From a virus, in IMG/VR virus record IMGVR_UViG_3300046538_000302, positions 1-36,338 of that record: a DNA stretch of 36,338 nt, one strand, 5' to 3'. Below the pieces are notes generated by a model, which worked only from the letters and a program-made list of their open reading frames with translations, did no database searches and was not told the origin of the DNA. The position numbers were made by a program, and so were the translations under genes. The first letter of the stretch is position 1. Every line of letters starts with the position of its first letter. Of the stretch, positions 1 through 36,338 are shown piece by piece.

Positions 1-1
1 T

Positions 2-817
2 CAAACTCTTCGCAATCCACTCCGCGATTTGCGTAACGACGGCGTTTCCGGCAGCGAAAGCTTCTGCAAGGTTGGCCGCATCCAGTCCGAGGCAAAGCCC
101 ATCATCTTCAGACGTTCGCTGCCGCTCAACCATCTGATCCCATCCGTGCGGCTGAGCGACGAAAGTTGTACAGCCCAAAGCGATTTGTGAGCTTGAGTTG
201 TTTGCCAGTAGAGTATTGGCAGCCCAGCTATCCGCTGGGCGTGGCCACTGGATCGAGCTAGACGCTGGAGGTATTGCGTCCACTGGCGCGGCGTCAGCCA
301 GCAGCTCCATGGGGGGCATTTGTCCAAGACCTGCGACCAAGAATATGCGACGACGTTGCTGGGGGACTCCGAAATACTGAGCATTAAGCACTCGCCAAAA
401 TCCCACATACCCGCAGTCCGCAAGGGCCCGGACGACTGTCTCAAAGTCTTGGCTATCGTTGACAGCGAGCAAGTTAAGGACGTTCTCAAGCACCACCCAG
501 CGAGGTTGAGTTTCTTTGAGGATGCGTATGACTTCCCAGAACAGACTGCTGCGTTTGCCGCATAGCCCCTTGGGTTTGCTACCGGCCAAGCTAATGTCTT
601 GGCAGGGAAATCCGCCGGTGATGACGTCCACGGGCGAGAGGTTGCGTGCGCCGCACTCGCGTACGTCTTCAAATCGCTGGGCATGAGGAAATCGATCGGC
701 AAGGACAGCCCGGTTGACGGGGTTGAGCTCGACTTGCCAGGCGGATGTGTAACCCGCATTTTCGAATCCGACATCAAAACCTCCTATACCTGCGAACAGG
801 CTTCCAATGGTGGGCAT
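2..817 (-). CDS. DNA (cytosine-5)-methyltransferase, open at the window edge
   Basis: Solo C5-cytosine methyltransferase that would modify phage DNA. Read leftward from ATG 817 it gives at least 272 residues with the family motifs in order: SAM-binding FAGIGG (8-13), GGFPCQ with catalytic Cys72, ENV (111-113), QQRRR (153-157) and GNAV (257-260). The target-recognition part is short. A GGAAG sequence about 8 nt upstream can serve as ribosome site. The start overlaps the end of com, implying translational coupling. No restriction enzyme gene is adjacent. Oddity: a good motif IX (R-L-S....E....GF..DW) occurs near 71-125 in a second minus-strand frame, whose stop codon is exactly bases 1-3, so the 3' end may carry a frameshift. 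Class is certain; the true C-terminus is not. Confidence 0.88.
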   Translation of the reverse strand, partial: MPTIGSLFAGIGGFDVGFENAGYTSAWQVELNPVNRAVLADRFPHAQRFEDVRECGARNLSPVDVITGGFPCQDISLAGSKPKGLCGKRSSLFWEVIRILKETQPRWVVLENVLNLLAVNDSQDFETVVRALADCGYVGFWRVLNAQYFGVPQQRRRIFLVAGLGQMPPMELLADAAPVDAIPPASSSIQWPRPADSWAANTLLANNSSSQIALGCTTFVAQPHGWDQMVERQRTSEDDGLCLGLDAANLAEAFAAGNAVVTQIAEWIAKSL

Positions 818-978
818 CCAGGTCTTCCAGTTGTGGGATGCTCAAGGCTTTCTGGCAGGAGGCTCGGGGCCTTCAGGTGATTGAGTGTCCGGCAGCGCGG
901 GCACTTGATTTGCAGTTCAGTGAAGCCGCTGGCTGCGGCTAACTTTCGGGCGCAATGGCCACAACGTATTTCAAGCAT
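784..978 (-). CDS. com: Com-like zinc-finger translational regulator
   Basis: A 64-residue protein with two CxxC pairs (Cys6/Cys9 and Cys26/Cys29) around a short basic segment, matching the Com family of phage Mu. In Mu, Com binds the mom mRNA and opens a hairpin so that the DNA-modification gene is translated. Here com immediately precedes, and overlaps by 34 bases, a C5 methyltransferase start rather than mom. By analogy Com probably controls translation of the methyltransferase; that is inference. The C-terminal half after residue 37 shows no recognisable motif. It lies 137 bases downstream of the tail fibre assembly gene, late in the operon, as com does in Mu. Confidence 0.85.
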   Translation of the reverse strand: MLEIRCGHCARKLAAASGFTELQIKCPRCRTLNHLKAPSLLPESLEHPTTGRPGCPPLEACSQV

Positions 979-1074
979 CTAGGCAAACCTTTGGCATCTG
1001 GTAGTCTCCCTGCCGCTCGCGCGTGAGCAGAGGACCTTGGCCGGTTTGCAGGCTAGTGCTGCGGACTGGCGGTC

Positions 1075-1100
1075 AGCTCAGGTGCTCGAACACCTGGGCT
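1075..1100. repeat. Inverted repeat between fibre assembly gene and com
   Basis: Ten-base arms (AGCTCAGGTG / CACCTGGGCT, one wobble position) flank a 6-base loop, ending 16 bases left of the fibre assembly stop codon. On the plus strand the hairpin is followed by a T-rich stretch, so it could be a weak terminator for rightward transcripts. On the minus strand it has no T-run and may simply be a stem-loop in the leader of the com-methyltransferase mRNA. A GATC lies just right of it at about 1100-1103. The rest of 979-1115 shows nothing else I recognise. Confidence 0.45.
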
Positions 1101-1115
1101 GATCGTCCTCTTTCT

Positions 1116-1682
1116 TTAGTGGTACTTGCGGGATTCAGGAGCGGTCGGCCATTCGATATCCGACGGGAAGCCTTCCTGGTCTTCGATCCGGTTAAGGTCG
1201 ATGCGGTAGTCCTTCCAAAGCAGGAGTGTTGACTGCTCTTCTGGTGTGGCTTTGTTCAAGTCCACGGCATCTTGCAAGGGTGCTATACGCAATCCTGCTT
1301 CATACAGAAACCCGTCTCGCACAGCTAAGCATCGGGTAATCATTGCTGCCTGCTCGGCTTTCTCGTCGAGTTCCCAGCCATCGGGCCTCCATACGTAATG
1401 CGGACCAGGCCGCGGTTCGAGTGTTAGCCATTCAGGCAATTCGCCCAGCTCAACCCAACGTTCCTCCTTTCCCGTCTCCTTGTGATAGGCAACGCCTCGG
1501 TGATCGGCAATCTGTACCGCAGCAGCGTCCTCCCAAATCCAGACATGTCCGGATTGCGGTGGAGCTAGCGGTGATTCGATTTCGATGGCGTTGCCGGGCA
1601 GTTGGGCACCTAAGCCTGGAATAACAGGGAGCTCCACAGGCCCAGTGCAGATTGAAAGGCTGTCGATCAAATAAATAGCCAT
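1116..1682 (-). CDS. Tail fibre assembly protein
   Basis: A 188-residue protein of the Caudovirales tail fibre assembly family (Mu gpU / lambda Tfa type), a chaperone needed to fold or attach the fibre tip. The C-terminal half has the family's pattern of a helical region rich in Ala/Glu followed by a WKDYRIDLNRIE segment and a hydrophobic end. It begins 7 bases after the tail fibre gene, as such chaperones normally do next to their fibre. It is the last structural gene before com. No second, inverted fibre/chaperone pair and no gin-type invertase are seen, so the host-range switch of Mu is absent here. Confidence 0.88.
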   Translation of the reverse strand: MAIYLIDSLSICTGPVELPVIPGLGAQLPGNAIEIESPLAPPQSGHVWIWEDAAAVQIADHRGVAYHKETGKEERWVELGELPEWLTLEPRPGPHYVWRPDGWELDEKAEQAAMITRCLAVRDGFLYEAGLRIAPLQDAVDLNKATPEEQSTLLLWKDYRIDLNRIEDQEGFPSDIEWPTAPESRKYH

Positions 1683-1689
1683 GTGTACC

Positions 1690-2754
1690 TCAAATCAGTT
1701 TGATCCGGCCGGGGTAGGCAATATTGCGGGGGCGTGTTTCGTTACCTCCGGTTAGGGCGGTAGATATGTCTTGGTCCCCATATTGGCTTTGGTCTCCGAA
1801 TACCGCATTGCCGGCCACCGTTGCGCCCCAGTCCCTAGGCATCGTTATGTCGTGAAGGTGAGACTGAATTTCAGGTGCCTGATAGCTGCCAGCAATGCGG
1901 CTAATGTCCTCCCCACGATTTTCGTCCAGCACACGTAGAAACTCTGCACGCGCCTCTGGACCTCGGAATGTCAAACCGCCGTCACCGTCGGTCCAGCCGC
2001 CTTCGTTACCCACACGCAGCGCTTCGGACACGTTCATGCCAGACTGTTGAGCGTGATCCCACAGCCACGGCCATTCGGTGCGAACCAGTACTGGACCGTT
2101 CAGGGGGCCGTAGCCTCCTGGGTTGAACACAGTGGTGGTCTCGAAGACCGCTCGTCCCAGAGGCGTGCTGTCGTGACGGCCCATCGGCCACCAGCTGCCG
2201 TTACCATCACTGCGCACATGCCACCAATCGCCTGCGCCCATGAGAACAAAAAATGGATAACCGTTGGGGTTGAGATGTGTGTGGAATTTGATGGTGTCAC
2301 TAGGGTTGGCCTGCACGACGAGCCTATGCCCGCTGTTGTCTACGCGGCGCAAGATGACGTCAACGAAACCACTTTGTACTGAGGGTGGAAGCGTGATGGT
2401 TTGCTCTTGACTTATAGCATCGATCAGGACCAAGCCCATCTGGGAGGATGTCAGGGTGATACTGGTATTCACGGACACTACTGTGCTCAACGCCGTCAAC
2501 GCAGGAGGAATGTTCTTGATTTGCTCCCACGTCGAAATATCGTCTGCTAGCTGTTGAATGCCCTCCAGCAGCTGTTTGTCGTTACTGGGATCAACCTCAG
2601 CGCCTAAACCTTCCACCGCATTGATAAGTTCGCGCTGGATAGTGTTTAACCAGGCAGCCTTGAGCAAAGTCGAACGTGTGCCATTTACAGGGTTCCCGTC
2701 TGTAAACTCACCGCTCGCATTGGCTGTGGGTGTGCTGTCTCCGATAGTTTGCAT
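1690..2754 (-). CDS. Tail fibre protein
   Basis: A 354-residue protein that probably forms the receptor-binding fibre at the baseplate. The N-terminal 70 residues (MQTIGDSTPTANASGEFT onward, with WLNTIQRELINAVEGLG) match the baseplate-attaching segment of many Pseudomonas phage fibres. The middle is beta-rich, and the end has the RPRN.A motif typical of fibre tips, with HLHD and W-rich loops before it. ATG 2754 overlaps the gp48 stop as TAATG, which fixes the start; an upstream in-frame ATG at 2838 is inside gp48 and is not needed. The fibre is short and is the only one in the window. Confidence 0.87.
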   Translation of the reverse strand: MQTIGDSTPTANASGEFTDGNPVNGTRSTLLKAAWLNTIQRELINAVEGLGAEVDPSNDKQLLEGIQQLADDISTWEQIKNIPPALTALSTVVSVNTSITLTSSQMGLVLIDAISQEQTITLPPSVQSGFVDVILRRVDNSGHRLVVQANPSDTIKFHTHLNPNGYPFFVLMGAGDWWHVRSDGNGSWWPMGRHDSTPLGRAVFETTTVFNPGGYGPLNGPVLVRTEWPWLWDHAQQSGMNVSEALRVGNEGGWTDGDGGLTFRGPEARAEFLRVLDENRGEDISRIAGSYQAPEIQSHLHDITMPRDWGATVAGNAVFGDQSQYGDQDISTALTGGNETRPRNIAYPGRIKLI

Positions 2755-3329
2755 TACTGGTCTCCGTAGCCGAAAAGCAGAATCGATCCGGCAGGTTTCA
2801 TTTGGGATAGGCGGCATTCCAGGGCCTTGTTGCCCCACGCGGCAAGAGGTTCTCCGGCTCCGGTGATACCTGCCGCCGCGTAGCTGATGGTTACGGCCGG
2901 GGCGTTGATACGCCAGGTATAGGGCCAGTCGCCGCCGTTCAGTGGATCACCCGCACCGGCAATGCCTGCACACGCGGACTTGAAGGTCGTGATAGTGATT
3001 TCGTAGCCCAGCGCTTGGGCAAGCTCAATAAAAAACGGTTTGCTTCGACCCCCGTGGCTTTTAAGTTTGCTCAGAACTGCTTGAATTCTCTGGCGTGTAA
3101 TCTGTGACTCTCCGGCTAAGCAGATGTCTGGCAATGCCAGAACTCGCTCCCAATCCGTCAGCGCTAAGCCGCTGTCTGGAAATATTGCCGAGTAGGTAGC
3201 CTCTGTTTGCAGGTGCTGAAAGTTGAGTGCGTTGGCTTCCGCTTCGATAGCCGCTGACAGGTTTGGCGCCAGCCCGTTATAGGAAACGGGCGGCAATAGT
3301 TGACGAAGTTGATCGGCAAGCTGGATCAC
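2754..3329 (-). CDS. Baseplate/tail protein, Mu gp48-like (DUF2313)
   Basis: A 191-residue protein of the DUF2313 (YmfQ / Mu gp48) family, which joins the baseplate wedge to the tail fibre. The N-terminus (MIQLADQLRQLLPP) and the segment LTDWERVLALPD...RR.AV.SK are characteristic of the family. A Gly-rich region with the repeated unit AGIxGAGxPL appears twice (about 123-130 and 152-160), flanking a W-containing beta section. It overlaps gp47 by 4 bases upstream and the fibre gene by 1 base downstream, so the three are translated as one block. Confidence 0.87.
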   Translation of the reverse strand: MIQLADQLRQLLPPVSYNGLAPNLSAAIEAEANALNFQHLQTEATYSAIFPDSGLALTDWERVLALPDICLAGESQITRQRIQAVLSKLKSHGGRSKPFFIELAQALGYEITITTFKSACAGIAGAGDPLNGGDWPYTWRINAPAVTISYAAAGITGAGEPLAAWGNKALECRLSQMKPAGSILLFGYGDQ

Positions 3330-4396
3330 TCAATTAGCCCCAACGCAATCTTTCCAGGTCGTATCCAGCCTATGAGACTTGGATCGTCCTCGGCGCCGAT
3401 GTTGTTTGTAGGCGTCTGCAATATACGATCGGTAATTCCGGGCAGATTATTCAACATCGCCTCAATATGAGACCGCTTCAGGCCCTCGCGAGGTTTCAGG
3501 TTTCCAAGTAGTGCGTCATAAGCCCGCTGCGCGGATTCTTCAACGTCGGCGAGCTGGTAGCCTTGGGCGAGCTCTACCAAAGCTGAGCATTCGATCACCT
3601 TGAGGGTCGGCGGATACACCCAGACATCGGCAAACACCGAACACTGACTTTCAACGTGCGCTTGGCAGTCAGTGATCGCCTTAGCCGACGGTACGCCAGT
3701 ACTGGCGGTAACGACTAGGTCAATGCTGCCGCCGCCACGACGGTTAGGCAGTACTAATGCGTCAGCGATGCCATCGACTTCCTTGGCCCAACGTCGATAG
3801 ACGTAGTCGGCGTCCCCGCCAGGCGGAAATTGCATGACGTTGAGTAATCGTGCCAATAACGATGCGGTCTTCTCTTCGTCTTCGCCGCCACTGGTTTTAC
3901 CAATGAAGTTTGCCGCCGCATCCATGCCCAAAGGTGGGCTGGTGAGCGTTAAAGCTCCTTGGAAATTATTGAGCGCTAGACCTACGGTTTGTGCTTCTAC
4001 CAGTGCGGTCGCCGTAGCATCGCTGCCAATTACAGCGCCAAATTTTGCAGTGAATATTTCGCCAGAGGTGATGTGCTTCAAGGTTGCGCCGGGAAGTAAT
4101 TCAACGCCGGTATTACCGATTAGCGCTACGACTCCCGTAGCCGCGACCGGCTGCTTGAGCCAAAGGCCACGCATAGCGGCAGCATGAATAAGCTCTGCTT
4201 CGTCCGCTGTGTCCGGGAAGATCTGTCGGTAAACCCATGCCAGCTTTTGGTACAAACCTTCGATAGCCGCAGCCACGGCCGCCGAACGGATGTAGTGGTC
4301 GCTGTCGGTGCCGATATCGGCCTCGCTTTGCAGGTTGCGGATGTCGCGCAAGATGTTGTCGAGAATCTCTTTCATAGAGGGTGCGGAATACGCCAT
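3326..4396 (-). CDS. Baseplate protein J-like, Mu gp47
   Basis: A 356-residue baseplate wedge protein of the GpJ/Mu gp47 family. Its N-terminus carries the family pattern with SMKEILDNI and an EADIGTDSDHYIRS segment, followed by a beta-sandwich with PAGATL-like LLPGATL and a GG-rich loop (TSGGEDEEKTASLLARLL). The C-terminal helical part carries KPREGLKRSHIEAMLNNLPG. It lies in the invariant order gp46-gp47-gp48 and shares one base with the gp46 stop. Function is known from Mu and P2 relatives; nothing unusual is seen. Confidence 0.9.
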   Translation of the reverse strand: MAYSAPSMKEILDNILRDIRNLQSEADIGTDSDHYIRSAAVAAAIEGLYQKLAWVYRQIFPDTADEAELIHAAAMRGLWLKQPVAATGVVALIGNTGVELLPGATLKHITSGEIFTAKFGAVIGSDATATALVEAQTVGLALNNFQGALTLTSPPLGMDAAANFIGKTSGGEDEEKTASLLARLLNVMQFPPGGDADYVYRRWAKEVDGIADALVLPNRRGGGSIDLVVTASTGVPSAKAITDCQAHVESQCSVFADVWVYPPTLKVIECSALVELAQGYQLADVEESAQRAYDALLGNLKPREGLKRSHIEAMLNNLPGITDRILQTPTNNIGAEDDPSLIGWIRPGKIALGLIE

Positions 4397-4746
4397 CAGA
4401 TGACCCTTACCGGTTGGCGGAAGACCTGCGGGCTGCCGGTGGCGTCCGTCACATCTATGTTGAGCATTAGCCAGCCGTTGTGGGGTTGTTCGGCGGTGAT
4501 GGTGATTTGCCGGGCACGTGAGTCATCCAGAAGCGGCTGCAGCGCTTGTGCGGCGTATTGCCGAGCAAGAATGCCGACCCGCGGTCGGTCTTTTTCGCGC
4601 AGAAGTTCATGCAGGCGTGAGCCGAGGGCGGGATCTGCCCACCAACTGCCGAGGGGTGTCATTAGGCGTACATAAACGGCGTTCGACAGCGTCGTGATGC
4701 GCTGTCCCGTCAAGTCGCCAGTGTTGGGATCTATGCCTGCGTCCAT
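4396..4746 (-). CDS. Baseplate protein, Mu gp46-like (gpW/gp25 family)
   Basis: A 116-residue protein matching the gp25-like baseplate wedge subunit: DPNTGDLTG near the start, then a central LMTPLGSWWADPALGSRL motif and a C-terminal beta-rich domain. ATG 4746 is chosen because DAGIDPNTG is the usual N-terminus; an in-frame start near 4791 would add 15 residues without family character. The ribosome-binding site is weak for either start. It is separated from gp45 by a plus-strand accessory gene, so the leftward mRNA must run through about 450 bases of non-coding or antisense sequence before reaching this gene. Confidence 0.85.
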   Translation of the reverse strand: MDAGIDPNTGDLTGQRITTLSNAVYVRLMTPLGSWWADPALGSRLHELLREKDRPRVGILARQYAAQALQPLLDDSRARQITITAEQPHNGWLMLNIDVTDATGSPQVFRQPVRVI

Positions 4747-4758
4747 GAGAAGCAGGAT

Positions 4759-4778
4759 GCCCCGTGTGCATGCGGGGC
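4759..4778. repeat. GC-rich hairpin upstream of gp46
   Basis: A perfect 6-base inverted repeat, GCCCCG / CGGGGC, with an 8-base loop. It lies between the gp46 start and the diverging accessory gene. It may insulate the accessory promoter or mark an insertion edge. No T-run follows on either strand, so I do not call it a terminator. Confidence 0.4.
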
Positions 4779-4807
4779 GGTGTTTCAGCAAGGCTTAAGA
4801 TCTCCTT

Positions 4808-4835
4808 TTGTCTATGCTTGGCAGAGCCAGATAGT
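4808..4835 (+). promoter_or_regulatory. Candidate promoter for the 4859 accessory gene
   Basis: TTGTCT (4808-4813) and GATAGT (4830-4835), 16 bases apart, each match 4 of 6 sigma-70 consensus positions. They end 23 bases before the plus-strand start codon, in the right direction for an independently expressed cargo gene. This is a motif match only. Confidence 0.3.
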
Positions 4836-4858
4836 TAGGCCTTACAGAGAGAGTTAAA

Positions 4859-5170
4859 ATGCGCTATTTATCGTTCCTGCTACTCGTCACACTTTCTTCG
4901 GTGGCATGGTCTGAGCAAGATAACGGCGACGAACTCAAGGAGTTGTTGGTATCAGCAAAATTCTCGGGAGGTTGTTCGATTATTGGCCAAATGGCCGCTT
5001 TTCAACAGACAACAAAAATGCCTGGCGGTGAAGATTTCCTTATACGGTTCTTAAGCACGGAATCAGCACGCCTAGGGATGACACAGCAGCAATACATGCA
5101 GCACTGCACAGGTGCGAACAAGGTGTATCAACGCTATTACGATGCTTTCGGGAAAGACGAGGGAAAGTAA
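4859..5170 (+). CDS. Small secreted accessory protein (moron)
   Basis: A 103-residue protein with a clear signal peptide (MRYLSFLLLVTLSSVAWS, cleavage probably after residue 18) and a mature part of about 85 residues. The mature part has two cysteines (near 39 and 83), which could form one disulphide in the periplasm. AGAGAG upstream of ATG 4859 can act as ribosome site. It is the opposite strand to its neighbours, sits between gp45 and gp46 where Mu has no gene, and is more AT-rich than the tail genes. These are signs of a cargo gene expressed from the prophage. I do not recognise its function; changing the cell envelope of the lysogen is a guess. Confidence 0.75.
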   Translation: MRYLSFLLLVTLSSVAWSEQDNGDELKELLVSAKFSGGCSIIGQMAAFQQTTKMPGGEDFLIRFLSTESARLGMTQQQYMQHCTGANKVYQRYYDAFGKDEGK

Positions 5171-5193
5171 AGCCAGGATATAAGTCCGCTGGG

Positions 5194-5754
5194 TTATTGT
5201 TGGGGGACAGGAGGCGCGCCTGGCGCATGAATATGCCCGTTATAAAGATCCCGATCCCCCTGCATACTCCGCGTGTGATCCTCAACCTCCCCACCGGCCT
5301 TGATGCTGCCATCAACCTTCTGGTCACCGGTCATCTCAACCACTGGCGTTTCAAACCGCACCTTGCCGCTGGCCTTCACCAGTAACGTCTCAGTCACCAC
5401 CTCGACCACACGGCCACGCTTCATGTGCACGTAATCGCCCTCATCGGTGTACAGCGAGACCTCGCCGTCTTTCAGGGTGATGCGATAGCGTCCATCTTCG
5501 CTGGCGACCACGACTGTGTGTTTGCTGTTGCCCCCTACAGGGACGGCGATGTACTCAGCACCAGGTAGCGGAGCGGAACTGAACCCGTAATGCTGAAAGA
5601 GCTCGCCAGCGACGCTTTCACCTGCTAGGCCTTGCATGTCCACCCCGATAAGTTTGCCGTGCTGGTTCCGCGCAGCGGAAGCGCGGAAGGGCAAGCGGAG
5701 GTTAGTCATAACCCTGCCAACTTGTTCGCGCACCAGGCGTGCCAAATTGTTCAT
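5194..5754 (-). CDS. Baseplate spike protein, Mu gp45-like
   Basis: A 186-residue membrane-piercing spike of the gpV/Mu gp45 family. It has an OB-fold N-terminal part (V..NGKLIGVDMQGLAGE) and then repeated short beta-strands rich in Val/Gly that form the triple-stranded needle. Near the end is NGHIHAPG, whose H-x-H is the iron-binding tip motif of this family. ATG 5754 overlaps the gp44 stop as TGATG and is preferred to the TTG one codon upstream. The gene ends 23 bases from the converging accessory gene at 4859-5170. Confidence 0.9.
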   Translation of the reverse strand: MNNLARLVREQVGRVMTNLRLPFRASAARNQHGKLIGVDMQGLAGESVAGELFQHYGFSSAPLPGAEYIAVPVGGNSKHTVVVASEDGRYRITLKDGEVSLYTDEGDYVHMKRGRVVEVVTETLLVKASGKVRFETPVVEMTGDQKVDGSIKAGGEVEDHTRSMQGDRDLYNGHIHAPGAPPVPQQ

Positions 5755-6866
5755 CAAAGTCCTTTGACCATTTCGATAAAGGCAGCGTCAGAGCTGCCTT
5801 TCCTTCCGATTTTGGGGTTGGCATCGAGCACCCACAATTTGTCCTCACGCAGGCGCAGCTCGGTAATGGCGCCTTCGCTTCGAGACAGCCGCAATGTGCG
5901 GGCCATCAGAAAATAAGTGGCATCTAGGCCATGAGGTTCACTGCTAACTATGACGCGCTGCCCGGGCGTCCATACTGTTCCGTTCCCAGCGCGATGCCCG
6001 CAGACAACCGCACGGATTTCGAATCCGTTCAATCGACTATCAGCGAGCAGCTTTCGTGCCCGCGTGGTAGCCATGTCTTGAGTTTCGCTGGCACTGTCGA
6101 TGATGATTTTCGGCCGAAAGATGCCTCGTCGCGCAAGGGTCTGGTCCTGGATGACAGAGCGCAACTGGGCGCGACCGCTGTCTAGGCCGTCATTATCGTA
6201 TTGCCCGTGCTGACCCAAAACAGTAATTTGGCTGAACCGATTAGCAATAGAACGGCGTACGCTCAAGCGCTGCACGTTGTTCCCCGCTCCGTCTTCCCGA
6301 AGGATTAGGCAAGCGACGGGCGCGGAGGAATAATCTGGCCCGCCGACGACCAATCGACCGTCGGGCTCGACCCACGGCCATAATCCGTTTGCCTGGGCGA
6401 CTTCAAGCAGGGCTTCCCATGCACTTTGGCCCGGCTCAATTTGCACGCGGCGATGGGTTTTCGCAGTGGCAGCTCGGATTTCAACACGGGAAATCCCCAA
6501 GGGCTTCACCACTTGCTCAATGATTTGCACAAGTGTTGCTTCGCGCATGGAGACAAATGGGGCCGAGCAATCGACCAGAGGCGCTGCCTTGTCCCTGCCA
6601 ACTACGCGCATAAAGATGCCGCTGCGAGAGACATCGTGTTCAAACTCATCGATCTGTCCGGTCAGCACGCGGTCTTTGCCAAGGGTAAGCGAGCACGGAG
6701 CCCCTTCGGTCAAGACGTCAGGCAGGCGTATTGAATCCTTGCTGTATAGCTCTAGCTCAAAAGCGTCGGCGGGTGTCAGTAAATCCGATTCGACAGACCA
6801 GCCTTCCCAGCTGTCGTGCGTCAGACCAGCAATTGCCAGCTGTATGGACTCACTGGGCGAAGGCAC
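5754..6866 (-). CDS. P: Baseplate hub protein, Mu gp44 (gpP)-like
   Basis: A 370-residue baseplate hub subunit of the Mu gp44 (gpP) / T4 gp27-like family, which joins the tail tube to the spike. It shows the family features: an N-terminal W..WSVESDLLTPADAFELEL, the PLVDCSAP segment after GRD, and the C-terminal GxxWTPGQRVxVSS...GLDATYFLMARTLRLS with a final LRLREDKLW. GTG at 6866 is the likely start, with GAGG 6 bases upstream, and lies inside the end of gpN (17-base overlap). The order gpN-gp44-gp45 is as in Mu. Confidence 0.88.
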   Translation of the reverse strand: MPSPSESIQLAIAGLTHDSWEGWSVESDLLTPADAFELELYSKDSIRLPDVLTEGAPCSLTLGKDRVLTGQIDEFEHDVSRSGIFMRVVGRDKAAPLVDCSAPFVSMREATLVQIIEQVVKPLGISRVEIRAATAKTHRRVQIEPGQSAWEALLEVAQANGLWPWVEPDGRLVVGGPDYSSAPVACLILREDGAGNNVQRLSVRRSIANRFSQITVLGQHGQYDNDGLDSGRAQLRSVIQDQTLARRGIFRPKIIIDSASETQDMATTRARKLLADSRLNGFEIRAVVCGHRAGNGTVWTPGQRVIVSSEPHGLDATYFLMARTLRLSRSEGAITELRLREDKLWVLDANPKIGRKGSSDAAFIEMVKGL

Positions 6867-8175
6867 GTAGCACCTCGCCAGCCTGGATGTTGTGAGGCGT
6901 CTTGAGGTGCGGATTTAAACGGATAAGCTCCAGAGCGCGTTTGTGATCGCCATACCAGCGATGAGCTAGCAGGCGTAGGCAAGCCGGAGTTTCAACCATC
7001 CGCTCTACCATGGGCGGCCTTTGCAAGATGACCTGCCGTGCGCGCGCCTGGATTAAGGCGGAAACGTTGCGCATCGCTTCGATGACGGGGCGAGCATGCT
7101 CGATATCATAAAGTCTGCGCTGCAGCAGGATGGAAGCCTGCAGCAGTGCTCGGCTCAAGTTGACGACGGCTTCCAGCTCCATCGGACTTAGGGTGGGTTT
7201 GGCCGCTTGCGTCTCGATGATCAATGCAGTGGCTTGAGCATGGGACAAGGCCAGCTCGGTAATGACCAGTACGACCAGACCAAACCCGCTGGCGGCCACA
7301 GGATCATCGGGCATCCGATCCGGCAATGCACCCGGGGAAGGCGCTACCCCTTCGCGTGCGGCGATAATTAGTGCTGCACCCGCTTGCGCGGGCTCGGGCG
7401 CCAACCCTGCGCTACCCGGTAAATCTGCCGGAAGTCCTGCGCGAGATAGCAATGCGGTAGACGTGGCCGGTGTGCTGCCTTGGATGGCACCTCGAATCTC
7501 CATGGGTGTGCGCATCAGATCTGTCAGGGGATCAAATGCGGCTGTGGGGTTTTTCGCCATAGAGGCCACGCCGGACACAACGCCGAGGATCTGCGAGCGC
7601 ATCTGCTGCAAGCGCAATCCTATGCCGGGCAGCCCCAACGCTTTTTCTATAAGGCCGACCCAACCGCCGCCGATCCATGACTGGATCTCGGCAACCAGCG
7701 AATCGATACGACCGAAAAGGTCAAATATGCCGTCTTGCCAAGTGTATTCGTCTTGGTATTCGACGACGCCGATGTCGACGAACTCAAACTGACGCTCAAA
7801 GAAGGGCGCGTCTGGTGTGTCTTCGACAAAGGTGAGGCTGATGCTGGCGTAGTCGGGTCGCTCTGCATTGTGCTTAACGTCCCAGGTTTGGCTGACGACA
7901 TTGATACTGCCGTAGACGGGATGGATCAGTTCTCCGGGGCCGGGAGTGTCCAAGGCAAGCAGGATGTTCTGCAGTTCAATTTCGTAGTTGACGCCGAACA
8001 CGACGATTTGCATTGGGAAGCGACGGGCGCTACTACCAAGGTCTACGACTCTGTCACCGTCCCTAAAGGGCGTGCCGTGCTGTGCCAGTGAACGCTGCCC
8101 CTGCAAGCTTTCGGCCTCAACGCCCAGGGGTACACCTCGAAAAGAGGCGTCTAGCAGGGTCTCGGACCAGCTCAT
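6850..8175 (-). CDS. N: DNA circularisation / tail protein gpN, Mu gp43-like
   Basis: A 441-residue protein with the DNA-circulation N-terminal domain of the Mu gpN family: MSWSETLLDASFRGVPLGVE followed by HGTPFRDGDRVVDLG and RRFPMQIVVFG, all family hallmarks, within the first 110 residues. The remainder is largely helical and variable. In Mu, gpN is a tail/baseplate component despite the family name. It is joined to the tape measure upstream by an ATGA overlap. Confidence 0.88.
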   Translation of the reverse strand: MSWSETLLDASFRGVPLGVEAESLQGQRSLAQHGTPFRDGDRVVDLGSSARRFPMQIVVFGVNYEIELQNILLALDTPGPGELIHPVYGSINVVSQTWDVKHNAERPDYASISLTFVEDTPDAPFFERQFEFVDIGVVEYQDEYTWQDGIFDLFGRIDSLVAEIQSWIGGGWVGLIEKALGLPGIGLRLQQMRSQILGVVSGVASMAKNPTAAFDPLTDLMRTPMEIRGAIQGSTPATSTALLSRAGLPADLPGSAGLAPEPAQAGAALIIAAREGVAPSPGALPDRMPDDPVAASGFGLVVLVITELALSHAQATALIIETQAAKPTLSPMELEAVVNLSRALLQASILLQRRLYDIEHARPVIEAMRNVSALIQARARQVILQRPPMVERMVETPACLRLLAHRWYGDHKRALELIRLNPHLKTPHNIQAGEVLRAFAQ

Positions 8176-10397
8176 TGTCCACGCCTCATTTGCAGGTCAG
8201 TCCGCCGTTCGACCTCGGCCGTGATCATGCGTGAGTCGGTGCGGATCTCGATCACAAGAGGCTGACCGATCAGACGTTGCAGTTGCTCGGCTGCTGCCCT
8301 CGTTGCAGTCCCCGCTTCAACGGCGCGCTGTGCCACCCCTTCGGCCCAATTGTTGGCTGCCTCGGTAGATGCACCGGATGCGGTTAGCCCGGTTTGCTCC
8401 TGAGCAAGGCGACGTGCCTGTGAGGATACCCAGTCCTGAGTTTGTTCGGGACTCTGCTCTGCCAGGGTGATGCGATTGCGGTAAAACGCCTTTTGATAGG
8501 TGCGTTGATCCTCGTCCAGGAGCTTGCTACGAGCGGCGAGAGCGAGCCTATCTTTGTCGCTATTTTGGCCTGTAGCTCCCGCTATTTGGGTTGTACCAAA
8601 TCCAAGCGCAATAGGCCCTAGCCAAGGAGCGATCAGGCCGCCAGGTCTACTCATGGTCCCCGGTGAGGTGGCGCGCCTGTCTGGTGTAGCTGGCATGTGT
8701 GCGGCGTCCGGCCAGTTGGTGATGAACACCGAGGTCACGCCGGTAGCTTCCTCAAGGACCTTCCCCACGGCGATGTTTTTCAAGGTGTCGGCACCGCCGA
8801 GTGCTTTATTCAATAATGCACCGCCTCCTGCCTTGAGTCCGCGTCCGGCGTAATAGCCGCCGACCCCGAGTGCCGCGCCCCCGGCCAGCATTTGTTCGCC
8901 CGACAGTTTGAGATCATCGAGCAGGTAGGTGCCCAGCTCGGCGAACCCTTTGTTCAGCGGCGTGATCATCCTATCGATGGCTTCACCCAACGTAGCTTTC
9001 ATGCGGGAGGCTGTGCCGCTGGCACTTTCGGTGTTTTCTTTAAGGTCGCGGCCAATAACGGGGCCTGCGTTCTCGATGGCTTTGGAGTTCGCGCCAAAGT
9101 CCGCCAGGCGTGTGCCGCTGAGCATGGCACGCGCACCGCGCACGGTGTCCATATCCATGCCTTTGAAGACAACGCCCATGAAGCGCTCGCGTTGTTCGTC
9201 CGTTTTCATCTTGTCGTATTTGCGCTTGAGGTCGCCGAGCACCAAGCCCGCCTCGCGGGAGCTGCCATCGCGATTGAAGAAGCTGACGCCGCTGGATTTC
9301 TTGATCTGGTCGCGGTACTCCTTTTTGCCAAAGATGCGCAGAGTTGACTCTGTAAGGGTGCCGAGGCGATCTGGCTGCAGTTCGACGGTCGACAGCGTCT
9401 CGGTAAACGCCAGTGCTTGCGCCAGGGACATGCCCGCAGCACGCGCAGCACCGCCAATCTTGGGAAACAGGTCGGCAAGGTTTTCCAATTCGGCGTTGCC
9501 TAGCCGGCCACCGACGGTCATTTTCTGGAGCAAGTCCTGGGCGGCGCCGTCCTCGTTGAGGTCAACGTTGTAAGCGCTGGCTGCGGCCACGACAGCTTTA
9601 CCGAGTACTCCAGCGTCAGCCCCTGTCACGGCATTGGCCTGCCCGATAGCATCTGCGGTTTTCCTGGCCGGGTCATACTTCACGCCACTGGCGATCAATG
9701 TATTGAAGCCTGCGTCCACATCCTGGCGATCGATGCCGTAGTTCCGAGCGATTCGAAAACCCTCGCTCTTCCAGTCGTCCTTCTGTTCTGGCGTCATTTC
9801 GGCAGTTTGCCTAGTCCGGATCAGACTACGGTCCAATTGGGCATTACCAGTCAGGCCTGCCGCTACCCCAATGCCGACGCCCAGGCCTGCCAGCTTGCCT
9901 TGAGCGGTGCTGCCTAACCGCTTCATGCGTTCAAACTCTGAACGCACCCCAGAGGCAACGGTTTTCAGAGTGCGCAGATGGCCGGCGCTGTTTTGCGCCA
10001 TTCGCCGGAAAGAAGACTCCGTTTTTTCGACGCTCTGTCGTAACGGCTGGACGCCTTGGCGGTCGGTGTTCGCCAGCTCAGCTTTGGCATCCCGTGCTGC
10101 CTTGCGTGCAGCTTGTGCCATGACTTTGAATTCGGCTTCGGTTTTGCTCAGCTCCAGTCGAGTGACTGATCCGGCTTTGGCAGTTGTCCGCATGGCGCTG
10201 CGCACCTTGCCGTAGCTGGCTGCCCCAGTCTGGCCCACCTTTGTTATCGCCGAGCTGGCTTTCCAGCTTTCGTCGGCGAGGGCTTTCGCTCCTTCCTTAC
10301 CGGCCTTGCGCAGGTCACGGTTAACTTGATCGATCTCGCGACGGCTGTTGCCAGCGCTGGCTTGAATGCGCAAAGCGACGCGCAAGTCAGAACTCAT
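8172..10397 (-). CDS. Tape measure protein, Mu gp42-like
   Basis: A 741-residue tail length-determining protein. The first 170 residues are alpha-helical and rich in Ala/Lys/Arg (coiled coil). A core follows with QLDRSLIRTRQTAEMTPEQ and FNTLIASGVKYDP, the region typical of phage tape measures. Gly/Ala-rich hydrophobic segments occur near 170-190 and 495-525, where tape measures usually insert into membrane. It sits directly after the frameshifting tail chaperone, which is the invariant position. Its length predicts a tail of roughly 110 nm by the usual 1.5 Angstrom per residue rule, which is inference. Confidence 0.92.
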   Translation of the reverse strand: MSSDLRVALRIQASAGNSRREIDQVNRDLRKAGKEGAKALADESWKASSAITKVGQTGAASYGKVRSAMRTTAKAGSVTRLELSKTEAEFKVMAQAARKAARDAKAELANTDRQGVQPLRQSVEKTESSFRRMAQNSAGHLRTLKTVASGVRSEFERMKRLGSTAQGKLAGLGVGIGVAAGLTGNAQLDRSLIRTRQTAEMTPEQKDDWKSEGFRIARNYGIDRQDVDAGFNTLIASGVKYDPARKTADAIGQANAVTGADAGVLGKAVVAAASAYNVDLNEDGAAQDLLQKMTVGGRLGNAELENLADLFPKIGGAARAAGMSLAQALAFTETLSTVELQPDRLGTLTESTLRIFGKKEYRDQIKKSSGVSFFNRDGSSREAGLVLGDLKRKYDKMKTDEQRERFMGVVFKGMDMDTVRGARAMLSGTRLADFGANSKAIENAGPVIGRDLKENTESASGTASRMKATLGEAIDRMITPLNKGFAELGTYLLDDLKLSGEQMLAGGAALGVGGYYAGRGLKAGGGALLNKALGGADTLKNIAVGKVLEEATGVTSVFITNWPDAAHMPATPDRRATSPGTMSRPGGLIAPWLGPIALGFGTTQIAGATGQNSDKDRLALAARSKLLDEDQRTYQKAFYRNRITLAEQSPEQTQDWVSSQARRLAQEQTGLTASGASTEAANNWAEGVAQRAVEAGTATRAAAEQLQRLIGQPLVIEIRTDSRMITAEVERRTDLQMRRGQ

Positions 10398-10427
10398 GAA
10401 ATGCTCCAGGGCAGCGGATGTGGCGGA

Positions 10428-10930
10428 CTAGCGTTTTCGTTTACACGGCTGCCGGCGACTGACTATTCGGTTGCGTTTGGCCTTGCCGATTAAGAGGTCG
10501 ATACGGGCCTCGACCTCTGGACGGGTCATTCGCTGGATTTCATCGAGTCGATAGCCGTGGCGCACGAAGAAGTGCTCAATGCGCCGCCAGTCAGCGATGC
10601 CGCGCTCTGCGGCATGAGCTTTTTTTCCAGAGCCTCGTCCGCTTTGGCAATAGCAGCCAGATCTGTTTCAGCCAGCGCACTGCGCAATAGGTCCGTGGTG
10701 ATGGACTCGGTAGGGATGTCGCCCAGGGTCAAAAGCTGGCGCCGGAACACCTCAAGCGTCACCAGTTGCAGCGGGCCTTCGGGATATTCCTGCTGGGCGC
10801 TGATCAGGTCACCCGCCAGACCGACGCGCAAGGTGAAACGCTTATGCCGCAAGCCGGCGTAGAACACGCCGATCGGTAGCTCGTCGGTGATCGTCAGCCC
10901 AGCCCATTGCTTGTTAGTTATCTGATCCAT
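10428..10930 (-). CDS. Tail assembly chaperone, -1 frameshift product
   Basis: Long form of the tail assembly chaperone, made by -1 slippage at A-AAA-AAG (10619-10625). The ribosome reads 104 residues from ATG 10930, slips back one base, and continues 63 residues to the TAG at 10428-10430, for 167 in total. The extension is well behaved: ADWRRIEHFFVRHGYRLDEI, then QRMTRPEVEARIDLL and a very basic tail ending KRKR. This is the expected second domain that recruits the tape measure. Gene order (tube, chaperone, tape measure) and the shift direction agree with the lambda gpG-gpGT and Mu gp41-type systems. Confidence 0.85.
10526..10930 (-). CDS. Tail assembly chaperone, short form (Mu gp41-like)
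   Basis: Unshifted product of 134 residues. The globular N-terminal domain (about 1-100: LPIGVFYAGLRHKRFTLR, then a helical part) is shared with the long form. After the slippery site the zero frame reads about 30 residues of low-complexity Ser/Ala sequence, which suggests it is only a short run-out to a stop. In lambda the short form is made in large excess and both are needed for tail assembly but absent from the virion. It starts 3 bases after the tube gene stop. Confidence 0.85.
   Translation of the reverse strand: MDQITNKQWAGLTITDELPIGVFYAGLRHKRFTLRVGLAGDLISAQQEYPEGPLQLVTLEVFRRQLLTLGDIPTESITTDLLRSALAETDLAAIAKADEALEKKLMPQSAASLTGGALSTSSCATAIDSMKSSE
10619..10625 (-). promoter_or_regulatory. 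Programmed -1 ribosomal frameshift site A-AAA-AAG
   Basis: The minus strand reads GAA AAA AAG in the zero frame, giving the canonical bacterial heptamer A-AAA-AAG. P-site AAA and A-site AAG both re-pair after slipping back. The -1 frame is open for 63 codons and encodes a conserved-looking domain, while the zero frame stops 30 codons later. Confidence 0.88.
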
Positions 10931-10933
10931 GGG

Positions 10934-11305
10934 TTACTCCGTGTAGTAGTTGAGGGCCGCGATGGACAGGTCGCGCGTAGCTTCGCCCTCCACCTGATAT
11001 TTGGAACCTACCTCGATCAGAGCGCATCCTGTCCAGGTCTCGCGCTTGCCGCCGCCGTCTTGGGAATAGGTGGTGAGCTTGGCGTCTAAGAGTGCGCGCC
11101 AGTCCGGTTCGCCGGTCTTGGGAATGGGCACCGAGATTTTCAGCTCGTGCTCTTCGATGCCCTTGGCCGTGCCTGTGGCGCGACCGGTACGGTTCATGGT
11201 CTTGACCACCTTGCGCCCGGTTTTGAGGACGGGCTCAACGGAGGTCACCTCATAGTCGGTGCCGTTGATTTCGAGGACGATCTGCCCTACGTATGTATCT
11301 GCCAC
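10934..11305 (-). CDS. M: Tail tube protein, Mu gp40 (gpM)-like
   Basis: A 123-residue major tail tube subunit. It is a compact beta-rich protein starting MADTYVGQIVLEINGTDYEV, with KTMNRTGRATGTAKGIEEHEL in the middle and a DLSIAALNYYTE end. All of these fit the Mu gpM family that stacks as hexameric rings inside the sheath. It follows the sheath gene by 12 bases and precedes the tail chaperone by 3. An AGGAGAG sequence upstream of ATG 11305 is a good ribosome site, as expected for an abundant virion protein. Confidence 0.88.
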   Translation of the reverse strand: MADTYVGQIVLEINGTDYEVTSVEPVLKTGRKVVKTMNRTGRATGTAKGIEEHELKISVPIPKTGEPDWRALLDAKLTTYSQDGGGKRETWTGCALIEVGSKYQVEGEATRDLSIAALNYYTE

Positions 11306-11317
11306 TTGGTTCTCTCC

Positions 11318-12418
11318 TTACAACAGCAGGTCGATGCGACCCGCGAACACATGCAGGCCGTTGACGACGTCGGTGGGGATGCTGGCGTTCAGACGATTAA
11401 CGTCCTGGGCTGAGCGCTCGACCACGAGGTCGTCAGCGTTGGCATCGACCTCTTCGAGAATTTCCAGCTCTTCCAGTTTTTTGAGGACGTCGAGCAGTTC
11501 ACCCCTTACGGCGGCAGGTGTCTTGCTGGACAGCTTTGCGCGGGGAAAGCGCAGGCGGATTCGTTCGCGGCAGGCGTTGCGGACAAAGTACAGGGTGCGG
11601 ATGGTGGTCAGGTCCAGCAGTGAAACGTCCGTGGCGCCTGCTGCGGACTTGGTATAAGTCGTCACGGCACGAACGATTTGCACCACGTCCCCGGCGCCTA
11701 CCTCTAGCGGGGTCACGCCGTTGGCAAGGGCGGTTTCCTGTTCGGTTCTGCCCAAGCGCTGGGTGATGGGTGGAACCTTGATGCCACCTAGCACCAGCGT
11801 ATTGAGGGGCCGCGCGGGATCTTCCTCAGAGGCGATCATGGCGGCATAGGCGCACGCGACCTGACGAGGTGTCGATGCGGTGCCCGGTAGTGCTGCCAGG
11901 CTTATTGCCCCTGAGTTCAAAGACGTCGCCAGCGTCGTCGCGGCCGACAACGTTGTGGTCAATGCGCCGACGCCGATGATGCTCTGTTGCTCGATGGAGT
12001 CTGTGTAGGTCTGAATGTGGGTGCGCAACGATGTCAGCGCGGTTTGCGTGAACCAGGCTGGCACTAGAATGGTGAACCCACCCAAAGCCGTCGCATCCAG
12101 TGCGGGCTTCAGGTCTGGCTCATCATCGCCCTCGATCACGACGCCGACCGCACTCACGGACGCGTAGCGATAGGCTGCGATTACCGCTGTGACCATTTCT
12201 TCGGCGACCGACCCGCCAAACAACGCCTTGGCTTCATGACTGCTGTAAACCGGCGTTGGAATGTGTGCAGCAACTTTGGCGTCATCACCCAGCGGCACAA
12301 TCAGGCAGATGCTTTGCTTGTTGGTCGGCAGTGTGCGGACCGCCAGGCTGGTATTGAATTCGAAGTAAGCACCTGGCTTTCGTATCGATGCCGGGATGGT
12401 GTCGAAGGCAATGCTCAT
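11318..12418 (-). CDS. L: Contractile tail sheath protein, Mu gp39 (gpL)-like
   Basis: A 366-residue sheath subunit. It starts MSIAFDTIPASIRKPGAYFEF, the usual contractile-sheath N-terminus with the PG turn. The central region has the helical GFTILVPAWF...LRTHIQ unit, and the C-terminal domain has the DLTTIRTLYFVR segment and a final NGLHVFAGRID strand. It is shorter than Mu gpL (about 495 residues), so an inserted domain of Mu is missing while the ends needed for sheath polymerisation are kept. Its presence marks the phage as a myovirus, unlike the non-contractile B3/D3112 group. Confidence 0.9.
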   Translation of the reverse strand: MSIAFDTIPASIRKPGAYFEFNTSLAVRTLPTNKQSICLIVPLGDDAKVAAHIPTPVYSSHEAKALFGGSVAEEMVTAVIAAYRYASVSAVGVVIEGDDEPDLKPALDATALGGFTILVPAWFTQTALTSLRTHIQTYTDSIEQQSIIGVGALTTTLSAATTLATSLNSGAISLAALPGTASTPRQVACAYAAMIASEEDPARPLNTLVLGGIKVPPITQRLGRTEQETALANGVTPLEVGAGDVVQIVRAVTTYTKSAAGATDVSLLDLTTIRTLYFVRNACRERIRLRFPRAKLSSKTPAAVRGELLDVLKKLEELEILEEVDANADDLVVERSAQDVNRLNASIPTDVVNGLHVFAGRIDLLL

Positions 12419-12624
12419 TTTCTTGCACCTTTTCGGTTGGCTTTAGCGGTGTGTTTGGCACTGACCTGTGCGCGACCTGGCAGCAATAATTCCCCCGCCG
12501 CGAGACGTCGACGGTAATAGGCACTGTCGGGCACGTCGGCTGGTTCTGCCGGGGCTGCCTCGATGTATTGGCGCGGATCGTCTTCCATGGGGACGCGATG
12601 GTCCGGCGCCGCGATGACGTGCAT
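12415..12624 (-). CDS. Small tail-region protein, Mu gp38-like (DUF2635)
   Basis: A 69-residue protein of the DUF2635 / Mu gp38 family. It shows the family pattern PAPDHRVPMEDDPRQYI, then VPDSAYYRRRLAAGEL, and ends in a basic tail. It is always found between the tail terminator and the sheath in Mu-like phages; its role is not established. It overlaps both neighbours (4 bases with the sheath start, 1 base with gp37). Confidence 0.85.
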   Translation of the reverse strand: MHVIAAPDHRVPMEDDPRQYIEAAPAEPADVPDSAYYRRRLAAGELLLPGRAQVSAKHTAKANRKGARK

Positions 12625-13190
12625 TAGAGATTCCTCAAGTCGATGTTGTCGTGAGCCACAGGGTCCGGACTACCGGGTGGTGCGTGGTAGCTCAGGTCGA
12701 TACCTTCCAGCTCAGGAAGTGCTTGTTCTGGCTTGATCCATTCCAGTTCTATGGTGAATGACTGGCCGAGTACCGAGAGGTGGTCGCTCTGCAGCTTGCC
12801 GTTGACCAGGTTGGAAAGCTCCGTCGGGGCAATGGCGGCGCGATCAGGCCACGGTTGCCAATCCACCAGCTGATGCATGCAGGCTTGCCAAAGTGCATAA
12901 CTGCCAATGTCCGATGGCGTGCTGCCGCGCCGGGTTTCCCGTTCGCCGCGAGGGTGACGTGTGGCAATGACCAGGCGAAACGTAATGGGCACGTTGTAAC
13001 GGTTGTGACTGCGTCTACGAAATGTCGCCTTGGGCACCATCAGCAGCACTGCTGGGCAGCGTTTGAGCAAACCAGATAACAGGTCCGGATCGCTGAGTTC
13101 GCCGCCGTAGCTGTCGATTGCAAGTCGTGGCAGGCTGACCGTCAGCTCTTTAAGCCGCCCCACAATTAGGTCTTCGAGCTCACCAAGCAT
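12624..13190 (-). CDS. Tail terminator-like protein, Mu gp37-like (DUF1834)
   Basis: A 188-residue protein of the DUF1834 (Mu gp37) family, thought to cap the tail at the head-tail joint. The N-terminus LGELEDLIVGRLKEL and the middle CPAVLLMVPKATF...VPITFRLVIATRHPRGE fit the family, with a late W-rich helix. It overlaps gp36 by one base and gp38 by one base, keeping the conserved head-to-tail junction order gp36-gp37-gp38-sheath. Confidence 0.85.
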   Translation of the reverse strand: MLGELEDLIVGRLKELTVSLPRLAIDSYGGELSDPDLLSGLLKRCPAVLLMVPKATFRRRSHNRYNVPITFRLVIATRHPRGERETRRGSTPSDIGSYALWQACMHQLVDWQPWPDRAAIAPTELSNLVNGKLQSDHLSVLGQSFTIELEWIKPEQALPELEGIDLSYHAPPGSPDPVAHDNIDLRNL

Positions 13191-13681
13191 CAGAGCGAGC
13201 CCAGACTTTTACGCGACATCAAGCGCGGCTGGCTGTGAAGCTGCACACCATAATTACCCGCTTTTGAAGCGCCTCGCTTTTCATCCTCAGCAGCCAAAGT
13301 CTCTAGCCGTCGAATGACGTCTTTGTATATCACCCGCACGGTCGAGCCTTCTTTGCCAGCGTCGTCGTACAGGTGATATCGGGCAATCTCCGCCAGGTCA
13401 TCACTGACCCACGGTTCAGCCGCCGCGGTTGCCGGGCGAAAGCGCAGGTAGAACGAGACTTCGTTGCGCGCCCGAGATATGGCGTCGGCGATCCGTGCCA
13501 GTGTGGCTATCGCAATCGCCACGTCCTCCACCTCCCATTCATCTAACGGTTCACCTGTGGCAGCGGCAGTCAGTAAGTCTGGCTCGATGGTTCGGCCGCT
13601 ATCCGGCGCGGCGACCTGGGCAATGTCACGTGCGCCGAAGCGCAGCAGCAGCTGACTCGCGGAAGGAAGAGAGAGGTTCAT
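13190..13681 (-). CDS. Head-tail connector, Mu gp36-like (DUF1320)
   Basis: A 163-residue protein of the DUF1320 (Mu gp36) family, a head-completion adaptor between portal and tail. The family features are LLRFGARDIAQVA near the start, an Ala-rich helix (AIATLARIADAISRARNEV), FYLRFR, and then DDLAEIARYHLYDD. It begins 2 bases after the capsid gene stop. The C-terminal 35 residues are basic and variable. Confidence 0.88.
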   Translation of the reverse strand: MNLSLPSASQLLLRFGARDIAQVAAPDSGRTIEPDLLTAAATGEPLDEWEVEDVAIAIATLARIADAISRARNEVSFYLRFRPATAAAEPWVSDDLAEIARYHLYDDAGKEGSTVRVIYKDVIRRLETLAAEDEKRGASKAGNYGVQLHSQPRLMSRKSLGSL

Positions 13682-13683
13682 GG

Positions 13684-14775
13684 TTACTTGGGTCCGTCTG
13701 ATTGCTCTTCGGCATTCTTGGCAGCCGCTGGCTTGGATGACTTCACACCGGACTTAGGCGCCACCGACGCAGCAGGATTTTTATCTGCTGGCGGGAGGGC
13801 TGCGGTTGGGGCGGCCGCTTGCTGCGAGCGTGTCGATTTCGTGTCATCGCCAGGCTCCTGCAGCGATTTGGACTGCTCGCCCGTTGAGCCGTAGGCCAGT
13901 TGCCAAAAGCCGTAGCCACCAGCGGCACGGGCTTCGGCGCCGAACTTGAATTTTTTCCGGCTGAACACGTCCTCGGCTTCCGGGTCGGTCTGCTGGACGA
14001 ACTCTGGTTTTTTTCGCTCCTGGTAGATGAAGGGTTTGACCGGTTTACTGGTGTCGAGCAGAAACCAGGCGCTGTCGGACTCAATGCGTTCGTCGACGAC
14101 CAGATCCGCGACACCTTTATATAAATTGGGCTTGCCGTCTTCCAGGCGTTCGCTGGTGAGCAAGACGCGAGCGGTGTCTTCTAGTGCGGGGCCAACCAGC
14201 AATACATTGGGGCGTACCCCTAGCGGGCGGCCATCCTCGTCTTTGAGCTTGCGCATGGTCGTGCGGCCTACACCAAAACCTGCGCGGGCTGCGGCCTGGC
14301 TTGCTACGGAAAGCGCAGCGGTGCCCTTATTGCTGGCGGTGCCGCTACCGACCGGATGGTCTGTATCAAAGAAGTGCTTGCCGTCATAACACGGGGTCGT
14401 GAAAGATTCGTTCACTAACTCGTAGACGATTTCGTCTGGCAACTGACTGGCAGAAAAGCCCGCCATTTGCGCTTGCGGAGCGTAGATGCCCAGTTGATCG
14501 TCTTCGATGTGGTTGCGATCAACTTCGACAGTGGCTTCCCAGTCTTCGTTTTCAACGGAGTAGCTGTAGGCCTTCAGGTTCTTTACCTGTTTCTCACCAA
14601 TCCAGCGGCGCATACGCGGGAAGGCTGAAAGCCATGCATAGAGGTTACTGCCGGTGCTGCTAGGCACCTTCATAGCGATCTTTTCCCAGTTGCTGGGAGT
14701 CGCCGCGAATGCGTTGTTGTAGAGGGTTTTCATGGCGACAAACGCCGCTCTGATTGTTTCCTTATTCACCAGCAT
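13684..14775 (-). CDS. T: Major capsid protein, Mu gpT-like, with low-complexity tail
   Basis: A 363-residue major head subunit of the Mu gpT family. ATG 14775 gives MLVNKETIRAAFVAMKTLYNNAF, the typical start, followed by W..IAM.VPS and YAWLSAFPRMRRWIGEK, HFFDTDHP, and the GFWQLAYGS end of the fold. After that comes an extra tail of about 60 residues rich in Ala, Pro, Lys and Ser, absent from Mu gpT (about 296 residues). An in-frame ATG further upstream lies inside the neighbouring gene and adds no family sequence. GGAG lies 11-12 bases before the start, and the start overlaps the upstream stop by 14 bases. Confidence 0.88.
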   Translation of the reverse strand: MLVNKETIRAAFVAMKTLYNNAFAATPSNWEKIAMKVPSSTGSNLYAWLSAFPRMRRWIGEKQVKNLKAYSYSVENEDWEATVEVDRNHIEDDQLGIYAPQAQMAGFSASQLPDEIVYELVNESFTTPCYDGKHFFDTDHPVGSGTASNKGTAALSVASQAAARAGFGVGRTTMRKLKDEDGRPLGVRPNVLLVGPALEDTARVLLTSERLEDGKPNLYKGVADLVVDERIESDSAWFLLDTSKPVKPFIYQERKKPEFVQQTDPEAEDVFSRKKFKFGAEARAAGGYGFWQLAYGSTGEQSKSLQEPGDDTKSTRSQQAAAPTAALPPADKNPAASVAPKSGVKSSKPAAAKNAEEQSDGPK

Positions 14776-15199
14776 CGGTGGAGTGCTCCTGTGTGACGTC
14801 AGTGGCTTCGATCCATACGCCGCGCGCTTCAACGCCGACAATGCGACCCGCTATGGAGTGGGTTGTGCTTAGGTCGCCAACGGTCACGGTGTGGTCATCG
14901 AGGATGTAGGCGATCTGAAACAGATGGCTTTGGTCGATGGTTCCGTCTTGAGCCCATTGGAAGGCCCGATTGCGGCGTACCTCGATACGCTTGGTGCCAG
15001 ACGTCAGGCCTCGGGTATCAACGCTGATCTCAGCGCGGCCGACGTAAGTCAGGTCCGTCGCAATCGCTCCCGCTACGGCCAGACCATCTGCGTTTACCGC
15101 GACGATTGATCCGGCGTGGATCTGCGCGTTGCCGATGACAGGGAGTGCCAGCAGGTCGGTTGCCATCATGGGAGTGTCGCGGTCTTGGGTCAGCGGCAT
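14762..15199 (-). CDS. Head decoration-like protein
   Basis: A 145-residue, beta-rich protein between protease and capsid genes, the place of head decoration or capsid-cement proteins in Mu-like and other phages. It has PVIGNAQIHAGSIVAVNADGLAVAGA followed by TYVGRAEIS, a pattern like the DUF2190 capsid-cement family. No catalytic motif, signal or membrane segment is seen. The role is inferred from fold style and position; the Mu counterpart is probably gp33. Confidence 0.65.
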   Translation of the reverse strand: MPLTQDRDTPMMATDLLALPVIGNAQIHAGSIVAVNADGLAVAGAIATDLTYVGRAEISVDTRGLTSGTKRIEVRRNRAFQWAQDGTIDQSHLFQIAYILDDHTVTVGDLSTTHSIAGRIVGVEARGVWIEATDVTQEHSTDAGE

Positions 15200-15202
15200 G
15201 GC

Positions 15203-16204
15203 TCAGGTCTCGCTTGGTTTGTTCTTACGGAATTCATCAGGGTCTACGCCTAGCTGCCTACACATGGCCTGTTCTTCGGCATTGAGCGCAGTGGCAGAAA
15301 GCTCGGGTTGTCTGCCGTGCATTCCGGACAATCCGGCAACAATGGGAGCTGCCGCTATGTAGGCGTTGAAGCGTTGTAGTCCCTCGTAGTCCTGGCACAT
15401 GGCGCGGTGGTATTCGACGGTGGCCGGAGTGACCTTGCCAGACTGGGTGGCGGCAGTGATCGCCAGCTCCACGGCCTTTTTGTGTGCGTTGGTGTTGACG
15501 GTGAGCAGCTGCTGTTCGGCGTTGGTAGCGCGCTGCAAGAGGTTGTCGTAGTCCCCACGCGGAACGAACCGTTCGAGGTTGGTGTGTTCGGTGTTAAGCG
15601 CCTGGGCGTTCGCCTTGAGCTCGGTGGCGGCCGTCATGGCCTGTTCTTGCGTGGCCGTCTCGGGCAAACCGAGCAAAGCCAGAAGCGCAGCAGGAAGTTG
15701 CACGGGCGTGATCTCCAGAGTGTTGGAATTGAGGGAGTCTTGATTGAGCGCGGTCAGCAGGAAGTTAGGCTTGTTGGTCAGGCCAGCGCTGACTAGGTGG
15801 ACGACGCGACGGGTGTCTGGGTCGTAGTCGAAGACAGGAGAGAGAAAACGGTATTCACGGCTTTCCACCTGCAGCGCGGCGCGGGGCGTCCACTCGACAT
15901 GACCCCAAAGAGCGCCGCCGTCGCGGATGTCGAGTTGCTTGATCCAGGCACCGGCCGGGGCGTCTTGCCCTTTTGGGGCGCGATGTTGGGTGGCATGCTC
16001 CCAATCAATGGGCAACTCAATGGCGCGGGCTGTGAAGCGGGAATGGACGTCGGCGGCGCAGGCGTCATCGAAGACCCAGGTTCGGCCGTCACGGCCTGTC
16101 ACTACAGGGCCAGCGGGGATCAGCTCGACCCACGCGGGGGCCTTGCCATCGGTGAGTTCGACGGGGCTGAAGATTTCAGAGTTGAATGCGAGTTGGGTGT
16201 TCAT
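15203..16204 (-). CDS. I: Head maturation protease and scaffold, Mu gp32 (gpI)-like
   Basis: A 333-residue protein with the gpI layout. The first 160 residues are the protease (PVELTDGKAPAWVELIPAG, then IDWEHAT with the Asp/His of the active site, GHVEWT, and SREYRFLSPVF with VSAGLTNKP). The second half is an Ala/Gln/Glu-rich helical scaffold (about 180-270) with a conserved C-terminus. In Mu the scaffold is also made separately (gpZ) from an internal start. An ATG at the start of MTAATELKAN, near residue 190, is a candidate for that here, with only a weak AGG upstream. Confidence 0.87.
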   Translation of the reverse strand: MNTQLAFNSEIFSPVELTDGKAPAWVELIPAGPVVTGRDGRTWVFDDACAADVHSRFTARAIELPIDWEHATQHRAPKGQDAPAGAWIKQLDIRDGGALWGHVEWTPRAALQVESREYRFLSPVFDYDPDTRRVVHLVSAGLTNKPNFLLTALNQDSLNSNTLEITPVQLPAALLALLGLPETATQEQAMTAATELKANAQALNTEHTNLERFVPRGDYDNLLQRATNAEQQLLTVNTNAHKKAVELAITAATQSGKVTPATVEYHRAMCQDYEGLQRFNAYIAAAPIVAGLSGMHGRQPELSATALNAEEQAMCRQLGVDPDEFRKNKPSET

Positions 16205-16269
16205 GCCGCCAGTTTGGCGGCATGGGGGGAATGGGGTATTTCAGGGTGATTAAAGATACTTCACTAAGT

Positions 16270-17298
16270 TTACAGCGCTGGGATTGCCCTTATACGAGTC
16301 ATGACGTTGTCCCCGTACGGAGTAAGAGTCCAGTAAGTGGAGGTGTTTTTTGTAGAGCGTCCTTTTAGGCTTTTAGTAATTAGCCCAAGCGCACGTAGCT
16401 GGATAATGATCGTATGGAAGTCATCCATCCATGCATCAAAGCCTGTAGAACTGGTGTCCCGACTTTTAGATGCGTTCATTGATTCCTCTTGGTGTAACTC
16501 AAAGGCTACTTTATCTAAAGACTCCTTGATCATTCCTTCAGTTGCCTCGTCAATCATTACTGGAGCGATGGAACCAAAAAGATTGTCCCAGCTTATCAAC
16601 GAGGATTTATGTGTCTTCCTCATCTGCCCTGTTTCAGAGCGAGCGTAGTAGTCATATGAAAGAGGAAACTCATCATCACCTTTCGCTAGGTGCGAGGCGT
16701 TCTCAGGCTCAGACATATTCGTTGATTTTAACTTGGTTTCCAGCTCTTCAATCTTTCTTCTCAGCTTCAGCATCTCTTCTGATGCACTCTGTGATGGGAC
16801 TTGATCAGCCCTAACCCAGCCGATAGCAGGCCTACTTTTGATGAGCTTGACAAGACTACGACTTACTTGGCTCCCAAGGTCTGCTGGAGTGTTCCACATC
16901 CGGCAGAGCTTAGTACGAACCAAGCTGCGGAAACTTTCAAGGCTTTGCAACCCTGCTTCTGATTTCTCACTATGCTTAGCCGGAAGCGTGTCAGGATCAC
17001 TATGGATAAAGGAAATAATAGGCTTACCGATTTCCGATGCGTAACGGTATTCCATCTCTGTGTAGCTAACGCCGTCTGGGCCTATGGACCCGTAGCGACC
17101 AGCAATTACCAAAACGTAGTAGTCGCTATCGTCGATTAATTTTTTTATTAGGCTCCATTGATCCTCATCTGCTGCAGGGAACAGCTCCATCCCTGAAGGC
17201 ATACAGTCCAATTCGAGCAGAGCTTGCATGATTTCCTGCCTAGCATCCTGCAAGTCAACAAATGTCGAACTGACAAAAACCTGATAACGCTTTTCCAT
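16270..17298 (-). CDS. DUF4062-domain cargo protein, TIR-like fold, possible defence gene
   Basis: A 342-residue protein that is not part of the Mu backbone. Residues 5-95 are a DUF4062 domain: YQVFVSSTFVDLQDAR, then MELFPAADEDQW, YYVLVIAGRYGS, SYTEMEYRYA and GKPIISFI. This resembles TIR/deoxyribosyltransferase-like domains, and Glu81/Glu83 in TEMEY sit where such folds carry the catalytic Glu. A short coiled coil follows (about 172-192). The C-terminal 60 residues (LRALGLI...YWTLTPYG) look like a winged helix. It lies between gpG and protease I, separated by 148 and 65 bases, and is clearly more AT-rich than both. NAD hydrolysis or another abortive-infection effect is a hypothesis; no partner gene is present. 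Confidence 0.8.
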   Translation of the reverse strand: MEKRYQVFVSSTFVDLQDARQEIMQALLELDCMPSGMELFPAADEDQWSLIKKLIDDSDYYVLVIAGRYGSIGPDGVSYTEMEYRYASEIGKPIISFIHSDPDTLPAKHSEKSEAGLQSLESFRSLVRTKLCRMWNTPADLGSQVSRSLVKLIKSRPAIGWVRADQVPSQSASEEMLKLRRKIEELETKLKSTNMSEPENASHLAKGDDEFPLSYDYYARSETGQMRKTHKSSLISWDNLFGSIAPVMIDEATEGMIKESLDKVAFELHQEESMNASKSRDTSSTGFDAWMDDFHTIIIQLRALGLITKSLKGRSTKNTSTYWTLTPYGDNVMTRIRAIPAL

Positions 17299-17446
17299 TC
17301 GCAGCAGTGCTCCACGCTCGATTTACTTAGCACGACTCCGATTTGGGTCCGCGGTAAGCTTTGACGCGAATCTAACGTATGTCTAACGCAGATCGCCAGC
17401 GCTGATGTTCTCACGCCATGTAATAGTGGCCGACACTGCCCAGATG

Positions 17447-18022
17447 CTACTGTGGCTCATCAATGGCGATAGCTTCAGTCAGGTAGTCACACACGATCTC
17501 TAAAATTTCGATTTCATCCTCCGAGGACAGCCCCAGAAAAGGCCGTGCCGTTATGTCGGCCGAATGAGCCCCCCATGTCACCCACTGCGCAAAGTTCGAT
17601 TGCCGCTTCTTCACAAACCGATTCCCCACCGATCCGTCCTTGCCCTGACGGAAGTAGACCTGCTGCGAGCTGGCCGCGTGCTGAATGTTGCCTCCGAACT
17701 GATGGATGGCGCCGTACGGGCGGTCGGTGCCAAAGGCGAGTTCGTTGCTGCTGACCTGGTGTCGCAAGGTGTCTTGGAGAGTTCCGGCTTCTCGAAGGGT
17801 GCGGGTGCCGCGTTTACGAGCTAGGGTCGAGGGTGCAAGCGGTGCCCAAGGCGAGCCGTCCGGGGCGACCTTTTGGCGGAAGCGGGAGTCGGTTGACTGG
17901 TGCAGGTACTCGGCGATGTCGTTGAGCGGGGTGGTGAGGTCTTCAAGGTGTTCGCCCAGCTTGGTGAGGGCTTTGCCGACTTGGCTTTGGTCGAGTGTTA
18001 TTTCAAGCATTGCGCCGGGCAT
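17447..18022 (-). CDS. G: Virion morphogenesis protein, Mu gp31 (gpG)-like
   Basis: A 191-residue protein of the phage virion morphogenesis (Mu gpG) family, needed for tail completion or head-tail joining. Markers are FRQKVAPDGSPWAPLAPSTLARK near residues 48-70 and RPYGAIHQFGG near 101-111. The C-terminal segment has RPFLGLS followed by a helical end. The upstream 105 bases contain three hairpins. AGGAG 6-7 bases before ATG 18022 sets the start; the next ATG four codons later (MLEITL) is possible. Confidence 0.88.
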   Translation of the reverse strand: MPGAMLEITLDQSQVGKALTKLGEHLEDLTTPLNDIAEYLHQSTDSRFRQKVAPDGSPWAPLAPSTLARKRGTRTLREAGTLQDTLRHQVSSNELAFGTDRPYGAIHQFGGNIQHAASSQQVYFRQGKDGSVGNRFVKKRQSNFAQWVTWGAHSADITARPFLGLSSEDEIEILEIVCDYLTEAIAIDEPQ

Positions 18023-18043
18023 GGTGTTCTCCTAATATTGAAG

Positions 18044-18057
18044 CATCCCATCGGATG
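18044..18057. repeat. Small hairpin upstream of gpG
   Basis: CATCC / GGATG arms of 5 bases with a 4-base loop. It is one of three adjacent hairpins between MuF and gpG; another (GCCC / GGGC, 18062-18075) lies just to its right. These short repeats could be chance, but their clustering in a 105-base gap is notable. Confidence 0.35.
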
Positions 18058-18098
18058 AGCAGCCCCTGTTAGGGCCTCCATTCCTACATCCGGGGCGG

Positions 18099-18129
18099 CC
18101 CCGGCGTGACAGCGTCGGGGCTTTTTATT
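18099..18129 (+). terminator. Rho-independent terminator-like hairpin, rightward
   Basis: CCCCGGCG / CGTCGGGG (8 pairs including one G-U, 6-base loop) followed by CTTTTTATT. This is a textbook intrinsic terminator on the plus strand, although both flanking genes read leftward. It would stop antisense transcripts entering the MuF gene. On the minus strand the same stem is preceded by an A-run and followed by no T-run, so leftward transcription should continue into gpG. Confidence 0.6.
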
Positions 18130-19393
18130 ATTCGCGTCGATAGAGCAGCACCCCCAGACGCAGTTCATCCAGGTAGGCTTCGCTGTCCGCGACAAAGCCG
18201 GTTACCCCGTCCCAACCGTCACTTCCCACTTCAAACACCGCCAATGCAGGCGCCGGTTTGCCTTCTACGTCGAAGCGCGCCAAATATCGACGCCGCACGA
18301 CTGCCTTTTGCTGGGCATAAAGCCACTCCAGCCTGACCCATACTTCATCCGGATCGCGCAACGCTTGCGCTACCAGTAGCAACGTTTGTTCGCGCCCGCG
18401 TTTTTGCACCTTCAGCTGGCCGGTTTTCTTAACGGTAAACATTTGCGGGCCGATCACGACTCCGTCGCCGGTGACATCTTTGAACAAGACGGGTTTTTGT
18501 TCGGTGGCACCGAACTCGCCAAGGAAGCAATCAACGTACTGTTGATCAGTGAGGCCTGGTGAGAGCAGTCGATCTGCTGCTACTTGCCTCGGTGGCAGTG
18601 GGGGCAAGGTAGGACGCCGATTGGGCAGCCCCGCACCATGTGCGCTGGTGGGCTTGCCGTCCAGTTCAGGCAGAGGCTCATGGGCGCGTAGTGGCGGGAC
18701 CGCGGTGATCAGTCGAGACTGGCCTGGCGCGTATTCAAAACCCGGGTCGATACCCTTCGGGACGCGCACGGTATGGGGGCCGTTGGGGCTGTTCTGGCCG
18801 ATAACGCGGTCTTCCCACTCGATGGCTGGCGCCTCGCTCACCTTAAGGCCACGCCGTTCAACGTCGCGCTGGCTGAGCATGAACTTCTTGCATTTGCAGC
18901 CCCAGCCATTTTGCGGGGTGTGGGTTGCCCACCACGGGGCGTCGAGCGGTAGAACAGTATTGTCCCAGGATTGGTGTTCCGGCCTTGGATGGCGACTGTC
19001 GCCGTGCTGGTACAGCCCGTATGGGCGTTGCTTGCGAAGCTCTGGGTCTGCCATCTGTGCCTCGCGACCGGCATTGTAGGACTGCCGTAGATTGGTTTCC
19101 CATATGACGTTCGTGCGCCAGCCGCGCTCTCCTTTGTACTGCCAGCCGTGGTTGATGACGGTGCGGTCGAACTCCTTGCGGAATTGTTCAAGTGTGGTGC
19201 CTTTAGCGATAGCTTTCTCGACGGCGCCCCGCAGATCGGCTAGCAGCTCGCGCTTGATGGCGCCTGCAATGACGAAGGCATGGTCGTGTTCAGCTTTGTA
19301 AATGTCCGTCCAAGAGCGACTTGGCAAGTCGAGCTTTGCTATGAAAAACCGAATTTGGTGTTCAAAAGCAATTGGGTCTGGAGATGCTTGCAT
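18128..19393 (-). CDS. MuF head protein with C-terminal nuclease-like domain
   Basis: A 421-residue Mu gp30 (F)-type minor head protein. The MuF domain covers roughly residues 55-180: HGW...GWRTNVIWETNLRQSYNAGR and the cluster APWWATHTPQNGWGCKCKK with its NGWGCxC motif. A Pro-rich linker follows (about 235-270). Residues 275-420 resemble the phage barnase/EndoU/colicin/RelE-like (PBECR2-type) nuclease domain fused to many MuF proteins, with a basic beta-rich core. MuF is packaged in the head, so such domains may be delivered with the DNA. The enzymatic activity is inference from resemblance. No immunity gene is evident next to it. Confidence 0.82.
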   Translation of the reverse strand: MQASPDPIAFEHQIRFFIAKLDLPSRSWTDIYKAEHDHAFVIAGAIKRELLADLRGAVEKAIAKGTTLEQFRKEFDRTVINHGWQYKGERGWRTNVIWETNLRQSYNAGREAQMADPELRKQRPYGLYQHGDSRHPRPEHQSWDNTVLPLDAPWWATHTPQNGWGCKCKKFMLSQRDVERRGLKVSEAPAIEWEDRVIGQNSPNGPHTVRVPKGIDPGFEYAPGQSRLITAVPPLRAHEPLPELDGKPTSAHGAGLPNRRPTLPPLPPRQVAADRLLSPGLTDQQYVDCFLGEFGATEQKPVLFKDVTGDGVVIGPQMFTVKKTGQLKVQKRGREQTLLLVAQALRDPDEVWVRLEWLYAQQKAVVRRRYLARFDVEGKPAPALAVFEVGSDGWDGVTGFVADSEAYLDELRLGVLLYRRE

Positions 19394-19466
19394 GGTTATT
19401 CTTCTAGCCCTTTGCTAAACGTGGTAACTCTGTACCGCTGTCCAAAATCTCACCACAAGGATTTAT

Positions 19467-19679
19467 ATGAGCAACTCGAATGATGTATCCGGCCCTGATG
19501 CAGGAAAACCTGGTTGGATTAAAGGGTGGGGGGTGGTCCGTAGCGCTCCTTGGCATTTTGTTGGTATTTATCCGACAGAATCTGAGGCACGTGCCGTGCT
19601 TAGTGAGCAGGAAGAAGGCTTCGATGTGCGCTTCGGTTCGAACCAAACAGGGACGGACAATTTTTTAAGCTTTGACTAA
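19467..19679 (+). CDS. Small plus-strand accessory protein, unknown function
   Basis: A 70-residue soluble, acidic protein. It starts MSNSNDVSGPDAGKPGWIKGW and contains APWHFVGIYPTESEARAV and FDVRFGSNQTG, reading like a small one-domain beta-alpha-beta fold. AAGGA lies 7 bases before ATG 19467. It is opposite in strand to portal and MuF, converges with the portal gene, and overlaps its stop codon by 3 bases. No signal peptide, membrane segment or DNA-binding motif is seen. The position between packaging and head genes and the opposite strand mark it as a cargo gene; I do not recognise a function. Confidence 0.7.
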   Translation: MSNSNDVSGPDAGKPGWIKGWGVVRSAPWHFVGIYPTESEARAVLSEQEEGFDVRFGSNQTGTDNFLSFD

Positions 19680-21217
19680 ACGCCAGCCACAATCTCACTC
19701 CTTCCAATGATGCTTGCTAATGACAGCCCATCCGCTATTGCAGCTGAAAGCTGGTGGGATGTCATTGCCGGATAGGCTTGGATCAAATTATCTCCGAACT
19801 CCTCTAAGCTATTTGCCAACTCGAGCCTTTCTTGAATCTGATCAATCATTGAATTCAGATGGGCAGATGTAGCTCGCTCCTGAATTGAGATCTGACTGTC
19901 AATTAAATCGGGAATAGATGCGTTCTCTCTGTTCGTAGCCTGCAAGAGACCTAATTCTTTGGATTTTGAAGTACTTCCCAGCAAATCCGCTCCCTTCGCC
20001 GGCTCAGGCAAATTCAATTTGTCCCGTATCACTGACTGCTCAACCTTCAACCCAAGCGGCACGAGGTCCTTCAACGCATCGATCAACAGCCGAGTATCTT
20101 CCGGCTGTGGCACGTCAATGATCAGCTTGGGGTACGGCCGTCCTGGTGCAAAATTGAGATCGCACCAAGGCCGAACAAAATATCGATTGAGAGTGTTTGA
20201 CTCCGCTTTGGCATCAGCCTGCAGCAGATCGAGCCGCACCTCGTTGTGGACTTTGGCTTGGGCCATGCTCGAGCCGTCGTCGCTGGACATGGTCTGGCCG
20301 ACAACGGCTTTGCTGACTTGCTTATCCCACCACTCAGCCAACCCTTTGAAGAAGTCGCCCGCGCCGCTGACGTTGGCGGCTTGAGTGAAGTCGATGCGCA
20401 TGCTGTCGGGGATGACGGCGGCGGCATCGCTGCCCAGGTTGGCGACGGCGGACATCAGGGTGTTGATGTCGTCTTTGCTGGCGCCGGGGCCATAGCGCCC
20501 GACGCGCATGGGCATGCCGAAGATATCGGCGAAGCCCATCCAGTCTTTCCAGGTCCAGGCTTTGCACATATAGGCGACGGCTGCGAGGCGCGCCAATCCG
20601 CCACGAATCGGCAGGCCTGAGCGGATGCGGGGTAAATGAACGATGAATTTGTAGGGTTCCAATGCGAGGCCGTGGAACGGGTCTGCGTCATCGAGCAGGC
20701 GCAGCTCGCGGCCTGTGTTGCGGTCGAACTGGAAGAAGCGCTGATCACGAGGCTCGAAACGCAGCGGGTTCCACGTCTTGCCGCTGCGGTCCCAGATGAT
20801 TTCGGACACCGCGTAGCCTTTGCCCACCGCGTCGGTGAGGTCAGCCTGCAGTTCGCCAAACTCCGGCGAGCCTACGACCTCGCTCAAGGCCGCGGCGCGT
20901 CGAATGTCTTCAGCGTCGTCGCTAGCGGCCTCGATACGAATGATCAGTCCGGCGACGGCGAGTTTTCGCGTACCGATGACCGAGGCGTAGTGCAGGTCGC
21001 GTTCTTCCATTTCTTCGGCGAGCGTGAGGTAGTCAGCGGCAGAGCCTTCGGCGGCGGCCTCAAGAATACTGGCGAGACGCTGTGGCGTCAGGCCTCGCGC
21101 CACGGATGGATGCCATACCTGGCGCACGCCAGTGGTACGAGCTGCGGCAAGTTCCTCGGTGAGTTTGTCGTAGTGAATCGGGCGACCGAACTGATCGACG
21201 ATAGAAGATTGGGCCAT
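19676..21217 (-). CDS. Portal protein, Mu gp29-like (DUF935)
   Basis: A 513-residue portal of the DUF935 (Mu gp29) family, the ring through which DNA enters and leaves the head. Typical stretches are DQFGRPIHYDKL at the start, LAEEMEERDLHYASVIGTRKLAV, GYAVSEIIWD, and RGGLARLAAVAYMCKAWTWKDWMGFADIFGMPMRVGRY. ATG 21217 overlaps the terminase stop (TAATG). The last 110 or so residues are encoded by visibly more AT-rich DNA than the rest, next to the accessory gene, possibly a recombination edge. Confidence 0.9.
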   Translation of the reverse strand: MAQSSIVDQFGRPIHYDKLTEELAAARTTGVRQVWHPSVARGLTPQRLASILEAAAEGSAADYLTLAEEMEERDLHYASVIGTRKLAVAGLIIRIEAASDDAEDIRRAAALSEVVGSPEFGELQADLTDAVGKGYAVSEIIWDRSGKTWNPLRFEPRDQRFFQFDRNTGRELRLLDDADPFHGLALEPYKFIVHLPRIRSGLPIRGGLARLAAVAYMCKAWTWKDWMGFADIFGMPMRVGRYGPGASKDDINTLMSAVANLGSDAAAVIPDSMRIDFTQAANVSGAGDFFKGLAEWWDKQVSKAVVGQTMSSDDGSSMAQAKVHNEVRLDLLQADAKAESNTLNRYFVRPWCDLNFAPGRPYPKLIIDVPQPEDTRLLIDALKDLVPLGLKVEQSVIRDKLNLPEPAKGADLLGSTSKSKELGLLQATNRENASIPDLIDSQISIQERATSAHLNSMIDQIQERLELANSLEEFGDNLIQAYPAMTSHQLSAAIADGLSLASIIGRSEIVAGV

Positions 21218-22773
21218 TACCAGATGCCTTTTTTGGAGCGCCAGCCCGCGCCGCTGCCGACGGGTTGATATTGTCGGGCGCTGGGTTGAACACGGTGATA
21301 TTCGAAGATTTCGGTTTCCTGGCGTGAGGCGTAATCAGCCAGTACGGCAGCAATGGCGGCGTCGCCGTGGCGTTTGCCTCCAGACTTATCGCCTTTCTCG
21401 GTAGTGCGCTTCTCAGGAATACGGGCCACGCCCTTGACCAGGCGAAAGGCGCGGATGTCGCTGGAGACGTCTTTGTCTGCTGGGAGGTCGTAGAACGTGT
21501 CGTCTTCGAGTGCGGCTTTGAACGACGGCATATTGTCGCGGTACCAGCCTTCGGTCAGCATGACGCGTTCGATGCGGTTGAAGCCGAATTCGACGGCGGT
21601 ATCCTCGGCCAGCTGTGAGCCGTTGCCGCGAGCGTCGTTGGCGCCTTTGAGGAAGTTAGGCAGACGATTAAGAATGTACGACAGGATCTGCTGCTGTTGT
21701 TTGAACGGCACATTGCGCAGCTCGACGATGAAGGGTGTGCGCTTGCGCAGGTTCTGCTCTTTAAGTAACGGCCAAATCACAGACAGGTCGCCGCTGCGGC
21801 CAAAGTCCATGCCGTAGTAGCTCTGTACGTCTTGGGGCAGAACTTCCAGCAAGGGCAGCAAATGCTCTTCGCACCACTGCTTCGATTCAGCCAGTCGCAA
21901 GTGTTCGACGATGGTTTCGTAACCGGGCGGATAGGCGAGGCGCAATACGGGCACGTCGCGGCTGCTGCGTTGCTCGACCAGTGCGAGGCTGAGATAAGCG
22001 CCGCCGCCCTGCGAAGGTACGCAGTCCAATTCTTCTTCTGCAGCGTCACCGTAGAAGCCGTACACGCCTTCCACCCAAGCGGCTTCTTCCTCCGGACTGT
22101 AGTCAATGCTTTTGCGCAGGCAGACTCGGCGGTAAAGCCCATCAGCGACAGCTTCTTTGAAGTTACAGCGGAACACTTCACCTTTGCGCTTGCCTGCACG
22201 AATGTCATCGATCAGTTCGTTGAAAGGATTTTCAGTCCCGTCGTGGGTGCTGATGACATGCACTTCGCCGCCCCAGATCAGCAGCGCCAGTGCCGCCTTG
22301 AGCAGTTCGGCAAGGTCTTGATGAAAGGCAGCTTCGTCGATCACTACCGTGCCTTGACGGCCACGCAGGTTGGATGGACGGCTGGTCAGCGCAACGATTC
22401 GGTGACCGCTTGGGAAAGCAATGGTGTAGGTCTTGATGTGCTTGTCAGGGTCGCTGTCGGGCCAGATGCCTTCTTCGATTTCACCCGCCGCGTAGTCAAA
22501 AGCGCGGGCCCACATGGCGCATGCCTGGATGTACTCGACCGTCATGTCCTGGTTGTAGCCCAAGTAGTAGACGGTTTGCCCATTGGCGGATTTGGCTGCA
22601 GCGGCGACCAGTACGTTGTCTGCGGCTTCCGCCCAGGTGAGACCGATACGGCGGGACTTCTCTGCGACTTTAAGCGGAGCGCGAATGCCGATCCATGTTT
22701 TTTGGTATTCGAGCAGGACTGCTGGAGCGCTATGAAGGTCGGCTGTATTCTCCAGCAATAAAGGGAGGCTCAA
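21217..22773 (-). CDS. Terminase large subunit, Mu gp28-like
   Basis: A 518-residue DNA-packaging motor. The ATPase half has a degenerate Walker A (AEKSRRIGLTWA, about 38-49), Walker B TVVIDEAA with Asp146/Glu147, and a coupling motif near VISTHDGTENPF. The nuclease half has GMDFGRSGD, DARGNGSQLAE and a late RHGDAAIA, matching the RNase H-like acidic triad. The start codon is TTG 22773, supported by GGAGG five bases upstream; no better ATG exists nearby. Mu-type terminases package by headful starting at the phage end. Confidence 0.92.
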   Translation of the reverse strand: MSLPLLLENTADLHSAPAVLLEYQKTWIGIRAPLKVAEKSRRIGLTWAEAADNVLVAAAAKSANGQTVYYLGYNQDMTVEYIQACAMWARAFDYAAGEIEEGIWPDSDPDKHIKTYTIAFPSGHRIVALTSRPSNLRGRQGTVVIDEAAFHQDLAELLKAALALLIWGGEVHVISTHDGTENPFNELIDDIRAGKRKGEVFRCNFKEAVADGLYRRVCLRKSIDYSPEEEAAWVEGVYGFYGDAAEEELDCVPSQGGGAYLSLALVEQRSSRDVPVLRLAYPPGYETIVEHLRLAESKQWCEEHLLPLLEVLPQDVQSYYGMDFGRSGDLSVIWPLLKEQNLRKRTPFIVELRNVPFKQQQQILSYILNRLPNFLKGANDARGNGSQLAEDTAVEFGFNRIERVMLTEGWYRDNMPSFKAALEDDTFYDLPADKDVSSDIRAFRLVKGVARIPEKRTTEKGDKSGGKRHGDAAIAAVLADYASRQETEIFEYHRVQPSARQYQPVGSGAGWRSKKGIW

Positions 22774-22829
22774 GCAAACCTCCGTGTGAGACGGTAGCGC
22801 TGTCTCTCAACGACTGAAGGATCTACGGC

Positions 22830-23333
22830 ATGATGGATTGGGTTGCGGGTGCGGTCGCTAGCGCCAAGACGATGGGCGACATTGCCAAAAGTTTGCTGAC
22901 GATCAGAGATGAGAGCGTCATCAAGGCACGGGTTTTCGAGCTCAACAGTACTTTGATGGATCTGCAGCAACAGATTATGGCGGCGCAGCGGGAGCAGATG
23001 GCACTGCTGGACGAAGTCTCTGAACTTAAGAAGGATCTGAGGCACAGCCAGCAAAGCTTGAGTGATCAGCAAGACAGGCTGCAAGTTCTTGACCGTTACG
23101 AGCTGCTGAACGTGGGTCCCGGCAAGGTTATCTACCAGCTCAAACCAGTACTGAGGAATGAAGAGCCAGAGCATTTCTGCTGCACCAATTGTTATGACGG
23201 CGGCAGGCGTTCGGTTATGACTGGCAGTCACCATGCAGGAGACGGATTTCTTTCTTTTTTCTGTCCAAGTTGCAAGTACTCCATCCGTGTTCAGAACTGC
23301 TATGTCCCAGACGCCATGCTTTGCGCCGACTGA
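22830..23333 (+). CDS. Coiled-coil and zinc-ribbon accessory protein (moron)
   Basis: A 167-residue protein placed between the two terminase genes on the opposite strand. Residues 30-90 form a long coiled coil (heptads through LMDLQQQI and LDEVSELKKDL). Residues 118-148 carry CxxC...CxxC (Cys118/121 and Cys145/148), a zinc ribbon, with extra cysteines after it. AAGG lies 9 bases before ATG 22830. It ends 5 bases from the converging small terminase stop. Mu has no gene here, and the antisense reading frame has no family features. I do not recognise a function; oligomerisation plus a nucleic-acid- or protein-binding zinc ribbon fits a regulator, an exclusion factor or a defence factor. Confidence 0.78.
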   Translation: MMDWVAGAVASAKTMGDIAKSLLTIRDESVIKARVFELNSTLMDLQQQIMAAQREQMALLDEVSELKKDLRHSQQSLSDQQDRLQVLDRYELLNVGPGKVIYQLKPVLRNEEPEHFCCTNCYDGGRRSVMTGSHHAGDGFLSFFCPSCKYSIRVQNCYVPDAMLCAD

Positions 23334-23338
23334 ACTGT

Positions 23339-23851
23339 TCATCCAGCCATCCCCAAAATCTCGCGGCGGATCTCGTCCACCGTCGCCGCGTTGAGTCCGC
23401 CTTTAGTTGCTATCTTCTCCACCTTGGCCGCTGCTGCTTCGGCTTTTTCACGAAATTCGGTCTGCCACTTCTTCTGTACCACCGACGCGCGCCCCAATTC
23501 TGCGACGGCTTTCGCCACCTTCGGCAGGTCGATCTGATCGCCATCGGTCATCAGCAGCTTGAACAGGTGTTCCTGGACCAGACGCATGAGCGCTTCGTTG
23601 ACGGCGCCTTCTTCGTCAGGGGCGGCGAGCACCACGGCTTTGGCTTGTTCACTCGCCATTTTCAGTGCTGACAGCTTGGACTCGAAATCCTGGCCGTAAC
23701 GATGCAACGCCGACTTGCTGATGGCGAAGCCCTTGGCGGCCAGGTCCGCCGCCAGCGCCTCATAATCGCTAAAGTTGTTTTCGGCCAAAGCTTGATCCAG
23801 CCAGTTTTTTACGGCCTTGGGCAGCCCGGCAACTTTGCTTCGCGGCGGCAT
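23339..23851 (-). CDS. Terminase small subunit-like, Mu gp27 (DUF3486)
   Basis: A 170-residue protein of the DUF3486 (Mu gp27) family, probably the packaging-recognition subunit. The N-terminal third is a helix-turn-helix: LPKAVKNWLDQALAENNFSDY, then LAAKGFAISKSALHRYG. The C-terminal two thirds are helical and Ala/Lys/Glu rich, as in oligomerising small terminases. GGAG stands 8 bases before ATG 23851. It is separated from the large subunit gene by the inserted plus-strand accessory gene. Confidence 0.88.
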   Translation of the reverse strand: MPPRSKVAGLPKAVKNWLDQALAENNFSDYEALAADLAAKGFAISKSALHRYGQDFESKLSALKMASEQAKAVVLAAPDEEGAVNEALMRLVQEHLFKLLMTDGDQIDLPKVAKAVAELGRASVVQKKWQTEFREKAEAAAAKVEKIATKGGLNAATVDEIRREILGMAG

Positions 23852-23854
23852 GGC

Positions 23855-24163
23855 CTAGCTCCAATACTTTTCGGGACGGGCGATGCCGGGGTTGCAGGGG
23901 ATCGTGTATTCAGCGACGTCCACGCCATAGTGCGTCAGGCCACAGATCCAGGACCCGGCAGGTTTTTTGTCTAGCGTCACCAAGCTGCGGTCAGCCAGGT
24001 AGTCAAGTTCGCGGCGTAATTCCAGCGCCGTGGCATCAGGGCAAATGCCTTGGATGGTGGTGAGCACCATGGCCTCGTGCGGGTCCACGGGGCGTGAGGT
24101 GTTGAGCGTGAGCAGGATGTACCAGCGCAGGGCCTCGCGGCGCACCTTGGTCTGATCGATCAT
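23855..24163 (-). CDS. Mu gp26-like protein, winged-helix-like
   Basis: A 102-residue protein with the look of a small winged helix: RREALRWYILLTLNTSRP, then ALELRRELDYLADRSLVTL and a Trp-containing wing (GSWICGLTHYGVDVAEY). Equivalent proteins lie just before the small terminase in Mu (gp26) and many relatives, with no settled role. It overlaps the preceding gene by 4 bases and is followed after 3 bases by the small terminase. A DNA-binding role is inferred from the fold pattern only. Confidence 0.7.
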   Translation of the reverse strand: MIDQTKVRREALRWYILLTLNTSRPVDPHEAMVLTTIQGICPDATALELRRELDYLADRSLVTLDKKPAGSWICGLTHYGVDVAEYTIPCNPGIARPEKYWS

Positions 24164-24492
24164 CTATTTATTCCTTTGATTTGGACGTTTTCGAGCTTGA
24201 GCGCGAGGGCATCGAGCTTGGCTTCTATCACGGTCTGGTTTCGCACATAGTCTTCACGGCGGACGTAGTGCAGTGGCATCTCTCCACGTAGCCGCTCAAG
24301 GCCGATCTCGACCTCGCGCAACCGTTCGCTGTCTTTTGCGACCACAGTGAACCGGTCGTCCATGGTCAGGAAACGTTGGTCAAGGCGACGCCCCAATTGG
24401 TTGAGCAACAGTTTTACCAGGCCCACAAAGGCCCCCAACACGCCCCCCAGGATTGTGAGAAGTTGCCAGACAGGCAATTCGATGGTGGTCAT
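24160..24492 (-). CDS. Membrane-anchored coiled-coil protein, Mu gp25-like
   Basis: A 110-residue protein with one N-terminal membrane helix (about 7-28, LPVWQLLTILGGVLGAFVGL) and a charged coiled-coil remainder with LHYVRREDYVRNQTVIEAKLD. This is the DUF2730 (Mu gp25) pattern. ATG 24492 overlaps the TraR-like gene stop as ATGA, which sets the start; a longer reading frame upstream is only overlap. Function is unknown. Its place between lysis and packaging genes is conserved in Mu-like phages. Confidence 0.72.
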   Translation of the reverse strand: MTTIELPVWQLLTILGGVLGAFVGLVKLLLNQLGRRLDQRFLTMDDRFTVVAKDSERLREVEIGLERLRGEMPLHYVRREDYVRNQTVIEAKLDALALKLENVQIKGINR

Positions 24493-24710
24493 CGTGGCAC
24501 CCGTCGTTCGCGGTCGGTTTGGCACTGGGTACAGAGCTGTACACCTGGAACTGCCAAACGACGGTCTTGCGGTATGGGCAGTTGGCAATCTTCTGCGCAG
24601 CAAAAGTAAGCCGATGCTTGCAAGGTGGTTTGTCGCGATGCCAAACAGGCCGCTAAGGCTGCGTTGCGCTGGAGTTCTTCCAGTTCGCTGGCGTGGTCAC
24701 TTAGTCTCAT
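24489..24710 (-). CDS. TraR/DksA-type zinc-finger protein
   Basis: A 73-residue TraR-like protein with the C4 zinc finger C38-x3-C42-x17-C60-x2-C63 and the family signature IPQDRRLAVPG between the pairs, after a short helical N-terminus. Family members bind in the secondary channel of RNA polymerase and alter promoter choice without DNA binding. The short N-terminal helix lacks the full DksA coiled coil but matches phage and plasmid TraR proteins. It overlaps Rz by 14 bases and the following gene by 4 bases. Confidence 0.85.
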   Translation of the reverse strand: MRLSDHASELEELQRNAALAACLASRQTTLQASAYFCCAEDCQLPIPQDRRLAVPGVQLCTQCQTDRERRVPR

Positions 24711-25332
24711 TGAGGGTCCAGTCGATCAGAGCGTTGAGTTGCGCCCGACATGCGGCGTGCAGTTCGCCGTTGCGGATATGGTTGTTCAGGAGTTGGGATT
24801 GGGTAACGTCGCTGGCGAGGTCGTCAGGGACTCGGGTTCGGTCGGACGGCGGAGCAGCTGTTGCGGTTGATTGCGTGCCAGGCATAGTGGCGCTGATGCC
24901 GTTGGCGGTGTTCCACACGCGGACAAAGCCATGAGTAAAAACAGCGGCAGGCAAAGGCCGGAGCTGGGCATCAAGGGCGCGGCGATAGAGGGTGGTGACA
25001 TGGGCGATCTCTTTGGTGAGTCGTTCTGTGGTTCGGCGCTGCTGCGCCTTGGTATCAGTCAATTGCAGAGCGAGGTCCGCGGTCCTGCTCTGTTGCTCGA
25101 TCAAGCTTTGGACGATGTTGTCTGCCGCCGCAGTGGCGGCTAAGGCGGTCTTGAGCTTTTCCTGGTTCCACTCTTGGCGAACGGCAGCAATCTCGGTTTT
25201 ACCTTTGGCCTGTGCTAAGGCGAACCCGTCCTCGTAACCCTCGCTGCGTACAACATGCAGGCCGTAAATGACACCACCCGTTAACGCGGCATACCAGAGC
25301 ATCGGGCTGGCGAACTGGAGTAGACGGATCAT
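24697..25332 (-). CDS. Rz: Rz-like inner-membrane spanin
   Basis: A 211-residue protein with one N-terminal membrane segment (FASPMLWYAALTGGVIYGLHVV) followed by a long periplasmic coiled coil (about 45-125, Ala/Lys/Glu/Gln rich), the form of an i-spanin that joins with Rz1 to fuse inner and outer membranes at lysis. ATG 25332 overlaps the endolysin stop as ATGA. The C-terminal third carries a late pair of conserved-looking segments (QSQLLNNHIRNGELHAACRAQL). A second reading frame inside it encodes Rz1. Confidence 0.85.
   Translation of the reverse strand: MIRLLQFASPMLWYAALTGGVIYGLHVVRSEGYEDGFALAQAKGKTEIAAVRQEWNQEKLKTALAATAAADNIVQSLIEQQSRTADLALQLTDTKAQQRRTTERLTKEIAHVTTLYRRALDAQLRPLPAAVFTHGFVRVWNTANGISATMPGTQSTATAAPPSDRTRVPDDLASDVTQSQLLNNHIRNGELHAACRAQLNALIDWTLNETK
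24786..25001 (-). CDS. Rz1: Rz1-like outer-membrane lipoprotein spanin, embedded in Rz
   Basis: A 71-residue lipoprotein encoded entirely within Rz in another frame. It has a hydrophobic signal sequence with lipobox LSAC (Cys29) and a short Pro-rich mature part of 43 residues. This is the classical nested Rz1 arrangement of lambda. AGAG sits about 8-9 bases before ATG 25001; a start ten codons later is also possible. Complete overlap by chance with a lipobox and the correct mature length is unlikely. Confidence 0.82.
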   Translation of the reverse strand: MSPPSIAAPLMPSSGLCLPLFLLMALSACGTPPTASAPLCLARNQPQQLLRRPTEPESLTTSPATLPNPNS

Positions 25333-25958
25333 TGGCAGACCCCTTCGCCCCAACCAGCATCTGTGTAGAGGGGTTCCCAGCGCAGCAAAATTTGCCGCGG
25401 GTACTGGCGATTTTCTTTGAAGGCGGCGGTAGAACGGCCGCTGTTGTAATGCTCGACTGCGTTGAACCAGATTTGGCGATCCGCACCCTTTTCGGCGGCA
25501 AGCCGCCTGTCACGGATGACCCAGCCCAAACCGCCGTTGTAAGCGGAGAGCATCATTGCGGTCTGCTGACACTCGCCATCCGCGCGAATGCGATTTGACA
25601 GCCAGCGGTTGTAGCTCACCAGCGCTTGCATGGACCAGATCGGGTTATAGGGGTCGACATTCCCCAATGCCTGTGGAAATAGCGTTGCCAGCCATGTGGC
25701 GGTCGCTGGCATGACCTGCCCCAAGCCTTGAGCGCCCACCGGCGAGCGTGCGTTGAAACGCCAGCGGCTCTCTTGGTGGATCTGTGCGGCAAAGGTGGCG
25801 ATGGGCGCGTCTAGGCCCCACTCGGACTGGCCGATGCGGGTAAGGTCGCGACGGTAGCGCTCGGCCTGGGGCGGGATCTGGTCGGCCGCGTGGCCGTACT
25901 CAGCGCCTATCGTCAGCAAGGCCAGGCTAAGCGCCACGAGGTAAAAAAAGCGGCGCAC
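25329..25958 (-). CDS. Endolysin, SLT-type lytic transglycosylase
   Basis: A 209-residue peptidoglycan-cleaving protein with an N-terminal secretion signal (about residues 1-24, ending GHA). The SLT domain shows the catalytic Glu63 in HQESRWRFNA, followed by SPVGAQGLGQVMPATATW and a later SAYNGGLGWV, all hallmarks of the soluble lytic transglycosylase fold. The signal suggests export through the host Sec system, with the holin acting as trigger or pinholin. GTG 25958 is the start, one base after the holin stop. Confidence 0.9.
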   Translation of the reverse strand: MRRFFYLVALSLALLTIGAEYGHAADQIPPQAERYRRDLTRIGQSEWGLDAPIATFAAQIHQESRWRFNARSPVGAQGLGQVMPATATWLATLFPQALGNVDPYNPIWSMQALVSYNRWLSNRIRADGECQQTAMMLSAYNGGLGWVIRDRRLAAEKGADRQIWFNAVEHYNSGRSTAAFKENRQYPRQILLRWEPLYTDAGWGEGVCQ

Positions 25959-25959
25959 G

Positions 25960-26241
25960 TTATAGACCCAAGGTCAGGCCCAGCACGCAGGCTAGGACAA
26001 CGATGGCTCTTCGAATCCCGGCCAAGGGCTGCGCAGAGTGGTTGACCTGGTCAGGCCGGGCATACGGAAACAGGGCTCGGTCGATCCAGTAGCCCAGGAC
26101 GCCGCCGACGGTAACGAGGCCGCACTTGTAGAGCACAACCGGCAGTTTAGTGGGGGCGATGATTGCCAGGCAGATGAGTAAAGCGATGCTGATCAGGGTC
26201 CAGTCGGTCATGCGTGGGGCGCTGCGACGCGGGCGGCTCAT
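25960..26241 (-). CDS. Putative holin
   Basis: A 93-residue protein with three hydrophobic stretches: about 14-32, 33-55 (LPVVLYKCGLVTVGGVLGYWID) and 77-93. It starts with a positively charged N-terminus and is followed directly by the endolysin. Small size, membrane segments and gene order make holin the best call; a similar protein is found with this endolysin in Pseudomonas transposable phages. A second possible start (MTDWTL) lies ten codons in. Overlap with the preceding gene is 4 bases. Confidence 0.78.
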   Translation of the reverse strand: MSRPRRSAPRMTDWTLISIALLICLAIIAPTKLPVVLYKCGLVTVGGVLGYWIDRALFPYARPDQVNHSAQPLAGIRRAIVVLACVLGLTLGL

Positions 26242-26579
26242 TGCTCAGCTCTCTGCGAAGTAAGCGCTGCGCGAGCCGCGTCAAGATAATGAGCGGCTAC
26301 TGCGGAGTTGCCGGTTGTGTAAGTGGGTGCGCGGTAGTTGCCAATAACAGGGGGAGCGACAGCGTATGGTTTTCGGATCGTCGTGCGTCCATGGCCGCTT
26401 TGTTGTCGATGCGCCAATGCGTTCGCGACGTGGGTCTGCACCAGGTCACGCCATAGAGGGGGAATCTGAGCTCGGCAGATGTCTCGCGCCGTTTTGCAAC
26501 TCGCGGCAAGAATCAGTTGCGCATAGGCGCGGGGGGATGTCGGTCGGACGTTTAATGCTGTGTTGGGGGCTGGGCGCAT
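26238..26579 (-). CDS. DUF7696-like protein of unknown function
   Basis: A 113-residue basic protein whose first 60 residues read as the small family seen in many transposable phages: RPTSPRAYAQLILAA, then PPLWRDLVQTHVANALAHR. The C-terminal half is disordered-looking and variable. It opens the lysis block. Its start lies just downstream of a large nested inverted repeat, and no strong ribosome-binding site is visible apart from AGG within that repeat. No function is known to me. Confidence 0.65.
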   Translation of the reverse strand: MRPAPNTALNVRPTSPRAYAQLILAASCKTARDICRAQIPPLWRDLVQTHVANALAHRQQSGHGRTTIRKPYAVAPPVIGNYRAPTYTTGNSAVAAHYLDAARAALTSQRAEQ

Positions 26580-26582
26580 GCT

Positions 26583-26620
26583 GCGAACCTGCTGTTATGG
26601 GTAACAGCGGTAAGGTTCGC
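26583..26620. promoter_or_regulatory. Nested palindrome upstream of the lysis/late genes
   Basis: Outer arms GCGAACCT / AGGTTCGC (8 bases, perfect) enclose inner arms GCTGTTA / TAACAGC (7 bases, perfect), with a 4-base loop and a 4-base spacer on one side only. It lies between the accessory gene after mor and the DUF7696-like gene, ending 3 bases before that start codon, in a 104-base gap. It could be a dimeric activator site (Mor-type) or an RNA hairpin that covers the ribosome site. Confidence 0.55.
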
Positions 26621-26683
26621 GTAAGCCAGTAAGAGGCAGAGTTTCAGGAGGGTTTAAGAGTTGCTATCTGCGATGCAACAGTC

Positions 26684-27118
26684 TTAATCGCTCGCAAGAC
26701 GCAGTGAAGTGCTCGCTGAAAGCCCTAGATACGCAGCGCCTGACTTTGTCGCCTCAAAGTCGCAAATTTTCTTGCAAGGCGACTTAGCCGTAACGACTCC
26801 GCTGTTGCCGATATCGTATCGGCAAATATGACCGGCAGCGTAAAAGTCGCTGGGAATACTTTTGAGTGGAGATGCCAATTCCACTCGCACCTGAACAATC
26901 TCCTTCCAGCCCAAATCCTGCTCGGCTAATGCCTCCACCGGCATGCGTTTGGCCGTAAGGCCTACAAGCTCAGAGGCATTTTGCAGTTTGACGAGCCTCG
27001 GACAAACATCAAACAGCATTTCCGTAGCAAGCTTTTCTGTCGCTTCATCTGCATGGCTGCTGGTTGAGCCCATGTTTGCTAGAAGCATCGCTATAGAAAA
27101 TGCTGTTCTATTTTTCAT
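26684..27118 (-). CDS. Secreted accessory protein coupled to mor
   Basis: A 144-residue protein with a signal peptide (about 1-23, ending SHA before DEA) and a mature part with four cysteines that could form two disulphides. ATG 27118 shares a base with the mor stop (TGATG), so it is translated together with the middle-gene activator. It is more AT-rich than its neighbours and has no counterpart at this place in Mu. A periplasmic role in the infected cell (for example superinfection exclusion or host-envelope change) is possible, but I do not recognise a family. Confidence 0.72.
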   Translation of the reverse strand: MKNRTAFSIAMLLANMGSTSSHADEATEKLATEMLFDVCPRLVKLQNASELVGLTAKRMPVEALAEQDLGWKEIVQVRVELASPLKSIPSDFYAAGHICRYDIGNSGVVTAKSPCKKICDFEATKSGAAYLGLSASTSLRLASD

Positions 27119-27555
27119 CAGTGAGTCGTTCCTTGATCAAATCCAAAAAGGTCGGGCTCTTGCCTCCGATGCAGTGCCCTTTGGCGAGCGATGATTTCAT
27201 AAATCGTCTGGCTGGCAAGTCGGTGCTTTCTGGCAAGAGTTGTAGGATCGGTATTGTTTTCGCGCCAATCCTGGAAAATTTCTGCATCACGCATAGCTCG
27301 TTTCAACGCGCTGCCGCGCGGCAGGTATACAACGCTGCCCCCCATGGTTTCACAAAGCGAGAAGACAACCTGCCGCGCGAGCTCCGGCGCCCTGGATGCA
27401 TCCTCCAGGTTGGCACGCAGAGCGATCTCTGCCAGCTCTACCATCTCACGTAGTGACCCTTCCCAGCGTGCGAGGACGAGTGGGTCTTGCATGTGGGCCA
27501 AGACTCTGGCCGGGTCCAGTTTATCGGCGTCATCGGGAAACAGAGGCTTTGTCAT
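27118..27555 (-). CDS. mor: Mor-like middle-operon transcription activator
   Basis: A 145-residue member of the Mor/C family. The dimerisation part has the SVVYLPRGSALKRAMRDAEIFQDW block, and the C-terminal helix-turn-helix reads NNTDPTTLARKHRLASQTIYEI (about 102-122). Mor of Mu binds a dyad at the middle promoter and contacts RNA polymerase. No separate C-type activator was seen in the window, so this one may also govern the late genes; that is inference. It overlaps gemA by 1 base. Confidence 0.9.
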   Translation of the reverse strand: MTKPLFPDDADKLDPARVLAHMQDPLVLARWEGSLREMVELAEIALRANLEDASRAPELARQVVFSLCETMGGSVVYLPRGSALKRAMRDAEIFQDWRENNTDPTTLARKHRLASQTIYEIIARQRALHRRQEPDLFGFDQGTTH

Positions 27556-27968
27556 CAGACGGGTCTCCCATGGCGCCGGGCGTCATAGGCAAGCGCGGCA
27601 ACGAGTCCGCGCAGTTGCGTTGGATTGAGCCACTCGGTTCGCTCGACCTTGTACATACGTGCGGCCATGCCGTCCACGTATGCCCAAGGACGCTCCGCTT
27701 CAGTGAGAAAAGCTTCCACCTTGCTCATCAGTAAGACACGGTCCGCCGCAGGATTGGGCGTTTTTCGACCTGCCTTCTTTGCTGGCGATGATTGCCAGCC
27801 AAGGCGCGTGAACTCGGCGAGCACTGCGCCGATCTGGCGGGGATTGAGGTCTTTGGCTGAGCGCACACCGCTCACGCGTGCGAGCAAAGCGCGGTAGGTA
27901 TCGTCGTCCAGACCAAGATCCTTTTTGGCAATATGGATCTTGCTGAGTTGTCCATTTCGGCGGTTCAT
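27555..27968 (-). CDS. gemA: GemA regulatory protein, Mu gp16-like (DUF1018)
   Basis: A 137-residue DUF1018 protein. Its signature is LSKIHIAKKDLGLDDDTYRALL in the N-terminus, then VSGVRSAKDLNPRQIGAVL, and a C-terminal region with AERPWAYVDGMAARMY. In Mu, GemA affects host gene expression and DNA topology. It overlaps the small basic protein before it by 4 bases and mor after it by 1 base, so the two regulators are produced together. Confidence 0.9.
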   Translation of the reverse strand: MNRRNGQLSKIHIAKKDLGLDDDTYRALLARVSGVRSAKDLNPRQIGAVLAEFTRLGWQSSPAKKAGRKTPNPAADRVLLMSKVEAFLTEAERPWAYVDGMAARMYKVERTEWLNPTQLRGLVAALAYDARRHGRPV

Positions 27969-28258
27969 GTTGTTCCTTTTTTCATCAAGTCGCGAAAGGC
28001 TGTCGGAGCGCAGCGCGACAGTGCAGCCACGGCATGTATGGTGATGGTCAGAGCGTGTTCGATTTCATCGAATCCAGCTGCGCCACGGATTTGTTCGAGC
28101 TCACGCTGGGTGCCGCGATACATTTCCATCTTGAAGACTAAGGCACCCATGGCGAGTTTCTTGTCGTGCTCCCGTTTACGCTGTGCACGCTTGCGTTCAA
28201 GGGCCAAGCGGGCTTTACGCTTTGCAGGCGTTTCATTGATCATCGGTTGGCTGCTCAT
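27965..28258 (-). CDS. Small basic early protein, unknown function
   Basis: A 97-residue protein whose first 40 residues are very basic (AKRKARLALERKRAQRKREH) and form a probable helix; the second half is amphipathic helical with ELEQIRGAAGFDEIEHAL. The charge suggests nucleic-acid binding, but I do not recognise a family. It could start at MINETPAK, five codons in. It is coupled to gemA by a 4-base overlap. Confidence 0.65.
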   Translation of the reverse strand: MSSQPMINETPAKRKARLALERKRAQRKREHDKKLAMGALVFKMEMYRGTQRELEQIRGAAGFDEIEHALTITIHAVAALSRCAPTAFRDLMKKGTT

Positions 28259-28263
28259 CAGTA

Positions 28264-28281
28264 CCGGGCAACCACGCCCGG
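28264..28281. repeat. Hairpin before the small basic gene
   Basis: Perfect CCGGGC / GCCCGG arms of 6 bases with a 6-base loop, adjacent to a second hairpin at 28285-28308. Together they fill most of the 55-base gap between the DUF2786 gene and the small basic gene. Neither has a T-run on the minus strand, so processing or mRNA stabilisation is as likely as termination. Confidence 0.5.
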
Positions 28282-28284
28282 CAG

Positions 28285-28308
28285 ACCACCCCGAGTGCTC
28301 GGAGTGGT
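28285..28308. repeat. Repeated intergenic hairpin, copy 2
   Basis: On the minus strand ACCACTCCGA / TCGGGGTGGT pair over 10 bases (one G-U) around a 4-base loop. The stem starts 9 bases after the DUF2786 stop codon. It shares GCGAAACCAC, CCGA and TCGGGGTG with the hairpin at 29059-29078, which also follows a stop codon. Confidence 0.6.
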
Positions 28309-28313
28309 TTCGC

Positions 28314-28985
28314 TTAGTGCAGACGTTGTTGTTCTTGCCCTTTAACTCCGTGATTCAAGCGGACATCGCTGGCGGCCAATATGCCGTGCATGCTGTCGGT
28401 CACCGCACGATTGCTCAGCTGGTTGGCGGTATTACGGTCGGTTGGCGTTGATTGTGTTGTGTTGGGGTGATGTTTCAGCATGTAGGCGATAGCCGCCTGC
28501 GATGGGCAGTCACTGCCAGCAAACGCCATGACCTGTTTGCGTACCTGGTACACCCAGCCGTCACAGAAGACATCCGCACGTTTGGTTTTCGTAGCTGTTT
28601 TGCAGCGTCTCAGCTTGTCACTGATGAAGGTCCGACGCGCCTGGCGAACCTGACGAAGCAGGACCGTCATTGTGTAGCTGGCCACCTCGGCGAACTCGCC
28701 AATGAAACGCCATTCTCCAACGCCGGCCATGAATAAAAACTCACAGGCATAGGCGCTCTTCACGCATCCCGCCAAACTGGCCTCCCAGCGAACCGGCTTG
28801 ATCTTTGAACCGCTATGACAGGCGCACTCCTGCACCTCCGAGAGCGCGACGTCCATTTCCTCCAGACGGTACTTGTCCATCAGCGCCCGCGCTTGACGCA
28901 TTGCTGCGGCGGCTTCGTGTGGGTTGTCGCTGGCGGCCAGGCGCAACAGTTTCTTGATTTTTTCTATAGCTTTGCTTTGGTCCAT
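28314..28985 (-). CDS. DUF2786 domain protein
   Basis: A 223-residue protein whose first 45 residues (IEKIKKLLRLAASDNPHEAAAAMRQARALMDKY) are the DUF2786 motif. A middle domain with ECACHSGSKIKPVRWEASLAG and a large helical region with RRTFISDK follow, matching the usual companion domain in phage versions. ATG 28985 is chosen since DUF2786 begins there; the reading frame extends upstream without family sequence. Function is unknown; the gene is typical of the early region in transposable phages. It ends with the residues LH, like three other early genes here. Confidence 0.82.
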   Translation of the reverse strand: MDQSKAIEKIKKLLRLAASDNPHEAAAAMRQARALMDKYRLEEMDVALSEVQECACHSGSKIKPVRWEASLAGCVKSAYACEFLFMAGVGEWRFIGEFAEVASYTMTVLLRQVRQARRTFISDKLRRCKTATKTKRADVFCDGWVYQVRKQVMAFAGSDCPSQAAIAYMLKHHPNTTQSTPTDRNTANQLSNRAVTDSMHGILAASDVRLNHGVKGQEQQRLH

Positions 28986-29058
28986 CTTTAAAATCCGATA
29001 CGCGAGTGATGGTGGGTTTGCCAAAGAAGGCTGAATGAATCTGCTAGGTCCTGCGGAA

Positions 29059-29078
29059 CACCCCGAGCATTCGGGGTG
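29059..29078. repeat. Repeated intergenic hairpin, copy 1
   Basis: CACCCCGA / TCGGGGTG (8 perfect pairs, 4-base loop), 11 bases after the stop codon of the 29090-29320 gene and 73 bases before the DUF2786 start. It is near-identical in stem sequence and flank to the hairpin at 28285-28308. The remaining part of this 104-base gap shows no gene. Confidence 0.6.
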
Positions 29079-29089
29079 GTTTCGCGTCC

Positions 29090-29320
29090 TTAATGCAGTG
29101 TCGGTTTGCCGTTCGGGTTGGCTGGATTGAGCACCTGACAGCGTTGGCAGTTGCATTCAGGCACGGTGAACCCGTGCAGCATCAAAACGCGTAACAGATG
29201 CGGGGCGACCGTTAGCAAACTATTTGCCAAGCTGTGCGCCGGACCTTTGACTGGAGGGCCATCCATCTTCAGCGAGACACCACCGTCTCGGTCGTCAATG
29301 GTGATGATGTATTGAGCCAT
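29090..29320 (-). CDS. Small early protein with CxxC, unknown function
   Basis: A 76-residue protein with an N-terminal beta-hairpin-like stretch (QYIITIDDRDGGVSLKMDG), a hydrophobic helix (LLTVAPHLLRVLMLHG) and a CNCQRC cluster near residues 56-61 that could bind a metal. It ends TLH. A ribosome site GGAAGG lies about 7 bases before ATG 29320. It is conserved in style with small early genes of Pseudomonas transposable phages; I cannot assign a function. Confidence 0.65.
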   Translation of the reverse strand: MAQYIITIDDRDGGVSLKMDGPPVKGPAHSLANSLLTVAPHLLRVLMLHGFTVPECNCQRCQVLNPANPNGKPTLH

Positions 29321-29332
29321 GGGGTTCCTTCC

Positions 29333-29560
29333 TCAATGCAGGGTGTTTGGGGGGATAAACAGATGGGCATAGACCGGTGAGCGCTTGGCGTTGACCACGA
29401 AGCTCGCGGGCTTATCACTCATTTGGAAGCCGACTTGATCGATGCTTCCGCCGTTATCCAGATAGCGCTGAGTAAGCCGGGCGATTCGTGCCCGCTCAGC
29501 CTCATGAGCCGGTGAAAACAACGGAACCGGATCGTTACTGGTGTCGTGATAGCGTTCCAT
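29333..29560 (-). CDS. Small early protein, unknown function
   Basis: A 75-residue soluble protein starting MERYHDTSNDPVPLFSPAH, with a helix (EAERARIARLTQRYLDNGG) and a beta-rich C-terminal half (FVVNAKRSPVYAHLFIPP). ATG 29560 lies 2 bases after the upstream stop with GGGGGC before it; the in-frame start further upstream would overlap the neighbouring gene. It ends NTLH. No catalytic or binding motif is seen. Confidence 0.6.
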   Translation of the reverse strand: MERYHDTSNDPVPLFSPAHEAERARIARLTQRYLDNGGSIDQVGFQMSDKPASFVVNAKRSPVYAHLFIPPNTLH

Positions 29561-29562
29561 GC

Positions 29563-29838
29563 TCAAGCCCCCATCGCTCGAAAGCCGGGCTCGTTGCGTT
29601 CGCCGAGCCATTGGATGTATTTAGCCAAAGCGGTCAAGGCTTCGCGCTGATTAGCGGCCTCAGGCACGCCGGGTACGAACAGCGTCTCGTTATCCGCACG
29701 CGACGGGCGAGCAGTGCCCTGGATGACGTCGAGGACCTTCTTGCGTTCGCCGCTGGCAATGCCGATGCAGTCGTCCGGAACGTGTGTGCCGAACTGAATC
29801 AGTCCAGTGGCGAAGCAGTAAGCAATCATTTGGCCCAT
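29563..29838 (-). CDS. Small conserved early protein, unknown function
   Basis: A 91-residue protein (MGQMIAYCFATGLIQFGTHVPD...) of a type I recall from the early region of Pseudomonas transposable phages: a short beta start, a basic middle (SGERKKVLDVIQGTARPS) and LFVPGVPEAANQREALTAL before a helical end. ATG 29838 sits one base after the DUF3164 stop. Function is unknown; translation coupled to DUF3164 is likely. Confidence 0.65.
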   Translation of the reverse strand: MGQMIAYCFATGLIQFGTHVPDDCIGIASGERKKVLDVIQGTARPSRADNETLFVPGVPEAANQREALTALAKYIQWLGERNEPGFRAMGA

Positions 29839-29839
29839 T

Positions 29840-30460
29840 TCAAACCCCCGCGATATCAAGGCTAATAGGCTGGTACTGATCGGTGTCCCCGATCCGCTCA
29901 TAAACCCGAACATAGGATTTGGAGCCCACGACCTGACAGGCATCGCCGATTGCCTGCATGGCGCGCTGCCAACGCTCGTCACCTATATCCAGACGTCGCA
30001 GGGCCAGCACGCGAGCAGTACGGATTTCGCCTTTGGTGTCGGCGCGGAACGCGTCGTTGACCAGCGTGAGGACTTCAGGTCGCGCCCCTTCGGTCCAGTC
30101 CACCAGACATTCGTCGATCAGATCGCGAGCGGCCTGCAGGCGCTCGTCGAAGATGATGCTTTCTTGGATAGCGCGCTGGATTCTGTAGCGACCGTCGAAG
30201 CTCAGCAGCGAAACATTGCCTTTCTTCCCGCCGCGTTTGGTCTGGTATTCGGCTTTGCTGAGCTCAACGAAGCTATCGATCTGACCGAATGCGCTGGCCT
30301 TGAATTTGCCGAGGGACTGGGACGCCAGTCGTGCCTGCGCGACAAGGTCCAGAACCAGCTCATCGCGTAGGCGGTCGATTTCCTTGATTTGCGTTTCATG
30401 TACGAGGCGACCTTGCGCGTCCTTGCGGTAGCCGTCGGGTAATGCGTGTATTGAGGTCAT
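29840..30460 (-). CDS. DUF3164 family early protein
   Basis: A 206-residue DUF3164 protein. Markers are LPDGYRKDAQGRLVHETQIKEIDRLRDELV at the start, FGQIDSFVELSKAEY, KGNVSLLSFDGRYRIQRA, and DDERW-like GDERWQRAMQAIGDA. The family is common in the early operons of Mu-like phages and has no proven activity. A strong AAGGAG ribosome site overlaps the preceding stop codon (TAAGGAG). It is the longest of the small early genes. Confidence 0.85.
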   Translation of the reverse strand: MTSIHALPDGYRKDAQGRLVHETQIKEIDRLRDELVLDLVAQARLASQSLGKFKASAFGQIDSFVELSKAEYQTKRGGKKGNVSLLSFDGRYRIQRAIQESIIFDERLQAARDLIDECLVDWTEGARPEVLTLVNDAFRADTKGEIRTARVLALRRLDIGDERWQRAMQAIGDACQVVGSKSYVRVYERIGDTDQYQPISLDIAGV

Positions 30461-30470
30461 GTAAAGCTCC

Positions 30471-30794
30471 TTAGTGAAGGGTCGTTGCCGTCCAGTCTTG
30501 TGGGCGAGTCGTGCTGATAGGGATCTTCCAGAAGAGAGTCACACCCCGGAATTCAGCGAAATGCTGTGAGCTGCCCGCCGTCTTGAGCTCGCGGTGGCGG
30601 TGCAAGAGGTGCGCGTCAATAAGCTGTTGAGCGGCGTCCGGATCAATGCTCAGCCGGTTGTTGATCGGGTCCATTGCGAGAAGCCGGACGTGGCGAAACT
30701 GCAAAGCGCGAGCGGCTTGATTGAACACGCGCAAACGGTCAGCCAGTGCGGGCGTCAAAACTTTCAGTCGTGCATAGGCGCTGGAGTCAAGCAT
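30471..30794 (-). CDS. Small early protein, unknown function
   Basis: A 107-residue protein from ATG 30794 with AGGAG 8 bases upstream. A longer frame extends back into the preceding gene but the family-like sequence starts at MLDSSAYARLKVL. It holds a helical N-half (LADRLRVFNQAARALQFRHVRLL) and DPDAAQQLIDAHLLHRHREL. It overlaps the HTH gene by 8 bases and ends TLH. No known domain is recognised. Confidence 0.65.
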   Translation of the reverse strand: MLDSSAYARLKVLTPALADRLRVFNQAARALQFRHVRLLAMDPINNRLSIDPDAAQQLIDAHLLHRHRELKTAGSSQHFAEFRGVTLFWKIPISTTRPQDWTATTLH

Positions 30795-31158
30795 GGTGGT
30801 TCTCCTGGTTCTGGCAGTGAGGGTTGTGGACGCAGTGCTGACAGGCACGCCAGCTGTGCATTGCGTATGGGTTATGGGTGGGCGCAGGCTTTTCGCGCTG
30901 GCTTTGGCATCGCTCGGTGGTAATAACCTCGTCCAGCGCAACGCACTCCAGTCGGCCCAGGGTCTCCATCACACGCCGCTCGACGTGGGCCGTGCTGGGG
31001 GATGGATAGCGGTTGATCAGGATCAGACTGACCGCGGATCGACTCATGCCGATGCGCTGGCCCGCCTGTGTCTTGGTGGTGGCGGCCGCTTCGACTGCGA
31101 GCAGGCGCACAAACAACGGCGGCTGTTCGCCCCATGCGGAGAGGTCGATGGCGGTCAT
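30787..31158 (-). CDS. HTH protein with C-terminal Cys/His cluster
   Basis: A 123-residue protein. Residues 22-50 (VEAAATTKTQAGQRIGMSRSAVSLILINR) read as a helix-turn-helix of the XRE type. The last 25 residues hold Cys106, Cys109 and Cys115 with nearby histidines (CQHCVHNPHC), a probable metal site. This looks like a DNA-binding regulator with a metal-bound tail. It overlaps the winged-helix gene by 4 bases, in a block of early regulators. Confidence 0.75.
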   Translation of the reverse strand: MTAIDLSAWGEQPPLFVRLLAVEAAATTKTQAGQRIGMSRSAVSLILINRYPSPSTAHVERRVMETLGRLECVALDEVITTERCQSQREKPAPTHNPYAMHSWRACQHCVHNPHCQNQENHHA

Positions 31159-31886
31159 TGGGCCACCTGCGCAGTGGTGCGCTCGACCAGCTCGGGATTG
31201 GTTGAACCTTCACGTATCCACTCGCGCAGCAGCTCGCGTAGTCGTTCGTTTTCAATACGCAGACCGCTCAGCTCGGCCGGGTCGGTTTGCTGCCCCTTCG
31301 CCCAAACCACTTTCCCCAAGTTCTGATCAAAGACTTGCTCATACTTATGGCGCTGATAGACCGGACGCAGCGGGCCGCTGTTGCGGGCCGGAATTAGCCT
31401 GAATCGACCAGGCTTGCCGGGTACACGGTCTTTACGCTCTACATAGCCCGCGTGTGCCAGCGCTTGAAGGTAGATGCGTGCGCTGTGTTCACTGATCGCG
31501 GCCCCACCGACGGTTGCCTGCTCGACAGCTGCGGCGACGGAGAGCTCCCCGACAATTCTCAACGCGCGCCAGATGCATTCGACGGCGTCGGCAGGCTGGC
31601 GCTTGACTTTCTTGTTTACCTGCGGCGCCTCAACACCTTCGTCAATCAGCAACTCCCATAGGGCATCCCGCCCGAACGCCTTCAATCTGCGCGTAATGCC
31701 AGCCTTTTCCAGGCTGCGCAGGTAATCGCGTACCGCTTCATCATCCTGCTGCGAGCGCCGGGAAACGGTGTACGTGGTCAGGGCTACTTCGCTTTTTGCC
31801 AGCGTCCGGATCGTTTCCCAAATCCGCTGCCGTGGTACTTTCCCACCGACCATGGCGAGGTGTATTGGCGTCTTACCAGTGCGCAT
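31155..31886 (-). CDS. Double winged-helix early protein
   Basis: A 243-residue protein with two winged-helix-like domains: residues 18-80 (RQRIWETIRTLAKSEVALTTYTVSRRS...LRSLEKAGIT) and residues 103-170 (DAVECIWRALRIVGELSVAAA...YLQALAHAGYVERKD). The C-terminal region is a charged coiled coil. It follows MuB with a TGATG overlap, as in B3-type phages. A role in DNA binding during transposition or control is inferred; no family name is known to me. Confidence 0.75.
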   Translation of the reverse strand: MRTGKTPIHLAMVGGKVPRQRIWETIRTLAKSEVALTTYTVSRRSQQDDEAVRDYLRSLEKAGITRRLKAFGRDALWELLIDEGVEAPQVNKKVKRQPADAVECIWRALRIVGELSVAAAVEQATVGGAAISEHSARIYLQALAHAGYVERKDRVPGKPGRFRLIPARNSGPLRPVYQRHKYEQVFDQNLGKVVWAKGQQTDPAELSGLRIENERLRELLREWIREGSTNPELVERTTAQVAQ

Positions 31887-32608
31887 CAGGCAACCCTCCG
31901 CATGGGCGCTTCACCGGTGAACCAGCCGCGCTTGCCCCACGTGGCGAGGTCTACCTGATCGATGCACAGGGCCTGAGCCTCTATGGACACCTTGTACAGA
32001 TTGACGGCCACACGACGCAGGCAGCCGCGCACCTGTTTGAGCAAGTCCTGGAGCAGGTCATCGGCAAAGGTCAGTTGTGGATAGCTGGCCGCTGCCAGGC
32101 TACGCAGGTCATCCAGAGTGGCGGGTTGTGCCGGCACCCATTCCAAAACTCGGTTATGCAAGCGTTCAAGTTTCGCGAGGCTGCTTGGTACACGCTCCTC
32201 GCCGATCAGAACGATGGTGCCTTGGCTGGCGTTGTAGATGTCGGTCAGCACGTTCGCGACTGATTTCTCCAACAAGTACTGCACATCATCAATCAGCAAC
32301 GGCCGTCCGCTGCGGCTCAACTGTTCGGCGACTTGATCCACCATGATCGAGAGGGTCGCGCCGGGGATGATGCTCATTTCCCGCAGGATGCCTTGCAGAA
32401 AAGCTTTCTTGCTCCAAGTGTCACGGCATTCGACGTAATACGCACGGTGCAGGTTGGCGGCAAAGGCAGCTCCAACGCTCTTACCCAACCCACTGGCGCC
32501 ATACATCACGACCAAACCTGGTAGCCCTACCGGGCGTGATTGGGCACGCTCAAGGGCTGCGGACAACAGGCCGACATTCGTCAGCGGGACAATCTTGGCA
32601 ACACACAT
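31886..32608 (-). CDS. B: MuB-type target-selection AAA ATPase, short form
   Basis: A 240-residue AAA+ ATPase that picks target DNA and activates the transposase. Walker A GASGLGKS spans residues 37-44; Walker B LLIDD is at 104-108, followed by sensor-like LIGEERVP. It lacks the N-terminal helix-turn-helix of Mu MuB (about 312 residues). ATG 32608 has AAGGAG six bases upstream; a TTG two codons earlier is less likely. It follows the transposase gene by 25 bases. Confidence 0.88.
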   Translation of the reverse strand: MCVAKIVPLTNVGLLSAALERAQSRPVGLPGLVVMYGASGLGKSVGAAFAANLHRAYYVECRDTWSKKAFLQGILREMSIIPGATLSIMVDQVAEQLSRSGRPLLIDDVQYLLEKSVANVLTDIYNASQGTIVLIGEERVPSSLAKLERLHNRVLEWVPAQPATLDDLRSLAAASYPQLTFADDLLQDLLKQVRGCLRRVAVNLYKVSIEAQALCIDQVDLATWGKRGWFTGEAPMRRVA

Positions 32609-32633
32609 AAACAACTCCTTGCGATCTTATTAA

Positions 32634-34691
32634 TTAGGCGCGAACTTGCTCGGCGAACTCGAACATGCGCTGGATAGAGCCGAAATCGGGGTGATTGGGA
32701 TAGCGGCCATGCCACTGCGTTTCTTCCTGGCTTAGCGATTCGCCGTTGCTCAGGCGTCCATCGAGCTTGTGCCAGAAGTGGTAGCGGGCGGTCGGGTCTG
32801 ACGGCAGCTCAAAGGTGGGGGCCTGCTGCGCTGCCAGCTGAGCAAAGCGTTGAGCTTCTGCCAGTTGCTCAGACGAAAGCTCATGGGCGTGCTGAGCCGG
32901 GATGACGCGCATTTCTACGTCCAGACCAGTAATGGTCTTGGCCTTCTTCGTCAGTCGGGACAGTTGGCCGCGCTCACGTTTCTCGCTCGCCTTTTCCAAC
33001 AAGGTTTTCGGCATGGCTGGACTGGCGTTCCCATCGAGCAAGGCTTCGCCAATCAGATCGCCGTCTAGGCTATGAATCCAAACCCGGCCGGAGTCCCGGA
33101 AGTCATAGGCGACTCGAACTTCTTCACCATGGAAAACGTCTAGCGTTTTCAGGAAGTAGGTGCCGCTGTTCCACTGCACTTGGCAGCGGTGAACAGTGCG
33201 CACGACTTGCGGACGTATGAGACTTTCAACGACGCCAGCTTCCGCGAGCAAAGCTTCCCAGCCCTCATTTTGCGCAGCCTTCCACGCGTCCATCGGGGAC
33301 TGATGGCGTTTGCGCAGCGTCTGCGTGTCACGAAATTTTGGAAGGCCGCGATGCGGGCGATGGTTGTATTCATCCAGCGCAAGCTGCAGCGCGGCGAAGA
33401 AGGTTTCGAACTCTGGCACTACGGTAGGGGCCAGTCCCAACGCAAGCTGCTTGCGAGACAGTTTGTGGGTTTTGGTGGCGGCTTCCTTGTCCATGTCAGC
33501 GCCGATATAGCTGCCGAAGGTCTTTGCGAGTCGAACCAGGATGGTCCGGTGTGGCCGTTCTATGACGCCCCTTGCTTGAGAGTTGTAGGGTAACGAATGG
33601 GTGATAGTTCCACCCAGGCGGTCGTTCACCTCGTAAACAACGGCGTTGTCAAAACCGCTGCCGTTATCGACATAGAGCACTTTGTACATGCCGCAGCGGG
33701 TTACGCTATCGCGCAGAGAGTCCAGCGTGGCGAGAGTGGATTCGGCTAGATTGACCGAGAATCCGACGATGCGCCGAGTCGCCCAGTCAATGACCGTAGT
33801 GATTTCAGGTCTGAATATCTGACCTGTAAGCGGGTTAATTACTTCGGCGTCAAAGGTGTGACCATCCGCAACCCATACGTCATTCGGCCAAAGCATATCG
33901 GCCTTACGCCGGTTGTAAGCTTGCAGCGATTTCAGCTCATGCAGGCCCATACGCCCACGCTCTCGTACCTCGGGAGCCAGTTTTTTCAGCCAGCGACGGA
34001 CTGCATGGATGCTAGGGCAAACACTGGATAGAACCTCCTCATGTATTTGCTTGAATTGCTCATACGCCGCCTCAACGCTGGGTTTCTGTGGTCTTTGGTA
34101 GTGTTTGAGAAACTGCGCTGCCCAGACCGGCACGCTCATGTCTTTTTGCTGGCGGAGCGGAGCCAAACCTGTTTCGCCGTGGGCACGGTAATCAGCTAGC
34201 CACCGTTTCAGGGTGCGCTCAGACAGCGAACGATCTTGGGTCTTGCGGTCGTTGGCACGGATCACCCGTTCATTTAGATAAGGGCTCAGGTCGCCAGTCT
34301 TCGCCAGTGCAACCAAGGTCGCCACGGCACGATTCTGGCTCACTACTTGATTCATGCGCTCGATTTCCCGGACGAAGGCGAGTCGTGCGGTCATGACCGA
34401 GCGCTGTTGATCTGTAAGGCGTGACGCTGAAATGGCGTCACGCCCTTTTGTCATATATTGAGGCGACTCAATTGATGCTGACGGTTCACTTGCTATAGAT
34501 GCAGCGATCAGCGCTGCCTGCGTCAGTTCTGGCAAGGTCGCAAAGGTGTATTCAACCGCTTTGCTTCCTAGACGCTTTTGGCCTTCCCAACGCTCACGCA
34601 ACGCCAGTTTGCGTACGCCTTGAACAGTCCCAGGCATGCTGGGTAGACCCGCAAGCTCCGTAGCTGAATAGAAGTTACGCATCTCTGTCAC
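32634..34691 (-). CDS. A: MuA-type DDE transposase
   Basis: A 685-residue transposase for integration and replicative transposition. The N-terminal end/enhancer-binding winged helix covers about 5-55 (YSATELAGLPSMPGTVQGVRK). Two helical DNA-binding parts follow (about 95-240). The RNase H-like core has Asp276 (VADGHTF), Asp342 (VDNGSG) and Glu378 (VIERP), the DDE triad. A beta-barrel and a C-terminal MuB-binding tail (about 590-685) complete it. GTG 34691 overlaps the preceding gene; ATG 34682 three codons later is an alternative. Length is close to Mu A (663). Confidence 0.95.
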   Translation of the reverse strand: MTEMRNFYSATELAGLPSMPGTVQGVRKLALRERWEGQKRLGSKAVEYTFATLPELTQAALIAASIASEPSASIESPQYMTKGRDAISASRLTDQQRSVMTARLAFVREIERMNQVVSQNRAVATLVALAKTGDLSPYLNERVIRANDRKTQDRSLSERTLKRWLADYRAHGETGLAPLRQQKDMSVPVWAAQFLKHYQRPQKPSVEAAYEQFKQIHEEVLSSVCPSIHAVRRWLKKLAPEVRERGRMGLHELKSLQAYNRRKADMLWPNDVWVADGHTFDAEVINPLTGQIFRPEITTVIDWATRRIVGFSVNLAESTLATLDSLRDSVTRCGMYKVLYVDNGSGFDNAVVYEVNDRLGGTITHSLPYNSQARGVIERPHRTILVRLAKTFGSYIGADMDKEAATKTHKLSRKQLALGLAPTVVPEFETFFAALQLALDEYNHRPHRGLPKFRDTQTLRKRHQSPMDAWKAAQNEGWEALLAEAGVVESLIRPQVVRTVHRCQVQWNSGTYFLKTLDVFHGEEVRVAYDFRDSGRVWIHSLDGDLIGEALLDGNASPAMPKTLLEKASEKRERGQLSRLTKKAKTITGLDVEMRVIPAQHAHELSSEQLAEAQRFAQLAAQQAPTFELPSDPTARYHFWHKLDGRLSNGESLSQEETQWHGRYPNHPDFGSIQRMFEFAEQVRA

Positions 34692-35115
34692 CCAGCAGCT
34701 TTTTCAGTTCACGAGCCCGCCGGGTTGCATTGGCAGCGACGCGCTCTAGCCGTCCAAGCTCTGTGTCTAAGGCCTCGCGGCCGTATGCGACTTTCCCGCC
34801 GCGCAAGTGAACCTGCCAGTCCGTCAATACATGACTCGCACAGACCTCCTCAAGCAGAGCGGCTCTATAGAAAGGCAGGTTGTGATCGAGCCTTGCCGGA
34901 CTTGACCATGCGTCGAGCATGTTCTTGCTGACATCGTCGCCCGAAAGACGCGACATCTGAGCGGCAATTTCGTAGCGATCAAAGTCCGAGTCCTTGAGTA
35001 TTTCACTGACTAACTCGCTCACCTGAGCGGCGTAATTACCCTGACCAGGTAAACAAAGCACCGGCTGCGGAACTGCAAATATGTCTAGTGTTTTGTCGTC
35101 TTTGGCATGGCGCAT
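34675..35115 (-). CDS. Conserved early protein between ner and the transposase
   Basis: A 146-residue protein of a type often found before the A gene of transposable phages. It contains GNYAAQVSELVSEILKDSDFDRYEIAAQMSRLSG near residues 26-59, then DAWSSPARLDHNLPFYRAALLEE, and a final charged coiled coil. A compact helical DNA- or protein-binding role fits, but no activity is known to me. It starts 2 bases after the ner stop and overlaps the A gene by 17 bases. Confidence 0.75.
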   Translation of the reverse strand: MRHAKDDKTLDIFAVPQPVLCLPGQGNYAAQVSELVSEILKDSDFDRYEIAAQMSRLSGDDVSKNMLDAWSSPARLDHNLPFYRAALLEEVCASHVLTDWQVHLRGGKVAYGREALDTELGRLERVAANATRRARELKKLLGDRDA

Positions 35116-35117
35116 GT

Positions 35118-35459
35118 TTAAGCACTCCTTGCCGCTTTACAGTGTCCAACAGGACAGAGTTCGGTATTCTTGTAGGACGTTTGGAGGTTTGCTTTCTCCA
35201 AACGGTTGGGCCGCTGCCGTAGTGGCGTGTTGTCCGCGTTCCACCTTTCCGGCCAGATTTCCGAAGGGCTCAGGCTTAGCGCCCCCGCAATTGCGCGCTC
35301 TACGCGTGGGTAGCGGGTGCGTTTAGCGTTTCGTATTGCGCGATCTGTGACATTGAGCTCTCGCGCAAGCTTGGCTGTGGACGTGCCTCGCACCCGAAGC
35401 TGGTACTTGATCCATTCCCAACGGGCCGTAGGATCTTTCGGGATGTCGGTAGCGCTCAT
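35118..35459 (-). CDS. ner: Ner-like DNA-binding regulator
   Basis: A 113-residue protein whose first 70 residues match the Ner/Nlp winged HTH: TARWEWIKYQLRVRGTSTAKLARELNVTDRAIRNAKRTRYPRVERAIAGALSLSPSEIWPERW, with the helix-turn-helix at about 26-46. Ner of Mu turns down both the early and the repressor promoters. It starts at the early promoter side, with the repressor reading in the opposite direction. The C-terminal 35 residues are an extra tail compared with Mu Ner (75 residues). Confidence 0.9.
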   Translation of the reverse strand: MSATDIPKDPTARWEWIKYQLRVRGTSTAKLARELNVTDRAIRNAKRTRYPRVERAIAGALSLSPSEIWPERWNADNTPLRQRPNRLEKANLQTSYKNTELCPVGHCKAARSA

Positions 35460-35489
35460 TTTCTAGACCATCATTGCGGGTGGTTTTTT

Positions 35490-35506
35490 AGGTCGTCTAA
35501 CGACCT
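35490..35506. promoter_or_regulatory. Operator-like inverted repeat, site 1
   Basis: AGGTCG / CGACCT, a perfect 6-base repeat with a 5-base centre. It lies between the candidate early promoter and the ner start. The size and symmetry fit a dimeric repressor or Ner site. Binding is not shown by sequence alone. Confidence 0.55.
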
Positions 35507-35516
35507 GTTGCGGATA

Positions 35517-35545
35517 AACATATCTCGAATATGGGTTGTCGTAAA
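35517..35545 (-). promoter_or_regulatory. Candidate early promoter (leftward, ner-A-B operon)
   Basis: On the minus strand TTTACG (35540-35545) and TATGTT (35517-35522) are separated by 17 bases; each matches 4 of 6 sigma-70 positions. The inverted repeat 35523-35558 covers the spacer and -35, so a bound repressor would block the polymerase. Motif match only. Confidence 0.4.
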
Positions 35546-35558
35546 CCTGTATTCGAGA
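35523..35558. promoter_or_regulatory. Operator-like inverted repeat, site 2
   Basis: Perfect 9-base arms TCTCGAATA / TATTCGAGA with an 18-base centre that itself has a partial dyad (GGGTT / AAACC). It spans the candidate early promoter between ner and the repressor gene. Nine perfect bases in this gap are unlikely by chance. Confidence 0.6.
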
Positions 35559-35613
35559 CTTTCCATTCCGTTTTCTTGTTTATTCATCCCAAAAATTAGA
35601 TTTAGAGCTCAAA

Positions 35614-35626
35614 AATCAATGGCTTA
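35614..35626 (+). promoter_or_regulatory. IHF-like site at the repressor start
   Basis: AATCAATGGCTTA matches the IHF consensus WATCAANNNNTTR at every position. Mu also has an IHF site in its early control region. It overlaps the repressor start codon. The consensus is loose, expected about once in this window by chance. Confidence 0.4.
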
Positions 35627-36338
35627 CGACGAAAAGAAACCTAGAAAACAGGATGAGAAAGAGGTTTCCTTTCCGTTTCCGGGAATTGAAACGCGAATTT
35701 CGAGGGTTGCTGACCTCTACGAATCCCGAAAACAGGCTGCAGGCACTGCCCATGTGGCGCTGTCTTCTCTCCAACGCTGGATCGCAGGCGAAGGAATGCC
35801 TGCCTTCGATTCGCTGGCGGCTCTGGCTACAGGAAAAGGGGTTTCTCTCGACTGGATTGCTACGGGTCAGGGAGATATGTTTTTGGCTAGACGAGCCTCT
35901 AGCGCAGGAGCGGACGATGCAGGAGGTGTTACACGTCTTCCGCTCTGGGACTCGCGTTGTACTGAAGGTTCAGGTCCGTGGAGTGAGCGCGTGCGGGTGC
36001 TTACTCAGATTGCGTTTGATCTGCGCCTTCTGGATGGGAAGGAACTCGACCCGGTACAGCTCTTTCTACTTAAGATCGACGGGGACTCGATGGAGGGGAT
36101 GCTGAGTGATGGCGATACCGTAGTGGTGGACCTCAGCCGCAATGTCCTGGAAGGTGAGGCAATTTACGTCATTTATTTTGACGGACACCTTTATCCCAAA
36201 AGGCTCCAGAGACAGCTGGACGGATCGGTAGCGATAATTAGTCAGAATAGGGTTTATCCCCAGATGAATGTTTCTAGGCAGCAGCTCCCCGAGCTCGAGA
36301 TCGCGGGCCGCGTGGTTTGGGCGAGTGGTTGGATTTAA
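35619..36338 (+). CDS. LexA/CI-type phage repressor (S24 peptidase)
   Basis: A 239-residue lysogeny repressor. The N-terminal HTH is at about 28-85 (RVADLYESRKQAAG...LSSLQRWIAGEGMP...GVSLDWIATG). A linker follows with Ala-Gly pairs at 96-97 and 101-102 that fit RecA-stimulated self-cleavage. The S24 domain has nucleophile Ser157 in GDSMEG and Lys194 in LYPKRLQ. ATG 35619 is preferred to an upstream ATG at 35508, since that extension lies in the operator region and has no family sequence. It predicts SOS induction, unlike Mu c. Confidence 0.92.
   Translation: MAYDEKKPRKQDEKEVSFPFPGIETRISRVADLYESRKQAAGTAHVALSSLQRWIAGEGMPAFDSLAALATGKGVSLDWIATGQGDMFLARRASSAGADDAGGVTRLPLWDSRCTEGSGPWSERVRVLTQIAFDLRLLDGKELDPVQLFLLKIDGDSMEGMLSDGDTVVVDLSRNVLEGEAIYVIYFDGHLYPKRLQRQLDGSVAIISQNRVYPQMNVSRQQLPELEIAGRVVWASGWI

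Follow-up and report, generated by a model that had tools for sequence, protein, structure and literature searches.

The gene that lies between gpG and the protease/scaffold gene I in the window, as we call the whole stretch of DNA analysed (a virus record of 36,338 bases), is best explained as an antiphage gene of the Swarozyc (DUF4062) family, which a Mu-like Pseudomonas prophage carries as cargo. We put the probability of this reading at about 0.78. By extension from published work on the Klebsiella pneumoniae protein KpSwz, the protein would sit in the lysogen as an inactive oligomer, would sense the portal of an invading phage and switch on its NADase, and would destroy NAD+, halting the infected cell ahead of phage multiplication (abortive infection). 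The NADase activity, the portal trigger and the abortive outcome are all carried over from KpSwz. The coordinates of the locus are collected in Table 1.

Table 1. Features in and around the gpG–protease I slot, in window positions.
Feature	Position	Strand	Remark
Protease/scaffold I, Mu-like	15203..16204	-	downstream border of the slot
Gap, DUF4062 gene to protease I	16205..16269	-	65 bp
Swarozyc-family gene	16270..17298	-	342 aa, ATG start; DUF4062 TIR-like NADase domain, stalk, AUX sensor
Winged helix-turn-helix end of AUX, codons 291-342	16273..16428	-	AlphaFold models, fold matches
AUX domain helices, codons 239-290	16429..16584	-	variable; AlphaFold models
Beta-hairpin, codons 207-238	16585..16680	-	KpSwz portal-anchor equivalent, hypervariable; predicted strands 210-220, 226-236
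Helical stalk, codons 161-206	16681..16818	-	predicted helix 170-194
DUF4062 TIR-like domain, codons 1-160	16819..17298	-	Pfam, AlphaFold, fold matches
Glu83 codon	17050..17052	-	candidate equivalent of KpSwz catalytic E97; alignment and invariance
Gap, gpG to DUF4062 gene	17299..17446	-	148 bp
Two-copy element GCGTTAGACATACGTTAGATT, 11-bp period	17369..17389	-	found in closed and occupied slots alike
gpG (tail completion / neck; Phage_tail_S)	17447..18022	-	upstream border of the slot
gpF-like minor head protein	18128..19393	-	C-terminal PBECR2 nuclease domain (PF18810, residues 290-419, E 3.9e-28)
Portal-F gap	19467..19679	+	AT-rich, GC 0.48; 70-aa ORF on opposite strand
The phage's own portal (Portal_Mu)	19676..21217	-	candidate self-trigger

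The original prediction had placed a real DUF4062 gene here, and the open reading frame, the Pfam match (PF13271, residues 6-87 of the 342-aa protein, E 1.8e-28), a phrog_15411 match spanning the whole protein (E 6.6e-109) and the neighbouring genes agree on it; the motifs FVSSTFVDLQDAR and TEMEY are both present. One strong match was found among PDB entries, KpSwz (10wc_A), which covers residues 2-339 of 342 (phmmer, E 2.6e-65). Swarozyc, an antiphage system that consists of one gene, takes KpSwz (structures 10wc, 11cq and 11cv) as its type protein; the preprint describing it, of May 2026, shows that DUF4062 proteins are TIR-like NADases (PMC13174449). KpSwz guards E. coli by abortive infection, for which both E97 and the auxiliary domain (AUX) are required (PMC13174449). 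The portal of phage Bas14 binds the auxiliary domain and turns on NAD+ cleavage; KpSwz holds on to it by flexible modules that differ along the portal ring (PMC13174449).

Other model collections add little to this assignment. DUF4062 alone scored above the Pfam cut-off, with no match to a TIR/ThsB profile of canonical TIR defence (Thoeris ThsB, SpbK); an NCBIfam scan of the protein returned nothing useful, and PADLOC, searched in a 2023 release that predates Swarozyc, gave no match up to E 1. The family is spread over many phyla, bacterial genomes included, and a relative at E 1e-30 or better occurs in 12 of 399 Pseudomonas species. The DUF4062 relatives found were just two distant ones in the phage collection, and mostly partial ones in the plasmid collection. 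That the gene is a new member of Swarozyc, carried as prophage cargo, is well supported. The single-gene sensor and killer that had been predicted holds up as an architecture and mechanism class, and its description as an undescribed function has been overtaken by the Swarozyc preprint (PMC13174449), because a full-length relative is now characterised as an antiphage NADase.

The TIR-like domain is 48% identical to that of KpSwz. Glu81 and Glu83 had been named as possible catalytic residues, and both are invariant in 22 relatives; every invariant residue of that set is present in the window protein. Using a numbering offset of 13 for KpSwz (checked on W238/Y239, chain positions 225/226), Glu83 aligns with chain position 84 of the PDB entry, an alanine in the deposited E97A protein. 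Of the two glutamates, Glu83 is therefore the catalytic candidate, as the likely counterpart of KpSwz E97.

Structure prediction agrees with this layout. An AlphaFold model of the full-length protein, built from 22 sequences (mean pLDDT 83.6, pTM 0.48), has an alternating beta/alpha domain (residues 1-155) followed by a long helix (170-194); beyond these come a beta-hairpin (210-236) and a winged end rich in helices, in line with the coiled coil and winged helix that had been read from the letters. The first domain resembles DNPH1, MilB and TIR domains (VIA-align Z 11-14 over about 110-150 residues), as expected from the TIR/deoxyribosyltransferase-like fold proposed for it. Modelled separately, AUX residues 200-342 gave a hairpin and winged helix at higher confidence (pLDDT 90.8, pTM 0.84), with resemblance to the winged helices of PadR, MarR, RosR and MukF (Z up to 8.7). 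The predicted stalk and AUX hairpin/winged-helix layout is the same as that described for KpSwz. The Foldseek library used ends in April 2026 and does not hold KpSwz, so the structural tie to it runs through sequence. By homology, the winged-helix end is probably a portal-binding part rather than a DNA-binding domain.

To judge by kinship, the host genus is Pseudomonas, since prophages with portals 72-81% identical to that of the window occur in 13 of 399 Pseudomonas species. We gathered relatives of the phage in IMG/VR via protease I, gpG and the portal, and compared the gap that follows gpG. Among 73 distinct G–I slots, 41 hold no substantial gene (most are 203-294 bp long), and 32 hold one main gene each (144-409 aa). 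The cargo keeps the operon direction in 31 of 33 occupied slots, the window counted. A defence-linked domain or model was matched by 18 of the 32 slot genes, some of these matches lying below Pfam cut-offs: DUF4062/Swarozyc (n = 5, plus the window), HEPN (n = 5), deoxyribosyltransferase/TIR-like with a further C-terminal part (n = 4), PDC-S42 (n = 2), TIR_2 (n = 1) and DUF2971, which is PADLOC PDC-S31 (n = 1). A Pfam Abi_alpha match for one slot family was far below cut-off (E 0.099) and was excluded from the count. The survey that had been proposed thus did find other defence-type genes in the slot. In the Pseudomonas genomes examined (n = 13), eight slots are closed and five occupied, one of them by Swarozyc (L304).

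In Mu-like prophages of Pseudomonas the G–I gap serves as a slot for cargo. It had been taken as normally closed in Mu, which is right for Mu itself, where the gap measures 196 bp and contains an annotated strong gyrase cut site; in Pseudomonas Mu-like phages it is often occupied. The same gap is the anti-CRISPR region of Casadabanvirus (PMC4378225), and Ab30 and MP22 of that genus carry cargo in it.

Besides Swarozyc, the slots with candidate defence cargo (deoxyribosyltransferase/TIR-like, HEPN, TIR_2, PDC-S42 and DUF2971/PDC-S31) are L025/L031/L034/L097, L026/L077/L082/L094, L033, L058, L065/L191 and L186. The remaining 14 of the 32 slot genes had no usable match. Recurrent genes of this kind (L035/L036/L037/L052/L184/L297/L299, L024/L042/L043/L047, L038, L051, L070, L177 and L185) are possible undescribed systems; several unmatched slot genes have a hydrophobic N-terminal stretch resembling a membrane helix. 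Elsewhere in the head region of the window, we note the nuclease domain of the gpF-like protein and the AT-rich portal-F gap (Table 1); the 70-aa ORF of that gap had a relative in none of the fetched loci.

In composition and spacing the gene stands apart from the phage, as had been noted: its GC is 0.463 against a mean of 0.573 for the window, with gaps on both sides (Table 1). GC this low is found in just 0.3% of equal-sized stretches, and GC3 is 0.481 against 0.58-0.71 in 13 other phage genes. A GGAG lies 11 nt ahead of the ATG (17310-17313). A search for sigma-70-type promoters, which leaves other promoter types open, found none in the gpG–DUF4062 gene gap. The gene is co-directional with the late/head operon and, given that direction, may be expressed late, alongside the phage's own portal.

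We measured variation as mean pairwise identity among seven G–I slot copies of the gene. The TIR domain (75%) and the winged helix (71%) are the most alike, followed by the stalk (62%), whereas the hairpin and the helices after it fall to 28% and 34%, respectively. In one pair of copies (L006/L007) the TIR domain shows a dN/dS of about 0.02, with dN rising tenfold across residues 207-290, and in another (L003/L004) the TIR domain has no amino-acid changes against six synonymous ones. The gene is therefore under selection, which is purifying in the TIR part of the slot copies. A degraded or silent passenger, which the GC below that of the phage and the lack of a recognised promoter might suggest, is accordingly a very improbable account: the ORF is intact, the invariant residues are all in place, and purifying selection on the TIR part is strong.

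The fastest-changing part of the slot copies corresponds to the portal-contacting part of KpSwz. A hypervariable AUX segment (residues 207-290) set between a conserved TIR domain and a conserved winged helix is as expected of an arms-race sensor. AUX is only about 15-27% identical between the window protein and KpSwz. The portal-anchor pair W238/Y239, as described for KpSwz at the tip of its hairpin, aligns with Glu/Thr in the window protein, in a hypervariable part where the alignment is uncertain; two slot copies (L002, L304) have a Trp near the anchor position, again with uncertain alignment. Because these aligned residues are Glu/Thr, the trigger may differ from that of KpSwz. The same NADase and abortive outcome could then be set off, via AUX, by another late protein of the invader (head, terminase or tail). 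Such a trigger would fit the near-unalignable residues 207-290 of the slot copies and the Glu/Thr aligned with the anchor pair, and has a parallel in DSR2, an antiphage protein of comparable kind that is reported to recognise the tail tube (PMC11087589). We nonetheless regard it as rather unlikely, since the predicted fold elements of AUX match those of KpSwz, and the KpSwz modules are flexible, so that sequence change alone is compatible with a portal trigger.

If the portal is the trigger, the phage carries the sensor in the same operon as a portal of its own. Swarozyc occurs in 5 of 70 portal-bearing rows and requires five changes on the portal tree, no fewer than with shuffled labels. Sister phages with portals 95-97% identical hold unrelated cargo in its place: the portals of L304 (Swarozyc) and L153 (HEPN) are 97.1% identical, those of L006 and L143 96.5%, and those of L002 and L297 95.8%. 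On the Swarozyc protein tree the slot copies lie close together, with a single origin neither shown nor rejected (AU p 0.80). In the portal alignment we found no column that separates carriers from non-carriers, and adaptation of the portal to Swarozyc was set aside for want of such carrier-marking residues. Given the five changes and the near-identical portals with and without it, the gene behaves like a cassette exchanged between phages, and the portal bears no sign of adaptation to it.

These distributions also bear on a quite different function, in which the protein belongs to the late programme of the phage itself, for example as an NADase for lytic growth or a protein tied to assembly, and not to defence. 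The place of the gene in the head operon, in the same orientation and 65 bp ahead of protease I, would suit such a role. The idea is nevertheless improbable in view of the close relatives, most of which are without the gene, of the unrelated cargo in sister phages, and of the relatives across many phyla and in bacterial genomes. Conserved presence between G and I, as for an ordinary head-operon gene, was not found among the relatives, in keeping with the original prediction.

For the Swarozyc reading, the phage must owe its tolerance of its own portal to the hypervariable sensor part, to timing or to a counter-factor, because carriers and phages that lack the gene have near-identical portals and cannot be told apart by any portal column. 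The Bas14 portal (11cq_A) is a DUF4055 protein with no alignable similarity to the Portal_Mu of this phage; a copy adapted to foreign portals might therefore fail to see that of its own phage. Alternatives would be low late expression, or a counter-factor as in Tab/anti-Tab; we saw no counter-gene to Swarozyc in the window. As a tentative proposal, held at somewhat less than even odds, the protein would be a portal-triggered suicide NADase whose sensor is tuned to ignore the portal made from the same operon: the portal itself would be unchanged, and self/non-self discrimination would reside wholly in the hypervariable hairpin, swapped as a cassette among phages with near-identical portals.

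The gap that hosts the cargo also contains a conserved repeat with an 11-bp period. The pattern GCGTTAGA-N3-GCGTTAGATT is present in nearly every slot of the Pseudomonas group, usually 64-82 nt past the gpG stop, and occurs once in the window and at one site per phage (for example L084, L098, L314:2140-2157 and L318:2822-2839). Only 10 of 399 Pseudomonas genomes have the exact pattern, once each; all 10 carry this prophage type, and the distances between pattern and portal fit the G–I slot. A reversed control pattern was absent from the 399 genomes. Ab30 and MP22, in which protease I is just 27% identical, have the pair too. The sequence was not found in Mu, Vibrio or Shewanella phages; the gap of the Vibrio and Shewanella phages, like that of B23, contains different repeats at 11-bp spacing, each of weak significance by itself.

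Because the strong gyrase site of Mu lies in the same gap, a reasonable guess is that the repeat is a gyrase site; the competing reading takes it for a late promoter of protease I. In Ab30, the 37-bp transposition-free segment proposed as a gyrase site (PMC5977238) is located just after gpG and not at the repeat. As a border for cargo insertion the repeat was rejected: it is present in closed slots, and cargo is found on either side of it (L051, L070, Ab30, MP22). Between the repeat and protease I, closed slots (for example L084, L088) and the 3′ end of L042 and L043 contain a palindrome, CCATTCTCTACGTATAGAATGG, a possible operator or terminator that was not seen in the slot of the window.

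Swarozyc is also carried by other prophages. Four P2-like viral contigs (L009, L010, L011, L013) have the same or a similar gene. The gpA and portal neighbours were examined for L009, where the gene is flanked by gpA and the portal gene Q, convergent with Q and 36 bp from it (L009:6001-8109); in P2, gpA-gpQ is a known defence hotspot (PMC9122126). In a Mu-like prophage of Verrucomicrobia, protease I is preceded by an ion channel gene, a TIR gene and a Swarozyc gene (L270:7389-11050), which together make up a small island of defence genes in this slot. The family is found in defence-type neighbourhoods, with other defence-type genes in sister slots, copies in the P2 hotspot and the TIR gene of L270.

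Compared with known systems, the window gene resembles KpSwz in its DUF4062 TIR-like domain, the putative counterpart of the catalytic Glu, the predicted stalk and hairpin plus winged-helix AUX, its single-gene form and full-length homology. The two differ in setting: KpSwz is at home in a chromosomal defence island (PMC13174449), whereas the window gene belongs to a Mu-like prophage and lies near that phage's own portal gene. SpbK of Bacillus subtilis ICEBs1 is likewise borne by a mobile element, a TIR NADase that causes abortive infection on meeting the late protein YonE of SPbeta (PMC12847820, PMC11984713). The likeness drawn here is one of presumed mode of action; TIR and PADLOC models gave no match to the window protein, and no family link was found. 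Tab/anti-Tab of Pseudomonas phage JBD26 is also late-operon defence cargo of a Mu-like Pseudomonas prophage that has to spare its own phage, but its slot lies between terminase genes, it blocks tail assembly and its counter-protein is known (PMC10884400).

The anti-CRISPR locus of Casadabanvirus (RGP G) shares the gpG–protease I slot, the low GC and the exchangeable small genes (PMC4378225); it holds genes against host defence, in contrast to the presumed defence gene of the window, and the cargo of Ab30 and MP22 is upstream of the conserved repeat rather than downstream as in the window. The P2 gpA-gpQ hotspot (PMC9122126) is similar in placing defence cargo beside the late genes of a temperate phage, with Swarozyc copies in P2-like contigs, and differs in the phage family, the window's phage being Mu-like.

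What one genus of Pseudomonas Mu-like phages uses as its anti-CRISPR region is thus, in relatives of that genus, a slot for single defence-type genes. With several occupants of no known function, the G–I slot is a place to look for new single-gene systems. A putative portal sensor inside a portal-making phage makes testable how the prophage spares itself on induction, and near-matched natural pairs, with portals 95-97% identical and with or without the gene, are available for this question of self-alarm.
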